From positions 1 through 50,995 of the IMG/VR virus record IMGVR_UViG_3300010885_010496: a stretch of 50,995 nt of DNA. The stretch is one strand, 5' to 3'. Of the stretch, positions 1 through 50,995 are shown in pieces. The first letter of the stretch is position 1. Each line of letters begins with the position of its first letter. The notes beneath the pieces were generated by a model. The model did no database searches. It saw only the letters and a list, made by a program, of their open reading frames with translations, and had not been told where the DNA came from. This DNA is from a virus. Made by a program: the position numbers and the translations under genes.

Positions 1-236
1 GAGTCGGCCACCAGCATCAGTTCAGGATGATCCTCTGCGCGACAAGGCACATAGCCTTCGCGGAACTGTCTGCTGACATTGGTGTTATCCGCAGCATTCA
101 TCATGGATGTGCGAATCCAGCGATAGACATACCCCGGTTCCGGCTTCGGATCAGGGAGAATTGAAGGAGGTGCCCAAGAGGTGGGGCGAATTTCGTGTTC
201 GCGCGTCTCAAGTTCACGGGGTGCGCGGTCATCCAT
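1..236 (-). CDS. partial phage protein, head region (C-terminus outside window)
   Basis: Reading leftward from an ATG at 236, an open frame of 78 codons runs to the window edge and starts MDDRAPRELETREHEIRP. It contains a Tyr/Trp/Arg-rich stretch around residues 36-45 (GYVYRWIRTS) and a REGYVPCR segment. An alternative ATG at 232 overlaps the stop of the scaffold-like gene as ATGA, but it is in another frame. The position after portal, GroES-like and scaffold-like genes fits a small head or capsid-associated protein, with the capsid gene probably following. I do not recognise a named family. Function is inferred from context only; the open frame itself is well supported. Confidence 0.7.
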   Translation of the reverse strand, partial: MDDRAPRELETREHEIRPTSWAPPSILPDPKPEPGYVYRWIRTSMMNAADNTNVSRQFREGYVPCRAEDHPELMLVAD

Positions 237-1164
237 GACCGTAATCCTTCAAATACTGAGCAACGTATTGCTCGGGAGTTAAGCCGAAGCGGCGCGCCAG
301 GGTAACCTGGGATGGGGTTAGCTGCACTTTGCGGGTGTTCTGTGCCGTCCGCGTGACGGGGGCAACCACCGTAGAAGGCTGACGCCGGGGCGCAGCCTCC
401 ATTGTCCGACCGGTCGCAACTGGTTCCGGGTCAGATGGAGTAAAGTATTCCGAGAACCGGCGCTGAACGCGCTTGTTCAGCTCATCGAAATACTTGTCTG
501 TTGTCGGGTCAATCTTATTGTCGCGGATCAGCACGTCGCTAACCGCATAAGCGTAACCCGTCATTTCTTTCTCAAGCTCTGAGCCGCCCTCGAACCATGG
601 GTTCTTGTTTGCCCAGTCAACAACCTTTGCGTCAGGCTGTGGTTTCGGTTGAGGAATGTTATACTCAGGCTCAGGCGCAGAGAACGGCTGATAGTTAGCA
701 TACCGATCATGCTCATTGACAAGGCGCTGAAGGCGCTCCTGATCTTCAATGAACTTTTCAGTTTCGCCCGCTTCCCAGGCTTCTTTCATTGACCGCTTGG
801 TTGCGGTGATGTCAGTCTCTGCCCGGTTCTTCGCTTGGTTGACAGCGAACTGCTCATTGCTGCCAGCAAGCTGCCGGTACTTCTTATTCTCATCTGCTAG
901 CATGTTGGCAAGACGAAGAGCTTCGTCCCGTTCCTTGGCCGCAGCTTCCTTAGCGCGGCGTTCAGAATGCGTCTTAAAGGATAGTTCCTTAATCCGCTTC
1001 TTTACGTCATCGCTATAGCGAGAAATCTCTGAATCGGCGACATTGATGTCGTCGTCGTTGGCTGTGAACTCGGGGGCAAGCGGCCTGCCGCGATCAGCCT
1101 CTGGAGTGTCATCGACAATCTCGATTTCAAAATCGATATCATCATCTTTCTCTTTGTCGGTCAT
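229..1164 (-). CDS. scaffold-like / capsid assembly protein
   Basis: This is a 311-residue, highly charged protein with an acidic N-terminus (MTDKEKDDDIDFEIEIVDD) and a predicted coiled coil at about residues 50-150 rich in Lys, Glu, Arg and Ala. A proline-rich linker follows at about 160-180, and the tail is basic (residues 250-311). That composition, and its place two genes after the portal and before the expected capsid gene, are typical of podovirus scaffolding proteins, which fill the procapsid and leave before DNA packaging. The start ATG overlaps the stop of the GroES-like gene by four bases (ATGA), which suggests translational coupling. No enzymatic motif is visible. The scaffold call rests on composition and gene order, not on a recognised domain. 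Confidence 0.6.
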   Translation of the reverse strand: MTDKEKDDDIDFEIEIVDDTPEADRGRPLAPEFTANDDDINVADSEISRYSDDVKKRIKELSFKTHSERRAKEAAAKERDEALRLANMLADENKKYRQLAGSNEQFAVNQAKNRAETDITATKRSMKEAWEAGETEKFIEDQERLQRLVNEHDRYANYQPFSAPEPEYNIPQPKPQPDAKVVDWANKNPWFEGGSELEKEMTGYAYAVSDVLIRDNKIDPTTDKYFDELNKRVQRRFSEYFTPSDPEPVATGRTMEAAPRRQPSTVVAPVTRTAQNTRKVQLTPSQVTLARRFGLTPEQYVAQYLKDYGHG

Positions 1165-1538
1165 GCGCGCGCAACTCCACGAGGATCGTCAACCACAGCT
1201 TCAACCGTGTCGTCATTGATCAACCGGAACTCCCGGCCATGAATCTTGACGCGAGTGCCGCTGTAAGCGCGAAACACAACCCAATCTCCAACCTTACACC
1301 AAGGGCCTGTCGGAAACTTCTTCTCGTCCCCGTAAGCCATAGGTCCGGCCTTTAGAACAAAACCCACAACGGTTGCAAGGGTTTCGTTATTACGAACTTG
1401 TTCCGGCAGATAAACGCCGCCGTCTGTTTTCTCTTCAAGCTCGGGAAGGGCAATCAACAACTTGAAGCCAGAAGGATCAGGAAGCTGCGTTGCTCCCGTC
1501 ACTTCTCCATCCGGCATTTTGATATCTACGTTTAGCAT
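1161..1538 (-). CDS. GroES-like co-chaperonin (Cpn10 fold)
   Basis: The product is 125 residues from the ATG at 1538, which has AAGGA seven bases upstream; the longer frame to 1586 has no ribosome site. The body matches the Cpn10 pattern: an N-terminal strand GFKLLIALPELEEKTDGGVYLP, then a mobile-loop-like region (EQVRNNETLATVVGFVLKAGP), then GDWVVFRAYSGTRVKIHGREFRLINDDTVEAVV, which is like the barrel closing strands of GroES. It is slightly longer than host GroES (about 97 residues). Phage T4 gp31 is the precedent: it replaces GroES so that GroEL can fold the large capsid protein. Its place between portal and scaffold genes fits a role in capsid folding. The fold assignment is confident; the capsid role is inference. 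Confidence 0.75.
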   Translation of the reverse strand: MLNVDIKMPDGEVTGATQLPDPSGFKLLIALPELEEKTDGGVYLPEQVRNNETLATVVGFVLKAGPMAYGDEKKFPTGPWCKVGDWVVFRAYSGTRVKIHGREFRLINDDTVEAVVDDPRGVARA

Positions 1539-1595
1539 CTTAGTCCTTTGGCACACTGTTTGGGTCGTGTGATACCCGGCACCCACTATGGGCGA

Positions 1596-1796
1596 TCAGT
1601 CTTCCTCGCTCAGCTTTTCAGCAAGATCGAGTAATTCCCTTTCAGCCTTGGCCAATCCCTCAATGATACCAGTATGGTATTTGTAATCGGCCCAGTCTGA
1701 CGCGCCGCCACCAGCAACATGGTCGGCGTGTTCGTTCATAATATCACGGAACTTCTTACGCAGATAATCAAACGAGTTGTCGGTAACGGGCTTCAT
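1596..1796 (-). CDS. small acidic helical protein between portal and GroES-like genes
   Basis: This is a 66-residue protein beginning MKPVTDNSFDYLRKKFRD and ending AERELLDLAEKLSEED. It is predicted to be mostly helical, with a Gly-Gly-Gly break near residue 29. Its ATG overlaps the portal stop (ATGA) and AAGGG lies nine bases upstream, so it is very likely translated together with the portal. I do not recognise the family. A head-assembly role is suggested only by its neighbours. Confidence 0.75.
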   Translation of the reverse strand: MKPVTDNSFDYLRKKFRDIMNEHADHVAGGGASDWADYKYHTGIIEGLAKAERELLDLAEKLSEED

Positions 1797-4231
1797 GAAC
1801 GACCCTTCAACAAATCTGCGCCAGTTCTCATAGCTTCAAGGTGAATCTTAGCGTTGCTTATGTCAAGGTTCTGGTCATTAACTTGTTTTTGCGACGAAGC
1901 TTTGATGCCAGCATTCATCCCAGCAATCCGTTCCTGAGATGCAATACGCTCCACTTCGATCTGCTGTTGCTGCTGACGAAGCTGCACATCGGCCTGATCC
2001 TTGGCCTGCTTGCGCTGCACCTCAGCCTGCTTGTTCTGCATGTCCATCATCTGCGCCTGGACTACAGGGTCTTCCATCTTTTGCTTGTTCTGCTGCTGTT
2101 GGGCTTCAGATTGATCCTTCTGAAGAAGACGCTCCGCCGCATCAGCAATAAGCTTAGAGAGGGCAACCTCGATATCTTCCGGCAGATGTTCGTCAGGGGG
2201 CGGAAGCTCAACACCAAGCTGCTTCTCAATCTCCCTACGATATTGGAAGCCAATATGCTCAGCGATGTGAGCCGCTGCCGCAGCCTGCATAGTCCCCGCT
2301 TGAGGCGATTGCCCAACAAGCTGCATGATCTTAGGATCTTGCATGGCCGCCATATGAACTCTGATATGGGCTTCATGGTCCTGATAAAGGAACGCTTTGA
2401 CCGGCTTGCCGTTAAGGATAGCCATGTTTTCAGAGACTGGGTCAACGGGCTTCTTATCCTTGTCAGAGGGAATGATCTTCCCAGGGTCTTGGATACCCAG
2501 CACAACAAGCATCTGCCGGTGAAGCTCTGGCAGATCGTACATCTGCGGCGCTTGCTGGGCTAGCTGGAGCGCCGCTTGATATTGTACCACACGTTGAGAC
2601 AGAGACGCCGCATTCGGGTCTGTGACCGGAATCACATCGATCCGGCCATCATAGTCCTTGGTCCGGGTTGCCCCAGGTTCAGTCTCGTAGTCATACTCGC
2701 CTTCCATGTGGGTTTCGATGATATCCACAAGAAGGTCCAGCTCCTTCTTCATGGAGGCATGAAGCCGGGCCTGCACCGCAGACATGACCTTCATTGCCCT
2801 CTCCATGAGGGCTAGGGTGGTTCCTACCGGAGCCTGCTGGTTGGCATCGCCAATCTGGAGGTCGGCGATGGAGGCGAACCTACGGCCTTCCTCGACGAGG
2901 TTGCCCAGCAAAGACGCGAGGACTTGCGACGGCTCCTTGTAAGGCAGGAACGTAATGGAGTCTTTAATGGCTCCTGAAGGAACATCCACGTCGCGGAACT
3001 CGCCGGGCATCAGCGGCGTGCTGTCGCCTTTGATCCGCAAGCCGCGCGCCTTAAGGCCGGCCGGTAGGTTAGACAGTGTACCAGCATCAACAAGCTGGCG
3101 CAGGATGGACGTGGCGGACTTGGCGATACCACCAACCAGATGGATCAAGCCAAACGAATAGAAGCCAAACCCAGGGATGTAGTCATACTGAACGAAGTGC
3201 TGGCGCTTCAGCTTCAGCTCGTCGTCTTGCCTCCAGTTGCGGTAGACCGATAAGACCTTTCCGGTGGATTTTTCAACCGTGACAACGTACGGCAAAGCAA
3301 TGCCGGTTGGTTCCCCGTCCTTGCCCAAATCTTCATACCCAGGCAAATCCAGGTCAACGTGCATTTCAAGGAGGACATGGCGGTCATCGGTATCCGTTAG
3401 CTCTTCACCAGAGAGTTTGTCTTTAATTCTCTGGATTTCGTTGCGGTCAGGCACGGGCGAGGAAAGATCAACGTCACGGTAAAAACCCATGACTTGCAGC
3501 TTGCGGATTTCGTTAGGGTGCTTCCGCATGATCTGCGTGTAGCGGTTGGCGGTCTGGAGATCAGACGCGCCATAGGAGACAACGAAGTCTTCAGCGGGCA
3601 CATAGACGGCAGCAGGGCGACCAAGGGTCGGATCGAAGTAGACCTTCTTGAACGCCGCACCCGACAGGGGCAAAGCGAACAGCATGCGCTCATGCTCGCT
3701 GCGGTACTCAGACATCTTCTCGGTCATGAAGTAGTTCAGGTCATCCCTGACGCGCAGCGCCTGACGCTCACGCTCGGGAGATGTACGACCAATGATCTTG
3801 GTGCGAACAGGCCCACCAGCGGGGAATGTCTCCATGATAGCCTGCGACTGAAAGCGCACAGCGGCTTCAGATAGAATGGGATGGAACACACCACATGCCC
3901 CAGGCCAGGGGCTTGAGCGGTCTTCAATCTTCAATCCAAGAAGGTCCAGGCCCTTCTTGTAGGTCTGCTCCCAGTCATTCCGCGAGTTGTTATCAGACTC
4001 GAAGTCATCCAGCAAATCGCGCCCAAGCTCGCCCAGATCACGTTCATCCATATGCTCCGCGAGATTGTCGTCGAAGTCCGGCTCCATCATCTCAGAGAGT
4101 TCAGGGCCGAGAATGACAATGGCTCCACCATCTTCAGTGGCAAACGACACAGCGTCTGGATTGATGATCTCAATCTCCAGCCCAGGGCCGGTAGATTCAC
4201 CAATTGCGTCAATAGCTTTGTCAACAGCCAC
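1793..4231 (-). CDS. portal protein (P22-like)
   Basis: The protein has about 812 residues. The portal is the dodecameric ring at the capsid vertex through which DNA enters and leaves. The N-terminal part has acidic helices followed by RNDWEQTYKKGLDLLGLK and the segment SSPWPGACGVFHPILSEAAVRFQSQAI, which I associate with P22-type portals. The core has alternating strands (DRHVLLEMHVDLDLPGYED). The C-terminal 150 residues are Gln-rich and helical (EAQQQQNKQKMEDPVVQAQMM), like the long barrel helix of P22 gp1. It follows the large terminase directly. I prefer a GTG start at 4231 with AAAGG seven bases upstream; a TTG at 4246 that overlaps the terminase stop is the alternative and would add five residues. 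Confidence 0.9.
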   Translation of the reverse strand: MAVDKAIDAIGESTGPGLEIEIINPDAVSFATEDGGAIVILGPELSEMMEPDFDDNLAEHMDERDLGELGRDLLDDFESDNNSRNDWEQTYKKGLDLLGLKIEDRSSPWPGACGVFHPILSEAAVRFQSQAIMETFPAGGPVRTKIIGRTSPERERQALRVRDDLNYFMTEKMSEYRSEHERMLFALPLSGAAFKKVYFDPTLGRPAAVYVPAEDFVVSYGASDLQTANRYTQIMRKHPNEIRKLQVMGFYRDVDLSSPVPDRNEIQRIKDKLSGEELTDTDDRHVLLEMHVDLDLPGYEDLGKDGEPTGIALPYVVTVEKSTGKVLSVYRNWRQDDELKLKRQHFVQYDYIPGFGFYSFGLIHLVGGIAKSATSILRQLVDAGTLSNLPAGLKARGLRIKGDSTPLMPGEFRDVDVPSGAIKDSITFLPYKEPSQVLASLLGNLVEEGRRFASIADLQIGDANQQAPVGTTLALMERAMKVMSAVQARLHASMKKELDLLVDIIETHMEGEYDYETEPGATRTKDYDGRIDVIPVTDPNAASLSQRVVQYQAALQLAQQAPQMYDLPELHRQMLVVLGIQDPGKIIPSDKDKKPVDPVSENMAILNGKPVKAFLYQDHEAHIRVHMAAMQDPKIMQLVGQSPQAGTMQAAAAAHIAEHIGFQYRREIEKQLGVELPPPDEHLPEDIEVALSKLIADAAERLLQKDQSEAQQQQNKQKMEDPVVQAQMMDMQNKQAEVQRKQAKDQADVQLRQQQQQIEVERIASQERIAGMNAGIKASSQKQVNDQNLDISNAKIHLEAMRTGADLLKGRS

Positions 4232-4242
4232 GATTCGACCTT

Positions 4243-5751
4243 TCAATAATAATCCGCACGGTGGCGGGTAACTTTCTCATCTTCATCGTAGTCCGATGGT
4301 AAACGAACAAAGCCACCTTGCCTATATCTCATCAGAGCCATAATCACTGTATCAACAAAGTCGTCATGTGCGCCATTCGGAAATGAAGCGCATTCTTCAA
4401 CAACTTCATCAGCCCAGCGTGTTTCTGGGCACCACACCATACCAGAGGCGAACATGTCAGTGATGCTGTTTGCCCGCATGATCTTGTCGCCAGACGCCCG
4501 CGTCGGTGTAAATTCAGATACTGGGATATCCATTTGCCTGAGTTCATGCACCAAAGGCAAGCCAGAAGCTTTGCCCTCAATCAAGAACGTGTCGGGCTGC
4601 CATTCATCGTATAACTCTTTTGCCCTAGCTTTCAGCGCGGGGAACTCCATGCGCTCCTTGAAAGCATCAAGCAGGATGATATTGCTCTTGGCTATGCCAG
4701 TATCATCTTCCTTTTCAAAGATTCCCCAGACATTGAACGCGCTGTAGTCAGAGCGGTTATTCTTTGTGAACGCCGTGTCGGCGGTGATGATAACATACTC
4801 GCACGAAGGCGGGCTGTCCTTCTGCCAGCGCCTCCACCATTCTCTCTTAAGGATTGCCCCTTCCTCATTGGTGGGCTGCTGTTGATACTGAGCATTCCAT
4901 TTAGACGCGGGCAATTCAGACTTAAGGGCTTCAAGCGCCTCTCTACTCCAGTATCCAGGCCAGATAGGATTGCCCGAAGGCAACAGCGCGGGGAGTTCAA
5001 TAACCTCCCACTCAGATGTCCCATCTCGCTCCATGGAGCTTTGGATCAGTCTGCCCGTTAAGTCTCTCTTTGCCCAACGAGTCATGACGATGACGATACG
5101 AGCATCGGGCTGTAAACGCTGACGCGGCCCGGATGTGTACCAATCAAACACCTTGTCATACACAGAAGCATCGCCTAGCGCGGCGATAGCCTCTTGCTCG
5201 GTGTGAGGATCATCGATGATGAATAGGTCAGCGCCCTTACCGGCGATAGCACCTCCAACGCCTACCGCGAAGTAAGCGCCCCCTTTGGAGGTGTTCCACC
5301 GACCGGCAGCCTTGGAATCCGACTGGAGCTTAACCTCACTAAAGATATTCTTGTAATCTTCGCTGTCAATGGCGTTACGGGTTTTGCGCCCGAAGCTAAC
5401 CGCCAGCTCCGCAGTATGGGTTGCCTGGATGATCTTCTTTTCAGGAAACCTACCCATGAACATGGCGGGCAATAAGAACGATGCGAACTCAGATTTGGTG
5501 TGACGAGGCGGCATGTTGATAATCAGCCGCTTGCAATCGCCACTCATCACGCGATCAAAGGCTTCAGCCATAATTTCATGGTGTGGACCTTGGATAAACC
5601 CAGGCCACATAGCCCTCACGAAGGGCAAGAACTTGGTCTTGGCAGCCTCACGCGCCTTGGCTTCCTCTAGCTCCTCTATGAGCTTCAGGAAGTCTCTCTG
5701 CTCATCCTTACTCATCAGAGCGAGCTTGGGCAGAATCGCAGAAAGGTCCAT
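4243..5751 (-). CDS. terL: terminase large subunit (ATPase-nuclease)
   Basis: The product is 502 residues from the ATG at 5751, which has GGAGAG five bases upstream; a TTG at 5763 would lie on that ribosome site. The ATPase domain has a deviant Walker A, MPPRHTKS (about 80-87), Walker B LFIIDD (176-181) and a coupling motif VMTRW (222-226). The C-terminal RNase H-like nuclease has acidic residues in IITADTAF (D325), FLIEGK (E392) and GAHDDFVDTV (D463/D464). It translocates DNA into the prohead and cuts the concatemer, working with the small terminase. It is followed immediately by the portal. An intrinsic terminator ends about nine bases before its ribosome site, an unusual place for the start of a head operon. 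Confidence 0.96.
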   Translation of the reverse strand: MDLSAILPKLALMSKDEQRDFLKLIEELEEAKAREAAKTKFLPFVRAMWPGFIQGPHHEIMAEAFDRVMSGDCKRLIINMPPRHTKSEFASFLLPAMFMGRFPEKKIIQATHTAELAVSFGRKTRNAIDSEDYKNIFSEVKLQSDSKAAGRWNTSKGGAYFAVGVGGAIAGKGADLFIIDDPHTEQEAIAALGDASVYDKVFDWYTSGPRQRLQPDARIVIVMTRWAKRDLTGRLIQSSMERDGTSEWEVIELPALLPSGNPIWPGYWSREALEALKSELPASKWNAQYQQQPTNEEGAILKREWWRRWQKDSPPSCEYVIITADTAFTKNNRSDYSAFNVWGIFEKEDDTGIAKSNIILLDAFKERMEFPALKARAKELYDEWQPDTFLIEGKASGLPLVHELRQMDIPVSEFTPTRASGDKIMRANSITDMFASGMVWCPETRWADEVVEECASFPNGAHDDFVDTVIMALMRYRQGGFVRLPSDYDEDEKVTRHRADYY

Positions 5752-5761
5752 CTTACTCTCC

Positions 5762-5794
5762 AAAAAAGACCCCCTCCCTTTTTACGGGGAGGGG
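5762..5794 (-). terminator. intrinsic terminator / attenuator before terL
   Basis: Read on the minus strand, CCCCTCCC pairs with GGGAGGGG (8 bp, 8-base loop) and is followed by GTC and six Ts, a textbook Rho-independent terminator. It lies between the winged-helix gene (stop at 5849) and the terL ribosome site, so all transcription into the head genes from upstream must cross it. It has no T run on the plus strand. The T run abuts the Shine-Dalgarno sequence, so a role in translation control of terL is also possible. Confidence 0.7.
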
Positions 5795-5848
5795 AAGTTG
5801 GTCGAAAGAACGACGAGGAGAGAACAACCGAAGAGAGTTGCCCCTGTC

Positions 5849-6085
5849 CTATACACCGGGCTTGGCAGGCGGCACAATATCTCTGTTCACCACCACAATG
5901 CTTCGCGCGCGTCCATAGCGGTACTGAATGAAGCCTCTATCAGACAAAGCGCACACCATTCTGTGTACACTTCCCTTGGATGCGACACCCATAAAGGCGG
6001 CAATCTCGCTGTAGCTGGGAGAATGCCCATTCTCAGCCAAGAATTTCTTGATGAAATCAAGAACTTGCTTCTGAAGCTTGGTCAT
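5849..6085 (-). CDS. LexA-like winged-helix DNA-binding protein
   Basis: This is a 78-residue protein from the ATG at 6085, which overlaps the previous stop as ATGA. The whole protein corresponds to the N-terminal DNA-binding domain of LexA: TKLQKQVLDFIKKFLAENGHSPSYSEIAAFMG, then SKGSVHRMVCALSDRGFIQYR with a basic wing GRARSIVV. The latent Ser-Lys protease domain of LexA is absent, so it cannot be a self-cleaving repressor. It sits between the minus promoter at 6518-6546 and the terminator before terL, a good place for a regulator of the early/late switch. Candidate targets are the palindrome at 7468-7484 or the paired GGTACC sites at 6548-6575. The DNA-binding call is firm; targets are inference. 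Confidence 0.8.
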   Translation of the reverse strand: MTKLQKQVLDFIKKFLAENGHSPSYSEIAAFMGVASKGSVHRMVCALSDRGFIQYRYGRARSIVVVNRDIVPPAKPGV

Positions 6086-6492
6086 TTGCAGCAATCTTCC
6101 TGCAGCTCAATCAACGCATTTATGGTTTTTTGCCCAATCATTGGTATTTTTGCAAAATCATCAGCTTTTGCGTCAAGAAATTCGTTTTCAGAAGCAAAGT
6201 TAGTAAGCGCGCCATAGACTCTGTGGGCCAATCTGCCATCCCACATGGCGTAGAGGGCATCTTTGTACTCCTTGTACCACAGACCGCCCTCAGCGGGCTT
6301 CTCTGAAGCCTGTACGTTGGCCTTATAAGCCTGCTCGCTGTGCTTCAGCACGATAGCAGACCCTCTAATCAGCGCAGCAGCTTGCCCATGGAGGTGCTGC
6401 TCAGCGATATCTGCGGCCTGCATCATGCCTGCGATGTAATCTTCTAGATCAACTTGGCGTTGGTCGTGGATCAAGGGCTTTTTTTCGTACAT
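6082..6492 (-). CDS. unknown phage protein with HhH-like C-terminus
   Basis: This is a 136-residue protein from the ATG at 6492 (GGAGAG upstream); the frame continues to 6546 but has no better start. The N-terminal half is helical (QVDLEDYIAGMMQAADIAEQHLHGQA). The middle has an aromatic cluster GLWYKEYKDALYAMWDGRLAHRVYG. The C-terminus FAKIPMIGQKTINALIELQ looks like a helix-hairpin-helix DNA-backbone contact (the I-x-G-x-G-like turn is MIGQK). It is the first gene after the strong minus promoter at 6518-6546. A DNA-binding role is plausible but unproven, and I do not recognise the family. Confidence 0.7.
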   Translation of the reverse strand: MYEKKPLIHDQRQVDLEDYIAGMMQAADIAEQHLHGQAAALIRGSAIVLKHSEQAYKANVQASEKPAEGGLWYKEYKDALYAMWDGRLAHRVYGALTNFASENEFLDAKADDFAKIPMIGQKTINALIELQEDCCK

Positions 6493-6517
6493 TGCATCTC
6501 TCCTATAGCGTTTTGAA

Positions 6518-6546
6518 CGTATAGGGAACCTTAGTTGAGATGTCAA
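6518..6546 (-). promoter_or_regulatory. sigma70-type promoter, minus strand
   Basis: On the minus strand TTGACA (6546-6541) is separated by exactly 17 bases from TATACG (6523-6518). This is the best consensus promoter in the window. The start codon at 6492 lies about 20 bases after the predicted transcription start. It would express the 136-residue protein and the LexA-like regulator up to the terminator at 5762-5794. Confidence 0.65.
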
Positions 6547-6786
6547 TATGGTACCCGGGTGGGGTAAATGGTACCTAAGTTTTGATAGGGGGTGGGTTTG
6601 CTATGGAAGATTGTGCGGGAGTTGTGGGGAAATTGATATGGGGGTGGGTATTGATTTATTTTGGGATCGTTTGAGTGGAATAGTATGTAGGGGTCGCGGG
6701 GGATCCATTCGCTGGATCGGGGTGCCCGCCCTGGGTGGGGTCACACGGGAGCCATTCCCTTGACGCCCACCCTCATCCATTACGCT
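6547..6786. other. G-rich intergenic control region with paired GGTACC sites
   Basis: No credible gene is seen between the start of the 136-residue gene and the repeats at the end of terS. The octamer ATGGTACC occurs at 6548-6555 and 6568-6575, 20 bases apart (two helical turns), directly upstream of the minus -35 box; each contains the palindrome GGTACC. The plus strand has many G runs (GGGGG, GGGTGGG) over 6560-6720. This may hold regulator sites and perhaps part of a packaging start site near terS. Confidence 0.45.
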
Positions 6787-6841
6787 CAAGTATTAATCAA
6801 GTATCATCCAAGTATTGCTCAAGTATTGCTGCAGTATTTAC
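6787..6841. repeat. five 11-base tandem repeats at the 3' end of terS
   Basis: The units CAAGTATTAAT, CAAGTATCATC, CAAGTATTGCT and CAAGTATTGCT follow one another without gaps from 6787 to 6830. A degenerate fifth copy GCAGTATTTAC overlaps the terS stop codon. The 11-base period is about one helical turn, so all copies face the same side of the DNA. Repeats like this commonly bind a protein multimer; small terminases bind repeated sites near their own gene in several phages. Confidence 0.75.
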
Positions 6842-7407
6842 CCTGCCAGTTTCGCAAGCTTGTCCCGGATTTGTTGTTCAATGTCCTCCGGCGACCGCGC
6901 TTCTACTGTCTCGGTCATCACACGTTCTGTAAAGAGTGATACAGTTGTCATCTTGCCTAGTAATTCCAGGGCGCGGACGCGAACAGTTGCGGGGTTTTTA
7001 GTGTCTTGGGATTCTAGCCAGAGTTTTTCGATGACATGTTGTTTGATTCTAGCGGAATCATGCGATGATTTGGCCTGATTCTCAGCAATCAGCACGTTAA
7101 CCCTATTGGCGATATCCTGGCGTGCCATCAATTTGCATGCTTCATTGTTAATGATATTTGGCTTCATATTCTGGGCATCATACGCAACCCGATATGCAGC
7201 GCTTAGGTTGCTTCCCTTTGCAACTTCCACACAAAAGGCTTCCTGTTTTGCAGTAAGGCCATTGCTGTTTTTGCCCTGGCCTGCCGATAGCCTCACTATC
7301 TTGTCTGTAGTGCTGGGCACTATGGACAATACCGGCCTGCCCATTGCCCTGGGCTTATTGGTTGACCCTCTAGGGCGTCCCCTCTTTGGCTTGTCCCCAT
7401 CTCCCAT
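6838..7407 (-). CDS. terS: terminase small subunit
   Basis: The protein has 189 residues, starting at ATG 7407 with GGGAGA eight bases upstream. The basic N-terminus (KPKRGRPRGSTNKPRAMGRP) contains an AT-hook-like GRP core. A helix-turn-helix of the Terminase_2 type follows at about 50-75 (LTAKQEAFCVEVAKGSNLSAAYRVAY). The central helices (NEACKLMARQDIANRVNVLI, ARIKQHVIEKLW) are typical of the TerS oligomerisation core. The last 20 residues (PEDIEQQIRDKLAKLAG) could bind the large subunit. TerS recognises phage DNA and hands it to TerL. It is separated from terL by two genes and by a promoter plus terminator, unlike the usual adjacent pair. Confidence 0.85.
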   Translation of the reverse strand: MGDGDKPKRGRPRGSTNKPRAMGRPVLSIVPSTTDKIVRLSAGQGKNSNGLTAKQEAFCVEVAKGSNLSAAYRVAYDAQNMKPNIINNEACKLMARQDIANRVNVLIAENQAKSSHDSARIKQHVIEKLWLESQDTKNPATVRVRALELLGKMTTVSLFTERVMTETVEARSPEDIEQQIRDKLAKLAG

Positions 7408-7435
7408 GCTTGCGTCTCCCTACAGCGCGCTATCG

Positions 7436-7451
7436 CCAGCCGGTGGGCTGG
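7436..7451. promoter_or_regulatory. inverted repeat in terS leader
   Basis: CCAGCC and GGCTGG are separated by GGTG, giving a 6-bp hairpin in the 5' leader of the terS transcript between the 17-base palindrome and the start codon. It could be a leader hairpin or a second protein site. Confidence 0.4.
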
Positions 7452-7467
7452 TATCGCGTGGAACGAA

Positions 7468-7484
7468 CAGTGAACCATTCACTG
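7468..7484. promoter_or_regulatory. perfect 17-base palindrome, candidate operator
   Basis: CAGTGAA CCA TTCACTG is a perfect inverted repeat (7-base half sites, 3-base centre). It lies just downstream of a TATATA box on the minus strand (about 7499-7505), where a bound protein would block transcription toward terS. The shape is typical of a dimeric helix-turn-helix repressor site. The binding protein is not known; phage HTH proteins at 5849, 11074 and 18009 are candidates. Confidence 0.6.
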
Positions 7485-7580
7485 ATATCGCCCGCGCGGT
7501 ATATATAACCCTCTAAGCCGTTGATAAACAACGCACATAAATTATTTTGAAAAAAAATAGCAGAATCTCGTTTTTTCCGT

Positions 7581-7609
7581 TTGACATCGCTTTCTGACTG
7601 TGGTCATAT
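7581..7609 (+). promoter_or_regulatory. sigma70-type promoter, plus strand early block
   Basis: TTGACA at 7581-7586 is followed 17 bases later by TCATAT (7604-7609). The -35 is perfect and the -10 is weak, which is compatible with activation or repression. It is the only promoter-like sequence before the early gene block that starts at 7759. Confidence 0.5.
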
Positions 7610-7666
7610 GATCTCACCAAAGCGGCAAGGGCTGCTCTGGTTGTTGTTTCAAAACTAAATCCGAAA

Positions 7667-7719
7667 CGGTGGGGAGTAGCGCCCCCACCGCATAATCCGC
7701 CGGACCATGGCGGATTGTG
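7667..7719 (+). promoter_or_regulatory. tandem hairpin leader of the gp88-like gene
   Basis: Hairpin one is CGGTGGGG (7667-7674) with CCCCACCG (7683-7690), 8 bp. Hairpin two pairs 7691-7701 with 7709-7719, 11 bp including one G-U, 7-base loop. They are adjacent with no gap and precede GGAGG and the ATG at 7759. The layout resembles the leaders at 8555-8616 and 8940-8995. Confidence 0.55.
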
Positions 7720-7758
7720 TGGTGCGGCAATTATGCCGGCCAATTGGAGGCTAAAATC

Positions 7759-8547
7759 ATGGCTATCATTTACAATCTAGCCAAGCTTGACGCGGAAACT
7801 CGAAGCGAGATTGAGAATTCCCCGAAATGGCGCAAACTATTCTCGGCCAAGCCTAAGAAATTGCTGGGCATTGGAACCGATGCAAAGACTATCAAGGGTG
7901 AAAAGGTAGGTGTCATGACAGGCATCTTGTACCTATCCCCAGCTGATAAAAGCGGCGTTAATCTTTGCCCATTGGCAATGCTGGCAAAATGCAAGGAAGC
8001 ATGCCTGGACACCGCTGGGCGCGGTGCAATGGATTGCGTATCCATGGCGCGACTACGCAAAACGCTATTCTTCCTTCAATTTCAGGGAGAATTCCTCGCA
8101 ATGCTACATGCCGAGATTGACGCGGCAAAGCGAAAGGCCGCGAAGCGCGGGCTTGTGTTGCGTATCCGATTGAATGGCACGAGCGACATTCGATGGGAAT
8201 TGCATGGGGTGGTGCAAGCCCATCCAGACGTGCAATTCTATGACTATACAAAGATTGCAAACCGCGCGGTTCTGTCAAACTATGACTTGACCTTTTCTTA
8301 TTCGGGCATTGCTGCCTACCAGCCCCAGGTCATGCGCGCCATCAAGGCAGGCATGCGCATTGCCGTGGTGTTCCGTACCCGCGCCATGGTCGAGGCTATG
8401 CTCGCCAATGGCGAGCGCTTCCTTAATCTCGAACTAGTCGACGGCGATGACAGTGATAACCGGCCAGACGACGCCCATGGCGTGGTGGTTGCGCTCTATG
8501 CCAAAGGCAAGGCCAAGCATGACAACACGGGCTTTGTTGTGGGGTGA
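7759..8547 (+). CDS. gp88-family phage protein
   Basis: The product is 262 residues from the ATG at 7759 (GGAGG eight bases upstream). It resembles the phage 'gene product 88' family (GP88), known from mycobacteriophages and common in environmental phages; its biochemical role is not established. Visible family features are a Cys cluster C70-x7-C78-x3-C82 in NLCPLAMLAKCKEACLDTAGRGA, a basic helix MARLRKTLFF, and the strands LRIRLNGTSDIRWE and QFYDYTKIANR followed by YDLTFSYSG. The Cys spacing suggests metal or Fe-S binding. It is the first gene of the early block behind a strong -35 promoter, so it should be among the first proteins made. Family membership is confident, function unknown. Confidence 0.8.
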   Translation: MAIIYNLAKLDAETRSEIENSPKWRKLFSAKPKKLLGIGTDAKTIKGEKVGVMTGILYLSPADKSGVNLCPLAMLAKCKEACLDTAGRGAMDCVSMARLRKTLFFLQFQGEFLAMLHAEIDAAKRKAAKRGLVLRIRLNGTSDIRWELHGVVQAHPDVQFYDYTKIANRAVLSNYDLTFSYSGIAAYQPQVMRAIKAGMRIAVVFRTRAMVEAMLANGERFLNLELVDGDDSDNRPDDAHGVVVALYAKGKAKHDNTGFVVG

Positions 8548-8554
8548 CAAGGCA

Positions 8555-8616
8555 GGGGGGGGTCTACCCCCCCCTATCCTCTACTGGCGAACACATGCAA
8601 TCCCGCGTGTGCTCGC
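8555..8616 (+). promoter_or_regulatory. tandem hairpin leader, copy 1
   Basis: Hairpin one is eight Gs (8555-8562), loop TCTA, eight Cs (8567-8574). Then the shared octamer TCTACTGG (8580-8587) leads into hairpin two: 8587-8598 pairs with 8605-8616 (12 positions, one A/C mismatch, loop AATCCC). CTTGTG follows, then the start at 8634. No T run follows either stem, so a terminator is unlikely. Compare 8940-8995. Confidence 0.7.
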
Positions 8617-8633
8617 TTGTGCAGGGTAAAACT

Positions 8634-8930
8634 ATGACCAATGTCAAAACAAAAGATGTCAAATCGGCCGATGCGCGAAAAAAGCCCCACATCGTTGCCC
8701 CCGTACGAATGGGTTTTGTTGACGCAATGAATGGCAAACCATACTCGCCAGAGTATGAGACTGCCAAGCAATGGTGGCAACAGAACTACAATCAAGGCAG
8801 GCTTATTGCAGCAGAATGCAAGGCCAGCAATATCAAGGCGAAATGGCCCGCCAATATTATCTTGCCCAAACTGATACAGGAAATCTCGCATTATGTCGCG
8901 CGAGACATGCGGCAAATGCCAGCACAATAA
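8634..8930 (+). CDS. small basic phage protein of unknown function
   Basis: This is a 98-residue protein starting at the ATG after the hairpin leader; the frame upstream (from 8544) runs through the hairpins and is not used. The N-terminus is Lys-rich (MTNVKTKDVKSADARKKPHI), followed by VRMGFVDAMNGKPYSPEYETAKQWWQQNYNQGRLIAAE and a helical C-terminus. The 'G..DA..GKPY...Y....Q..Y..GR..A' layout resembles small phage proteins that start with a compact helical domain, but I cannot name a family. It is probably co-transcribed with gp88 and the following genes. Confidence 0.7.
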   Translation: MTNVKTKDVKSADARKKPHIVAPVRMGFVDAMNGKPYSPEYETAKQWWQQNYNQGRLIAAECKASNIKAKWPANIILPKLIQEISHYVARDMRQMPAQ

Positions 8931-8939
8931 CCAAAAGAT

Positions 8940-8995
8940 GGGAGGGTCTATCCCTCCCTCTACTGGAAAGCACATGCAATGGTGCGTGTGCTTTC
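8940..8995 (+). promoter_or_regulatory. tandem hairpin leader, copy 2
   Basis: Hairpin one is GGGAGGG (8940-8946), loop TCTAT, CCCTCCC (8952-8958). The shared TCTACTGG (8959-8966) leads into hairpin two, where 8966-8978 pairs with 8983-8995 over 13 bp with loop ATGG. CTTGTG, GGAGAG and the ATG at 9012 follow. Compared with copy 1 the stem bases differ on both sides in a complementary way, which supports conserved RNA structure. Confidence 0.75.
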
Positions 8996-9011
8996 TTGTG
9001 GAGAGAATAAC

Positions 9012-9284
9012 ATGGACAACATTAAAACGCTGGCCAGCATCAAGCGAGCATTGCGCGAGGTATATGCATGGCCGGGTGGATACCCGCTTTACATTGTGAT
9101 GGCGGACGGGGAGGCTCTTTCCATCGCCGCCGCGCGGGCTGAATGGCGCAACATCTGCTATGCCACGCTGCATGGGCATCGCGATGGCTGGCAGGCCGCT
9201 GGCGTAGACATCAATTGGGAGGATACGTCCCTTTACTGCGCCCACACTGGCGACCTCATCGAATACGCATACGGGGAGGGCTGA
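9012..9284 (+). CDS. small phage protein (WPGGYPL family-like)
   Basis: This is a 90-residue protein; the ATG at 9012 has GGAGAG six bases upstream. The motif VYAWPGGYPLYIVMADGEAL near residues 15-35 and the ending DGWQAAGVDINWEDTSLYCAHTGDLIEYAYGE resemble a small phage and plasmid protein family that usually carries zinc-binding Cys pairs. Here the first pair is replaced (EALSIAAARAEW) and only one Cys remains in the second region (LYCAHTG), so metal binding may be lost. Function unknown. The next gene starts three bases after its stop. Confidence 0.75.
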   Translation: MDNIKTLASIKRALREVYAWPGGYPLYIVMADGEALSIAAARAEWRNICYATLHGHRDGWQAAGVDINWEDTSLYCAHTGDLIEYAYGEG

Positions 9285-9287
9285 GGT

Positions 9288-9884
9288 ATGGACATCCAGG
9301 CACTGAAGGATTGCTTGCCCAAACTGTCAGGCAAGGATTTCGAATTCGCTTCCAGCCTTATCAGCGCGCATGCTCGATGGGGTGGGCTGACACCCAAACA
9401 AGCCCCATGGGTGGGCAAACTCATTGCCCGCGCCAATGGGGAGGATAAGCCCCAGGCCGTGCGAGTGGGTGATCTCGCTCCCATCCTGGCCCTATTCAGC
9501 AAGGCGACCAAGCGCCTGAAGCGCCCTGCTATTGTGCTGTCTACGCCAGAGACAGGCACCCTCCGGGTGAGCATCGCGGGCGAAAGGTCTAAATTCCCAG
9601 GCAGTCTATCGGTGACAGGCCCTGGCACATTCGATGACCGCGCGTGGTTTGGCCGCGTGGCAATTGACGGGACATTCATTCCTGGCCGCGATGCAGCAGG
9701 CAAAGAAAGCGCCCTGGCGGGTGTGCTGTCTCGCTTCGCAGCGGAGCCAGCGCAGGTTGCAGCGGAGCATGGCCGCCTGCATGGCGCGTGCTGCTTTTGC
9801 AACCTGCCGCTGAAGGATGCCCGGTCCACTGCGGTGGGGTATGGCCCGACATGCGCGGATAACTACGGCATGCCTTGGAATTGA
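9288..9884 (+). CDS. zinc-ribbon protein with DUF6011-like C-terminus
   Basis: This is a 198-residue protein. The C-terminal part CCFCNLPLKDARSTAVGYGPTCADNYGMPW is a treble-clef or zinc-ribbon-like element of the DUF6011 type (Cys-x2-Cys, then S-x2-GYGP-x-C). The N-terminal half (LTPKQAPWVGKLIARANG) looks like the helical region often found before this domain in phage proteins. A central beta-rich part (residues 80-140) carries GTLRVSIAGERSKFPGSLSVTG. It is likely a nucleic-acid-interacting early protein. The domain call is reasonable; the function is not known. Confidence 0.75.
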   Translation: MDIQALKDCLPKLSGKDFEFASSLISAHARWGGLTPKQAPWVGKLIARANGEDKPQAVRVGDLAPILALFSKATKRLKRPAIVLSTPETGTLRVSIAGERSKFPGSLSVTGPGTFDDRAWFGRVAIDGTFIPGRDAAGKESALAGVLSRFAAEPAQVAAEHGRLHGACCFCNLPLKDARSTAVGYGPTCADNYGMPWN

Positions 9885-9890
9885 CACTCC

Positions 9891-9926
9891 GATAAGGCGG
9901 CGCGGCCTAGCCGCGTGCGCTTTATC
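9891..9926 (+). promoter_or_regulatory. long intergenic hairpin
   Basis: GATAAGGCGGCGCGGC pairs with GCCGCGTGCGCTTTATC over about 16 bp with one bulged G and a CTA loop. A weak second hairpin follows at 9927-9949. There is no T run. It lies between the gene ending at 9884 and the ATG at 9965, and could be an RNase III processing site or an mRNA stabiliser. Confidence 0.6.
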
Positions 9927-9964
9927 CGATTGCCAATCATGGATAATCGAACGAGGAAAAGAAC

Positions 9965-10387
9965 ATGCGAAAGAACGATCACGGTGTGAGGCTCCCCAAT
10001 AATTGGAAGCTTGAGGGCTGGCATGGATTGCTCCGCATCGAAAGCCAGATGCGCGACTATGGCGACTGGCAAGTATTGGTTGCGGAGGATGCCTGCAAAC
10101 ACAGGAAAACCATCCCGCTACAGGCCCAGAGATATGACGAAATGATGCATCGCGCATCCCGTTACTTCGCCAAGGCTGAACGGGTGGCCGAGTATCGCAA
10201 TACTGCCTACCCAAATGGCGCACCCGCGCCGGTCGAGGATGCGCCGCACGTCAACCCGCCATTGCGCGGCGATGAGGCGGCCATCCTGCGCCAAGCCTCA
10301 GCCATCATGGCTGAGCGCGGCATCCACGTCACCGCGCGCAAGCTGATCGACATGGCCCACGATATCGAGGCGGAGCTAGGGTTGTGA
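9965..10387 (+). CDS. unknown early phage protein
   Basis: This is a 140-residue protein starting at the ATG after GAGGAAAAGAAC. The N-terminal half is rich in aromatic and charged residues (NNWKLEGWHGLLRIESQMRDYGDWQVLVAE). The C-terminal third EAAILRQASAIMAERGIHVTARKLIDMAHDIEAELGL is helical and looks like a small helix-turn-helix or helical bundle. It overlaps the next gene by four bases (GTGA). I do not recognise the family. Confidence 0.75.
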   Translation: MRKNDHGVRLPNNWKLEGWHGLLRIESQMRDYGDWQVLVAEDACKHRKTIPLQAQRYDEMMHRASRYFAKAERVAEYRNTAYPNGAPAPVEDAPHVNPPLRGDEAAILRQASAIMAERGIHVTARKLIDMAHDIEAELGL

Positions 10388-10623
10388 CGAAGGTACCGCA
10401 CCGGCTGAGGGAGATCATCTCCCTCGCCACCAATCTCTTGGATGAGCTGGAGATTGAGTGGGCAATAGACACGAAGCATAAGCATCCGCGCCTGCTCTAT
10501 AACGTGAATGGCAAGAGCTGCATACAGGTGGTGTCTGCTTCGTCGTCTGATGTGAGGACCGCGATGAACATACGCGGCGATGTGATGAGAACAATCAGGA
10601 AAGAACAAGGAGAGAAGAGATGA
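10384..10623 (+). CDS. unknown small phage protein, GTG start
   Basis: This is a 79-residue basic protein. The start is GTG at 10384, overlapping the previous TGA. The segment WAIDTKHKHPRLLYNVNGKSCIQVVSASSSDVRTAMNIRGDVMRTIR has a strand-strand-helix pattern; SxSDxRxxxNxRxDxxR is seen in small phage and plasmid proteins of unknown role. It overlaps the next gene by four bases (ATGA). Confidence 0.75.
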   Translation: MTKVPHRLREIISLATNLLDELEIEWAIDTKHKHPRLLYNVNGKSCIQVVSASSSDVRTAMNIRGDVMRTIRKEQGEKR

Positions 10624-11081
10624 GTAAGCAAAGCGAAGCAGCCTCGCTGCGAATGAGAGCATGGTCATATTTTTGCGAGACAGCGGAAGGTCAGAGCGAT
10701 AATCTAAACCGGCGGATAGCTGAAGCCTTGGGGTGGAAGTTCTGTGATCATACTTGGTATTCACCGAAAGAACTGGAGCTTGCCGCGAGGAAAAAGAAAT
10801 CAATACACAGAGTTGCGCGCGGCACGAACTTCTTGCCCAACATCACCGGCAGCCTTGATGATGCGGTGAAATTATCTATCGAGTTTGGGTTCATCGCAAC
10901 GCTTGGTGATATCGTTGCTGATGGGTTGCCCGGCTGCGTGCTTTGCACATCAACCAATCCGCTCATGCATCAAACCGGCATGTCACTGGCTGGCAAAGAC
11001 CCTATTGGACGGTTGGCTAGGGCGGTCACCTCAGCCAGCCTGCTGGCTAAGGCCGCATTGCTGGAGGCTGCCGGTGAGTGA
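10620..11081 (+). CDS. phage ABA-sandwich-like protein
   Basis: This is a 153-residue protein with GGAGAGAAGAG before the ATG. NRRIAEALGWKF near residue 30, then NFLPNITGSLDDAVKLSIEFGF near 65 and a C-terminal Ala-rich helix (LARAVTSASLLAKAALLEA), match the layout of the phage ABA-sandwich domain family, which usually has an N-terminal LNRLVAEKVMGW-type helix and an LPxYTxxxxAA motif. The family is common in phages and its role is unknown. It overlaps the next gene, which starts at GTG 11074. Confidence 0.65.
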   Translation: MSKQSEAASLRMRAWSYFCETAEGQSDNLNRRIAEALGWKFCDHTWYSPKELELAARKKKSIHRVARGTNFLPNITGSLDDAVKLSIEFGFIATLGDIVADGLPGCVLCTSTNPLMHQTGMSLAGKDPIGRLARAVTSASLLAKAALLEAAGE

Positions 11082-11454
11082 GCAGATAGAGATATCTCTG
11101 CATGGCATGAGGAGCTGGAAGATCGTGAACCGTGAAGGCACGAAGCCATGGACCAGGGTCGAAGTCGAGAAAATGTTTCGGATGAAAGCTGATGGCCGGA
11201 CCAATCGGCAGATCGCCGAGAAGTTGGGGCGTGGCTTTCAATCTGTGCAATCTAAGCTTCAAAACCTAAAATATTATGGCGTGGAATATGACTGCGTCGA
11301 CGGGTTCTCCCTGTCGATCATCGAAGATGACACGGGGCAGAGGATACCACGGCCCATCCTGAAATGCCTGCGTTGTCGCGGAGCGTTTCAATCAAAAGAC
11401 GCGCGGACGAACCGCGTGTGCCAGGACTGCAAAGCATCAGAGGATTGGAGATGA
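11074..11454 (+). CDS. HTH plus zinc-ribbon putative regulator
   Basis: This is a 126-residue protein from GTG 11074, with GGAGG seven bases upstream inside the previous gene; ATG at 11107 is a possible later start. WTRVEVEKMFRMKADGRTNRQIAEKLGRGFQSVQSKLQNL is a Myb/GcrA-like helix-turn-helix. The C-terminal CLRCRGAFQSKDARTNRVCQDCK is a two-Cys-pair zinc ribbon. The pairing of a GcrA-like helix-turn-helix with a ribbon fits a DNA-binding regulator of phage transcription. Target sites are unknown. The next gene starts at the overlapping ATGATG. Confidence 0.7.
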   Translation: MSEQIEISLHGMRSWKIVNREGTKPWTRVEVEKMFRMKADGRTNRQIAEKLGRGFQSVQSKLQNLKYYGVEYDCVDGFSLSIIEDDTGQRIPRPILKCLRCRGAFQSKDARTNRVCQDCKASEDWR

Positions 11455-11657
11455 TGAAAGACAACAAGCCAGTGTCGGTGCGGGTCACGCACCGGCTGAC
11501 AAACAACCACGCCGTGCTGAGCGATGTGTTTATGGAGATCGATGACATGGACGGCAGCCCGGTGGCTGCGTTCGCGTCGATCAAACAAGCAGCGCAATGG
11601 TTGCAGGATGAAGGCTATGCCTACGTCCTTGGCACCAACGGCATTTGGTCAAGATAG
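11451..11657 (+). CDS. unknown small phage protein
   Basis: This is a 68-residue protein starting at ATG 11451 or 11454 (ATGATG overlaps the previous stop). It begins MMKDNKPVSVRVTHRLTNN and has a strand-rich middle and a helix FASIKQAAQWLQDEGYAYV. Nothing identifies its function. The downstream 45 bases are AT-rich and hold a possible weak promoter. Confidence 0.7.
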   Translation: MMKDNKPVSVRVTHRLTNNHAVLSDVFMEIDDMDGSPVAAFASIKQAAQWLQDEGYAYVLGTNGIWSR

Positions 11658-11674
11658 ATTTAATCATTTATATT
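11645..11674 (+). promoter_or_regulatory. possible weak internal promoter
   Basis: TTGGTC at 11645-11650 is followed 18 bases later by TATATT (11669-11674) in a local AT-rich patch before the gene at 11702. The -10 is good and the -35 poor. Internal reinforcement of the early operon is possible. Confidence 0.25.
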
Positions 11675-11701
11675 AATCAAGAGAGAACAAGGAGAACAGC
11701 G

Positions 11702-12049
11702 ATGATTGGTTTTAGAAGCTGGCCTTTGGCCGCGCCTGAGTATGGAGACATGATCCAGCGCCGCCGCGATGCAAAGGGGGGAGAGGTGCTGGCTGTGTTA
11801 GTTTGGGATGGCGATATTGCAGGAGAGGGGGAGGTCTACCTTCACCCAGATTTCTTTTCTGGGATGGCGTGGGTCACAGCAAAAGACGCAATGAATGATT
11901 GGATGGGACTGCTCGACCATGAGTACAGCCGCTGGCATTGTATTTTTGGGAGGTGCAATGAATGTATGGGGAAATGCAAGAAAGGTACGCCGGGAGTTGA
12001 CGGCCCAGTAGAAACAGAACATAAATACGAAGAAGAAAAAGGAGAGTGA
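11702..12049 (+). CDS. unknown early phage protein with acidic tail
   Basis: This is a 115-residue protein starting MIGFRSWPLAAPEYGD, with AAGGAG upstream. The middle has aromatic residues (YLHPDFFSGMAWVTAKDAMNDWMGLLDHEY). A Cys/His-rich stretch HCIFGRCNECMGKCKKG (H-x-C-x4-C-x2-C-x3-C) could bind a metal. The C-terminus is acidic and lysine-rich (HKYEEEKGE). Function unknown. Confidence 0.65.
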   Translation: MIGFRSWPLAAPEYGDMIQRRRDAKGGEVLAVLVWDGDIAGEGEVYLHPDFFSGMAWVTAKDAMNDWMGLLDHEYSRWHCIFGRCNECMGKCKKGTPGVDGPVETEHKYEEEKGE

Positions 12050-12051
12050 CA

Positions 12052-12279
12052 ATGAATGAGCGGGTATTCGTTAGGTCGAGGTTGCTGCATGCCGAAGCGC
12101 AGCAAATCCTCATGGATATGAGGGACAAGCTGGAAGTGAGTGAGCCGGAAACCATGACGCGGTTCACCGCCCTCATGCTGCGGTCCAGGGCCGCAGAGAA
12201 TCTGGCCTTCGGTCGGCTGGTTTTGGCCCGGGCTTACCTCCGGTCAGCCCGCAGGGTGGAGGCTGAGGGCGGACACTAA
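12052..12279 (+). CDS. unknown helical phage protein
   Basis: This is a 75-residue, strongly helical and Arg/Leu/Ala-rich protein (MNERVFVRSRLLHAEAQQILMD...AYLRSARRVEAEGG). ATG 12052 has GGAGAG five bases upstream; a GTG six bases earlier lies on that site. It is the last gene before the first GG-phased array. Confidence 0.7.
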   Translation: MNERVFVRSRLLHAEAQQILMDMRDKLEVSEPETMTRFTALMLRSRAAENLAFGRLVLARAYLRSARRVEAEGGH

Positions 12280-12608
12280 GGCAACGCAGGCGTGGGTTGG
12301 CTAGGCGTGGCGCGGTGGGGCGCGGCAAGGACTGGTAACGCAGGCAAGGCAGGCGGGGCATGGACTGGTATGGCCAGGAGCGGCGAGGCGAGGACTGGCG
12401 CGGCAGGCATGGATCGGACGGGCGCGGCGAGGTTTGGTTCGGCTCGGCGAGGCAGGCTCGGACTGGAGAGGACGGGCGCGGCGTGGCCAGGAACGGCGGG
12501 GCAAGGCAACGCAGGCAAGGCAAGGATCGGCGCGGCCTGGATTGGCAAGGCACGGCAGGCGCGGCTAGGCACGGCGGGGCGCGGCACGGCATGGCGGGGC
12601 AACGCAGG
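12280..12608 (+). repeat. GG-phased degenerate pentamer array A
   Basis: About 330 bases of the plus strand read as units NNNGG (CAAGG, CGCGG, CACGG, ACTGG, CGAGG, CGGGG) with occasional 4-base CAGG units, so that GG recurs every five bases. The decamer GCAACGCAGG and near variants recur at both ends and inside. Open frames exist on both strands (12276-12602 minus, 12292-12636 plus), but this follows from the period-5 pattern and lack of T; none has a ribosome site. The remaining bases to 12687 hold two hairpins and the ribosome site of the next gene. Confidence 0.85.
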
Positions 12609-12613
12609 AATAA

Positions 12614-12666
12614 CAACTGAAGGAATGGTCCTTTAGTTGACTACCCCACATCGATAACGGTGTGGG
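12614..12666 (+). promoter_or_regulatory. tandem hairpin leader before the 12688 gene
   Basis: 12614-12624 pairs with 12629-12639 over 11 bp with loop ATGG, the same loop and closing A-U pair as the hairpin at 8966-8995. A second hairpin pairs CCCACATC (12645-12652) with GGTGTGGG (12659-12666), with loop GATAAC. AAGGAGAG and the ATG at 12688 follow. Confidence 0.65.
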
Positions 12667-12687
12667 TTAAACAAGGAGAGAATAATC

Positions 12688-13335
12688 ATGACTGAAGTTT
12701 CAAAGATTCCGACGACCAGCATTAACATCAAGCCGCCCGCGATGCAGCGGATGGTGTTGCGTATCGTTGGCACCGCACCGCTGGTGATCAATCGCTTTCC
12801 TGCCAAGGCGCAGCAGGCGATGATGGAAAAGATGGCGGCTGGTTCGACCGCCAAGAAGGGCGCGAAGCGTGACCCGAAGGACTTCGATGAAGTCTTCCAA
12901 GGCGCACGTCACCTGTCCTCTGAGGGATGGGATGGCATCCACGCTGGTGCATTCCGCAACGGTCTGATCTCGGCATGTCGGTTGGTTGGGTTCAAGATGA
13001 CCCTGGCTAAGCTCTCCCTCTTTGTGGAAGCTGATGGTCTGGATGTTATCGATGGCACCCCGCTGGTGCGGATCATTGCCGGCGAGCCAGAGCGCACAGA
13101 CATGCACGTCCGTAACGCTACCGGCGTGATCGATATCCGTACCCGTCCGATGTGGCGTGACTGGGCTGCCGATCTGCGTATCCGGTTCGACAGTGAGCAG
13201 TTCACACAGGGCGATGTTGCCGCTCTTGTTGCCCGTGTGGGTGCCCAGGTTGGCATCGGCGAGGGCCGTGCTGATTCGAAGGCCAGCACCGGCATGGGCT
13301 GGGGTCACTTCGAAATCGACAACAGCCAGCAGTAA
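12688..13335 (+). CDS. conserved phage protein of unknown function flanked by GG arrays
   Basis: This is a 215-residue protein. It begins MTEVSKIPTTSINIKPPAMQR, then MVLRIVGTAPLVINRFPAKA, a helical Lys-rich segment (AKKGAKRDPKDFDEVFQ), HAGAFRNGLISACRLVGFKMTLAK, and a C-terminus with VGIGEGRADSKASTGMGWGHFEI. The G-T-A-P-L-V start and glycine-rich end are typical of a widespread phage family of unknown role. The strand pattern and G-rich loop recall RAMP/Cas7-like folds, but I treat that as speculation. It is the only gene lying between the two GG-phased arrays and has its own hairpin leader and a UUCG-capped hairpin after its stop, so it looks like a discrete cassette. Confidence 0.75.
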   Translation: MTEVSKIPTTSINIKPPAMQRMVLRIVGTAPLVINRFPAKAQQAMMEKMAAGSTAKKGAKRDPKDFDEVFQGARHLSSEGWDGIHAGAFRNGLISACRLVGFKMTLAKLSLFVEADGLDVIDGTPLVRIIAGEPERTDMHVRNATGVIDIRTRPMWRDWAADLRIRFDSEQFTQGDVAALVARVGAQVGIGEGRADSKASTGMGWGHFEIDNSQQ

Positions 13336-13342
13336 TAACATG

Positions 13343-13370
13343 CTGCGCCCTGCCTTCGGGTGGGGCGCAG
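13343..13370 (+). terminator. UUCG-capped hairpin after the 12688 gene
   Basis: CTGCGCCCTGCC pairs with GGTGGGGCGCAG around a TTCG tetraloop: 12 bp including two G-U pairs. It starts eight bases after the stop codon at 13335. Only TT follows, so it is not a clear intrinsic terminator; a 3' stabilising hairpin or weak terminator is more likely. Confidence 0.55.
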
Positions 13371-13646
13371 TTGGCATGGCAGGCGCGGATAGGCGGGGAC
13401 TGGTGCGGCTGGGCGGGGCTTGATTAAGGCAAGGCAGGCATGGCACGGACTGGCGTGACAGGGTGAGGACAGGCACGGCAGGCATGGATCGGCGCGGCAC
13501 GGCTCGGCGAGGTGGGGTTCGGCACGGCAGGCAAGGCTAGGAGTGGGCTGGTAGGGCACGGCTGGGACTGGCACGGCAGGCAAGGCAAGGAAAGGCCGGG
13601 CACGGCTGGGCGCGGACTGGCGAGGCAGGGCGCGGCAGGCACGGCT
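13371..13646 (+). repeat. GG-phased degenerate pentamer array B
   Basis: This is the second array with the same grammar as 12280-12608 and the same orientation (G-rich plus strand): NNNGG units with interspersed CAGG. It is not a simple copy, because unit order differs. A short hairpin (ATCCAC/GTGGAT, 13655-13678) and AAGGAGAG lead into the next gene at 13696. Confidence 0.85.
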
Positions 13647-13695
13647 ACCCAAACATCCACAGCAATCATGCGGTGGATAATTAAGGAGAGAACTA

Positions 13696-14148
13696 ATGCG
13701 TACATTAAACAAGGACCAGCTCTATGAGCTGGAGATGCTCCGGGTTCAGGCCGGTGGCGAACTGAAGCCCGATGATGTGGTGGATTTTGCCCGGTCGAAT
13801 AACACAGCGCTGCATTCCGCGTTCGAATGGGATGACAGCGAGGCGGCCAAGAAGTACCGGCTGCAACAGGCCGGTCAGGTGATCCGCGTGGCGGTCACGA
13901 TGCTGCCCCGTCCTGACGGTGCGCTGATTCCGGTCAGGGCTTATGTCTATGACCAGACCAAGGCGACCTACGCACTCACCCAGGCGGTGGTGCAGGATGA
14001 TGTTAGGGCTGAAGCTTTGTTGAAGCAGATGCGTGCCGAGGTACACCGGGTGACCGCCCGCTATCGCCGGTACGCGGAGCTTGTGCCTCACATCGATGCG
14101 GCACTGGCTCAGATGGAAGCCATCGAAGAAGGGGAGGCGCTGGCATGA
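13696..14148 (+). CDS. conserved phage protein (FEWDDS family)
   Basis: This is a 150-residue protein. The signature LHSAFEWDDSEAAKKYRLQQAGQVIR near residues 38-65 is typical of a phage and prophage protein family of unknown function. An RAYVYD strand and a long C-terminal helix (LLKQMRAEVHRVTARYRRYAEL) follow. ATG 13696 has AAGGAGAG six bases upstream. It overlaps the next gene by four bases. Confidence 0.75.
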   Translation: MRTLNKDQLYELEMLRVQAGGELKPDDVVDFARSNNTALHSAFEWDDSEAAKKYRLQQAGQVIRVAVTMLPRPDGALIPVRAYVYDQTKATYALTQAVVQDDVRAEALLKQMRAEVHRVTARYRRYAELVPHIDAALAQMEAIEEGEALA

Positions 14149-14345
14149 CCGATCAAGAACGTATTGCTGCCCTTGAGGTAGAATTAAAAAAAATCCTGGA
14201 TGTAAAGAACTTCTGCCAGGAAAGGATATACGAACTTGAGGGTATAAATATGAGCCTTCGTGTGTCAATCAGGCACCTCAACAAAACCATCGCAAGTATT
14301 TACAGCGTCTTGGATCTTGCTGATATTGATCCGCAAGAAGATTGA
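14145..14345 (+). CDS. small coiled-coil phage protein
   Basis: This is a 66-residue protein with heptad-like Leu/Ile spacing (QERIAALEVELKKILDVKNFCQERIYELEGI), so a short coiled coil. It is the last plus gene before the terminator at 14429 and faces the minus-strand primase-helicase and tRNA. Function unknown. Confidence 0.7.
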   Translation: MTDQERIAALEVELKKILDVKNFCQERIYELEGINMSLRVSIRHLNKTIASIYSVLDLADIDPQED

Positions 14346-14351
14346 GGTGAA

Positions 14352-14424
14352 TGCGCCCGGTTGGATTCGAACCAACGGCCTGAAGCTTAGAAGGCTCCTG
14401 ATCTATCCTCTGATCTACGGGCGC
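14352..14424 (-). tRNA. tRNA-Arg (UCU)
   Basis: On the minus strand the full cloverleaf is present: acceptor GCGCCCG/CGGGCGC, D arm GATC/GATC, anticodon stem GGAGC/GCTTC around loop CTTCTAA (anticodon TCT), variable AGGCC, and T arm GTTGG/CCAAC around TTCGAAT. The discriminator is A and CCA is not encoded. It reads AGA and AGG codons, rare in GC-rich hosts. It lies just after the primase-helicase stop and is probably co-transcribed with it. Confidence 0.95.
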
Positions 14425-14428
14425 ATAG

Positions 14429-14462
14429 GAGGCTGGCATTATGTGCCAGCCTCTTTTCTTTT
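14429..14462 (+). terminator. intrinsic terminator of the first early block
   Basis: GAGGCTGGCA and TGCCAGCCTC form a perfect 10-bp stem with loop TTATG, followed by TTTTCTTTT. It stops plus-strand transcription coming from the genes up to 14345. It overlaps the stop codon of the convergent primase-helicase by two bases. Confidence 0.85.
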
Positions 14463-16206
14463 ACAAATCGTCAAGCCAGCTATCATCGCCCGGAAGCGGC
14501 AAGCCCGGCTCACTGAACCCGCCGGTCGGCTTGTCATATGACAGCTCAACCTTGCCGGTCTTTCCTTGATGAGAGAAGCGGCATTTCCACACATGCAAGG
14601 ATGACATTCTTTCATTCCTGTGCATGGTTAAACCAAAATCAGCCCGGTTATACCAGTGGGCAGACCCACTGATGGAGTAACCCGTAGGTACCCAGTCACT
14701 ACCGGCGTTCATTGGCTTCGCCGGGTGAGCAATGATGAAGAGAACAACCTCACTGCGCTGGGCAAACATCTTAAACTTACTCAGCATTTCATTGATGGCT
14801 TCAGTGTCTACTCCGCCATCCTTCCCATTCAACTTGATGAAGTTAAACGGATCAACGACGCAAGCCTTAACACCATTGCGCCGCACCGCAGTCTCAAACC
14901 TTTCGATCAGGCTCTCGACCGTGGGCATGACGCCATCATGGGTGAGGAACGTGACATGCTCTTGCACCCAGGCCATGCCCTCGTCCAGCTCTGCGTTGTT
15001 CAGGCGGGGTGTTGGCCCATAGCCAAAGGGTTTGCCCTGCTTCAGAGCAATCAGTTTGGAGACGTGAATCTCTGGCGGATTCTCAAAGCTGGCATAAGCC
15101 ACCGACCAGTTGTGCTGCCGCATCGCATTGACCAGCATGGCATCGATGAACGTGGATTTGCCGTGACCAGGGATGCCAGTGACTACAACAAGATTGCCTG
15201 GGCAAAGTGTATACACATCGTCCACACTGGACCACCCAGTGGAATTGCCTGGGGGCAAACCATTCTGATACAAGTCCATGACCTTGGAATGGAAATCAAC
15301 AGGCTGAGCAACGCCTTCGATGGGCCAGGGCTGGGCGTTCTTGATCGTTGCCCTCAGTGCATCAGCGCCATGCTTAACGAGAACATCGTTCGCGTCTTTA
15401 GTTCCTGACGGGAACTCCACCTTGTAGCATTTGAGTTTGCCCAGGCGACGAGCCAGCTCTTGTGCTGTGATCTGACCGGGGTCATCCATATCGACAGCCA
15501 GATAAATCTCCTCGGCATTCGCAAGCAGATCATCGTGTGCGGCTATCCAGCGCAACCGGGCAGCATCATCAGCGGTGCCGCTGGCAATGGCTCCAGAGGG
15601 GATTGAAACGGCTTCTATGCCCGCTTCCCAATAGGACAGGGCGTCCATCTCACCTTCGGTGATCACCACTTTGGATTTATCTGTCAGCCTGTCGGCAAGA
15701 TAGAGCGTGACGGCAGAGCCTTCGGCGGTAAAGTCCTTAAAAAGCCCAATTGATCTCCACTTGGCAGCATAGGCATTGCCTTGATGCCCATAGATAAATC
15801 CCAAAGCTGAGCGTTCGCCACCTGCTTTTTTGAAGTAGCGAGCGGCAGAGACGACACCAAGTTTCTCTGCGGTGTCTTGTGAAATTCCTCTACCTTGAAG
15901 ATAAGTCAATGCCTCAACTGACAGGCTATCGCTTTCTATTTTTCTCATTGGCATGATTGCTGCCATAAGGCTCTCTCCTGTTTGGGGTTTTGGCCCGGTT
16001 GTTTTGCCCTTCTCTCCGCAATGCCAGCAATACCACACAACCGCGCCGTCAGGCGTAGTGTGGATGGATAGGCTGGGATCATTGCGCGTCTTCCGCGTCG
16101 GGCCGCACGCGGGGCAGGGCGCGCGCGTCTGCTGGCCTTTTGCTCTTGCCAAAACATATTCTGCATCGATGCCCATCAGAGATGGGTGGCACAAAAACGA
16201 TGACAA
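14461..16206 (-). CDS. bifunctional DNA primase-helicase (T7 gp4/Twinkle-like)
   Basis: The protein has up to 581 residues. A CHC2-like zinc finger is present (C31, C34, C60, C63 in CPACG and YCWHCG). The TOPRIM core has VVITEGEMDAL (E185, D188) and EIYLAVDMDDPG (D239-D242). The RecA-like helicase has Walker A GIPGHGKST (K350), a Walker B CVVDPF, and FIIAHPAKP as in gp4/DnaB motifs. It primes and unwinds DNA at the phage fork. The start is uncertain: TTG 16206 or ATG 16176, neither with a good ribosome site. It is on the minus strand inside the plus-strand block, with tRNA-Arg downstream. Confidence 0.9.
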   Translation of the reverse strand: MSSFLCHPSLMGIDAEYVLARAKGQQTRAPCPACGPTRKTRNDPSLSIHTTPDGAVVWYCWHCGEKGKTTGPKPQTGESLMAAIMPMRKIESDSLSVEALTYLQGRGISQDTAEKLGVVSAARYFKKAGGERSALGFIYGHQGNAYAAKWRSIGLFKDFTAEGSAVTLYLADRLTDKSKVVITEGEMDALSYWEAGIEAVSIPSGAIASGTADDAARLRWIAAHDDLLANAEEIYLAVDMDDPGQITAQELARRLGKLKCYKVEFPSGTKDANDVLVKHGADALRATIKNAQPWPIEGVAQPVDFHSKVMDLYQNGLPPGNSTGWSSVDDVYTLCPGNLVVVTGIPGHGKSTFIDAMLVNAMRQHNWSVAYASFENPPEIHVSKLIALKQGKPFGYGPTPRLNNAELDEGMAWVQEHVTFLTHDGVMPTVESLIERFETAVRRNGVKACVVDPFNFIKLNGKDGGVDTEAINEMLSKFKMFAQRSEVVLFIIAHPAKPMNAGSDWVPTGYSISGSAHWYNRADFGLTMHRNERMSSLHVWKCRFSHQGKTGKVELSYDKPTGGFSEPGLPLPGDDSWLDDL

Positions 16207-16282
16207 TGCAACACATCAACGCCTAAAAATATAGCCTTATTTATCATGCCAACGAATTGCTTGATTGAAGTTTAATAAATTA

Positions 16283-16888
16283 TTACTCCATGCCGTCTCT
16301 ATAAATTCTCGGACGCCTAAGATTTTCCACCGCAGGAATTGCCCTCAGATTCCAAGGAACATGAAGTCCACACACGACCCTTCCATTCAACGGTACGATA
16401 TGATCAACGTGATAGGTTACACCAGTCTCAATCGAAAGGCGTTGCGCTTCAGCATACACTGCGTTGATCTGGGAAATATGATCTGGCGTTAGCCATAGTG
16501 GCATGGCTTGCTTTTTTCTTGCGCGACGATTTGCTTTGTGACTGCGAACGAGATCTCGATTGGCGGCGCACCACAGGCTGTTAAATTCTGGATTACTAGC
16601 GTTCCATTTAGCCTTGTATTGCAGGACGCGCTCTCGATTAGCGGTGCCCCACTCTTTAACTTTCTTTTTTCTGACGTTTGAATTTTGAATATAACGAACG
16701 TGATTTTTTAGAATCACTGCTGCCGGGCAATCTTCTTTTTGACAATGGTTAGGTCCATACCGCTCTCGGTTTTTTATAATAAGCGGATCACCATACTTAA
16801 GAAACTTTTTGTAATGGGCGAGGCATAACCCGCGCGTCCTGACGGTCTTGCCGCACCCGGCAACCGAGCATATAAGAGAATCAGCCAT
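16283..16888 (-). CDS. HNH homing endonuclease, copy 1
   Basis: This is a 201-residue protein. The N-terminus has a small zinc motif (CSVAGCGKTVRTRGLCLAHY), the middle is basic, and the end has the HNH core: YHVDHIVPLNGRVVCGLHVPWNLRAIPAVENLRR (D-H, then N and H-like residues). It is closely related in length and sequence to the copy at 20387-20992. Free-standing HNH enzymes of this kind spread by cutting genomes lacking them. It lies upstream of the primase-helicase on the same strand. A hairpin related to that before copy 2 lies upstream of it. Confidence 0.9.
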   Translation of the reverse strand: MADSLICSVAGCGKTVRTRGLCLAHYKKFLKYGDPLIIKNRERYGPNHCQKEDCPAAVILKNHVRYIQNSNVRKKKVKEWGTANRERVLQYKAKWNASNPEFNSLWCAANRDLVRSHKANRRARKKQAMPLWLTPDHISQINAVYAEAQRLSIETGVTYHVDHIVPLNGRVVCGLHVPWNLRAIPAVENLRRPRIYRDGME

Positions 16889-16916
16889 TTAACTTTCTTA
16901 AGAAGTTGCTGGTCAG

Positions 16917-16959
16917 AAACCCAGGCATCGTTGGTCGCGGTGCTTGGGTTTTGTTTTTT
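16917..16959 (+). terminator. hairpin upstream of HNH copy 1; plus-strand terminator-like
   Basis: AAACCCA (16917-16923) pairs with TGGGTTT (16945-16951), with an inner GCA/TGC pair. On the plus strand it is followed by a T-rich tail ending in six Ts. A related structure precedes HNH copy 2 at 21022-21064. It may end plus-strand read-through, and on the minus strand it forms a leader hairpin for the HNH gene. Confidence 0.5.
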
Positions 16960-16972
16960 ACCATCTACCGAA

Positions 16973-16991
16973 TGTGATAGCAAGCATCACA
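16973..16991. promoter_or_regulatory. CRP-like inverted repeat
   Basis: TGTGAT and ATCACA are separated by seven bases (a perfect 6-base inverted repeat). The half-site matches the CRP/FNR family core TGTGA, but the spacing is longer than the usual CRP site. It lies upstream of HNH copy 1 on the minus strand. Confidence 0.35.
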
Positions 16992-17619
16992 AACATATAA
17001 CCTACCATCAATTAAGGGGGGCTTATTGCCCCCCCCCCTAATAAACACTGACCCATGTTTGACTGGGTTGAGCTGAGACTTGAACATGTTTCTCCCTCCG
17101 AAGAGGGAGGTAATGTTTGATCGGTACCGTCTATCGCATCGACCATCACATTCCTGCGTTGCACCCGTGTTAGCCCAGGCTACCCGACGAGGGGGGCATT
17201 GGTGCAGTTTCCGCCTTGCGGCGCGGCGCTCAATGGCTTGGCCACGCAGGCGACCAGCCATCTCCCCAGGGACGTTCGTTCCCTGCTTCTCAACCCAGCG
17301 AACCGGGCATCATTCTCCCATGCCCTTGGGTTCACATTGCCCGTCACGCTCCTTCTGGCGTTCCGGGATGTCCCGCATTGGGCGGGTGGCTATGAAGCTA
17401 CCCCTTGATTTTCACATGGAAGCGGGAGATAACCCTCGAAGGGATTCGTCCCACCCCTTGTTGCTGCAAGGGATCAGAGGGGATGGTCCGCCAAGACCAT
17501 CCCCTCACCCAACCTCCTCGCACATTACGAATCCGATAGCAACTCCCTTTTCAGGGCAGAGGGCACTTGCGCTCGGTGATAAATGCTGGCACAATCCGAC
17601 AGTCGAAAGGAACATCATA
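16992..17619 (+). ncRNA. candidate large structured RNA or structured leader
   Basis: There is no credible gene in this stretch; the plus frame open over 17080-17619 has Arg/Pro/Ser/His-rich shadow composition. It is dense in strong hairpins: 17016-17034 (GGGGGGC/GCCCCCC), 17092-17109 (CTCCCTC/GAGGGAG), a two-part helix 17292-17297/17327-17332 with inner 17305-17310/17320-17325, 17455-17472 (CCCTTG/CAAGGG) and 17477-17506 (12 perfect bp, GAGGGGATGGTC/GACCATCCCCTC). The final part holds a possible promoter (TTGCGC at 17567, CACAAT at 17590) and the ribosome site of the MazG-like gene. It may be a free ncRNA or a long leader; strand is inferred from the downstream gene. Confidence 0.5.
17567..17595 (+). 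promoter_or_regulatory. possible promoter before MazG-like gene
   Basis: TTGCGC at 17567-17572 is followed 17 bases later by CACAAT at 17590-17595. The match is partial, but the position, 25 bases before the start at 17620, and the need to restart transcription after the terminator at 16917-16959 make it plausible. Confidence 0.35.
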
Positions 17620-18006
17620 ATGAATCCGTTTAATGATCAAGCTAAATTCATGCGCGCTTGCGGGCAGAAGGTTGGCGAATGGGATGGCGAGCAGTTCGAT
17701 CTCTACCTCCGTCTGATCCGCGAGGAAGCCACAGAACTCCTTGACGCTGTTGCCCAAGACAACAAGGTTGAGATGTTCGATGCCATCCTCGACTTGATCG
17801 TTGTGTGTATTGGTGCTGGGCACTCGGCTGGTTTCCCCATGTCCGCTGGCTGGGAGACTGTGATCCGCTCCAACATGGCGAAGGTTGATCCTGAGACTGG
17901 CCGCGTTCGTCGCCGGGCGGATGGCAAGATCCTCAAGCCCGAAGGTTGGGAAGCGCCGCAAAAAGAACTTGCCCGCCTTATCCGCATCTCTGATTTCTTG
18001 GACTGA
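17620..18006 (+). CDS. MazG-like nucleotide pyrophosphohydrolase
   Basis: This is a 128-residue protein from ATG 17620 (AAAGGAAC upstream). An all-alpha NTP-pyrophosphatase pattern is visible: FDLYLRLIREEATELLDAV (EExxE-like E34-E35-x2-E38), then EMFDAILDLIVVCIG, which supplies the downstream acidic pair. The C-terminal segment SNMAKVDPETGRVRRRADGKILKPEGWEAP is typical of phage members that carry a K/N-rich substrate loop. MazG-like enzymes hydrolyse (d)NTPs or ppGpp and tune host metabolism during infection. The substrate cannot be told from sequence. Confidence 0.85.
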   Translation: MNPFNDQAKFMRACGQKVGEWDGEQFDLYLRLIREEATELLDAVAQDNKVEMFDAILDLIVVCIGAGHSAGFPMSAGWETVIRSNMAKVDPETGRVRRRADGKILKPEGWEAPQKELARLIRISDFLD

Positions 18007-18008
18007 TC

Positions 18009-18554
18009 ATGGCAAAGAAGCCGCGTTCTCCGATCTCTGAAGCAGAGCGCCAGGAGATGCGTGATCGGTTTCAGGCTGGCGAAAGTCTCCTGGAAATCTC
18101 CAAGGTTTTCAATTGCTCAACCAGATCGGTTGAGAATGCCTGCGTTGGCATGCGTTCCAGACACAACCTAGGCAAGGGGCAAATCACAACTAAGCAGATC
18201 GCAGAGATCGCTCAGCTCAGGAAAGAGGGCGTTCATATCGCGGAGATATCTCGGATCGTTGGCGTCAGTGTGGCCAGCGTGACGCGGTACTCACCGCGTG
18301 AACTCAAGAGCGTAGGCTCAACCGTGGGCGGCAACTCCTCAGTCGTTCGCAGGAGGGAAGAGAGGCAGAGGATGGTTATGGAAGTGCTTGCCGCTTCAGA
18401 GAATATACCAAAGCCAAAGCCAATGCCAAAGCCGGTGGATGAACTGCCGGACAGTGTGCAGAGAATGATCAAATCCCTCCGGGATCAAGGCCACAAAGAA
18501 GGTATGGCTAGGTCTTGGGCAATCGCTTACTACAACAAAAACCGCAAACCATAG
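18009..18554 (+). CDS. double helix-turn-helix DNA-binding protein
   Basis: This is a 181-residue basic protein. HTH one is EMRDRFQAGESLLEISKVFNCSTRSVENAC (about 16-45). HTH two is IAEIAQLRKEGVHIAEISRIVGVSVASVTRY (about 64-94), resembling resolvase/Trp-repressor-type recognition. A flexible Pro/Lys linker PKPKPMPKPVDELPD follows, and the C-terminal helix is SVQRMIKSLRDQGHKEGMARSWAIAYY. It starts three bases after the MazG-like stop. It is probably a phage transcription regulator; no target is known. Confidence 0.75.
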   Translation: MAKKPRSPISEAERQEMRDRFQAGESLLEISKVFNCSTRSVENACVGMRSRHNLGKGQITTKQIAEIAQLRKEGVHIAEISRIVGVSVASVTRYSPRELKSVGSTVGGNSSVVRRREERQRMVMEVLAASENIPKPKPMPKPVDELPDSVQRMIKSLRDQGHKEGMARSWAIAYYNKNRKP

Positions 18555-18563
18555 GAAAGAACA

Positions 18564-19001
18564 ATGACCATAAACATCAACGAAATTATTCTTGGCCTTG
18601 ACAAAGTAGCGGATGCCATTGCCGCACAGTCGATTCCAGGCAACAAGGACTTAGCCGTTAAGTTTTTTCGGCAAGCCGCCTATGCCATTCGGACCACGTT
18701 TGGCTCGGCCCAGGTTTGGTATTCCCCGGTTGAATGCACCGACACCATCGCTTCGGCTGGCACCACCGTCAGTCATCTCTGGGATTCCGTTGAGGAGTTC
18801 TTTGATGAGGCTGACTGGGTTGGCTACGGCGACATCATGCAGATGAACCGTTCTATGGATATCTCCCCGGTCTGGGCTGTTGTTCTGCCGACCGCGCGCA
18901 ATGAAGATGGCACCGTTCTGGATTACCAGACCCGGACCTTCAGCACCTACGAAGAGGCTGTGATAGTGCGCGACGAAGCTATGAAGGAGGATGACCAATG
19001 A
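18564..19001 (+). CDS. unknown phage protein
   Basis: This is a 145-residue acidic protein. It starts MTININEIILGLDKVADAIAAQ and ends TFSTYEEAVIVRDEAMKEDDQ. The middle is aromatic and strand-like (GSAQVWYSPVECTDTIASAGTTVSHLWDSVEEFF). It overlaps the next gene by four bases (ATGA). I do not recognise the family. Confidence 0.7.
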   Translation: MTININEIILGLDKVADAIAAQSIPGNKDLAVKFFRQAAYAIRTTFGSAQVWYSPVECTDTIASAGTTVSHLWDSVEEFFDEADWVGYGDIMQMNRSMDISPVWAVVLPTARNEDGTVLDYQTRTFSTYEEAVIVRDEAMKEDDQ

Positions 19002-19222
19002 GCAAACCAGCAAAAGACGAAGCAGAACTAGTGGAGCGGATTGCAAGCTCCATTCCTGCTTGGTCACTCCTCGCCGCAATCCGCGCGGCGGGGTGGGCCG
19101 TAGTGCCGGTGGAGCCGACTGAGGAAATGTTTGATGCAGGACATGCATCAAGCGCGCATGGCAATGGGATTGTGGCTTTATACCGCGCCATGCTCGCAGC
19201 AGCGCCGGAGATGAAGCCATGA
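18998..19222 (+). CDS. small phage protein (AMLAAAP type)
   Basis: This is a 74-residue protein. VVPVEPTEEMFDAGHA and YRAMLAAAPE are typical of a short module found in many phage and prophage proteins of unknown role. It starts at an ATG with GGAGG six bases upstream and overlaps the gene on each side by four bases. Confidence 0.75.
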   Translation: MSKPAKDEAELVERIASSIPAWSLLAAIRAAGWAVVPVEPTEEMFDAGHASSAHGNGIVALYRAMLAAAPEMKP

Positions 19223-19569
19223 GCGGCTGGCCTGATCCCGACAAGCCGGGCGTGCCGCTTAATCCTGAGCGGGATGGGTGGCATTGGATTGTCGGATGGA
19301 GTGACAAACTATTTGTCGCTGAGTGGGATTCTGACCAAAAGGATTATGTGTGGTTTGATGGCGGCGATGATCCGTCAGGCATGGTTGAGAATGGCTGGAC
19401 TTACGCTGGCCCAGTCCCAACCCCAGCAGAAGCCGACACCCTTCGCGCCGAAAACGCGCGGCTGCGGGAGGCGCTGCTGTATTACGCTCAAGATTACGAT
19501 TACGAGAGGTTTTGTAGCCAGTGGGATAGTGGCGCAAAGGCCCGCGCAGCCTTGGAGGCGAAGCCATGA
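19219..19569 (+). CDS. small phage protein (NPERDGWHW type)
   Basis: This is a 116-residue protein. NPERDGWHWIVGWS at the N-terminus, a W/Y-rich middle (DYVWFDGGDDP...GWTYAGPVPTPAEAD) and a C-terminal helix ENARLREALLYYAQD recur in phage accessory proteins that accompany the preceding AMLAAAP module. The role is unknown. It overlaps both neighbours by four bases. Confidence 0.75.
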   Translation: MSGWPDPDKPGVPLNPERDGWHWIVGWSDKLFVAEWDSDQKDYVWFDGGDDPSGMVENGWTYAGPVPTPAEADTLRAENARLREALLYYAQDYDYERFCSQWDSGAKARAALEAKP

Positions 19570-19784
19570 TCACTCAACTCAACCCGCCCATCCCTGTCGT
19601 CACACCAGACGGCAAGGGCATGGCGCATATGGTGATTGACTACGGTATCGAGCATGACCTGCTCTTCGTTGTCTTCCAAGATGACGGAGGTGAGTGCTGG
19701 TGTTGGCAGAACAAATACATTCGCGCAGGCAGCAACATAACAATTGGTCGGAATAAGAGAATGGAGAGAGGCAATGAAGTATAA
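19566..19784 (+). CDS. unknown small phage protein
   Basis: This is a 72-residue, strand-rich protein: PIPVVTPDGKGMAHMVIDYG, then LLFVVFQDDGGECWCWQNKYIRAGSN. It looks like a small beta-barrel found in phage early regions. It overlaps the next gene, which begins at 19774, by eleven bases. Confidence 0.7.
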   Translation: MITQLNPPIPVVTPDGKGMAHMVIDYGIEHDLLFVVFQDDGGECWCWQNKYIRAGSNITIGRNKRMERGNEV

Positions 19785-19986
19785 CCTTGATCTGGTCGAG
19801 GCTATGGCCAAGGCTCACCGTGAATGTTGGCGTGACCGGCAAGGGGTGCGCCAGGATACTTTGGATTGGGATGAGATTTGCGGCCCTAGGTTCCTAGATG
19901 GCATAGCCTACATAGAAGCCGCTCTTGATGCGCTGATTAAAGCTCGTCCAGAAGTTGCCCAGTATGTAATGGAGGCTCCACCATGA
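19774..19986 (+). CDS. unknown small phage protein
   Basis: This is a 70-residue helical protein starting at ATG 19774 (GGAGAGAGG upstream); the longer frame from 19744 has no ribosome site. It contains LVEAMAKAHRECWRD and GIAYIEAALDALIKARPE. The function is not recognised. Its stop overlaps the start of the RlpA-like gene. Confidence 0.7.
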   Translation: MKYNLDLVEAMAKAHRECWRDRQGVRQDTLDWDEICGPRFLDGIAYIEAALDALIKARPEVAQYVMEAPP

Positions 19987-20333
19987 GGTGGATGGGGCTG
20001 CCCCTGGCAGTCCTGGTCCTGGCGTCTAGCCCATCCTGGGCTTCTCCTAGGTGTCCAATGTCAGGGGTGGCTTCATGGTATGGCCCTCGTCATGAGGGCC
20101 GCCCTACCGCCTCTGGCGAGGCTTTCAGGAGCGCACATCTAACCGCCGCCTCAAGGTGTTTGAGGCTTGGCTCTATCGTTGAGGTGAGGCACCGCGACCG
20201 CGTGGTGATTATCCGCATCAATGATCGCGGCCCGTATGTGTCGAGCCGGATACTGGACCTGTCGCGCGGGGCGGCTGAGGTTCTGGGCATCACCGGCATT
20301 GGTCGCGTCCATCTTAGATTGTTGGGAAACTAA
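19983..20333 (+). CDS. secreted RlpA-like double-psi barrel protein
   Basis: This is a 116-residue protein. It has an N-terminal signal peptide (MRWMGLPLAVLVLASSPSWA, cut probable after A20). The double-psi beta-barrel shows GVASWYGPRHEGRPTASGEAF and RINDRGPYVSSRILDLSRGAAEVLGI. RlpA enzymes cut peptidoglycan lacking stem peptides. The usual Glu (E46 in SGE) and Asp (D81 in NDRGP) are present, but the position where RlpA normally has His in TAAH is Ser (TAAS, S57). It may be a lysis or cell-wall-remodelling protein; no holin or canonical endolysin is seen nearby. Activity is uncertain because of the missing His. Confidence 0.85.
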   Translation: MRWMGLPLAVLVLASSPSWASPRCPMSGVASWYGPRHEGRPTASGEAFRSAHLTAASRCLRLGSIVEVRHRDRVVIIRINDRGPYVSSRILDLSRGAAEVLGITGIGRVHLRLLGN

Positions 20334-20386
20334 CATAACGAGGATGACGTGTTAAAGGATTGGGGGTTTTGTTTACATAACGGACC

Positions 20387-20992
20387 TTAATCCATATCCA
20401 TGCTGTAGATTCTTGGACGCCTAAGATTTTTATCTCCTGGGATGGCGCGTAGATTCCAGGGAACATGAAGGCCACACACGATCTTCCCGGCTAGCGGAAC
20501 AATATGATCGACGTGATGGGCAATGCCAGTCTCAACTGAAAGGCGTCTTGCCTCAGTATAGACTGCGTTGATCTGGGAGATGTGGTCTGGAGTTAGCCAT
20601 GATGGCATGGCTTTCTTTTTTCTTGCGCGGCGATTGGCATAATAACTGTTGAGTAGGTTTGGATTAGCATCGTTCCATTGGCGATTTCTGGCGCGGATTC
20701 TAGCCTTCACATCATCTCGCGCGCAGTACGCTTCTCTAGTTTGCTTGTAGACTTCTGGGTTATTTGAGCGCCAATTTTTGTACGAGTCTAAATTTTTAAC
20801 GTAATGAATACGAGCAAGTATTTTCTTTGCTGCTGGGCAGTTTGTTTTGCCGCAGTGGTTATTACCGTCCCGGTATTTTGTTTTAAGTGGATCGCCGTTT
20901 CTGCGGAGTTTACTATAATGAGCATGGCAATAGCCACGGGCTATGATGGGCTTGCCACACCCTTCGATTGAGCATACTTTGAGGTTAGCCAT
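20387..20992 (-). CDS. HNH homing endonuclease, copy 2
   Basis: This is a 201-residue protein and a clear paralogue of the copy at 16283-16888. It shares the N-terminal CSIEGCGKPIIARGYCHAHY motif, ARRKKAMPSWLTPDHISQINAVY and the HNH core HHVDHIVPLAGKIVCGLHVPWNLRAIPGDKNLRRPRIY. The N-terminal and middle parts differ much more than the C-terminal 75 residues. It is inserted on the minus strand between the RlpA-like gene and rusA. Confidence 0.9.
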   Translation of the reverse strand: MANLKVCSIEGCGKPIIARGYCHAHYSKLRRNGDPLKTKYRDGNNHCGKTNCPAAKKILARIHYVKNLDSYKNWRSNNPEVYKQTREAYCARDDVKARIRARNRQWNDANPNLLNSYYANRRARKKKAMPSWLTPDHISQINAVYTEARRLSVETGIAHHVDHIVPLAGKIVCGLHVPWNLRAIPGDKNLRRPRIYSMDMD

Positions 20993-21021
20993 TGAGCTTT
21001 ATCCTGGTGGTTCGGTGGTTA

Positions 21022-21064
21022 GAAACCCAAGCGGCGTTGACGCGCTGTTTGGGTTTCGTCTTTT
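21022..21064 (+). terminator. hairpin upstream of HNH copy 2; plus-strand terminator
   Basis: GAAACCCAA (21022-21030) pairs with TTGGGTTTC (21049-21057), 9 bp, followed on the plus strand by GTCTTTT. It can stop transcription leaving the RlpA-like gene. It is related in sequence and position to the structure at 16917-16959. Confidence 0.6.
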
Positions 21065-21100
21065 ACTCTACTTGAAAAGCACAAGCAAGCATTGATGCAG

Positions 21101-21451
21101 CTATACCCTGGACTTTGCCCACACTTCGACGCGCGGGTTATTGCGGTCTATTGCGTGGTGAATGTGTTTTTCCCTTACTTGTCTATCGTTCTTATAGAGG
21201 ATGCCCTGCAACAAATCTAATATCAATGATTCGTCAAGATCACTTCTTTGATTAGCATAATAAATTTTCATGGTCACAGCCAACTCACCCTCTAGTAGTG
21301 GCTCAATCGGCTTGGCCTGAAGCAGGAAAGCATCCGCATATGCAAGGGCCTTCTTGGATTTGATCGACCTTGATACGCCACCGATTCGAACCACCCGCCT
21401 GCCGTTCGCTTTGCTGGCGGGTTCGCCCTGAATCATAAGATATCTCTCCAT
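21101..21451 (-). CDS. rusA: RusA-like Holliday junction resolvase
   Basis: This is a 116-residue protein. It begins MERYLMIQGEPASKANGRRVV, the K-x-N/R start typical of RusA, and carries the acidic catalytic region QRSDLDESLILDLLQGILYKNDRQV (D-x-D plus a downstream Asp) with a C-terminal strand RVEVWAK. RusA resolves Holliday junctions during phage recombination and packaging. It is divergent from the nuclease gene at 21560 and belongs functionally with the ERF and nuclease genes. Confidence 0.85.
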   Translation of the reverse strand: MERYLMIQGEPASKANGRRVVRIGGVSRSIKSKKALAYADAFLLQAKPIEPLLEGELAVTMKIYYANQRSDLDESLILDLLQGILYKNDRQVREKHIHHAIDRNNPRVEVWAKSRV

Positions 21452-21504
21452 ATTAATTCCCTTTCATGTCGTCAAAAGATTCTGCTTTTTTTCTGATTGA
21501 CCTA

Positions 21505-21533
21505 TTGACCGGCGCTTATAGCCATGGGATAAA
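21505..21533 (+). promoter_or_regulatory. sigma70-type promoter of the recombination genes
   Basis: TTGACC (21505-21510), a 17-base spacer, then GATAAA (21528-21533). An inverted repeat ATGGG/CCCAT (21524-21540) overlaps the -10 box and could be an operator. The start codon of the nuclease is 27 bases further on. Confidence 0.55.
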
Positions 21534-21559
21534 CGCCCATCACCGCGAGAGAGAAACTC

Positions 21560-22453
21560 ATGGCAAGAATTACAAACAAACTTAATCTCCCCCAAACGCT
21601 AGTCAATCTGGCGAGGCGCGACCGATACACTAGGGGCAAGTCCCGGCTGTCGGTCACGCAGATCATTGACAGTCCGCGTGTGCGCGTCCTCCGGGAGAAG
21701 CACGAGGATGAAATCACGACCGACGTGAGTGAGATGGTCTGGCCGCTGATGGGCCAAGCCTTTCATCATGTGGTCGAGCAGGGCGCTGATAGCGAGCATC
21801 TTCCTGAAGAACGCCTATTCCTAGATGTTAACGGGTGGACAATCTCTGGCGGTGTTGACCTTCAGAGCCTTGGCGTCAACGGCGCTGGCGACCATGAAGT
21901 TGTTATCTCTGATTACAAGCTCACGTCCGCCTGGGCAATCATGAACAACAAGGCTGACTGGGAAAGGCAGCTTAACCTCTATGCCCATCTGGTCGAGAGG
22001 ACCAAGAACTATAAGGTCACCGGTCTTCAGATCATTGCCGTGTGCCGTGACTGGAACAGGCATGAGGCTGGGTATAAGGAAGGCTACCCCAAGGCACCCA
22101 TCTCCATGGTTCCTCAGCGCCTCTGGGATGAGGCTGAGAGGCTGTCATACCTAGAGGGTAGGGTTGCTTTGCATCAAGAGGCGCAGCGCCTTCAGGAGTG
22201 GGGAGAATCGCTGCCAGAGTGCAGTGAGGAGGAGCGGTGGTATCGCCCTGGCAAGTTGGGTGTGGTCAAGCCGGGCGGTAAGCGCGCGCTTAAGGTCTTC
22301 GAGTGGAATGAGCGGGATGACGCTGAAGAGTTTGCCAAAGCCAACAAGGCAGAGCTTGAAGAGCGGCCCGGTCTTAACACTCGCTGTGAGAGTTTCTGCT
22401 CAGTCTCGCAATGGTGCGAGCAGTTTAAGAAAATAAAAGGAGAAGAACAGTGA
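21560..22453 (+). CDS. RecB/Cas4-like PD-(D/E)XK exonuclease
   Basis: This is a 297-residue protein. Nuclease motifs in order: GQAFHH (about 65-70), GGVD (D100), SDYK (D118-K120) and RQLNLYAH (Gln and Tyr of the final helix). Cys residues in the last quarter (PECSEEE, then CESFCSVSQWC) are spaced like the Fe-S cluster of Cas4/AddB-type nucleases. The enzyme would resect DNA ends to give single strands for the ERF protein encoded next. ATG 21560 follows GAGAGAGAAACTC; the stop overlaps the ERF start. Confidence 0.85.
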   Translation: MARITNKLNLPQTLVNLARRDRYTRGKSRLSVTQIIDSPRVRVLREKHEDEITTDVSEMVWPLMGQAFHHVVEQGADSEHLPEERLFLDVNGWTISGGVDLQSLGVNGAGDHEVVISDYKLTSAWAIMNNKADWERQLNLYAHLVERTKNYKVTGLQIIAVCRDWNRHEAGYKEGYPKAPISMVPQRLWDEAERLSYLEGRVALHQEAQRLQEWGESLPECSEEERWYRPGKLGVVKPGGKRALKVFEWNERDDAEEFAKANKAELEERPGLNTRCESFCSVSQWCEQFKKIKGEEQ

Positions 22454-23154
22454 TGGATACGACTAGTGCAAACATCGTCAAGGCGGTTATCAAAACCCGT
22501 CAGGACGTGGGCACGCTTGGCAAGGGCACGCTCAATCCCCATGGCAACTACAAGTATGTGAGCATTGATCGGTACTACGAGACGGTGGCTGACGCCGCAT
22601 CGAAGAATGGATTGATGTGGATCATCCGCGAGGAAGAGATCACACTCAACACAAACATTGGCAAGACTGGCGTCCTCCAGTCCAAGTACATGATTGATAT
22701 GTACCATGAGAGCGGAGAGGTTATCGAAGCTTTCTCTGTGCTGAGCATCCTTCATCCCATTCAGGGCGCGCAGACCATTGGCTCTGCCATGTCCTATGTG
22801 GATAAGGTGTTCATGCGCCAGACCTTCGCGGTTGCCACTGGCGAGAAGGACATCGACGCCGACGCCACGAACCCTGGCGCATTCGATCTTGACCCGCCCA
22901 AGCCAGCGCCCAAGCCGGTGGCTAAGCCTGTTGAGAAGCCCATCGATCTGCCCGGCGAGGAAGGTGACTGGAATATGGTGGAGCAAATCTTCATCCAGTT
23001 CATTCCCACGGCCAAGACCTACGATGAACTCAAAGAGTTCTGGAATGCCGACAGCAACACCAACGCCTTGAACCATCTCAAGGCAGGCAGCCCTGACCAA
23101 TACGCGCGCGTGGTCGAGGCTTTCAAAGTCCGCGCAAAAGAACTGAAAGGCTAA
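22453..23154 (+). CDS. erf: ERF-family single-strand annealing protein
   Basis: This is a 233-residue protein. The ERF core is visible: NPHGNYKYVSIDRYYETVADAASKNGL (about 25-52), SGEVIEAFSVLSILHPIQGAQTIGSAMSYVDKVFMRQTFAVATGEKDIDAD (about 88-138). A Pro/Lys linker (PKPAPKPVAKPVEKP) joins it to a helical C-terminal domain. ERF proteins anneal complementary single strands during phage recombination. It starts at ATG 22453 (overlapping the nuclease stop) or GTG 22450, with AAAAGGAG upstream. Confidence 0.92.
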   Translation: MDTTSANIVKAVIKTRQDVGTLGKGTLNPHGNYKYVSIDRYYETVADAASKNGLMWIIREEEITLNTNIGKTGVLQSKYMIDMYHESGEVIEAFSVLSILHPIQGAQTIGSAMSYVDKVFMRQTFAVATGEKDIDADATNPGAFDLDPPKPAPKPVAKPVEKPIDLPGEEGDWNMVEQIFIQFIPTAKTYDELKEFWNADSNTNALNHLKAGSPDQYARVVEAFKVRAKELKG

Positions 23155-23158
23155 GACG

Positions 23159-23446
23159 ATGAGTGGATCATATCCTCCTGGCGGCGCGTTGTTCACCAAC
23201 GACCGCAAGACCAGCGAAAAGCAACCTGACTACAAGGGCAACCTTGAGATCGACCGTGATCTGCTGAAGATCATGGCTGAGCAGGCCAAGGCTGGCGAGA
23301 AGATCAACATGGACCTTGCTGGCTGGAAGAAGACCAGCAGGTCTGGCTCTACCTTCCTCTCGCTTAAGGCCGACAAGCCTTACAAGAAGGCTGAGCAGAA
23401 GGCTGAGCAGACCAGCGCGCCGGTTGATGATTTCCCTTTTAACTAG
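23159..23446 (+). CDS. SSB-like single-strand DNA-binding protein
   Basis: This is a 95-residue protein. GALFTNDRKTSEKQPDYKGNLEI and LAGWKKTSRSGSTFLSL look like strands of a small OB-type fold. A charged linker (KKAEQKAEQTSAP) leads to a C-terminal DDFPFN, which matches the acidic DDxPF tip by which bacterial SSB recruits partners. It lies directly after the ERF gene (four bases apart), consistent with coating the single strands made by the nuclease. Confidence 0.75.
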   Translation: MSGSYPPGGALFTNDRKTSEKQPDYKGNLEIDRDLLKIMAEQAKAGEKINMDLAGWKKTSRSGSTFLSLKADKPYKKAEQKAEQTSAPVDDFPFN

Positions 23447-23491
23447 GGCTGGCCTATGATAGCCTTCCCTTCTATCGCAAGGAGGTAAGGC

Positions 23492-23959
23492 GTGGTCAGT
23501 CATAAAGTTTGTTACGCATGCAAAGCGACTCTGCCGATGAAGGATTTTTATAAACATCCCAAATCGGCAGACGGCTATTTAAATAAATGCCAGTCATGTT
23601 GCCGCGCTCACGCGACGGCAAATAGGTGGAAAAATATAGAAAGGATAAGGCAGTATGATTCTCAAAGAAGCAAGAACCCAGATCGGGTGGCTGAAACCGT
23701 TCGGAGAACTAAGAAGAAACGGCAATCCGACCCACGTTATACGCGCTGTCATAACGCAGTCGCTCGTGCCTTGAAGAGTGGCGCTTTAAAACGCTCCAAC
23801 TGTGAGCGCTGTGGGCATGAAAAATCCATGGCCCATCACGATAGCTATGACCATCCCCTGCAAGTGATGTGGCTATGCCAGCCCTGCCACAAGCAACGGC
23901 ACAAAGAGATTGATGCCATCGCGGAGACTTCTGATGAAAAAGGTTGTCCTCTCTCCTAA
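23492..23959 (+). CDS. HNH-type nuclease
   Basis: This is a 155-residue basic protein; GTG start at 23492 with AAGGAGGT upstream. A first Cys4 element lies in KVCYACKATLPMKDFYKHPKSADGYLNKCQSCCRAH. The second, RSNCERCGHEKSMAHHDSYDHPLQVMWLCQPCHKQRH, is an HNH/treble-clef core (Cys pairs, HH, PLxVxWLCxxCH). Free-standing phage HNH proteins of this type can be homing enzymes or packaging helpers. It overlaps the next gene by 26 bases. Confidence 0.85.
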   Translation: MVSHKVCYACKATLPMKDFYKHPKSADGYLNKCQSCCRAHATANRWKNIERIRQYDSQRSKNPDRVAETVRRTKKKRQSDPRYTRCHNAVARALKSGALKRSNCERCGHEKSMAHHDSYDHPLQVMWLCQPCHKQRHKEIDAIAETSDEKGCPLS

Positions 23960-24446
23960 CGAGATGAGAGTGGCTAGCAGTCACGGGGCAGAGAGATACA
24001 TCTCTGCCCTAGGGCGCAATGCTAAGCAGCACTCGGTCTTGGATATGTCCCATGTCCGGGATTCGATTGACATCATGTCTTGCATGGCAGAGATGGCGAC
24101 CGCCAAGGGATTGAACATGTACTGGTCCGGCGTCGAGGGAATCAATTGCCCTGACGTTGGCGGCTATCTGGAGGTGAGATCAACCACCAGATCGAACGGC
24201 TCCCTGATTATCGGAGAGAAAGACAAGGACGATCAGCGCGTCGTCCTTGTGACGTGCGACCCTCCAAACTTCCTGCTGGTTGGCTGGATGTTTGCTGGCA
24301 AAGCCAAGCTACGGAATGACTGGATATTCAAATCTGAAAAGGGGCGTTGCTGGATGGTGCCCCAATCTGAATTGGAGAACATCAATGCGGTTAAGGTCGA
24401 GCAAGCACCTTGCGTGGGTGAGGACGAATGGCTGCTTGATTTGTAA
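23934..24446 (+). CDS. possible PD-(D/E)XK-like phage protein
   Basis: This is a 170-residue protein from ATG 23934 (GCGGAG upstream). It contains NEMRVASSHGAERYISALGR, then GINCPDVGGYLEVRSTTR (a D-x-GxxExR arrangement like a degenerate PD-(D/E)XK site), LIIGEKDKDDQRVVLV and FLLVGWMFAGKAKLRNDW. This strand order is common in phage proteins suspected to be nuclease-like. The catalytic Lys appears replaced by Arg. Function is not established. The next gene begins inside its 3' end. Confidence 0.6.
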   Translation: MKKVVLSPNEMRVASSHGAERYISALGRNAKQHSVLDMSHVRDSIDIMSCMAEMATAKGLNMYWSGVEGINCPDVGGYLEVRSTTRSNGSLIIGEKDKDDQRVVLVTCDPPNFLLVGWMFAGKAKLRNDWIFKSEKGRCWMVPQSELENINAVKVEQAPCVGEDEWLLDL

Positions 24447-24654
24447 ACGCCATGCTCACGCACATCACTTGATGTTTGCGGAACCCTCAGCAATGAGCAA
24501 GAAATCTGGTGACGACTGGGCGGTACCACTGTGTCCAGAACACCACATGGAATTGCATAACTATGGAGATGAAAAGACATGGTGGGATTTGAAGGGTGTA
24601 GACCCATTGACATGGTGCGAGTATTCGCAGAAAATCCGCACTTCAATGGGTTGA
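24385..24654 (+). CDS. HNH-like / YbcO-type small nuclease candidate
   Basis: This is an 89-residue protein. The ATG at 24385 has GGAG eight bases upstream and lies inside the previous gene in another frame (62-base overlap). The core CLICKRHAHAHHLMFAEPS...VPLCPEHHMELHNYGDEKTWWDL has Cys-x2-Cys, HAHH and C-x2-HH, matching DUF968/YbcO-like HNH proteins found beside phage recombination genes. The role is probably single-strand or junction nuclease activity, by analogy. Confidence 0.75.
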   Translation: MRLRSSKHLAWVRTNGCLICKRHAHAHHLMFAEPSAMSKKSGDDWAVPLCPEHHMELHNYGDEKTWWDLKGVDPLTWCEYSQKIRTSMG

Positions 24655-24797
24655 TAATCCGCATCGTGGATTTATTGCCCCGTGAAGATGGGAACAAATG
24701 GCAGATCGGTGATGAGATCGGACTGCATGGATCATCCTGGCGAGAGCGGGGAGAAGCCAACGTATACGCAACAATCAAGGAGATTGTAGATGATTGA
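24579..24797 (+). CDS. unknown small phage protein overlapping HNH-like gene
   Basis: This is a 72-residue frame whose 5' half overlaps the preceding gene by 76 bases if it starts at ATG 24579 (GGAG 11 bases upstream); ATG 24612 would shorten it. The C-terminal half is convincing (LLPREDGNKWQIGDEIGLHGSSWRERGEANVYATIKEIVDD), and its stop overlaps the next start. Function unknown. Confidence 0.6.
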   Translation: MVGFEGCRPIDMVRVFAENPHFNGLIIRIVDLLPREDGNKWQIGDEIGLHGSSWRERGEANVYATIKEIVDD

Positions 24798-25041
24798 GAT
24801 TGAGAAGGGTCACCCGATTCCAGAACGCACTATCGGCGTCAATGCTGGTCGCCCGCCTGTGATCGGCCATGATGCGCGCAACTTGCTCGACGTTATGGAA
24901 GTCGGCGACAGCATCAAGGTGCTTGGTTCGTTTGCCAAGAACACCTTGTATGTCTTCCTCAGCCGCGAGGGCAAGCGCCTCGACAAGAAGTTCCGCTCGG
25001 CGGATGAGGCGGGCGGCATCCGCATCTGGCGCGCTGAGTGA
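24790..25041 (+). CDS. unknown small phage protein
   Basis: This is an 83-residue protein with AAGGAG upstream of ATG 24790. It ends in a DSIKVLGSFAKNTLYVFLSREGKRLDKKFRSADEAGGIRIWRAE pattern: a strand-rich core followed by a basic arm, typical of tiny phage nucleic-acid-binding proteins. No named family. Confidence 0.75.
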   Translation: MIEIEKGHPIPERTIGVNAGRPPVIGHDARNLLDVMEVGDSIKVLGSFAKNTLYVFLSREGKRLDKKFRSADEAGGIRIWRAE

Positions 25042-25053
25042 AGGATTGCCCTC

Positions 25054-25488
25054 ATGAGGATCAGAGACGCAGCGATGTCCTTTGAGGGCAAGAAGATATC
25101 TGTGAGGCAGGATGGGAAGGGTACATACATCACCCTCTCCATCCACCCCGGAGATGTCCCTGTGGACCTCCTGGCGCAGCCTGTGGGCTGTCGCTACCAG
25201 ATCGCTATGGTCCTGCTGGATGACCATGACCAGCCCGTCAAGGGCCGGGATATGGAGGAGGGAGACAGGGCTGTGCAGAGCGCGGCCATGCTATGCCGCA
25301 ACCCCAAGTTCCAGCAATGGATGGTTCGGGTTCAGCTCGCAATCTTTGCTTCGGAAGAATCCTGCACTGATGGTGTCAGGGCTTACTGCAAGATCGAAAG
25401 CAGGGCGGAACTCAAGACCAGCCGCGAAGCTCGGGAAAGATTCTTTGCCCTAAGAGAACGGTTTGAGAACAACTTCTTGGATATCTAG
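25054..25488 (+). CDS. conserved phage protein of unknown function
   Basis: This is a 144-residue protein; ATG 25054 has AAGGA eight bases upstream (ATG 25075 is an alternative). FEGKKISVRQDGKGTYITLSIHPGDVPVDLL, GCRYQIAMVLL and FQQWMVR match a phage early protein family often found near recombination genes. The C-terminal half is helical (SREARERFFALRERFENNFLDI). Role unknown. Confidence 0.75.
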   Translation: MRIRDAAMSFEGKKISVRQDGKGTYITLSIHPGDVPVDLLAQPVGCRYQIAMVLLDDHDQPVKGRDMEEGDRAVQSAAMLCRNPKFQQWMVRVQLAIFASEESCTDGVRAYCKIESRAELKTSREARERFFALRERFENNFLDI

Positions 25489-25497
25489 GAGAGAACA

Positions 25498-25722
25498 ATG
25501 ACGGATCATCCTGTGGCGATGAAGATCGCGGACTTCAACGAGGAGGAGTTCAAGCAGTTTGGCACGCGCCAAGGAGATCGCTGGAGTTTCAGCCTGCCCT
25601 ATTCCGAGATGCAGAACCTTGATGACGTGCTTCTCGACATGGGGTGTGTCCTTGGTGTCGAGACGAAGTTTCTTCAGCCCCACGGAGAGATCATCCTGGG
25701 CAAGCTGATACCAAAGAAGTGA
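25498..25722 (+). CDS. unknown small phage protein
   Basis: This is a 74-residue protein with GGAGAGAACA before ATG 25498. It contains MKIADFNEEEFKQFGTRQGDRW and LDDVLLDMGCVLGVETKFLQPHGEIILGKL. The stop overlaps the start of a small membrane protein. Not recognised. Confidence 0.7.
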   Translation: MTDHPVAMKIADFNEEEFKQFGTRQGDRWSFSLPYSEMQNLDDVLLDMGCVLGVETKFLQPHGEIILGKLIPKK

Positions 25723-25832
25723 TGGTGTTCGATGTGATCCTGGCGCTGCTGTACTTCATGGCCGTGCTGGTGGCTGGCTTCCTGGGTGGCATCGTGCCCT
25801 CAGTCGTAAACCATTTCAGGAGAGACAAATGA
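25722..25832 (+). CDS. 36-residue single-span membrane protein
   Basis: This short gene starts at an ATG that overlaps the previous stop (TGATG). The product MVFDVILALLYFMAVLVAGF, then LGGIVPSVVNHFRRDK, has one hydrophobic span of about 22 residues and a basic end. Its stop overlaps the next ATG. The tight fit between neighbours supports translation. It could be a small holin-like or host-membrane protein, but nothing proves that. Confidence 0.65.
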   Translation: MVFDVILALLYFMAVLVAGFLGGIVPSVVNHFRRDK

Positions 25833-26140
25833 AAGCAGCGGAAATGCTGAGCGCCGCATCTGATTTGATTGGCGGGCAAAGGGCCGAAGACTACGGCGAC
25901 AAGTATGTGAACCACATGCGGATCGCAAAGCTCTGGACCATGTGGCTGCAAGAGCGCGCCGCGTCATGGAAGATTGATTGCGTGGATGAGGAATCGGATT
26001 TCCAAATCTCTCCGTATGATGTGGCGATGATGATGCTGCTGGTTAAGATTGCCCGGCTGATGCACAGCCCAGGCCATCAAGACTGCCACATCGATATCGC
26101 TGGTTACGCCTCAGTCATGGAGGAGATCGTCAATGACTGA
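25829..26140 (+). CDS. DUF6378-like phage protein
   Basis: This is a 103-residue protein. RAEDYGDKYVNHMRIAKLW, then ISPYDVAMMMLLVKIARLMHS and DCHIDIAGYASVMEEIV, match the DUF6378 pattern common in phage genomes. The all-helical layout resembles MazG-like folds, so a nucleotide-related role is possible. AGGAGAG precedes the ATG. Confidence 0.8.
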   Translation: MKAAEMLSAASDLIGGQRAEDYGDKYVNHMRIAKLWTMWLQERAASWKIDCVDEESDFQISPYDVAMMMLLVKIARLMHSPGHQDCHIDIAGYASVMEEIVND

Positions 26141-26447
26141 GAAGATCGTATCCACCGAAGACATGACCCCAGAAGAGAGGGAGATGGGCGAAGAGTTCGC
26201 CTTGGTCGCCGTCAATTCTGCCATTGAGTTCGTTGGAGAGCGTGATATCGAGCCGTCCACAATGCTGGCAGCTCTTGGCTCCGCGTTCTGGACTTACCTG
26301 ATGTTTGTTTCTTCGCCACGCGCGGCGTCGTCAAACATCGACAACGCCATGAAGTTCATGACCAGCTCCGCTGAAGAAGCGCGGAGAAGGATTAAGGAAG
26401 TAGAGTGGGCCGAGAAGATGACCCATGGTCAAGAGGGCAACGCCTAA
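26133..26447 (+). CDS. unknown helical phage protein
   Basis: This is a 104-residue acidic, helical protein (EEREMGEEFALVAVNSAIEFVGERDIEP...SSAEEARRRIKEVEW). It is the last early gene; its stop overlaps by four bases the stop of the convergent giant virion gene. GGAGGAG is upstream. Not recognised. Confidence 0.7.
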   Translation: MTEKIVSTEDMTPEEREMGEEFALVAVNSAIEFVGERDIEPSTMLAALGSAFWTYLMFVSSPRAASSNIDNAMKFMTSSAEEARRRIKEVEWAEKMTHGQEGNA

Positions 26448-29400
26448 AGAACTCCCAATCTTACAGCCCTGTCAACAACACGCTTAGCTATCTGGTCGCG
26501 CTGAGTAATAAGCGGCTGGATAGCTGCGGCTTTTTCCACACTGCTCAACGCACCCTTCTCAATGCGCCTAATGTTTTGATTGATGTTGGCTATCTGAGTG
26601 CTGGCGGTATTGACGGCAGACCGCAGTTGCAAGGGCAATCCTGCTTCACCCCTAAGCTCTTGCAATCTATCGCGGTCATTGCTTCTTACGGCGTCGTTTC
26701 TGGAACGGACAAGCTGGTCCGTCATTTCCTTGACGCGGTAGAAATCACCAACAAACCGAGACGCAACTTGATCGTCGGTCCTATAGAAACGGTTCGCGCC
26801 CGTAAGCCCAGCGATGACGGCTGGCATGCTGAGCGGATCGCCAAACGCGCCAGCAGGTTTGCCTGGGATAAGGCCCATGCCAGCCAGCATGCTATCAAAC
26901 CCAGCAAGCACCGCTGTCCCAATGCTTCCTGAGTATCCTTCCATCAGAGCTTGGATTCTGATGGGGCTGATGCCCGCGTTCTCTCCAATCACTCTAGCCA
27001 CAGAGCTGGTGCTGCGGTTCATCCGCTCACCGGGAAGCTTTCCAAGATCGCTAGCGTTTTCCAATGGCTTGTTGCGAAAGAAGTCATAGTTCGTGGTCAC
27101 ACTTAAGATTGGAACAAGTGCTTGCGGAATGGGGTTGAAGAAGAACGTCGAGGTGCCGACGCTCGCCAGCATACCGGCCAAGTCTCTGCCGTCTTTTTTT
27201 ACTGCAGCATCCAACAGAAATACCGGAATGGCGCCAAAAACATTGCCAACTTCAAACGCGCGAGGGAACAGTATCCTGCGACCACCCGGCAAATAAAGAA
27301 TATCATATCCACGCTTCAGGTCAGGCGTTTCGTTGTTCCAGCGGTCAGGTTCATCGGCCATGTTCTTCGCAGCAAGAGCGAGAGAGGCAACCATAACCAC
27401 AAGGCCGCGCAAGAATATCTGCTTTGGTAGCGTTTTCAGAACGCGCTCATCGCCCTTTTCATTTTCAACAAGACGGTACATGCCCTGAATCTTAGCATTG
27501 AGGAATGGCACCAACGGAACCAGCCAGTTCACAGTCGATCCAACCCAGCCACCACCCATGCCGCGACGGGAGAACGGAGCCAGGAGATAAGCTTGATATG
27601 CCGCCTCCTTATCCGTCATGCCCTTCTCCTTCATGCGCTCGTAGAGCTTAATGCGCTCGGCCATTTCAGTGGCTTCGCTGATCTTCTGAAGCCCTCCCAT
27701 GGCGCGGCGCAGCATACCGCTAGGGCCGTAGCCAAGCCCTTGGATTTGACGCTCTAGCGCCTTGGCCACATCACGCTCGCCCATGCCGTAGGTGTAGCCA
27801 CCGAAACCAGTCTGGGCAGCAATAGCCTTGTAAGAGGCGCTAGCCTGCAACGCCTGCTTCAAGCCGCCAAAGGTGTTTGTGTAAAAGGGAAGCCCCTCTT
27901 GCACATACGCCATGGTCTTGCCGCGCCATAGGTTTGCTATCATGAAGCTAGGCGCTGCGGTAATCATGTCACGGAAGAAGCCAGCAAACTGAGACATAGT
28001 CTTGTAGATACCGTTTGAAAATTCCCGAGGCGCTCCAGCCAATGTGGCGTAGAGAACTGTGTCATCAACCTCAAAGTTTTTATCCTGACCATTCACTCTG
28101 TATGTGATGGTCTTGCCTGCTTCACGATCCTTAACCGGACGACCAAGGCCCACCGCCTCCATGGTTTCCGCAGCCTGCTGCATGGCAACATTCTTCATGC
28201 CAGCTTTCATAATCACGTCTGCGTTGCGGAGCATGTTCTCAAAGAGATCGCCTAGCGGGTTCACGCCGCCCTTGAGCTTCACATCAAAGGCGGTCTTCAC
28301 ATTGGTCAGGCTCTCAGAGAGCTTAGGCCCAACGACAGAACCGGCGTTGTTCTCATTCTTCGCGTCCTCCTCAGCCTTCCGATAGAAGGGTGTGTAGAAC
28401 ATGCTGGCAAGCTGATCGGCTTTGCCTCTGTCCAACGTGCCGGTGTTGACAGCGAAGTCCAGCAGCGCCTTGTTGATGCGCTGGATGTCGGCGGCCATCT
28501 TTTTCCACTCGGGATGAGCAGCTTCAGCCTTGGAGATGATGGAGTTCACCTCCGCGTCAGTCAGGTTGAAGAAGCCTTTCTTGCCATTGCGGCGAAGGTC
28601 TTGTTCACGAAGGGCAACAAGATAGCTCTGCGCCTCCTTCTTGTCCTGGACATTGAGTCTGCCTTTGATTGCATCGATCAAACCGGGCACATCTTCCCGA
28701 ATGGAAACATCGCCAGTCCTTGGGTCATAAGCCAGAGGGCCATGTTCCATATACATTTGAACGCGACCGCTGTTGTTGAGCGCCACCTCCATAGCCAAGC
28801 CTGCGCTCTTGAGCGAAAGACCTCTTTCCTTTGCCAGCCGGTCAAGCATCCAGAGTGGAGCCGCACGGTTGATTGTGGTGCGGACTAACGCACTAGACAG
28901 CTTCTCGCCGGGCAACGCTCCGACAAAGCGGCGCATACCATCCGAGAAAACATTCGGCTTATCCAGCTCTTTGCCCGTAATTTTTTCGGCAGCACTCTGA
29001 TAGGCTTGATCTTCGGACAGTGGCGAGCGTGCTGAAGCTTCCGTTTCAGCGGATGAAAAATCTTGTCCGGTCGGCGTGGCGCGATCATTGAAGCGGGTAG
29101 CATCACCCTTCGCCACACGACCAAGCACATCCTCAACGGTCTGGAAGCCATCCCCGCGCAGCTTGTTTCCCATGCGGTCAAAGAACTGGCGCATCGCATT
29201 CACGAAGCGAGTAAAGGCGGGCTTCATTCCCGACATAGGAACGCCGCGCTTGGACGCATCCATGAGGGCACCAAAGGCGTAAGCCTGCGCCTCCCTGGCG
29301 GTCATCTTATTCTTAATGCTGCTAGTCAAAACATCCCAATAGCTCTTGTTGAGATTTGGGAAACGCGCCTGCTCCAGCTTGCGACGGATTGTCGGATCGA

Positions 29401-32134
29401 CATCAGATATCTTCATGTCGTCGCGGAAGCCTTGGCTCATAAGCTTCGCGAACTGCGGATCATACTTGCCGTAGTAATCCTGAAGAACATGGAATGCTTC
29501 ATGCGCTGCCGTTTCGCGCAAGAAGGGGAGCTGGTTCTCGGTAAGTGAAAGCTGAATTAGGCCTAGTATGCCCGGCTGGTTGGGGCGGGTACGAAGACCT
29601 TGAACCTTTTGCCCAGCAACGCCGCCGCTCTTTTCAATTGTTTCGTCGGATGCCAGCAACTCACGGGCAAACAGAACCTGATGATCGGCAGTGGCGGGAA
29701 GGATTTGGGACATCACCTCCGCAGCCACGAACGCGGCATACACCTGTTCGGCGCTGAGTGTCCGGTCCTTAAGCGCATTAACCAGAGCATTGCGAAGCAG
29801 CCTGCCCTGCTTGCCCTTGGCTTTCAGCTTGTCGAGGTAGATGGCATTGATGCGGTTCTGCGCCGCAATACGCCGCCCAGCGCGGGCATCACTTTCAGTG
29901 GGCTGAGACTCTGGTTGAGCCTGTTCGCCACCCACCTCGCGGGCAGAAGCTTCCGGCCCTTGGCGGTCCACCATTCTGCGAGGCTCAAGGGTTTGCCCTT
30001 CAGCATCAACGGCGCGTCCTGCCTTTTGGCCAGCTACATCCTCTGGACCAACTAAAGCAGAAGCAACCTCTTGCGTCATGCGTGCGCTCTCACGCACTGG
30101 CATTTGCACAAGCTGATCCATGGTCGTCTCAACCGGGACTTCTTGAGTGAAGTCTCCAACCTGACGGCGGACATAAGCCAGCACGTTGCCGAAGTTGTCG
30201 GAGGGGAGGATTTCCACCACCTCCTCGCCATTCAAAAGATACCGCTGATCAGTGATCTGAGGAGCGCCTGCGCGGGCATCATCCTGCTGGGCAGGGAGAG
30301 TGTCAGGACTGCCAGAGCCTGATGGGATTTCAATACCAGCAGCCTGACGCTGCCGATCCATCCGCTCACGACGAGCCTGGGCAACATCAAACGCAGGACC
30401 AGCGTTCTCCAACATGTTCTGACGCGCGGTGTTCTCGCGCTCATAGGTCGGAATGGAGTTAGCAATCTGGCGACGGACAGCCTCACGCCCCGCGATAAGC
30501 TGATCAAGCTGGGCAATCTCAGCCTGCACTGCCTCAAGGGCTACGGCATCAACTATGGGTGCAGCTTCAATTGCCTTAAGGCGGCCCTCTGCGTTTTGAC
30601 GAGCCACAACAAGCTGTTGAACTTGCTGCTCTGCCGCCGCAAGATCGCGCTGCAACTCCAGCTCAGAGACGGGCTTGCGCCCCATGCGCCGCTGTATCTC
30701 AGCATCACGAAACGCCTCTTGGGTTTCAGGGCTGTTAGCCATCTCGCGCCGGATGTTGCCCTCTTCAACGCCTTGGCGAGAGGCGACGTTGCCTTGTTGA
30801 TTCTCCCGAAGAATATCAAGGAACGTATTGACGCGGTCATTGTCGGTTTGCGCGTAAGCCATGCGAGATGCAATCTCGGGATTATCCCGGATCATATCTG
30901 GCAGGCTGCGCTCCATGAACCGCTCAAGCTGGGAACGAGAAAGGTTCCCGGCTGGCGTTTCGATGCTAGGCATCTCGCGCGGCAAAAGGTTTTGCCCAGT
31001 ATCCATAGGTTCGCGGTTGGCAACGTAGTCGTTGACAGCCTGACGCAGTTCTGAAGGTAGGCTATCCTGATTAAGGCCGGTCGGAGGAGGGCCGCCACGC
31101 AGGGCAGCAAAGCCAGCGCCAGCGCCAGCACCAAGCGCAGCGCCGGTTGCGGCAGAAGACCCAACACCCTGGCTTAGATCACGCTCAGCATCGGCCCTAC
31201 GCGCACCTACGTTCTGAGCAAAGCGGCCACCACCTTCTTCAATTGCTTCCTGACCGCCTTCGAAGATTGCCCCGCCAAGAATGCGGCTCAGAGCTGCCTG
31301 CTGGGCACGCTGGGCAAACGCCATGCGTTCAACGCCAGGAAGAAGAGCGGCTGACGCGGCGGACAACGGTGCCGCAATGGCAGATGCCTCACGCGCCGCT
31401 TGGGTGGCAAGAGCAACACGCGCCTCCTGATCCGTCATGGTGCGACGGAGTTCTTGATAAGCGGGGCTGCGCTCAATGACCTCTGAGGTCAGGGTCATAA
31501 CATCTTGGTAGGTGGAGTTTGCTACCTCGCCGGTCTGAAGGCCGGTGCTGGTGCCAATCGCCGCGCCTGTTGCGCCACGCCGCGCCGCTTGTTCTGCTGC
31601 CTCTGCGCCCGCACGACGCGCAGCAACCTGTCCAACCGCACTACCGACCCGACCAACACCAAGAGACGCGGCAAGCTGCGGAATCTGCTCAACGGCCATA
31701 GAGCCAAAGAGATATGGGTCTGAGGCAAGACCGCTGACAGCCTCAACCGCCTGCGTTCCAAGCCCCTGGTTTTGAACCGCCTGAAGACGCCGCTCAAACT
31801 CCTCTTGCCTCTGACGAAGGCCGGGCGACATGATGTCCCGGCCAACGTCCTGAACATATTTACCAATCCTGGTTGCAGGGTTGTTGAAGTTGCCAGTGGC
31901 AAGCCCGTAGATGCCACCAGCGGCAGTGCCTAGGCCGCCGACGCCAGATACCAAAGCGCCCGGCACATCGCGCAAAATGTTGGTCGGTTGACGCTCAGGT
32001 TCTGCCGCCGGGGCGGGCGCGGCAGACTGCGCGTTCGGCAAGATATCAAACTCAATGGCGCGAATGATATCGCGGTCAGACATTCCTTCTGGGAACCGGA
32101 CTTTGCCAACCCCGGGGACATCAATGATGCTCAT
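26444..32134 (-). CDS. giant internal virion / DNA ejection protein with zincin motif
   Basis: This is a 1896-residue protein. The N-terminus MSIIDVPGVGKVRFPEGMSD resembles the start motif of podovirus ejection proteins. Glycine-rich amphipathic stretches (about 60-95 and 325-345), a coiled coil (about 490-590), a zinc-metallopeptidase-like motif HEAFH (H878-H882), a large helical region, and hydrophobic spans near the end (FFRDMITAAPSFMIANLW, WLVPLVPFLNAKIQGMY, GLVVMVASLALAAKN) suggest a protein stored in the capsid and ejected to form a channel through the envelope. It is the last gene of the late block. The ejection role is inferred from size, order and composition. Confidence 0.75.
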   Translation of the reverse strand: MSIIDVPGVGKVRFPEGMSDRDIIRAIEFDILPNAQSAAPAPAAEPERQPTNILRDVPGALVSGVGGLGTAAGGIYGLATGNFNNPATRIGKYVQDVGRDIMSPGLRQRQEEFERRLQAVQNQGLGTQAVEAVSGLASDPYLFGSMAVEQIPQLAASLGVGRVGSAVGQVAARRAGAEAAEQAARRGATGAAIGTSTGLQTGEVANSTYQDVMTLTSEVIERSPAYQELRRTMTDQEARVALATQAAREASAIAAPLSAASAALLPGVERMAFAQRAQQAALSRILGGAIFEGGQEAIEEGGGRFAQNVGARRADAERDLSQGVGSSAATGAALGAGAGAGFAALRGGPPPTGLNQDSLPSELRQAVNDYVANREPMDTGQNLLPREMPSIETPAGNLSRSQLERFMERSLPDMIRDNPEIASRMAYAQTDNDRVNTFLDILRENQQGNVASRQGVEEGNIRREMANSPETQEAFRDAEIQRRMGRKPVSELELQRDLAAAEQQVQQLVVARQNAEGRLKAIEAAPIVDAVALEAVQAEIAQLDQLIAGREAVRRQIANSIPTYERENTARQNMLENAGPAFDVAQARRERMDRQRQAAGIEIPSGSGSPDTLPAQQDDARAGAPQITDQRYLLNGEEVVEILPSDNFGNVLAYVRRQVGDFTQEVPVETTMDQLVQMPVRESARMTQEVASALVGPEDVAGQKAGRAVDAEGQTLEPRRMVDRQGPEASAREVGGEQAQPESQPTESDARAGRRIAAQNRINAIYLDKLKAKGKQGRLLRNALVNALKDRTLSAEQVYAAFVAAEVMSQILPATADHQVLFARELLASDETIEKSGGVAGQKVQGLRTRPNQPGILGLIQLSLTENQLPFLRETAAHEAFHVLQDYYGKYDPQFAKLMSQGFRDDMKISDVDPTIRRKLEQARFPNLNKSYWDVLTSSIKNKMTAREAQAYAFGALMDASKRGVPMSGMKPAFTRFVNAMRQFFDRMGNKLRGDGFQTVEDVLGRVAKGDATRFNDRATPTGQDFSSAETEASARSPLSEDQAYQSAAEKITGKELDKPNVFSDGMRRFVGALPGEKLSSALVRTTINRAAPLWMLDRLAKERGLSLKSAGLAMEVALNNSGRVQMYMEHGPLAYDPRTGDVSIREDVPGLIDAIKGRLNVQDKKEAQSYLVALREQDLRRNGKKGFFNLTDAEVNSIISKAEAAHPEWKKMAADIQRINKALLDFAVNTGTLDRGKADQLASMFYTPFYRKAEEDAKNENNAGSVVGPKLSESLTNVKTAFDVKLKGGVNPLGDLFENMLRNADVIMKAGMKNVAMQQAAETMEAVGLGRPVKDREAGKTITYRVNGQDKNFEVDDTVLYATLAGAPREFSNGIYKTMSQFAGFFRDMITAAPSFMIANLWRGKTMAYVQEGLPFYTNTFGGLKQALQASASYKAIAAQTGFGGYTYGMGERDVAKALERQIQGLGYGPSGMLRRAMGGLQKISEATEMAERIKLYERMKEKGMTDKEAAYQAYLLAPFSRRGMGGGWVGSTVNWLVPLVPFLNAKIQGMYRLVENEKGDERVLKTLPKQIFLRGLVVMVASLALAAKNMADEPDRWNNETPDLKRGYDILYLPGGRRILFPRAFEVGNVFGAIPVFLLDAAVKKDGRDLAGMLASVGTSTFFFNPIPQALVPILSVTTNYDFFRNKPLENASDLGKLPGERMNRSTSSVARVIGENAGISPIRIQALMEGYSGSIGTAVLAGFDSMLAGMGLIPGKPAGAFGDPLSMPAVIAGLTGANRFYRTDDQVASRFVGDFYRVKEMTDQLVRSRNDAVRSNDRDRLQELRGEAGLPLQLRSAVNTASTQIANINQNIRRIEKGALSSVEKAAAIQPLITQRDQIAKRVVDRAVRLGVL

Positions 32135-32137
32135 GAG

Positions 32138-33730
32138 TTATCTCCCGGGGAGTTGATATGGCCGCACCCTGTCTTCGCCTTCAGGGCCAAGATTTCCACC
32201 AAGACCGCCGCCCATCCTGGAACGCAGCGACCTTGCTGTTTGTAAAAGTTGAGTTAGCTCTGTGTTATACTCAGCCTTCTGAGCATCTGTAAGCGCCCCA
32301 CTTGGGTCGGCAAGAATCTGCCGAATAGCATTGATGCTACCATTCACTGCGGTAACTTGAGAGGCAAGGTTTCTTTCCTCTCTCGTTTCTTGATCGCGCC
32401 CGTTTATTCTTTGGTAAGTTTCAGCTAGCTCAGGATTTTCTTGCAACGCACGAATCAGATCAAGTTGAGGATTACGCCCTGCATTCGCGCCTGCTCTAGC
32501 GTCTGCCCTAGCGGACGCTCTCTCACGAGCAGCTATCTCGTTGTTCGAAATCAGCATTTGGGTCTGACGCTGGTATTCGGACGCGCTGATCTGACCAGCC
32601 ATATAACGGCGTTGGAGATCGGCCTGGGCGACCGCCATGTCAGTCTGAAGATCGGCGCGCCGGTCTTGACGAATCTGGCTGAGTTGTTGACCATAAGATT
32701 GAACGGCAGGCGCAGCGCCCTCGCCAATTGCCCCGGCAAGGCGCGGGTTGTTGGAGCCAGCGATACGAAGGCCAGCCTCAATAAGCGCCATGTTTTGCGC
32801 TTCTCTACGGCGGTCGCCTTCGTTGGTACGGGAATCCCGTATCCGGTCCATTAGTTCCTGGGGAATACCAGGGAACATACCGAGGTTTCTCTCCATGGTT
32901 TGCTGAAGCGTGGGCATGGCTTCAGGAGCGGCTGGTGCAGCGCTAGGCGTCAGCGCTCTTACGCCGCTAGCGGGAGGGCCGCCAGCAGGCTGAACTGCTG
33001 GTCTACCCTGGGGCTGCGTTACTGGCGGGCGGGTATCAGTGGGGGCAGGAGGAGGAGTGGCCGCAGCGGGAGGGGTTGCAGCCGTTGAACGCGGGCCAGT
33101 CGGGTTGTCGCGCATATAGCCAGCAGGGTCGCGCCGGAATGCTTCCATATCAAATTCACCGCCGCGAATCCTGCCAGCATTATCAATTAGATATTGCTGC
33201 TCAGCACTAGCTTGCGCTTGCCTGCTCGGAGAGCCGAAAAAGTAGGTATATGGATTATTCTCCAATCCACGTCTGGCTGTTTCTATGTTGCCTTCAATTA
33301 CCCTTGGAGCAGCTTCCAGGACGCTTCTCCACCGCCCTGTGGCGTAATCCCAAAACTGCCCAGCGCGGCTTCTTTCGCCCTCTCCCTGGACGCCATCCGG
33401 CGTACCTTTGGACATGCGGATAACGCCGCCCTCGCGCATGGCCTGAATGCCGGTTCCTTCATCTTCCTCCGTGGGATAGTCTTCATCCCCAGGCTCGGGC
33501 GTCTGAAGGCTGCGAATCCCCATAGGGGCTTGCATGTTCTCTTCGCTAGTCAGGTCTTGAGCAACAGTCCCTTCAGGAGGCTGGGCCTGCTTTGTTCTCA
33601 TCTCCTTGCGGCGGCGCAACTCTGACAACACCAGATAAGACGGAGCCGTGCTGTCCGGGGATTGCATCAGATGAACAAGCTGTTGATCTGATGCGTTCTT
33701 GAGAGTGTCTTGGATGCTGAGGAGATTCAT
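32138..33730 (-). CDS. internal virion protein, proline-rich and coiled coil
   Basis: This is a 530-residue protein. The N-terminus is helical and charged (LLSIQDTLKNASDQQLVHLMQ), followed by AMREGGVIRMSKG, a glycine-methionine motif common in podovirus internal proteins. A Pro/Ala/Thr-rich linker (about 215-285) follows. The C-terminal half is coiled coil (ERASARADARAG, MAVAQADLQRRYMAGQISASEYQRQ). It starts with AAGGCAGG upstream and lies between the giant ejection protein and a small Gln-rich protein. Confidence 0.65.
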   Translation of the reverse strand: MNLLSIQDTLKNASDQQLVHLMQSPDSTAPSYLVLSELRRRKEMRTKQAQPPEGTVAQDLTSEENMQAPMGIRSLQTPEPGDEDYPTEEDEGTGIQAMREGGVIRMSKGTPDGVQGEGERSRAGQFWDYATGRWRSVLEAAPRVIEGNIETARRGLENNPYTYFFGSPSRQAQASAEQQYLIDNAGRIRGGEFDMEAFRRDPAGYMRDNPTGPRSTAATPPAAATPPPAPTDTRPPVTQPQGRPAVQPAGGPPASGVRALTPSAAPAAPEAMPTLQQTMERNLGMFPGIPQELMDRIRDSRTNEGDRRREAQNMALIEAGLRIAGSNNPRLAGAIGEGAAPAVQSYGQQLSQIRQDRRADLQTDMAVAQADLQRRYMAGQISASEYQRQTQMLISNNEIAARERASARADARAGANAGRNPQLDLIRALQENPELAETYQRINGRDQETREERNLASQVTAVNGSINAIRQILADPSGALTDAQKAEYNTELTQLLQTARSLRSRMGGGLGGNLGPEGEDRVRPYQLPGR

Positions 33731-33739
33731 TTGCCTGCC

Positions 33740-34717
33740 TTACACTCCACGCGCCGCGCCAATGCCAGCGATGCTTAGACCGGCAATTGAGTTAAGCGGG
33801 TTGGGATTTGCGTAGTTGCTCGTCACTGTGGTGGGCGTAACAGGAACGCCACGCAGAATGTTAGACATATACGAGATGTTATTTTTCTTGTAGTCGCGCT
33901 GATTAATGAAGTCTTGCTGAGCAAGATCATACGCGCGCTGCTCCAGGTTTTGTTGAGCAGTGCCTTGACCACTCAATGCTTGAGCCTGGGCAAGTCTTAG
34001 ACCTTGAGCCTGAGCATTCAGTGCGCCCATCTGAGCGCCAGCTTGCATGCCGAGATTTGCCCCAGCCAAACCATACTGAGCCGCCTGGAGGCGCTGCTGT
34101 TCCGTTGTGGTCTGCGCCCCAATCGAGGCTTGCCTGTCTGCGTTGAATTGCTGTTGGGCATTGGCAAACGCCTGTTGCCTTCCAGACGCATCAATGTCGT
34201 TCATGCGATTGGCTAAGCCACGCTGGGCAACGCCCTGCTGGATAGCGTCACGATAGCCGCCAAAAGCGCCAGCATTGATGGCTTGCGTTTCTCTAGCCGG
34301 TCTACCTTCATTGTAATCACGAAGAGCCGAGGCTTTCTGCCGTTCAATAACATTCTCCATGTAAGGAGACATGTACTGGTCAGCCTGTTGCTGACCAAAC
34401 GCATCTTGTTGAATGGCGTTCGATTGATAGTTGCCAGCATTAAACCCGGCGTTACCAGCCTGCTGGGTCATGCCCATCCCAGCGTTAACGCCAGGAGTTC
34501 CTTGGTTCGCTACATCGCGGGTAATACCAAAGCCCTGATTGGTGTCTTCGGTAAACCCTGCAATTCTTTGCCCTTTGTAGGGCGTGTATTCTGTGTTGCT
34601 CGCCTCTTCGGCGCGGCCCATCATACGCTCGAAGTATGGCCGTGCGTACTCAGGAAGGTTCGATGTGTTGGTTGTTGTGGATGTTGGTGCGCCGCCGCCA
34701 CCGCTGCTACCGCCCAT
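33740..34717 (-). CDS. internal virion protein, Gln/Ala-rich
   Basis: This is a 325-residue protein. It starts MGGSSGGGGAPTSTTTNTSN and then LPEYARPYFERMMGRAEEASN. The bulk is rich in Gln, Ala, Gly and Asn with repeated QQAxA patterns, so long amphipathic helices. GAFGGYRDAIQQG and a C-terminal GLSIAGIGAARG are typical of a family found beside ejection proteins in podovirus genomes. Role inferred. Confidence 0.65.
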   Translation of the reverse strand: MGGSSGGGGAPTSTTTNTSNLPEYARPYFERMMGRAEEASNTEYTPYKGQRIAGFTEDTNQGFGITRDVANQGTPGVNAGMGMTQQAGNAGFNAGNYQSNAIQQDAFGQQQADQYMSPYMENVIERQKASALRDYNEGRPARETQAINAGAFGGYRDAIQQGVAQRGLANRMNDIDASGRQQAFANAQQQFNADRQASIGAQTTTEQQRLQAAQYGLAGANLGMQAGAQMGALNAQAQGLRLAQAQALSGQGTAQQNLEQRAYDLAQQDFINQRDYKKNNISYMSNILRGVPVTPTTVTSNYANPNPLNSIAGLSIAGIGAARGV

Positions 34718-34718
34718 C

Positions 34719-35132
34719 TTACAAATCCTTCTCGAACATAACTAACCCGCGTTTAATGCCATAAGGTTCGAGCATCTTGATCCAACCTTCCCTACCACAT
34801 CCCTCAATCCCACTGCATTGGTTATCTTCAGCCCAACGCAGGAGAACCTGAGTCATTTCGTTCCGCCAGGAGCGAAGCTCTTTGCCCCCAGTGAATAGAA
34901 GCGTGAGAAAGCGGCGCGATGGATACTCGCTGATTGCCGTAACTTCACATCCGATAATATCTTTTTCGTCAGTAAAAGCAATCCAAAGCTGCATCTCGCC
35001 TTTGCGCGTTGCGGCGTGAATGTCTTCCACCATGTATCTGCCGTTCGTCACCGCCACCGCAGGGGCAATGAATCCTTCGACCGCCTCCCATACATCATTG
35101 ATGTGGTTGGAAGGGACGAAGCTAATGTTCAC
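34719..35132 (-). CDS. GNAT-acetyltransferase-like protein
   Basis: This is a 137-residue protein; GTG start at 35132 overlaps the previous TGA. The strand-helix order and MQLWIAFTDEKDIIGCEVTAISEYPSRRFLTLLFTGG, then GCGREGWIKMLEPYGIKR, fit the GNAT-like small proteins found between internal virion genes in podophages. The usual acetyl-CoA P-loop (Q/RxxGxG/A) is not clear, so it may be structural rather than catalytic. Confidence 0.65.
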   Translation of the reverse strand: MNISFVPSNHINDVWEAVEGFIAPAVAVTNGRYMVEDIHAATRKGEMQLWIAFTDEKDIIGCEVTAISEYPSRRFLTLLFTGGKELRSWRNEMTQVLLRWAEDNQCSGIEGCGREGWIKMLEPYGIKRGLVMFEKDL

Positions 35133-36439
35133 AGAGTGATCTTTCCGCCGATGGATTTGGGCTGGGTTTCCTTACCCGTCCTTTCCTTTCTTACTTTTCT
35201 CATCATCTCATGTAAACGCCGCACGCCTTGGTCGGTTGAGCCGTCACCCAAACCAGAAACTACGTCCGCTGGCACCACGAATTCAGAATCTGCCAATCTT
35301 ACTTTTTGCCGCCCTTCGATGGTGCCTGGAATGAGGTCATCCATTCCGCCGCCAGGACCAGTGATGCGACCGCCAGCTATCCTGTCCCGCAGCATGCCGA
35401 GGGCATCAGCGCCGAACATGCCCTCAAACCGCGCCAGAGCTTCTTTGGGGCGGGGGTGTTCGTTGAGTAGGGCTGCCTTAGCCTCATTCACGATGTTGGC
35501 TGTCATGCCCTCTTCGCCGCGCAGAGAGGCAAGGCCGCCCTTGGCGAAGTTGTATCTACGCTCAGGGCTGACACCGGGGAGGTATCCGGTCGGGTCTGGC
35601 GTCCAGCTAGGCTGCTGAGCCGGAAATCTTTCCGGGTATTTGCTGGGGTCGTAAGGAGCTTCTTTTGGCGCTCTTTGCTGGCCGGTCGGAGTGGCTCCGC
35701 TAGCATACAGCCCAGCACCAGTGGCCAATGCTGAGATGGGGTTTTTTTGAATGTTGGTGCCGATCTGGGATAGCGTCGTCCCTGGATCGGATACCGCGTT
35801 AGAGAACCTGTCGCCAAGCTTTGAAAAGCTTTGGCCAACACCTGATGAGGCGGCGTCAGTTGCAGGAGATGCGGCTGCCGCTGCCGCGTCCGCTGCGCCT
35901 GGAGCAAGAGCGCCTGGAGCGGATAAAGCCGCCGTTGACGCATTAGAGGCAGCTTCACCAAGCCCGGCATGCGCGAGGAGCGCCCCGCCGTCTCCGGCAG
36001 CGCCCGGTATGCTGGATGCAATATTGCTTGCTCCTTCGCCAACAGCCCCAGCAGCCCCACCAACGCCACTCAGCAATTGTCCGCCAGCGAAGCTAGTCGC
36101 GCCAGAGATAAGGCCGCCCATCAAGGCTTGGTTTGTAGACTCGCCTTGAGCCTTACCAATGCCGAAGGAGGCGGCACCAGAGCCAGCGGCACCAGCGGCA
36201 GCAGCCAGCGCAGCAGGCGCTCCAAGGCCGCCTGTGAGGGCTGTGATGCCGATACCAGCGATAGCTGGCAGGATAGCCTTTGCCCAGTTGAAAGCTTCAG
36301 GCAGCCCTGTGTGCGGGTTTGTGGTGAAGCCTTTGCCAGTTAGCTGGCGAATACCAGCAAGCTCAGCGCGGCTCACATGGAGGAGCGTGTCGTCCCCATG
36401 GCGACCATAACTGGCCAGATGTCTTGCTGCGCGGTCCAT
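35129..36439 (-). CDS. internal virion protein, Gly/Ala-rich
   Basis: This is a 436-residue protein. The N-terminus RHGDDTLLHVSRAELAGIRQLTG and FTTNPHTGLPEAFNW is a phage virion motif. Residues about 55-240 are strongly Ala/Gly-rich with hydrophobic spans. The C-terminus GPGGGMDDLIPGTIEGRQKVRLADSEFVVPADVVSGLGDGSTD is a conserved podovirus module. It is probably carried in the head or tail and ejected. Confidence 0.65.
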   Translation of the reverse strand: MDRAARHLASYGRHGDDTLLHVSRAELAGIRQLTGKGFTTNPHTGLPEAFNWAKAILPAIAGIGITALTGGLGAPAALAAAAGAAGSGAASFGIGKAQGESTNQALMGGLISGATSFAGGQLLSGVGGAAGAVGEGASNIASSIPGAAGDGGALLAHAGLGEAASNASTAALSAPGALAPGAADAAAAAASPATDAASSGVGQSFSKLGDRFSNAVSDPGTTLSQIGTNIQKNPISALATGAGLYASGATPTGQQRAPKEAPYDPSKYPERFPAQQPSWTPDPTGYLPGVSPERRYNFAKGGLASLRGEEGMTANIVNEAKAALLNEHPRPKEALARFEGMFGADALGMLRDRIAGGRITGPGGGMDDLIPGTIEGRQKVRLADSEFVVPADVVSGLGDGSTDQGVRRLHEMMRKVRKERTGKETQPKSIGGKITL

Positions 36440-36448
36440 GGGGATTCC

Positions 36449-39400
36449 TTAGATTTTCTCTGACGTTGTAGCAACAGGAGATGCTTCTGGATGCTCTTTT
36501 CTGTAGCTGTCAAACTCTGACTTAAGTTCTTGGACGGCCTTCCATAGCACAGGTATCAGTTGGTCTGGGCGAAGATGTTCCGTGCCTTCTTCGTCTTTAA
36601 CATACCCGCCGAAATCAAGGCCAGTCTTGTCGAAGGCGGCCTTCACATCAGACGCCAAGAAGCCCCAGTGCGTGCGCTTGCCGGGTCTATCGACGTAGAA
36701 CGTCTCTTCAACATCTTCTTCAGTGAAGTCTTCGGTGCCCAGGATTGGCAACTGCTTTCTGGTGATCCTCTTTTCCGGCACAAGGCCGCCCGATATCCAC
36801 CTGAAGGTAACGGGATCAATGTCTTGGATGATTGGCAACGCCGTAGGCAGCGGGGATATGTCGGTCTTGAGGGATGGGTCGGATGTTATGATGGTGCCGT
36901 TGGCGGCGTATACGTTTGCCCAAAGAAGAGAGGAGCTACCAAGATTGTATGAATTGGTTACACGCGGCGTGACGTTTGCGGCAATTAAATCGCCACCCAT
37001 CTTTAATCCGCTACCGTTAGCTGTATAGTTTTGGACTATTTTATTTATGGCGCTTGTACCTCCAGAACCTCCATCAGTTCCATCATAAATGTTTGCTGTA
37101 ATGTTGCCATTAATTACGTTGCCAACAATTTGAAAGTAGTCGGTGTCTGTTCCGCCAACAATATAGATTCCCCAACCTTGAGTTGGGGTTAATGGAACTA
37201 ATGTTGAACTACCGGGAGGATCGCGCATAAGAAATGAAGTGTCGTTAGTGATATTATTTCCTGTAATAGTAAATCTTGAAACATTATAACCAACACCAAT
37301 ACCAGCATAATATCCTGGAAACTTTGCGGAATTATAGACAATAGCATTATTACTTATGCAGGAGCTAAAGCCAGCATTCAACAAAATTCCAAACTGAGCC
37401 GCGCTATGAATGCGACTATTAGTTACCAAAAGCTCACTACGCCAATTGCCTGTTGTGAGAATCCCATTGCCATTATAGTTAGCGCCAATCCAACTTGTGG
37501 TAATGAAGCAGCCTTCACCGCCCTCTAAAATTATAGAGCCATTGGATTGATGATCACATTCCAAATCAAAAGCATGAAGCCATGTTGGGAATGAGTATTC
37601 TGCTGGGGTGTATGGTTGATTTTGGCTATCCGTCATACGAACAGCAGTGCCGCCCCACAAAAACGCGCAGGCCGTAACAATCAAGCTGTGAGCATATGAA
37701 TCATAAAGAAGGCAATCAAAAGTAATTGAGGTTGAAGTTACATTGCCTCCACCTGGGTAAATCTGAGGTATAGTTCCTGGTGATGTAATTACCGTTGAGT
37801 TCCAAGGGATGCTAAAGGTGGTGGGAGTAAGAACTGTTACTGTCCATGTTGGGTTAGCGCTGGTATTGTTGGCACCATACGGAACAATAACTGGTGTCGC
37901 TCCTGATGCTGCTGTATTGACATCCGGGATTCCCTCAATTGAAACAGTGTCGCCTGTTGCTAAATTGTGGTTAAATATTGTGGTTACAACTGCTGAAGTT
38001 GCATTGGATACTCCAGAAATTTGCAAACTATTGTCCATAACAACTCTGTCAAGAACACCACGAAGACTTGGCTTGTTAATTTTTTCCGCTGCATTAACAA
38101 CTCCAAAGTATTTTATGCCATAATCTCCAGAAAAATAACGCAATTCGCAATCAATAACTTGATTGCCAGTTCCCCACATTGAAACACCATTGCCGGTTCC
38201 AGTAATTCTGCACGTTCTAACTTCACAGAAATATGAATTTTTAAAAGCAATTCCATTTCCAAGAGTTAAGTTGCTCGCTCCGGGCGAGCGTCTAATGGTG
38301 AGAGATTCAATTATGCAATGTTGTTTTTCGTCAATAGTTATGACGTCTCTTGCTGTGCCGTCGCTAGGCGCTCCCCATTCAATGATCGTGGCCGCAGTTG
38401 CCGTTGTGTCGTCAACGGTAAATGGTCCATAGCCGCTTTCGCCATACAGCCGCTGGCTACTGGATGTCATTGATAGGCCGGACGTAATGAAGTACCTGCC
38501 CGGCGGCAGATAGACGTTCTTCCCGGTGTTTAGTGCGTTCTGAATGGCAGTCGTATCATCGGTGCTACCATTACCAACCGCACCAAAGTCCTTCACGCTA
38601 ACAACATCAGCCGCCTTGTTCTGCCAAGTGCGGGTTGTTGCTCCTGTTCCAGGCTGCAAGAAGCCCTGGAAGGTGGCGGGTGAAGCCCCATTACCAGTAA
38701 GCGCGTAGCCAGCAGTGCCGGTGGTGGGAGATGCGGAAGCCGCCGAGGTCCAAGTTGTGCCGTTAGATGTCAGTACGTTGCCGGTAGCGCCAGGGGCAAC
38801 GAACTGCACAGGGCTTGTCCCATTGCCCAGCAAGACGTTGTTGGCAGTCAGAGTGGACGCGCCTGTACCGCCCTGTGAAATGCTTAGCGGTGTAGTCAGC
38901 CCGGTTAAACTGGTGATGTTGGAGTTAGCACCGCTAGTTGCGTAGCCAGCAATGCTCGCTCCTGCGGGGATGGTTACCGTGCCGGTGAATGTGGGGCTGG
39001 CCAACGGAGCGCGTGTCGTATCGGTAGGGTGAACGTGGTCCTGGCGCGCATAGCGAAGGCTGGTGCCGGTCGCAGCCGTTCCGTTAATCAGAGGGGCAAC
39101 ACTAGCAGCTTGCCCAGTAACAAATGCGGTCGTGGCTATCTGTGTAGTTGATGTATCAACGGCAGCGGTAGTTGATGTGGGAGTTCCGGTCAGTGCTGGA
39201 CTAGCTAACGGAGCGCGTGTCGTGTCCGTAGGATGAACGTGATCCTGGCGGGCGTAACGCAGGCTTGTCCCTGCTGCGGCTGTACCATCAATCAGAGGCG
39301 CTACCGATGATGCTTGCCCAGTAACGAATGCCGTTGTCGCGATCTGTGTGGTCGATGTATCAACTGCGGCCGTGGTTGAGGTCGGCGTTCCTGTCAGGGC

Positions 39401-41545
39401 TGGACTAGCCAATGGAGCGCGTGTTGTATCTGTGGGGTGGACGTGATCTTGACGCGCATAGCGAAGGCTGGTTCCCGCCGCAGCGGTGCCATCAACCAAG
39501 GGCGCTGTTGCTGAAGCTTGCCCAGTGACAAACGCTGTCGTAGCAATTTGCGTGGTGGATGTATCGACGGCAGCCGTTGGGGCAGTAGGCGTCCCTGTCA
39601 AGGCTGGGCTAGCAGATGGCGCTCCACCTAAGGCTGTCAACGCGCTTCCCGCTGTAGTGGAGCCTGTGCCGCCATTGGCAATTGCTAGCGTACCAGCAAG
39701 CGTTATTGTGCCAGAGGTTGTAATTGGCCCGCCAGAGGTAGTCAGCCCGGTTGTTCCTCCAGACACGTCCACGCTGATTACCGAACCGCCTCCGGTAATG
39801 CCGAGATTGGTCCTTGCGTCCGTAGCGTTTGTTGCGCCGGTACCGCCTTGTGAAATGCTTAGCGGTGTAGTCAATCCGGTCAAGCTGGTAATAGAGCTAT
39901 TGACCCCGCTAGTTGCATACCCAGCAATGCTTGCACCAGCCGGAATTGTGACCGTGCCCGTAAAGGTTGGGCTAGCAAGTGGAGCGCGTGTTGTATCGGT
40001 AGGATGAACGTGATCTTGCCTTGCGTACCGAAGGCTTGTTCCTGCTGCGGCGGTGCCATCAACAAGTGGAGCTACCGCTGACGCTTGCCCGGTGACGAAT
40101 GCAGCCGTGGCGATCTGCGTTGTGGATGTATCAACTGCGGCCGTTGGGGCGGTTGGCGTGCCTGTTAGGGATGGGCTGGCCAATGGCGCGCGGGTTGTAT
40201 CTGTGGGATGGACATGGTCTTGCCTTGCGTAACGCAAGCTGGTTCCGACCGTGGCCGTACCGTCAACCAAGGGCGCAACTGCCGAGGCTTGGCCAGTAAC
40301 AAACGCAGTTGTTGCGATTTGTGTGGTTGATGTATCAACGGCAGCAGTGGTTGAGGTTGGCGTTCCTGTCAACGCCGGGCTAGCCAAGGGCGCGCGAGTG
40401 GTGTCGGTCGGGTGAATATGGTCTTGGCGAGCGTAGCTCAAGCTAGTGCCAACAGTGGCCGTGCCGTCAACCAGCGGCGCTACTGTGGCGGCCTGACCAA
40501 CCACAAACGCGGTCGTTGCCAATTGAGTTGTGTTAGTATTGGTGGCTGCTGTGGGCGCTGTAGGCGTTCCAGTTAGCGCCGGACTAGCCAGAGGCGCACG
40601 AGTTGTATCTGTGGGGTGAACGTGATCTTGCCGCGCATAACGCAGACTCGTTCCTACTGCGGCTGTTCCATCAATGATCGGCGCTACTGATGAGGCTTGG
40701 CCAGTAACAAATGCGGTAGTGGCAATTTGCGTTGTTGATGTGTCAACCGCTGCTGTGGTTGAGGTTGGCGTTCCTGTCAGGGCCGGGCTGGCCAAAGGTG
40801 CTGCTCCAAGAGCAGTCAGCGCAGCGCCTGCTGTTGTTGCACCCGTGCCGCCATTGGCGATGCCCAGCGTGCCAGCAAGCGTGATGGTGCCAGAGGTTGT
40901 GATCGGTCCACCAGAAGTGGTTAGGCCAGTGGTGCCGCCAGATACGTTTACGCTAGTTACGCCACCACCACCGCCGCCGCCAGTAGCAGCGATTGTTATG
41001 CCGCCAGCAGAATTAGAAATAGTTATGTTTGACCCAGCCGTTAGCGTTGCAGCACTATAGCCAGAGCCATTTCCAATTGGAATTTGACCGTCGGTTGGGA
41101 TAGTTGTCAGCCCAGTACCGCCATTAGCAACGCCAAGCGTTCCAGCTAGAGTAATGGTGCCAGAGGTGGTGATCGGGCCGCCGGATGTGGTTAAGCCCGT
41201 TGTGCCGCCAGAGACAGCAACGCTAGTCACTGAGCCACCGCTGGTGATGCCTAGGTTGGTTCTGGCGTCGGTGGCGTTTGTTGCGCCGGTACCGCCGTTG
41301 GCAATGGCCAGCGTGCCACCAAGCGTTATAGTGCCAGCCGTAGTGATTGGGCTGCCGGATGTGGTTATGCCTGTCGTGCCGCCAGATACGGCCACGCTAG
41401 TAACAGTCCCAGCGCCGGTAGGCGTAGCAGCCACGTTAGCAAAGGCAGAGTCAAGGTTCTGGTCGATTGCCCTGGTAAGCTGGTCGCCCCAGGACCTATC
41501 CCAGTCATCAGTCGCAAGCGGAAGTCTTGTGCGGCCTTGGCTCAT
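36449..41545 (-). CDS. giant tail fibre / tailspike with repeats, beta-helix and S74 chaperone
   Basis: This is a 1698-residue protein. The N-terminus attaches to the particle ([23 protein letters not shown]). Residues about 245-850 carry seven copies of a 68-residue repeat with the signature [24 protein letters not shown] and [15 protein letters not shown], in blocks of four and three. At about 970 a pectate-lyase-like beta-helix begins ([24 protein letters not shown]). The end is an S74-type intramolecular chaperone ([42 protein letters not shown]) that trimerises the fibre and may cut itself off. The beta-helix part is much more AT-rich than the repeats, suggesting a separately acquired receptor domain. 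Confidence 0.88.
38990..40805 (-). repeat. 204-base coding repeats in the tail fibre
   Basis: Seven copies of a unit of about 204 bases (68 residues) lie in two blocks, four then three, separated by a [32 protein letters not shown] spacer that itself recurs. Copies differ by synonymous changes and a few substitutions (STT versus APT after GTPT). Unequal exchange could change the fibre length. Confidence 0.85.
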
Positions 41546-43701
41546 CTACGTCCATCCTGGCGAATATCAACACGGGGTACACCGAGACGCCACGCCACGC
41601 CAAGGCCATCACTCTGCACACGCAGCGACATCATGCGGCCACGCAGACGAAAGTATGTCTGGTTAGTGAACTGCTCAACCGGGAACGTGACGGTTGTTAT
41701 TCCGCCAGAGGTGCTTGTGTTTGAGATGCGTGTGGTGTCGTTGTCTCTAGTCTGACTGAAGGCAGAGCCTGAGTAATCTTGCGCCTGCAAAACAAAGTTC
41801 ACCATAGGATTAGCCGCGCTGCTGTTCCTGAATGTTAAGTCGGGAATCATTCTCCAGGCAAACCCAAATGTTTCGCCAGAGCCAATTTCAATCGGCGCGC
41901 TCTCAATGTAAGCTATGATGGGCAACGCTGGGTTGGTTGAACCGTCGTCTTGCCCAATCTCATGGAAGTATACATAACCATCAGCGCCAGCAGAGCGAGG
42001 ATAATCTTCAATCCCTCTGTCAATCCATGCCGTTCTGACAATCGTGCCTATGGTCCAAACCTTCTCGTTGTAGTTGTAAACTACATAACGATCATTCTCT
42101 TCAGATTCTAGGCTTGGGTAGAACCACCAAACCTCATTGAACGACATGTTGCTGCCGCCGCAAATCTTCTCGGCTTGGTTCCAGTTCAGATCGTTGAACA
42201 CATAGTCCTTGACTGAACAGGGCAAACCATAAACGCGACCATCATATTGGAAGAAGCCGTTTGCCCCCATCCAAAACACCACATCGTTTGCTGATGCTAT
42301 GGAATTTGGTCCAGCCAAGGTTGCCATACCCAGGCGACCAATGGTGTATTCATACGGGGCACCAATGTACTTCAGCGCGTGAACTGCGCTATCAGTCCAA
42401 ACAAGAATTTCTTGCTTGGTCTTGATTGCCGCCAAAAATTCAGAGCCGGTTGGAATACGAAGGCCGCCAGCCGCATTGTCCTCAAGCGGCGTCCATTGAA
42501 CCGGGTCTTGATTGTCTGACCAACGAATCAACAGGCGATCTTGCTCTCCGGTCACAAAATCAGTGCAGCCGAACGCCAACACCTTCCGGTCAAGCGTTGA
42601 TACCATGATTTGACGGGCAACGGTGGGGATGCCGGAAGCGAGGGGCAAGCTATCAAGCCTAACAGCCCTAGCCCCAAGGCCGCCCAAGTTTGACCAGTAA
42701 TAGATTGCCGCATCGCGCGGGTTAATGATCAAGTCCTGCCCATAGTTATCGCTGGACCACAAGCGCAAACGAGCGCTGGATGTCTTAGTGTCGGCTCCCA
42801 CGCCCCAGCCAGTGCCATCCAAGGCGCTCATAGAGGTGCCCGCAGGAACGGTCTGAGATATGTTGATGGTGTATGTGCCGACGCCGCCAGTGCCTCCCCC
42901 GGAACCAGATGGGATTAGTGCCGTTATGTATGTCGCCAGAGAACCTGGAGGGCCAACAGACACGCCGTTGCCGGTGATCAAATCCCCAACCTTAATCAGG
43001 GCAACTGTCCCTGCGGGGATTGCTGATACTGTTAGGGTCGTGCCAGTTATGGAGCCAGTAAACGAAACACTGTTTGCGGCAATAATGCCGCCCCAGGTGC
43101 CAGCACCCCAGCCATTGGCGTAGAGTGTGCTGTTGGTGCCTGTGTTGATTTGGAAAATGGCAGTGACCGTGCCGCCACCACCGGGCGGCTGCAACACCGT
43201 TGATGTTGCGTTTGATGCAGCAGCAATGTAAAATACAGATGATGTTTCGACGGAAGTGATCTGGTATTCGCCGCTAAGCGTCAAGCCGCCAACAACAATA
43301 GCACCAGCGGCAGAAAATGTAACAAAATCCCCTTCGGTAGCGCCATGATCTGGTATGTTTACTTTAACAACATTGCTGCCGGTGGTTGTTGAGAATGGAT
43401 TGCTTTGGGTTTTTGTCACTCTGATGGGAGTGATGTCATACATAGACCCGCCGCGCTCAATGTAATACTTAAAGCTGGTGCCGATCCCAAGATAGTAGTT
43501 TCCCGTCAGATCAGAGAACGGGAATAGATGGCGGCATGCCCCCAAGAACTGCTGCAACACGGCTTGTTGCCAGCCGCCAATCTTCTCTGGTGCCCCAGCA
43601 CGAAACCGAACCTTGTCGGCTTCAGACCAAGAACCCGACGAGGAGTATCTTGATCCATCGTGCTGAACGCCTGGAGCGAATTGGAGCTTCTGGAGAGGCA
43701 T
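41542..43701 (-). CDS. tail hub / P22 gp10-like stabilisation protein
   Basis: This is a 719-residue protein from ATG 43701, one base after the fibre stop. [45 protein letters not shown] is the typical start of podovirus proteins related to the P22 packaged-DNA stabilisation (gp10) or tail-tube class. Beta-propeller-like segments follow ([65 protein letters not shown]). An inserted module of about 90 residues (about 95-185) is shared with the neighbouring fibre gene. The name is by resemblance, with moderate confidence. Confidence 0.7.
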
Positions 43702-43702
43702 G

Positions 43703-45619
43703 TTAGCCAGCAGCCTTCTTCTCAAGCGCATCAACCTTCGCGCTCAATTCTTTGACGGCATTAACCAGCAGGGCAATCACCCCGTTGTAGTTAAGCGACA
43801 TCAAGCCAGAGCCATCAGGATCGTTTGCTGGTGCCTGTCCTGTAACCTCCACGGCTTCAGGCAGCACGGCAGCAACGTCTTGGGCAAGAAGGCCGACGCT
43901 AAAAATTGATGATCCATCAATCTTTGAGATGTCGTTTCTTTTGTAAGTAACGCCATTCAGTTGAGCTAATTTGCCCAAAGCGCCATCAATGGTTTTTTGG
44001 TCTTCCTTGACCCTCTTGTCTGAGGTTGTTTGCCAACCATTGGGCGAATAGCCTATACCGTTGTCTTCTAAAGTAAACTGGGCAGCGCCACCAACAAGAA
44101 ACTGAACGCCAGCCTTTGTGCTTGGTTGATGGAAATAGCGCAAAGTCATTTGATAGCCAAACGGGGATGAAATCAAACCAGGACTATAATAAACCCCGCT
44201 TGCCAAAGTTGCGGTTTGCATAGTGATGTTGCTGTAAGTGAAGAAGTTACCGGATGTATCTGAAGACCAACGAATCTTGAGGTTTGTTGTGTCGTTAAAC
44301 CCAGCAGTGCCGTCAGTGTTTAAGTAATACTCTCCAACAACAGAGCTATTTGATTGCTGAAACCGTATGTTTGTGGATGCTCCAGAACCAACGCGCAGCA
44401 GATTGCTGGTTGTCGCTATCGTTCCGCCGCCAAGCAAGTCACGATAAGCAGTAAAGTTACCAGACGCATCAGTGTAAAAGCGCGAGAACGGCGTGACCTG
44501 AAACGCAGCAGTGACCGTGCCGCCACCACCGGGCGGCTGGAGGACTGTTGACGTTGCTGTTGAGCCGGCGGTGATCGTGAAAGTGGAGGACGATGGCGTG
44601 CTGACAATTTGATATGTGCCGTTAAGCGTCAATCCGCCAACAGCACTAGCGCCAGAGAACGTCACGAAATCATTGACGGAAGCGCCATAGGCCGGAATTG
44701 TCACAAGGACAGTGGCTGAACCCGAAGTGGTAGAAAACGGATTTGACTGGATGATTGTTGTTCTGGTTGAGTTATCAATCAGACCAGCATTGCCATCTGT
44801 GTTCAGGTAGTAGGAAACATTCCGCGCATTAGTTCCATTGGAACTAATCATGTTGAGGTACTTGGAATTGGTTTCGCCATTCCCAATGCGGACGTTTTGC
44901 CCTGTAGTTGTTATGTCTCCAACAACGCTAAGAGACTTCAGAGCGGTTGCTCCGCTGCTGCGCGTGATGGTGAGGGGATTCTCAATATAAACCCCGCCGT
45001 CCGTGTAGCTACTTATCGTGAAGTCGCTGCCAACATTGCCCGTGGATTCAGCCGTCGAATTGCCTGGGGCAATAGCCCATCTCGCAGAGCCTCCGGTTTG
45101 CCCAGTAATCACGTTGCTTTGACCAGAGGCAGCCTTCGACAAGGCCAGTACCGGCGAAGCCTTGCTGATGGTGACGTTGCCGTTAATCAGGACATTGCCA
45201 CCCACAGAGTCAAAGGGTTGAGTGGCAGCAACAACATTGGTGCCGTCGCAGTACATAAGCTGGGTGTAGCCGTTAGCTAGCGTTACGCCAGTCCCAGCAG
45301 ATGTTTTTACCACAACATTCTGGCCGCCGGTCGTGGCGTTGCGGACGGCGTAGAACTTGTTGACCGTTGGCACAACCAGATTGCAAGATGCGCCAAGACT
45401 TCCTGTGAGAACCAACACCGCATTCCGCGCCGCACCAACAACGCCGGTACCCGTCACTATCGTGACATCAGTACCAGACATTGTAATGTTGCCAACGCCA
45501 GTGATGGCCTGCTCAAGAAGAGTGCCCAGGTTGTAGTTGGTCGTAGCGCCCCACTGGGAAGCCTGCTCACCGTTGCCGATAAGCTCAATACCAAGGGATG
45601 GGCTGTATGTACTGGGCAT
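43703..45619 (-). CDS. tail fibre with S74 chaperone domain
   Basis: This is a 638-residue protein. The N-terminus [38 protein letters not shown] is a virion-anchor motif seen in many phage fibres. The middle is beta-rich with [19 protein letters not shown] and repeated [10 protein letters not shown] segments. It contains a module shared with the upstream-strand neighbour at about 285-375. The C-terminus is an S74 intramolecular chaperone ([55 protein letters not shown]). It likely forms a trimeric fibre. Confidence 0.85.
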
Positions 45620-45640
45620 CTTCTTACCTTGCTATAAGGT

Positions 45641-46192
45641 TTAGCAGGAGACGGTGTAAGTGACGGTCAGCGTGTCGCCGCTCAGCACCGCGCGAGAGGA
45701 AGCGAAGTCAGCCGCAGAGAACAGCGTGCCAGCCGTGCCGCCAACGGTGCTGCTGGTTGTGATGAAGCAACCGGCAACAGTGTTGGAAGCGTTAATGTTG
45801 AACGTCGCAGGCGAGGCTGAGTTGGTGCTGGAGCCAGCGGTCGAGGATGCCGGGCTAAAGGCAGGGCGCGTAGCATTCGAGTAGCCAGTGATCTCAGACC
45901 AGCCAGCGTGGGAAGCCATGGTGTCGCCAGCAGCGATAGTGCCGGTGCCCTTCAGGCCCACATAGAACGCGGCGGTATAGGCCGAACCAAGGAAGTACTT
46001 GTTCAGCAGATCGTTCTTGCCCGTGGTCACAACCAGATTGGGAAAGCCATCTTCCCAGCGGATGTTACCCTCGGCGTCACGGCATGTGACGATGAACTTG
46101 CCAGCCACACCAACGAAGTCATTGACCTCGTGACGAGCGACAAGGCCAGCGCCAGCGCCATCCCCCAGAATGATAGAATCATTGTTGTCCAT
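45641..46192 (-). CDS. small phage tail/virion protein
   Basis: This is a 183-residue protein. FIVTCRDAEGNIRWEDGFPNLVVTTGKNDLLNKYFLGSAYTAAFYVGLKG matches a family of small virion proteins common in podophages. The C-terminal half is Ser/Thr/Ala-rich (SPASSTAGSSTNSASPATF) and ends in strands. It is located between the SD-repeat protein and the fibre gene. Exact role unknown. Confidence 0.7.
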   Translation of the reverse strand: MDNNDSIILGDGAGAGLVARHEVNDFVGVAGKFIVTCRDAEGNIRWEDGFPNLVVTTGKNDLLNKYFLGSAYTAAFYVGLKGTGTIAAGDTMASHAGWSEITGYSNATRPAFSPASSTAGSSTNSASPATFNINASNTVAGCFITTSSTVGGTAGTLFSAADFASSRAVLSGDTLTVTYTVSC

Positions 46193-47413
46193 TTAGCTAT
46201 TCCCTATTGGTGTCCATGTTGAACTTACGGCAGGAACTGGCGTCCAGAGCTGCCCTGGATTTGGTATGGGCTGCCATCCGCCATACCCCTTTGTAACATC
46301 GATCAGAGATATTGTATCCGAAGCTGATCTTGGGATGATAGCAATATTTGTGGCGATATCAACAAGGGCAATTGAATCAACCGCAGATGGCTGTGCGGAT
46401 ATCTTGCCACTAGAAGAGTCGGAAATGACAAGGGTATCAGACGCGCTAACTACCGCGACGCGCCCGCCTGTCACAGAATCTGACAACGACAAGCTATCGG
46501 ACGCGCTTCTTACGTAGATAATGCCAGGAACAGAGCTATCAGATAGAGTTAAAGAATCTGAGCCGCTGACAAAATACCCAGACTCAGGTGTCGTGAGGTC
46601 AAGTAGGGTTAGCGTATCGGACGCAATGTCAATCAGGCTGGCAATTGAGGCGCTAACATCAACCAGAGACAGGCTATCAAAACCACTAGCCACCGCGTCT
46701 AGTTTGGTTGCTGTAGATTCAGTAAACGTTATGAAGTCAGAAGCATTGCCCAGAAAGGACGCGACAATTGCTGCACTATCGGCCAGCGTCAGCGTGTCGG
46801 ATACGCTAACGCCAACGAATGCTACAAAACTTGCCGCGTCCACCAAGGTGATGGAGTCGGAGGAACTTAGCGAGTAAGACGTGCCGCCGCCAGACACATC
46901 AGACAGCGTCAAGGCATCAGAAACGGCGCTGGAGATGCTTATTGCGACAGAGCCGATGTCAGATAGCGTGATAGTGTCAGAGGCATTGCCCAGGAAGGAC
47001 GCCACGCTCACCGAGCTGTCAGTCAGCGTCAGTGTGTCGGACGCGCTAACTCCAGCAAAAGCTATGAAGCTTGTTGTGTCCGCAAGAGTGATGGAGTCAG
47101 AAGAGTTCAGCGAATAAGCTGTACCGCCACCAGAAACATCAGACAGCACCAGATCATCAGAGGCGTCTCTGGAGGCGCTTATTGCGGCAGAGCTGGTGTC
47201 GGATAGCGTCAGGGTATCAGAGGCGTCCACAGAGGCGCTGAGGACGCTTGTGGTGGATTCTGTTAGGACAATAGAATCGGACGCTAGCCCAACTAGGCTT
47301 GCCACATTCGTCGTGCTGTCGGTCAGCGTTAGAGCGTCGGACGCAATCCCCTGAATGGAGGTCTTGCCCTGATCACTAAACGGCGCAGCAGAGAATGGGA
47401 AGAAGCCAAACAT
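46193..47413 (-). CDS. tandem SDxLxLxD repeat protein
   Basis: This is a 406-residue protein made almost entirely of about 18 copies of a 20-22-residue repeat with core ASDTLTLSDSS (S-D-x-[LI]-x-[LVF]-x-[DE]). The regular strand-turn pattern suggests a beta-solenoid or stacked small domains, and the Asp ladder could bind Ca. The last 60 residues lack repeats and are Trp/Pro-rich (GWQPIPNPGQLWTPVPAVSSTWTP). It is a late gene on the tail side and is likely an accessory or adhesive virion protein. Family unknown. Confidence 0.75.
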   Translation of the reverse strand: MFGFFPFSAAPFSDQGKTSIQGIASDALTLTDSTTNVASLVGLASDSIVLTESTTSVLSASVDASDTLTLSDTSSAAISASRDASDDLVLSDVSGGGTAYSLNSSDSITLADTTSFIAFAGVSASDTLTLTDSSVSVASFLGNASDTITLSDIGSVAISISSAVSDALTLSDVSGGGTSYSLSSSDSITLVDAASFVAFVGVSVSDTLTLADSAAIVASFLGNASDFITFTESTATKLDAVASGFDSLSLVDVSASIASLIDIASDTLTLLDLTTPESGYFVSGSDSLTLSDSSVPGIIYVRSASDSLSLSDSVTGGRVAVVSASDTLVISDSSSGKISAQPSAVDSIALVDIATNIAIIPRSASDTISLIDVTKGYGGWQPIPNPGQLWTPVPAVSSTWTPIGNS

Positions 47414-47429
47414 TGTCTAGCTCTTATGC

Positions 47430-47888
47430 CTAGGGCGAAGCTACTATCGGCCAGATGATATCCCAAGGAAACCCAGGTTGGGAAGGGATATCACGCAGCG
47501 CCTGCCGGTAAGAGGCAAGGTCGAAGTCAAGGCCATTCCCATCCTCCAGCGCCTTGATCACACGCCAGTCAGTGGCGGCAAGACGGGCATTCCGATCTGC
47601 GCGCACTGAGGATGCTTGTTGGGCATCAAGAGCGGTCTTGGCTTCGTCGCTCATATCAAGGGCAACGTAGTTCCGATACCAGTTCCCATCAGCCATCTGG
47701 ATCACGCCTTGGCGCGCGACGAACTGGTATCTGGTTGCTGCTGGCTGCGGCCCTTCAAAGATCACATCAGCATCAAAGCTATCCAATAGCTCTTCAGAAA
47801 GCTGGGGCGGAAAGCTGGTGGTGGGATGAAGAGCGCGGAACTCTCCGTCCGTGATCACTTCGCCCGTGTTTCTCAATCTGATTTCCAT
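47430..47888 (-). CDS. tail fibre assembly chaperone-like protein
   Basis: This is a 152-residue protein. The C-terminal VRADRNARLAATDWRVIKALEDGNGLD...YRQALRDIPSQPGFPWDIIWP is the signature of phage tail (fibre) assembly chaperones (RNxxLxxTDW ... YRQALRDIPxQPGFP). The N-terminal part is a strand domain with GNWYRNYVALDM. It sits among tail genes and may assist folding of a fibre or the repeat protein next to it. Confidence 0.75.
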   Translation of the reverse strand: MEIRLRNTGEVITDGEFRALHPTTSFPPQLSEELLDSFDADVIFEGPQPAATRYQFVARQGVIQMADGNWYRNYVALDMSDEAKTALDAQQASSVRADRNARLAATDWRVIKALEDGNGLDFDLASYRQALRDIPSQPGFPWDIIWPIVASP

Positions 47889-47896
47889 GGCTTCCT

Positions 47897-49822
47897 CTAG
47901 CTCACCGAAAGAAAAATATATGTGCCGCCAATGACGTTCGCCAAGTTGCCGACAGAGTTGCTTAATTCAAAGCCCGATGCGGCTGTATCCACCCAGTCGG
48001 TTGTCGTCACCTCGGCGGCGGTGCTGTTCAGACGTAGGTATGGATCATTGCCCGCAACGATGCCACGCGCGCTGTCCCAGACGTACCAATCGCCGAGCAA
48101 ATCAGTGCGTTTGATAAGGACAAACCGGGCACCTGTTGTGAAGCCGCAGTTAACGGTCAAGGTTGCGCCTGTGCCGGTATAAGAGCCAACTTTGGATACG
48201 TCCGCAACGGTGGCGAAGAGGTAGGCAACGTATGTTGTGCCCCCACCATTAACAAATCCTGACGATCCAACTGTGAATATGGATGAGGTTGGAGACGTAC
48301 TGTTCCACACAGTGGTATCCGTCACCGCCGCAGCAGTTGTGCTTAAATCTAGAGTTTTGGTGTTTCCAGTTAAATTGCTATATATTGTCCACGGTTGAGA
48401 GGCTGGCCTACATTTAAAAATCATCAACTCAGGAATAGAATTTAAATTGTGTGAATATGTTGCCCCGGCAGAACCCGTACCCGTATAGCACACCACATCA
48501 AAGAAGCCGGGCGCGCGGCGGAACAGGTAGTTAATGAACGTATTGGCGGATGCGTTGGTAATGGTGGATGTTGTGCCTACCTTAACGCCATCCATTACAT
48601 CCCAAGGATTGGCTTGCAAGATGGTATCGTCCGCCGCCACTTCTGTTGCTGTCGAAGATGTGACCAGATAACCAGTACTGGTAAGCCTTGAGGAAAACAG
48701 ACTCGCAACAGCAGCGCCACGATTTTTAATCAGCACCGCATCATCTGTCTGCCCACCTGTGACAGTGGCAATAGCTCCTGTACCAGTGCGGGCATTAAGA
48801 CCAAAAACACTCGTCCCAACAGTCGGCGTCCTCATTGGGCCGCGACGGATGGCGATGTAGATTATAGTATCTCCGGAGCCGCCGTTATCAAAAGTAAAGC
48901 CTGTTGATGTCGGGCCAACTAATCCGAGAGCAGCTTCCGCAGCATTAGTGTTTGGTTGTAAACCAACAGTTGCTCCGCTGCGGTCAACCTGAAATCCTCG
49001 CATATTGTCAACAAGATTCCAGTTTGACGCCGCACTCGACGGCCTGAATAGAAGCCACTGTGGTTCATACCCAAGATTAACAGAAAGCGCAGAGCCTGTT
49101 GACGTAAAGCTCCCACAGCTAATCACATTATCCGTGCCAGCATTGCCAAACCCGCCCGCGTCGTGGGCGAAGATGTAGGCGACGTATGTGCCGCCGCTGG
49201 CGTTAACCGTGGTGTCTGTACCAATGCTAAACACGCTGCTGGTAGGCGTTGTGCTGTTCCAGCGTGTCGCGCCGGTTGCCACTGCTGCCGTGTTGTTCAG
49301 CACCATATATTGCGTGTTGGCGAGGCTGCGGTGGTAAACTTGCCAATTGCCTGATGTATCTGTTCGTTTAACAATAATGCAGCCGGGAACAGAGCCGAGA
49401 TTATGAGTAATGGTGCGGTTAGCGCCTGTGCCAGTGTAGGTTACGATGTCAAAGAATTTTGGCTGCTCGCGGAAAGTCCAGGAAACGTAAGTTTTGGTGC
49501 TCCCGTTTACCTGAGCATTTGCATCAGAGCCAAGTGAATATCCGTTGCTGCTGAAGGATGTCAAAGAATTAGCCTGCGTTAACTGGCCGCTAACCAAGTC
49601 TGTGCTTAGTTTTAAGGTAGCGCCGCGAGCCGTGTCTTGCAAATTATGGCTGTCGGCGCTTCGAACCTTTGTCCAAACCAGCCCACCCTTTCCAGCTAGA
49701 TCAATCCCATTTGTGATCGTCTGTACTGCGCCCGTGCCCGTGTAAAGCCACGTCGAGAACACGTCCTCGATGTAGGTTGTCGTCGCAGCAGACGAAACTT
49801 GAGTTGTATTTGCGCTAAACAT
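47897..49822 (-). CDS. large tail/virion protein with repeated beta modules
   Basis: This is a 641-residue protein from ATG 49822, overlapping the previous stop (TAATG). At least three related beta modules are visible: FDIVTYTGTGANRTITHNLGSVPGCIIVKR...NWQVYHRS, then FDVVCYTGTGSAGATYSHNLNSIPELMIFK...PWTIYSN, and KVGSYTGTGATLTVNCGFTTGARFVLIKR...DWYVWDSARG, each ending in strands such as GGTYVAYIFA. This modular pattern is common in phage surface proteins, some with carbohydrate-binding roles. Function is inferred. Confidence 0.75.
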   Translation of the reverse strand: MFSANTTQVSSAATTTYIEDVFSTWLYTGTGAVQTITNGIDLAGKGGLVWTKVRSADSHNLQDTARGATLKLSTDLVSGQLTQANSLTSFSSNGYSLGSDANAQVNGSTKTYVSWTFREQPKFFDIVTYTGTGANRTITHNLGSVPGCIIVKRTDTSGNWQVYHRSLANTQYMVLNNTAAVATGATRWNSTTPTSSVFSIGTDTTVNASGGTYVAYIFAHDAGGFGNAGTDNVISCGSFTSTGSALSVNLGYEPQWLLFRPSSAASNWNLVDNMRGFQVDRSGATVGLQPNTNAAEAALGLVGPTSTGFTFDNGGSGDTIIYIAIRRGPMRTPTVGTSVFGLNARTGTGAIATVTGGQTDDAVLIKNRGAAVASLFSSRLTSTGYLVTSSTATEVAADDTILQANPWDVMDGVKVGTTSTITNASANTFINYLFRRAPGFFDVVCYTGTGSAGATYSHNLNSIPELMIFKCRPASQPWTIYSNLTGNTKTLDLSTTAAAVTDTTVWNSTSPTSSIFTVGSSGFVNGGGTTYVAYLFATVADVSKVGSYTGTGATLTVNCGFTTGARFVLIKRTDLLGDWYVWDSARGIVAGNDPYLRLNSTAAEVTTTDWVDTAASGFELSNSVGNLANVIGGTYIFLSVS

Positions 49823-50505
49823 TACAGGTAATTCTGCCCAGCAACTGAACCAAGCCAATTCGTACCATCAGCAGTGAACACGAATTTATCTCCTTTGCTG
49901 GCTGTCGCCGTGATCGTCGGCGCTGTTGAGGTTGGCCACTTCACCACAGCAGGCCACGTCACGGTTCTGGAGCCTGTCGCGTCTTGCTTGAGGAACATCA
50001 TGAAGGATTGCCCAGCAGTGGCGGTCGGGAACGTGAACGTGCAGTTCCCCGTCAACGTCAGGATTTGGAATGTGCCGCCCGACAGCAAGACCGTATAGGA
50101 CGTTGTGGTGTTGGCCGTGGTCGTCTCTTCGGTGTAGCCGTCATTCACGGTGACGGCAGAGACTGTTGGAGAAACAATAACGCTGCTGGCGTCCTTTATC
50201 ACAGACCGGCCAGCCGGGTAGGTGATAAAGACGTTCTTCGTGCCAGCCGCGAAGTTTACCGCAGAACCGGCGTTGCTGGACGACAGGATGGTCGTACGAG
50301 CCAGTGTCGAGGGTGAGGTGAATGTGGCTAGCCCAACCTCCCAGTTAGCCCCGCCCTGGTCTGCAATCGTGTAGTAGGTCGTGTCTGCGCTGGACAGGAC
50401 CGAGGCAAACGTCTGAAAGCCAGTAGCAGCCCCATCCAAGGTGAAGCTGCCGGTGCCGGTTGTGGTTGATGTTTCCTGAACGCGATCAGCGACAATGAAC
50501 GCCAT
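49822..50505 (-). CDS. phage tail/virion protein
   Basis: This is a 227-residue protein. The N-terminus AFIVADRVQETSTTTGTGSFTLDGAATGFQTFASVLSSADTTYYTI is a widespread phage virion motif. The C-terminus has FQILTLTGNCTFTFPTATAGQSFMMFLKQDATGSRTVTWPAVVKWP, a beta-sandwich-like module found in tail-associated proteins. It is translationally coupled to the next gene. Exact position in the virion unknown. Confidence 0.75.
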   Translation of the reverse strand: MAFIVADRVQETSTTTGTGSFTLDGAATGFQTFASVLSSADTTYYTIADQGGANWEVGLATFTSPSTLARTTILSSSNAGSAVNFAAGTKNVFITYPAGRSVIKDASSVIVSPTVSAVTVNDGYTEETTTANTTTSYTVLLSGGTFQILTLTGNCTFTFPTATAGQSFMMFLKQDATGSRTVTWPAVVKWPTSTAPTITATASKGDKFVFTADGTNWLGSVAGQNYL

Positions 50506-50943
50506 TTAATTGATCCTCACGATAGCACTAAGGTCAGTGATCTGCGGGAAGTTCAGGGTGAATGTGCCGTTAGATGCGTATCTGGTTACGCCAAAATCCA
50601 GAACGATACAAGCGGGATTGGTATATGTGTGCGCTGGGGTTGTGTTGTAGATCAACGCGCCGCGAGCAGAGATTGCCCCTGACCATGTAACGCTCTGGAA
50701 TGAACACACTCCAGCTAGGTTATATTGGCTGGGTGTGATGTTGGTTAGAACCAATCCTCCAGCGGTGTAGCCAGCAACGACAATCTCGCCCGTCGATGTA
50801 TACGCGGTCGTGGTGGAGTTCAGGTTGGCGTCCTCTGTGTAGAGGGCAACCTTAAACACATCACCGCCCGACGTGCGGAAATCATGAACGCCTTCCAGAA
50901 GCTGCTGTTTAAAGCTCGTGCAAAAGGCTTGGACAATAGCCAT
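50506..50943 (-). CDS. phage tail/virion protein
   Basis: This is a 145-residue protein. QAFCTSFKQQLLEGVHDFRTSGGDVFKVALYTEDANLNSTTTAY is a recurrent phage protein start, and the ending LIYNTTPAHTYTNPACIVLDFGVTRYASNGTFTLNFP fits a small beta-rich tail protein. It has AAGGGG upstream, overlapping the end of the cut gene at the window edge. Confidence 0.75.
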   Translation of the reverse strand: MAIVQAFCTSFKQQLLEGVHDFRTSGGDVFKVALYTEDANLNSTTTAYTSTGEIVVAGYTAGGLVLTNITPSQYNLAGVCSFQSVTWSGAISARGALIYNTTPAHTYTNPACIVLDFGVTRYASNGTFTLNFPQITDLSAIVRIN

Positions 50944-50952
50944 TGGAACCCC

Positions 50953-50995
50953 TTAGGTCGGCGCGATCCTGGGCAGATCGAGCCTAAAGTTATCA
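50953..50995 (-). CDS. C-terminal end of an upstream gene (cut by window)
   Basis: On the minus strand an open frame enters from the right edge and ends with DNFRLDLPRIAPT and a TAA at 50953-50955, ten bases before the next ATG. The codon pattern fits a real gene end in the late block, but only 14 codons are visible. Confidence 0.45.
   Translation of the reverse strand, partial: DNFRLDLPRIAPT

Follow-up and report, generated by a model that had tools for sequence, protein, structure and literature searches.

Comparison of related viral contigs shows that the early, non-structural operon of this phage carries selected, structured RNA elements that lie between a stop codon and the next ribosome site, are exchangeable between genes and are not terminators. 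We assign a probability of about 0.5 to the reading that they are generic intercistronic mRNA elements, i.e., putative sites of RNase III-type processing and stabilisation that would separate one gene from the next. The window, i.e., the whole stretch of DNA analyzed, comprises 50,995 nt and corresponds to positions 1-50,995 of the virus contig IMGVR_UViG_3300010885_010496. PHROGs and Pfam provide names for terminase, portal, primase/helicase, Erf-like annealing and gp88 genes. The nearest match for one structural protein is found in Roseobacter phages of the CRP group, and the phage group with the hairpin leaders is uncultured. The window has two close relatives (L159/L160/L194 and L162/L106).

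Several further features were noted in the window. A gene for a GroES-like co-chaperonin (1161-1586, minus strand) adjoins the portal gene, and four tandem 11-nt repeats with CAAGTAT, iteron-like in appearance, adjoin the gene for the terminase small subunit (6784-6837). Two related HNH/endonuclease VII-like genes (16283-16888 and 20387-20992, minus strand) share 75% identity over 296 nt, and a similar GAAACCCA.../...TGGGTTT hairpin resides close to each of them (16916-16952 and 21022-21057). In a hairpin at 23462-23491 (plus strand, GCCTTCCCTTCT/AGGAGGTAAGGC), the AGGAGG ribosome site of a GTG-start gene at 23492 would be paired.

Layout of the leaders in the early region

In the early region, all gaps of about 80-86 nt between plus-strand genes hold an element, and gaps below 50 nt hold none; the 44-nt gap before 11702 folds with 0.0 kcal/mol. 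Wherever the upstream gene is readable, the element starts at most about 10 nt from its stop codon, and it ends with the next ribosome site. The first hairpin is G/C-rich where present. It is shortened in L184 and L163, and thus not always required. Folding of whole gaps yielded -47.7 kcal/mol (z -5.7) for 8548-8633, -43.1 kcal/mol (z -8.6) for 8931-9011 and -34.1 kcal/mol (z -4.9) for 9885-9964; z was -4.4 for the 90 nt 5' of 12688 and -4.1 for 7645-7762, which was folded separately. When the whole window was scanned for stems, nine scored at least 28, compared with 0-2 in block shuffles, and the top two were those at 7683-7727 and 8958-9003. Chance structure in G+C-rich sequence has nothing beyond the G+C content in its favor and is refuted by z values down to -8.6 together with the covariation and the homologues described below, so that we give it practically no credence. 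Intrinsic terminators were also rejected: No terminator-like site was found on the plus strand within the leaders and no U run follows the stems, in full agreement with the earlier note on this DNA.

The larger gaps before 12688 and 13696 contain hairpins, but are mostly made up of pentamer arrays. These two arrays of about 300 nt (12280-12610 and 13373-13650, plus strand) are built from degenerate pentamers in which GG recurs at 5-nt intervals (NNNGG), slip by one base approximately every 50 nt at GGCAGGC and flank the gene 12688-13335. The seven related viral records searched contained no run of eight such units. A strong hairpin (13342-13371, plus strand) is located 6 nt past the stop codon of 12688-13335, another one (about 13655-13678, plus strand) directly 5' of the ribosome site of 13696, and the second array sits between them as if inserted between hairpins 1 and 2.

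Covarying leader families

Three models were built, R1 for class B, R2 for class A and R3 for class C/E, and covariation was tested for each family against 500 shuffles and slid controls. For all three families, the proportion of paired cells and the covariation score exceed every shuffle and every slid control. True copies score at least about 65 bits with R1 if complete, 86 bits with R2 and 50 bits with R3 (a further member that R3 detected on the contig of L180 reaches 49.9 bits), while the best scores among 60 unrelated control loci were 15.4 bits for R2 and 13.5 bits for R1. Note that the copies used for training match their models by construction and that independent support comes from new members and the clean controls. 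The earlier note had made its proposal dependent in part on homologous structures in related phages, and covarying homologues were indeed found.

The leaders at 8554-8624 and 8940-9003 represent a single structured element, class A, in two copies. The first feeds a gene for a 98-aa protein (8634-8930, plus strand), the second one for a 90-aa protein (phrog_18452, 9012-9284, plus strand). The two hairpins reported in the earlier note for the leaders 8555-8616 and 8940-8995 are both present. In leader 1, hairpin 1 (AGGGGGGGG TCTA CCCCCCCCT, 8554-8575, plus strand) begins 6 nt past the gp88 stop codon, and hairpin 2 (8579-8624, plus strand, 89.8 bits with R2, supported by pair counts) is composed of the outer helix CTCTAC/GTGCAG, a U-U mismatch and a 13-bp inner helix. 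Leader 2 folds into a hairpin 1 with the sequence GGGAGGG TCTAT CCCTCCC (8940-8958, plus strand) and a hairpin 2 with the outer helix CTCTAC/GTGGAG (8958-9003, plus strand, 94.1 bits with R2, likewise supported by pair counts). It had gone unnoticed that stem two runs on past the U/U mismatch into this outer helix (CTCTAC with GTGnAG), which holds the Shine-Dalgarno sequence: AGGG in leader 1 (8623-8626, plus strand, unpaired probability about 0-0.02) and GGAGAG in leader 2 (9000-9005, plus strand), the first bases of which are predicted to pair. Seven copies of class A occur in three related viral contigs, five of them outside the window (L159/L160/L194 and L162/L106). In their alignment, 95.5% of the cells are paired in a helix of 19 pairs plus the U-U mismatch, six pairs have changed on both sides, and the covariation score is 0.278 as compared with 0.085 for shuffled alignments and at most 0.11 for slid controls. 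Inner stems have been wholly replaced on both sides (CGAACG/CGCTCG, AAAGCA/TGCTTT, CAATGC/GCATTG). The compensatory stem changes claimed earlier therefore hold both within the window and across relatives. Mobile palindromes of the REP/RAYT type were considered and rejected, as the CTAC beside hairpin 1 varies (CTTTAC, TATAC) and changes at one column together with its pairing partner, which identifies CTAC as part of an RNA helix. Integron attC sites were rejected as well, since the conserved GTTRRRY/RYYYAAC core sites were not seen on inspection by eye.

The class B leader at 9882-9964 (plus strand, 74.7 bits with R1) had been overlooked in the earlier note. It comprises the stop codon TGA, a core hairpin (9891-9926), an alternative hairpin (9927-9949) and the ribosome site. 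Twelve related contigs contain class B, two of them with a second copy, giving 14 copies. Their helix has 21 pairs with a mismatch and a bulge; 98.4% of the alignment cells are paired, eight pairs have changed on both sides and none of the 500 shuffles equals the alignment in pairing or in covariation score. The bases at the stop codon (TGACAATC) are able to pair with GATTGCCA, thereby lengthening hairpin 1, while GATTGCC alternatively forms hairpin 2. Both of these mutually exclusive folds are possible in 14/14 copies and differ by about 0-5 kcal/mol. All three segments have changed jointly in L106, and L180 has a different upstream junction and keeps the pairing with other letters. Folding thus suggests that class B leaders may switch between two exclusive hairpins.

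The leader at 7667-7758 is of class C and belongs to a covarying family of its own, C/E. Its first hairpin (CGGTGGGG/CCCCACCG, 7667-7690, plus strand) was identified by folding and has a counterpart in the homologous leader L106 3532-3608. The core (7685-7758, plus strand, 65.4 bits with R3, covariation in alignment A4) consists of a long hairpin CGCATAATCCGCC/GGCGGATTGTGTGG and a small hairpin GGCAATTATGCC, and the ribosome site, which is predicted to be paired, follows before the gp88-family gene (Pfam GP88, 7759-8547, plus strand). The earlier note had seen at 7667-7719 the same plan as in the class A leaders; homology to leaders of relatives was found, but the family is a different one. 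In the class C/E alignment, 90.1% of the cells are paired with a covariation score of 0.310 versus 0.132, and the helix has 14-16 pairs. L181, which was outside the set used for model building, matched R3 with 61.4 bits. Distant gp88 relatives gave weak R3 matches of about 27 bits (L010, L011, L013); apart from these, the majority of distant gp88 relatives had leaders without a match in the set examined. An analogous long hairpin (GCGCCATATTAGCCGCGC.../...GCGCGGCGTTTATGGCGC) is located between genes and directly 5' of the ribosome site in L007, L009, L010, L011 and L013.

Class D, at 12614-12666, has two hairpins according to fold and stem scan, CAACTGAAGGA ATGG TCCTTTAGTTG (12614-12639, plus strand), for which no homologue was found, and CCCACATCG ATAA CGGTGTGGG (12645-12666, plus strand). 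Of the earlier description, the two hairpins and the ATGG loop stand, but neither R1, R2 nor R3 finds a match here. This leader is an analogue by plan, and homology to the other leaders has no support from the models.

The ratio of G-U to A-C cells on the coding strand is 22 to 4 for class A, 36 to 1 for class B and 29 to 17 for class C/E, counts that come from related copies and do not represent independent events. As departures from Watson-Crick pairing in classes A and B are mostly G-U and seldom A-C, the structures of classes A and B are probably formed by plus-strand mRNA and not by the other strand or a DNA cruciform. A first exact DNA pattern for class A had 77 viral matches, nearly all due to chance, and a stricter one returned real elements in already known contigs only. 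No matches to the class A or class B pattern were obtained in GTDB genomes. Blastn against isolate phages and plasmids gave no match for class A and marginal partial matches for class B (E 0.7-0.8). At the gathering threshold, Rfam detected nothing but tRNAs in the window and in six relatives, and there was no credible weak match at 7600-10000.

The diversity of the leaders bears on one proposal of the earlier note, namely that they could be bound by a phage RNA-binding protein. Such a protein might be an autogenous repressor or an antiterminator. Conserved letters near the mismatches (CTACTGG ... CTTGTG in class A, CCGGCAAGG ... CTTTGCCCG in class B) are possible protein contacts, although their conservation may reflect recent descent alone. 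At least four sequence-unrelated types occupy the same slot in several copies per genome without an obvious common motif, and no RNA-binding regulator was recognised among the proteins scanned, to which PHROG assigned families of packaging, structural, replication and recombination functions. The proposal has lost support, and we consider it very unlikely. In phage HK022, put RNA forms two adjacent stem-loops in a leader and acts on RNA polymerase once, at the start of the operon, whereas the leaders described here occur in several copies between genes and each finishes at a ribosome site.

Exchange of leaders between genes

In about a dozen related contigs, leaders of classes B and C/E stand before unrelated genes. 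Class B precedes at least nine gene families (90-aa, 305-aa, 79-, 72-, 71-, 70-, 140/80-aa and others) and class E at least six. Conversely, the same gene can have different leaders: gp88 is preceded by class C in the window and L106 and by class A in L159. For the 90-aa gene, the leader is of class A in the window and L162 and of class B in L161, L163 and L184; in L160, a 65-aa gene lies between the leader and the 90-aa gene, which itself has none. Leader class is thus not tied to gene identity. Next to the gp88 3' hairpin GGCAGGGGGGGG(G)TCTACCCCCCCC, the window has a second hairpin of class A and L106 one of class E. L106 carries an insertion at this point, a 53-aa gene with a class E second hairpin, which separates the gp88 3' hairpin from the second hairpin of class A. 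Judging by these few comparisons, a first hairpin tends to stay linked to the gene upstream of it, and a second hairpin to the one downstream. The early operon could accordingly be pictured as a series of exchangeable cassettes, each consisting of second hairpin, ribosome site, gene, stop codon and first hairpin, combined with class B switches that sense ribosomes in that the terminating ribosome picks the hairpin; we regard this picture as speculative and improbable as a whole.

In principle, the leaders could also be recombination joints, i.e., conserved boundaries for gene swaps, with hairpins that are incidental or maintained by template-switch repair of palindromes. Breakpoints do fall within leaders, as seen for the L106 insertion between hairpins 1 and 2, the shortened first hairpins of L184 and L163 and the swaps after class B. 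However, repair of palindromes would erase G-U pairs and mismatches, and several columns are G-U in nearly every copy. Compensatory changes, in turn, would be unneeded in pure linkers. This explanation is therefore unlikely.

Proposed function and known analogues

The generic character of the elements, which swap between unrelated genes and reside between stop codon and ribosome site, makes RNase III-type processing and stabilisation the best reading. The host RNase III or a similar enzyme would cut the long helix, which spans 16-21 bp and is imperfect, in most cases through 1x1 mismatches or a bulge. Where a G/C-rich first hairpin exists, it would then cap the upstream message at its 3' end, and the 5' end of the downstream one would be set by the cut or by the second hairpin. 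In class A, and by extension in class C, uncut RNA would have its ribosome site paired, and cutting, or melting by a ribosome arriving from upstream, would turn on translation of the gene that follows. One transcript would thereby be split into units with independent stability and translation. The helix of about 20 bp with mismatches expected of an RNase III site is found in classes A, B and C/E, and all leaders have the expected intergenic position before a ribosome site. Class D lacks such a helix, its hairpins of about 11 and 9 bp being short for RNase III.

Alternatively, the hairpins may exert translational control by hiding the ribosome site until upstream terminating ribosomes (coupling) or a regulatory protein open it, without any cutting. 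This possibility derives support from the Shine-Dalgarno sequence, the core of which is predicted to be paired in 7/7 class A leaders and in three class C leaders with an unpaired probability near 0, from leaders beginning at the stop codon, and from the stop-codon bases of class B, which compete for a segment that otherwise builds the second hairpin. However, the Shine-Dalgarno sequence is paired in all leaders of just two classes, A and C, and open in B, E and D. Its hiding is thus not the shared function, and no one translational mechanism accounts for every leader. The swaps between unrelated genes also speak against a gene-specific operator. We consider translational control as the general function possible but rather doubtful.

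Among well-studied systems, the RNase III sites of phage T7 are the nearest working analogue, though we do not claim membership. T7 R sites, of which the genome has several, are long imperfect hairpins located between early genes; they end just before a ribosome site and lack a U run. The leaders resemble them in all of these respects. They differ in that they start at the upstream stop codon, fall into at least four unrelated sequence families, often possess a separate G/C first hairpin and swap between unrelated genes. In bacterial operons of the puf type, intercistronic hairpins between stop and start set the stability of segments; these are not known to be repeated or exchanged between genes as the leaders are here. 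For T7, ten RNase III sites are described, six of them within intergenic regions that hold a promoter (PMC9135205).

The nearest published analogue found in the open-access literature is the ESAS/SAS system of cluster K mycobacteriophages, again without a claim of membership. ESAS, imperfect repeats of 17 bp located beside the 13-bp SAS, follow one consensus in each subcluster, and an ESAS before a gene family in one cluster K phage is usually present in others too (PMC3203893, PMC12699233). ESAS recur as inverted repeats just 5' of ribosome sites, before non-structural genes from different families (PMC3203893, PMC12699233); the leaders likewise stand just 5' of the starts of varied non-structural genes. 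In contrast to ESAS, they form several families with compensatory changes, often have an extra first hairpin, and leader class and gene are uncoupled. The SAS consensus GGGATAGGAGCCC beside the start codon is absent from the leaders as read.

The analysis adds several covarying families of phage leader RNA without a match in Rfam. These leaders also offer a directly testable example of expression parts whose movement is independent of the genes served. If the processing reading proves true, a T7-like strategy would operate in another phage group, and the leaders may provide compact insulators for synthetic operons.

What the first reader, a model, noticed from the sequence alone, without database searches (positions are those of the whole stretch)
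12280..13646. Two GG-phased pentamer arrays flank a single gene
Arrays at 12280-12608 and 13371-13646 are built from NNNGG units with CAGG spacers, so GG recurs every five bases over hundreds of bases, G-rich on the same strand. They bracket one conserved phage gene (12688-13335), which has its own leader and end hairpins. The sequences are degenerate, not simple copies, so the grammar (phase and GG) seems to be what is kept. Possibilities: two-quartet G-quadruplex or R-loop forming DNA, a multimeric protein landing site, or recombination tracts that let the cassette move or be lost by annealing (the phage encodes ERF and a RecB-like nuclease).
Basis: partly seen in the sequence, partly recalled or inferred. 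Interest (0 to 1): 0.85.

Follow-up and report, generated by a model that had tools for sequence, protein, structure and literature searches.

The report
Phage VIPR guide-RNA arrays and gene
The two repeating tracts are very probably banks of guide RNAs for a recently described phage RNA-guided DNA-recognition system called VIPR, a proposed ancestor of CRISPR, and the gene between them encodes the Cas7-like protein that would use them, most likely to silence competing phages.

Summary
GG recurs every 5 nt in both tracts (lag-5 autocorrelation z = 10.6 and 9.0 against dinucleotide shuffles) and nowhere else in the window. The interpretation needs replacing. The flanked gene (12688-13335) belongs to a phage family whose profile matches the solved "SUSP1 Vipr protein" (PDB 36pp, E = 1.2e-7). 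Its AlphaFold model matches CRISPR Cas7 backbone subunits. Vipr is the RAMP protein of VIPR systems, described in a 2026 preprint (PMC13142463): guide RNAs of YNNGG repeats in which NN pairs with DNA and one target base is skipped per unit. Here the arrays are same-strand, with GG fixed and NN near-random. GCAGG phase shifts cut them into 11 guide-sized blocks of 44-59 nt. A second gene (13696-14148) is the probable Vap partner. Of 105 loci with this Vipr, 95 carry a same-strand array, including Mycobacterium and Gordonia phages at about 29% protein identity. Sister phages keep leader and genes but differ in guide content. I found no natural targets, and the target searches were insensitive. 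This is a new member of a known kind. Guide-RNA expression, target binding and silencing are inferred, not shown here.

The parts
12280..12608 (+). vrRNA (guide) array 1, YNNGG units in GCAGG-delimited blocks; guide-sized blocks at 12291-12344, 12354-12407, 12408-12456, 12457-12515, 12516-12559, 12560-12608
   Evidence: GG lag-5 autocorrelation z 10.6; unit statistics; block coordinates
12516..12559 (+). the one guide block identical in the sister phage
   Evidence: (same block in L006)
12614..12666 (+). leader with two predicted hairpins between array 1 and vipr; 98.7% identical in the sister phage
   Evidence: fold -28.9 kcal/mol; identity
12688..13335 (+). vipr: Cas7-like RAMP protein, 215 aa
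   Evidence: PHROG 4652; profile hit to PDB 36pp SUSP1 Vipr E 1.2e-7; AF2 model and Foldseek matches to Csm/Cmr/type VII Cas7
13342..13371 (+). strong hairpin at the start of array 2
   Evidence: fold -25.5 kcal/mol; region 97% identical in the sister phage
13371..13646 (+). vrRNA (guide) array 2; guide-sized blocks at 13384-13438, 13439-13482, 13483-13531, 13532-13580, 13581-13639
   Evidence: GG lag-5 autocorrelation z 9.0; blocks
13655..13678 (+). hairpin after array 2, ahead of the vap ribosome-binding site
13696..14148 (+). probable vap (VIPR accessory protein), 150 aa, PHROG 15946
   Evidence: homologue in 49 of 50 viral records with this Vipr and recovered from 89 loci; AF2 pLDDT 93

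Best explanation
This is a VIPR locus. The arrays are transcribed in the direction of the genes into vrRNAs (inferred). Copies of the RAMP protein (12688-13335) coat each guide block, about one per pentamer, holding GG and the following base while the variable NN stays exposed (inferred from the preprint's model and the Cas7-like fold). Each block of about 8-11 units then recognises double-stranded DNA that matches NN-x-NN-x-NN, skipping one base per unit, and blocks transcription there (shown for SUSP1 in the preprint, not here). The Vap protein (13696-14148) probably assists. The likely role is to silence competing phages or prophages. The GCAGG marks separate or process the guides, or mark where overlapping vrRNAs meet. 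Shown here: array grammar, Vipr homology and fold, the conserved three-part module, guide turnover. Inferred: transcription, processing, DNA binding and targets.
For: Lag-5 grammar. Profile match to SUSP1 Vipr, PDB 36pp, E 1.2e-7. Cas7-family Foldseek matches in all 50 listed rows. SUSP1 control genome shows the same kind of GGY/NN tracts around its vipr and vap genes. 95 of 105 loci with this Vipr have a same-strand array; Vap homologue in 49 of 50 records. GG fixed and NN near-maximal entropy over 4663 units. Guide blocks turn over between sister phages while leader and genes stay. NN composition fits codon positions 1-2 better than other registers (+77 bits, bootstrap 53-102), as expected if the skipped base is the wobble base. 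Preprint PMC13142463.
Against: No natural target found: block guides match 3.9 Mb of related phage DNA no better than unit-shuffled guides; exact IMG/VR scans gave 0 for three window blocks, though a SUSP1 guide also gave 0. 20% of window units have A instead of a pyrimidine after GG. No structured vrRNA tail per block as in SUSP1. Vap is not similar to SUSP1 Vap1. No promoter consensus. Expression untested.
Confidence: 0.88

Rival explanations
1. The arrays are binding platforms for the Cas7-like protein without a guide function: a TRAP-like autoregulatory or storage site in the operon's untranslated regions, where each subunit recognises GG every 5 nt and the NN content is irrelevant.
For: Arrays sit in the untranslated regions of the vipr-vap operon; the 5-nt period and GG fit a repeated subunit footprint; no target found.
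Against: Whole blocks with new NN content replace one another between sister phages while the leader stays 98.7% identical; NN carries a codon position 1-2 signature; discrete block lengths; the characterised homologue uses NN as guide (PMC13142463).
Confidence: 0.07
2. DNA-level structure: two-quartet G-quadruplex, R-loop or recombination tract bracketing a mobile cassette.
For: G-rich on one strand (G4Hunter 0.81 and 0.87); arrays flank the gene in this phage; an Erf-like annealing protein is encoded.
Against: A 5-nt register with near-random NN is not needed for quadruplexes or annealing. Many relatives have one array only, upstream, downstream or after vap, so bracketing is not general. 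Partner is a Cas7-like protein.
Confidence: 0.03
3. Low-complexity microsatellite expansion by slippage with no function.
For: Short tandem unit; length varies between relatives.
Against: Slippage gives identical copies, but here NN is close to maximal entropy while GG and phase are kept; same-strand linkage to vipr in 95 of 105 loci.
Confidence: 0.02

Closest known systems
VIPR systems (PMC13142463), e.g. type II of Escherichia phage SUSP1
   Same: Small phage-encoded RAMP protein, tandem YNNGG / GGY-NN tracts on the gene's strand in the flanking intergenic regions, one small accessory gene; sequence homology of Vipr.
   Different: Continuous arrays of about 11 GCAGG-delimited blocks instead of four discrete tailed vrRNAs; C (or A) after GG instead of mostly T; Vap unrelated in sequence to SUSP1 Vap1. 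The preprint mentions 'staggered arrays with overlapping vrRNAs', which this may be; its supplement could not be read.
Class 1 CRISPR-Cas (Cas7/Csm3 backbone, CRISPR arrays)
   Same: Cas7-like fold with glycine-rich loop motif; multi-guide array with gain and loss of whole units.
   Different: No repeats and spacers, no Cas1/Cas2 or other cas genes found, single RAMP gene, gapped rather than contiguous guide.
TRAP (tryptophan RNA-binding attenuation protein) RNA sites
   Same: Multimer recognising a short G-containing motif every ~5 nt, about 11 times (own knowledge).
   Different: Unrelated protein fold; TRAP spacers do not encode targets; TRAP sites are single and do not turn over (own knowledge).

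Membership tests
VIPR | Vipr protein: RAMP homologue with RRM core and glycine-rich loop, small, without a second RRM | tested here: met
   Profile hit to SUSP1 Vipr E 1.2e-7; Cas7-family fold matches; 215 aa with GIGEGR...GMGWG near the C-terminus
VIPR | Tandem repeats with conserved GGY and hypervariable NN next to vipr | tested here: met
   base after GG is C or T in 76% of window units (A in 20%) and 84% over the clade, so a slightly relaxed consensus
VIPR | Compact locus: vipr plus a vap gene | tested here: met
   Vap-like neighbour in 49 of 50 records; its identity with one of vap1-6 not testable, not similar to SUSP1 Vap1
VIPR | Encoded mainly by phages and prophages | tested here: met
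   Virus record with terminase, portal and replication genes
VIPR | vrRNAs expressed and bound to Vipr | not testable with these tools
   Needs RNA sequencing and pull-down
VIPR | Target recognition by the 1-nt skip rule | tested here: inconclusive
   No targets; positive control also negative; codon-register signature suggestive
VIPR | Targets are competing phages or prophages | tested here: inconclusive
   No target identified
CRISPR-Cas | Array of identical repeats with unique spacers, and cas genes | tested here: not met
   No long identical repeats, only degenerate pentamers and GCAGG marks; no PADLOC model match for the two genes

The most novel reading that the evidence does not exclude
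This clade keeps CRISPR-like banks of about ten guides per phage, and whole guides with new NN content appear between near-identical phages while GG and leader stay fixed. This could mean a dedicated guide-writing or guide-exchange mechanism, that is, a primitive memory in a VIPR system that lacks Cas1.
Probability: 0.1. Interest if true: 0.95.

Novelty: new member of a known kind. Interest (0 to 1): 0.62.

Why it matters
VIPR was reported only in 2026, and its best-studied example (SUSP1) has four separate vrRNAs. This clade spans IMG/VR contigs, a cyanophage, contigs of several bacterial genomes, and laboratory-grown Mycobacterium and Gordonia phages, and carries multi-guide arrays. Closely related phage pairs with different guides make it possible to ask how guides are gained and what they target. 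The mycobacteriophages (Saal, BobaPhett, Quico and others) are a ready genetic system for that.

Tried and rejected
1) Skip-rule target search of 730 8-unit guides in 3.4 Mb: an apparent excess for skip 1 (45 guides vs 24-29) vanished against unit-order shuffles, so it most likely reflects codon periodicity. 2) Exact IMG/VR patterns: 0 for three window blocks; 2 unrelated chance hits for a Saal block; 11 scattered hits for an 8-unit pattern, several in a codon-wobble register but in unrelated proteins, no more than chance gives. 3) Guides of two prophage loci against about 800 genomes: 0 matches, but the reversed controls were also 0 where I would expect a few random matches, so uninformative. 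4) Rfam: no RNA family in the arrays, no hammerhead in 14 loci. 5) No sigma-70 promoter consensus between 11900 and 14200. 6) Weak Pfam hits (MelC1, diphtheria T domain) below cut-off, dismissed. 7) Vap fold search: nothing significant, weak winged-helix resemblance only.

Full report
OBSERVATION. The two tracts are real and unusual. Counting GG at lag 5 gives 55 in 12280-12608 (shuffles 17.7+/-3.5) and 46 in 13371-13646 (16.4+/-3.3), never reached in 500 dinucleotide-preserving shuffles. No other 300-bp window of the 51 kb exceeds 9 on either strand. The unit is YNNGG. In the window, base 1 is C 66%, A 20%, T 10%; the two N positions carry 1.95 and 1.99 bits of entropy; GG is kept at 92% and 86%. 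Every 44-59 nt the phase slips by one base at GCAGG, which cuts array 1 into six and array 2 into five guide-sized blocks.

GENE. 12688-13335 encodes 215 aa, PHROG 4652 of unknown function. Relatives were found in a cyanophage (62% identity), in Mycobacterium and Gordonia phages (27-30%), in many IMG/VR contigs (294 confirmed stretches) and in a few bacterial genome contigs. A profile of 18 members finds one convincing solved structure: PDB 36pp, "SUSP1 Vipr protein", E 1.2e-7; the next match is 0.51. AlphaFold2 on 14 sequences gives pLDDT 81. Foldseek against the PDB returns 51 matches at E <= 0.001; the 50 listed are Cas7-family backbone chains of Csm, Cmr and type VII complexes, TM-score about 0.35-0.50. 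The C-terminal GIGEGR...GMGWG motif fits the RAMP glycine-rich loop, although that loop is modelled with low confidence.

WHAT IT IS. The preprint PMC13142463 describes VIPR. A small ancestral RAMP, Vipr, binds vrRNAs made of 9-16 YNNGG units. GGY is fixed and NN is variable. NN pairs with double-stranded DNA with one skipped base per unit, mostly the codon wobble base. Most natural targets it found are satellites and prophages. Programmed complexes repress genes and protect against lambda. Seven types exist, with different accessory (vap) genes and array layouts, including "staggered arrays with overlapping vrRNAs". The SUSP1 genome was read here as a control: its likely vipr and vap genes are flanked by the same kind of GGY/NN tracts, and P0001 aligns to its Vipr at 33% over 42 aa.

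CONSERVED MODULE. Of 105 loci counted (mostly non-redundant; one is SUSP1 itself), 95 have a pentamer array on the strand of the gene in locus orientation. Seven have a signal on the other strand; one of these is SUSP1, whose gene is on the minus strand, and another (L055) is a C-rich stretch that does not look like a guide array. Of the ten without a call, at least L031 and L036 show degraded arrays by eye, and several others end at a contig edge. A homologue of the next gene, 13696-14148, occurs in 49 of 50 viral records and was recovered from 89 loci. It is the probable Vap. Its model (pLDDT 93) has several N-terminal helices, beta strands and a long C-terminal helix, with no significant PDB match and no similarity to SUSP1 Vap1. 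Gene order varies: array-vipr-array-vap in the window, vipr-vap-array in L010, L014 and L019, array-vipr-vap in the mycobacteriophages.

GUIDE TURNOVER. A sister phage (IMGVR 3300020042_003373) has vipr at 95% and leader at 98.7% DNA identity, yet its arrays align at only about 77% with large indels, and array 2 is about 650 instead of 276 bp. Only one block (12516-12559) is identical; one or two others are related. Cluster F mycobacteriophages differ by whole blocks: ByChance lacks a block that Saal and BobaPhett have. In near-identical 8-unit stretches from different loci, substitutions fall on Y, N, N, G, G as 6, 25, 25, 1, 5 (the filter allowed at most one broken GG per stretch, which lowers the G counts). 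Identical 40-mers are shared only within groups of close relatives.

TARGETS. None identified. The modest skip-1 excess is explained by codon periodicity, because unit-shuffled guides do as well. IMG/VR scans were exact-match and also failed for a SUSP1 guide, so they cannot refute. One target-free result is suggestive: pooled NN dinucleotides (251 non-redundant guides, 1689 units) fit the codon position 1-2 composition of these phages better than positions 2-3 (+77 bits, bootstrap 53-102), positions 3-1 (+463) or a register-free model (+128). The absolute gain over uniform is small (46 bits), and a structural preference for some NN could mimic it.

MECHANISM, WITH STATUS. Shown here: array grammar, strand and linkage rule, Vipr homology and Cas7-like fold, conserved partner gene, guide turnover. 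Taken from the preprint for a homologous system: RNA binding, 1-nt-skip DNA recognition, transcriptional repression, anti-phage effect. Inferred: that each GCAGG-bounded block is one guide, or that overlapping vrRNAs span neighbouring blocks; that the hairpins at 12614-12666, 13342-13371 and 13655-13678 mark ends or protect the RNAs; that the targets are other phages.

CONTEXT. The window is a virus record with terminase, portal, primase-helicase, Erf-like annealing protein, exonuclease and a MazG-like protein. Both VIPR genes are preceded by purine-rich ribosome-binding sites. No consensus sigma-70 promoter was found.

VERDICT. It is a new member of a known, very recently described kind. The multi-guide array and its turnover are the parts most worth following.

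Noticed in passing
L002 5809-6555; L201 19603-19767; L005 5801-6124 (Saal gp51, BobaPhett gp51, UmaThurman gp40): Deposited annotations call ORFs in or into the guide array: UmaThurman gp40 and BobaPhett gp51 lie on it, and the annotated start of Saal gp51 (vipr homologue) lies at its edge, about 50 codons upstream of a better start at 5956.
   Followed up: partly
L026 6086-6501: A Vipr relative (46% identity) with short 7-9-unit tracts separated by a constant stretch containing a CGACCTCCGAGAGGAGGTCG hairpin: a different array layout within the same clade. No Rfam match.
   Followed up: partly
L110 5648-8086 (Bacterium HR16 contig): Three separate long arrays in one locus, the most found here near one vipr gene, with no vap homologue detected.
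   Followed up: no
14351-14425 (-): tRNA-Arg (anticodon tct) on the opposite strand just downstream of the VIPR locus.
   Followed up: no
39000-39613, 39969-40798, 46736-47224: Long in-gene tandem repeats of period 204 and 240 bp, inside large minus-strand ORFs.
   Followed up: no
L055 5792-5962: A C-rich stretch just after vap scores as an opposite-strand array; by eye it is a CCATCACCCTCCCCCG repeat, not a guide array.
   Followed up: partly

Follow-up and report, generated by a model that had tools for sequence, protein, structure and literature searches.

What might a virus keep in a stretch of DNA that lies between two genes, holds no gene of its own, and is packed with hairpins? This is the question raised by positions 16964-17619 of the IMG/VR virus record studied here (the window, which is the complete record of 50,995 bases). 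A first-pass annotation had described the stretch as hairpin dense and non-coding and proposed a large structured RNA. We find that roughly 460 non-coding bases between the two genes are probably a new large viral RNA outside the catalogued families. To our knowledge, the large structured RNAs known from phages are very few, and the role of none is settled. An additional family, for which homologues, two natural 5' alleles, and a 3'-domain covariance model are available, is a test case for what such RNAs do.

Homologues and covariation point to a structured RNA

The stretch folds beyond dinucleotide shuffles on both strands (20 shuffles each), with -250.2 kcal/mol against -220.1 +/- 7.1 on the plus strand (z -4.26) and -277.2 kcal/mol on the minus strand (z -5.53), and the stems that the annotation listed are present in the sequence.

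Scans with the MazG protein, the helicase protein, and DNA patterns yielded seven distinct regions, including the window. Type A comprises the window, L032, L033, and L034 (equal to L035, L036, and L049 over the compared part); type B comprises L003, L004, and L037 (equal to L051). A profile of either type detects the other only in the last 110 to 120 bases, with E values down to 1.6e-15: the 3' domain is common, and the 5' domain comes in two alternative forms (Table 1). We built a covariance model, R1, from the seven 3' domains and ran it over whole records, which revealed three previously unseen members, L083, L084, and L085 (E ~1e-13 to 3e-12). With the type A nhmmer profile, L083 matches almost end to end (E 2.5e-67); L084 and L085 match the type B 3' half (E 2e-12 to 4e-11). 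This makes 10 distinct members from few lineages. The RNA would be ~460 nt long, and the homologue spans used are 444-512 nt.

The distribution beyond these members is narrow. The R1 model gave no match in two bacterial genomes of ~3 Mb each, and the named phages and plasmids searched hold no similar DNA except for short chance matches; the best named-phage matches of the helicase, in phages of cyanobacteria, reach at most 39% identity. Pattern matches outside the family (L044, L047, and L055-L082) were set aside as chance, most of them lying within genes. Nothing was found in searched records that carry a related helicase or MazG protein, such as L030, L031, L039, and L017 (several of these records are fragments), and the lack of a match alongside related helicases, e.g., in L030 and L031, is consistent with an accessory module. 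Between L003 and L004, identity is 97-98% in the RNA core but mostly 75-90% in the helicase and MazG genes on either side. Such conservation looks like the reverse of a drifting spacer, and recent exchange could give the same pattern.

Covariation among homologues, which the annotation had named as the test for a large structured RNA, was found. For type A, eight helices occupy the same columns in an alignment of four homologues made from sequence alone; 98.9% of the cells pair, and double-sided changes occur at 17 of 45 pairs, compared with 6.1 after shuffling and 1-5 after sliding. Type B shows such changes at 10 pairs, compared with 4.0 after shuffling, and also exceeds its slid controls; for both types, the helices were picked on the same sequences before counting, which makes L083 the fairer check. 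Only three cells break in L083, which otherwise keeps the pairs of the seven 5'-domain helices and adds new compensatory combinations. Three of the stems first listed, 17092-17109, 17455-17472, and 17477-17506 (12 perfect bp), are kept in homologues with compensatory changes. The nested stem 17292-17332 is present in the sequence, but homologues favor a smaller hairpin at 17317-17330. The hairpin at 17016-17034 also exists, but it falls outside the conserved part, in the space that separates the RNA from the HNH unit. Altogether, we have high confidence that the predicted RNA exists.

Could the stretch encode a protein instead, in the 17080 frame or on the minus strand at 16965-17261? Open frames do exist there, but they shift between homologues: the window, L032, and L033 each read the motif CATGCCCTTGG in a different frame. 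A stop codon lies inside the matching L033 frame, and none of the small frames tested has a Pfam or PHROG match. The 17080 frame is not conserved; the similar ends in the window and L032 (GGYE..P*) were considered and rejected, as the upstream motif changes frame. We give a protein gene almost no credence, and the description of the stretch as non-coding holds.

Table 1. Predicted features of the RNA locus and its neighbors (window coordinates)
Feature	Position	Strand	Basis or remark
tRNA-Arg, anticodon TCT	14351-14425	-	ARAGORN; sole tRNA match in window
Primase-helicase gene	14461-16206	-	Upstream side of stretch
HNH gene copy	16283-16888	-	Beside primase-helicase gene
Conserved structured RNA, type A, whole	17047..17510	+	Type A nhmmer profile, covariation; 5' end approximate, 3' end = terminator hairpin
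5' domain, allele type A	17047..17402	+	Aligned in window, L032, L033, L034, L083; type B instead in L003, L004, L037
Long-range closing helix, 5' strand GUUGAG	17067..17072, pairs with 17404-17409	+	RNAalifold on A5
Hairpin A2	17083..17117: 17083-17087/17113-17117 and 17092-17098/17103-17109	+	Double-sided changes at 5/5 and 6/7 pairs, four homologues, hand-matched arms
Multibranch arm	17154..17249, closed by 17154-17159/17244-17249	+	Whole arm: 9 pairs with double-sided changes at identical columns; kept in L083, one exception
Helices inside multibranch arm	17160-17165/17201-17206, 17173-17176/17194-17197, 17212-17215/17220-17223	+	Part of the arm above
Hairpin CCCA-UGCCCU-UGGG, conserved loop	17317..17330	+	Type A alignment, L083
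Helix CCCG/CGGG (CCUG/CAGG in other type A)	17340..17367	+	Compensatory U-A to C-G
Hairpin CCCGC-AUUGG-GCGGG	17372..17386	+	Compensatory A-U to G-C
Hairpin GGUGGCU-AUGA-AGCUACC	17385..17402	+	AUGA loop conserved in 4/5 type A members
3' domain shared by both types	17403..17510	+	A-to-B cross-matches; covariance model R1
Invariant TTGA (17405-17408) and ATA (17429-17431)	17405..17431	+	10/10 members; hexamer spacing 17-18 nt; sigma-70-like score in first seven
Hairpin hp1, GGGA-UUCG-UCCC	17441..17452	+	39/39 pairs Watson-Crick, ten members; compensatory change at 2/4
Hairpin P5, variable loop	17453..17474	+	69/70 pairs Watson-Crick, ten members; compensatory change at 4/7
Hairpin P6, intrinsic-terminator-like, 12 bp	17477..17506	+	Covariation, conserved in homologues
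Promoter-like TTGCGC-17-CACAAT ahead of MazG, downstream of RNA	17566..17594, approximate	+	Same site scores in L003, L004
MazG-like gene	17620-18006	+	Downstream of stretch

The 3' domain sets the strand

Which strand would be transcribed? Full-length counts of G-U and A-C pairs give no preference. The 3' domain is more telling: among the first seven members, its non-Watson-Crick pairs in the plus sense are 12 G-U and 2 A-C, and the stem of P6 has G-U pairs in the plus sense only. A U-run follows P6 in L032, L033, L034, L037, and L083-L085, and is absent in the window. Together, the terminator hairpin with its U-runs and the G-U excess place the RNA on the plus strand. As plus-strand RNA, the 3' domain folds with z down to -7.4, and the plus sense is the stabler one in five of the seven members, four of them clearly. 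Ten-member pair counts were used for hp1 and P5, leaving out the totals and the P6 rows of L083-L085, whose arms were offset by one base. Parts of the domain have two mutually exclusive pairings, either a long arm or hp1 with P5. The 5' domain alone has a modest folding signal (z ~0 to -4.4), and its non-Watson-Crick pairs are balanced (7 G-U and 6 A-C), so that its strand comes only from continuity with the 3' domain. The last two hairpins of the 5' domain share two bases, which makes the outer pairs of the later one optional.

A minus-strand leader of the helicase operon was also considered, because a start codon abuts the type B RNAs; it was rejected, as the terminator and the G-U pairs point to the plus strand and the helicase lies on either side.

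The same evidence bears on whether the conserved unit works as DNA, as a replication origin or a single-strand hairpin site by the primase-helicase gene. It adjoins a replication gene, mismatches in its 5' domain have no strand bias, and the terminator loop occurs in both orientations, all of which would suit a DNA element. An intrinsic terminator with a U-run and a G-U bias in the 3' domain would not, however, and the helicase gene is found on either strand relative to the RNA. The site is also G+C-rich, a repeat search gave no iteron array, and the cumulative GC skew has no extreme there, for which reason an origin called by skew was rejected. We consider a DNA-level element improbable.

As to the loop of P6 (17489-17494), it and its counterparts in homologous hairpins read CGCCAA or CGGCAA in some cases and UUGGCG or UUGCCG in others, which looks like repeated inversion of the loop within the arms that flank it.

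One RNA or two?

The invariant TTGA and ATA, at promoter-like spacing, raise the possibility of a short RNA from inside the locus. TTGA-N17/18-ATA may be a candidate internal promoter for a ~72-nt RNA, or else an RNA motif, and the short RNA may be made alone or alongside the long one. Under the two-unit explanation, an upstream structured element would be followed by a separate small RNA (~17439-17510) whose loops act on a target. This would fit the first 37 columns of the 3' domain, where hardly any column is invariant apart from TTGA, ATA, and the A that precedes hp1. It would also fit hp1 and P5, perfect in almost all ten members, and the P5 loop, which differs at all five positions between the otherwise near-identical L084 and L085. 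However, pairs that span the supposed start (the P3 arm and the closing helix) show compensatory changes by RNAalifold, no P5-loop target with corresponding changes turned up where the L084 and L085 genomes align, and a loop-spacer pseudoknot falls short of significance across the family (p 0.07). Two units are possible, at a probability well short of even.

The single RNA that we prefer would be held together by the closing helix, which would join its two domains in a single molecule. Support for this helix is weaker because its core hardly varies, so that flanking pairs carry it; these co-vary, read by eye, from CCAUG:CAUGG in the window to GUUUG:CAAAC in L083.

In detail, five of five consecutive P5 loop positions differ between L084 (4075-4079, approximate) and L085, whose RNAs have 13 other differences over ~440 positions. 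The upstream spacer differs as well, at two sites, and in each RNA it keeps its complementarity to that RNA's own loop.

Varied neighbors argue against a leader

The first-pass annotation placed the stretch near a tRNA gene and a mobile endonuclease. The tRNA-Arg gene is in fact 2.6 kb from the RNA, past the helicase gene, and the HNH gene adjoins the RNA in the window only. The latter encodes a 201-aa endonuclease-VII-like protein and is a separate mobile copy, with no counterpart seen beside the other members. The mobile HNH unit seems to span ~16283-16969, directly next to the RNA 5' end.

Two observations concern these neighbors. Window positions 16903-16969, upstream of the HNH gene, share 81-82% identity with flanks of two HNH-like copies in L004 (8789-8852 and 2695-2748). 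L003 and L004 likewise have a tRNA gene close to where the helicase gene ends.

In the window, L003, and L004, the next gene downstream is MazG, in the same orientation as the RNA, which would suit a leader or attenuator acting in cis on that operon. However, MazG has a leader of its own (17511-17619) past the terminator, with a conserved promoter-like site, and in L033 and L037 the downstream gene, RusA-like, is on the opposite strand. In L083-L085, the RNA is followed in the same orientation by a metallophosphoesterase gene and, after it, the helicase gene. Since neighbor genes and their strands vary among members, the RNA is not the leader of one gene, and we regard a cis-acting element as very improbable. 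With no fixed neighbor gene, the locus is best read as a structured RNA acting in trans, and we are fairly confident that the predicted RNA does so as a free-standing folded transcript.

Comparison with known RNA classes

It is tempting to assign the RNA to one of the large ornate classes, and GOLLD and ROOL had been suggested as examples. Rfam 15 gave no convincing match, at relaxed and gathering thresholds in the window, L033, and L037 and at gathering thresholds in L003, L004, and L032. Relaxed searches yielded unrelated sub-threshold matches that differ from homologue to homologue, and a known family was rejected on this ground. The claim that the RNA fits no known class therefore stands, and an identity with GOLLD or ROOL does not. 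Nor was there a match to an Rfam intron model that would indicate a self-splicing intron, or an ARAGORN match to a tmRNA or tRNA in the RNA region. The open-licence papers searched hold no description of this RNA.

GOLLD is likewise phage-borne, large, and rich in stems, and the window RNA has a tRNA gene in its wider neighborhood. The 3' region of GOLLD is universally conserved and its 5' region less so (PMC12286853), as is the case here, although this is a general feature and no proof of membership. GOLLD is often >800 nt, compared with ~460 nt for this RNA, whose common 3' part is only ~110 nt; the RNA has no Rfam covariance match. ROOL is also a large structured RNA of phages and prophages, with no Rfam match here either; its domains are intertwined, unlike the modular 5'/3' divergence of this family (PMC12286853). 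HEARO/OMEGA RNAs share with the window RNA a place beside an HNH gene, but Rfam again gave no match and the HNH gene is an endonuclease-VII-like mobile copy that is not seen beside the other members. Its protein matches endonuclease VII/HNH PHROGs only, so IscB/IsrB is not indicated. ColE1 RNA I and CopA-type antisense RNAs are short hairpin units, relevant by analogy only. The three-hairpin 3' unit resembles them in ending in a terminator, having a variable loop, and lying beside replication genes, but no opposed long transcript or replication target is shown here. The best reading is that the RNA is analogous to GOLLD and ROOL and not a member of either.

A possible role, and two exchangeable alleles

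Overall, the explanation that we favor, with somewhat better than even confidence, is a ~460-nt plus-strand non-coding RNA with its own intrinsic terminator and a trans-acting fold, perhaps serving in scaffolding or self-assembly. The structured RNA would be made during infection. Its 3' domain would form the shared core, and the exchangeable 5' domain would carry the part that differs, i.e., a binding partner or an assembly surface. By analogy with large ornate phage RNAs, a scaffold or assembly mechanism is the likeliest, and we propose it tentatively. The family is a test case for the generality of multimer assembly, as in GOLLD and ROOL.

The L033 (type A) and L037 (type B) phages are 89-97% identical around the locus, and they still match as far as the point where the 3' domain begins (88.8% over L033:5168-5528). 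Judged from such comparisons, alleles A and B are exchanged between related phages. The RNA might then be an exchangeable specificity module, in which the alleles and the variable P5 loop would set the partner RNA or protein that is recognized, e.g., for control of the phage's own replication or exclusion of sibling phages. We consider this role unlikely.

At the type B 5' end, we observed a divergent small gene with the motif FWQ-Q-FGPAS-VR-IDP (L004:5149-5382, minus strand; L037:5650-5901, plus; L084:3248-3667, minus; L085:3288-3692, minus). Three of these genes were tested and had no Pfam match, and none was found beside the L003 RNA. Its product is a possible partner protein of the type B RNA.

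Two further features of these genomes lie outside the RNA locus. L003:1642-2127 holds long low-complexity repeats that are open in several frames on both strands, with a comparable stretch at L083:6120-6563. On the minus strand of the window, positions 26444-32134 encode a protein of 1896 aa that has an LPD38 domain and resembles the N-terminal portion of a PHROG for virion RNA polymerase.
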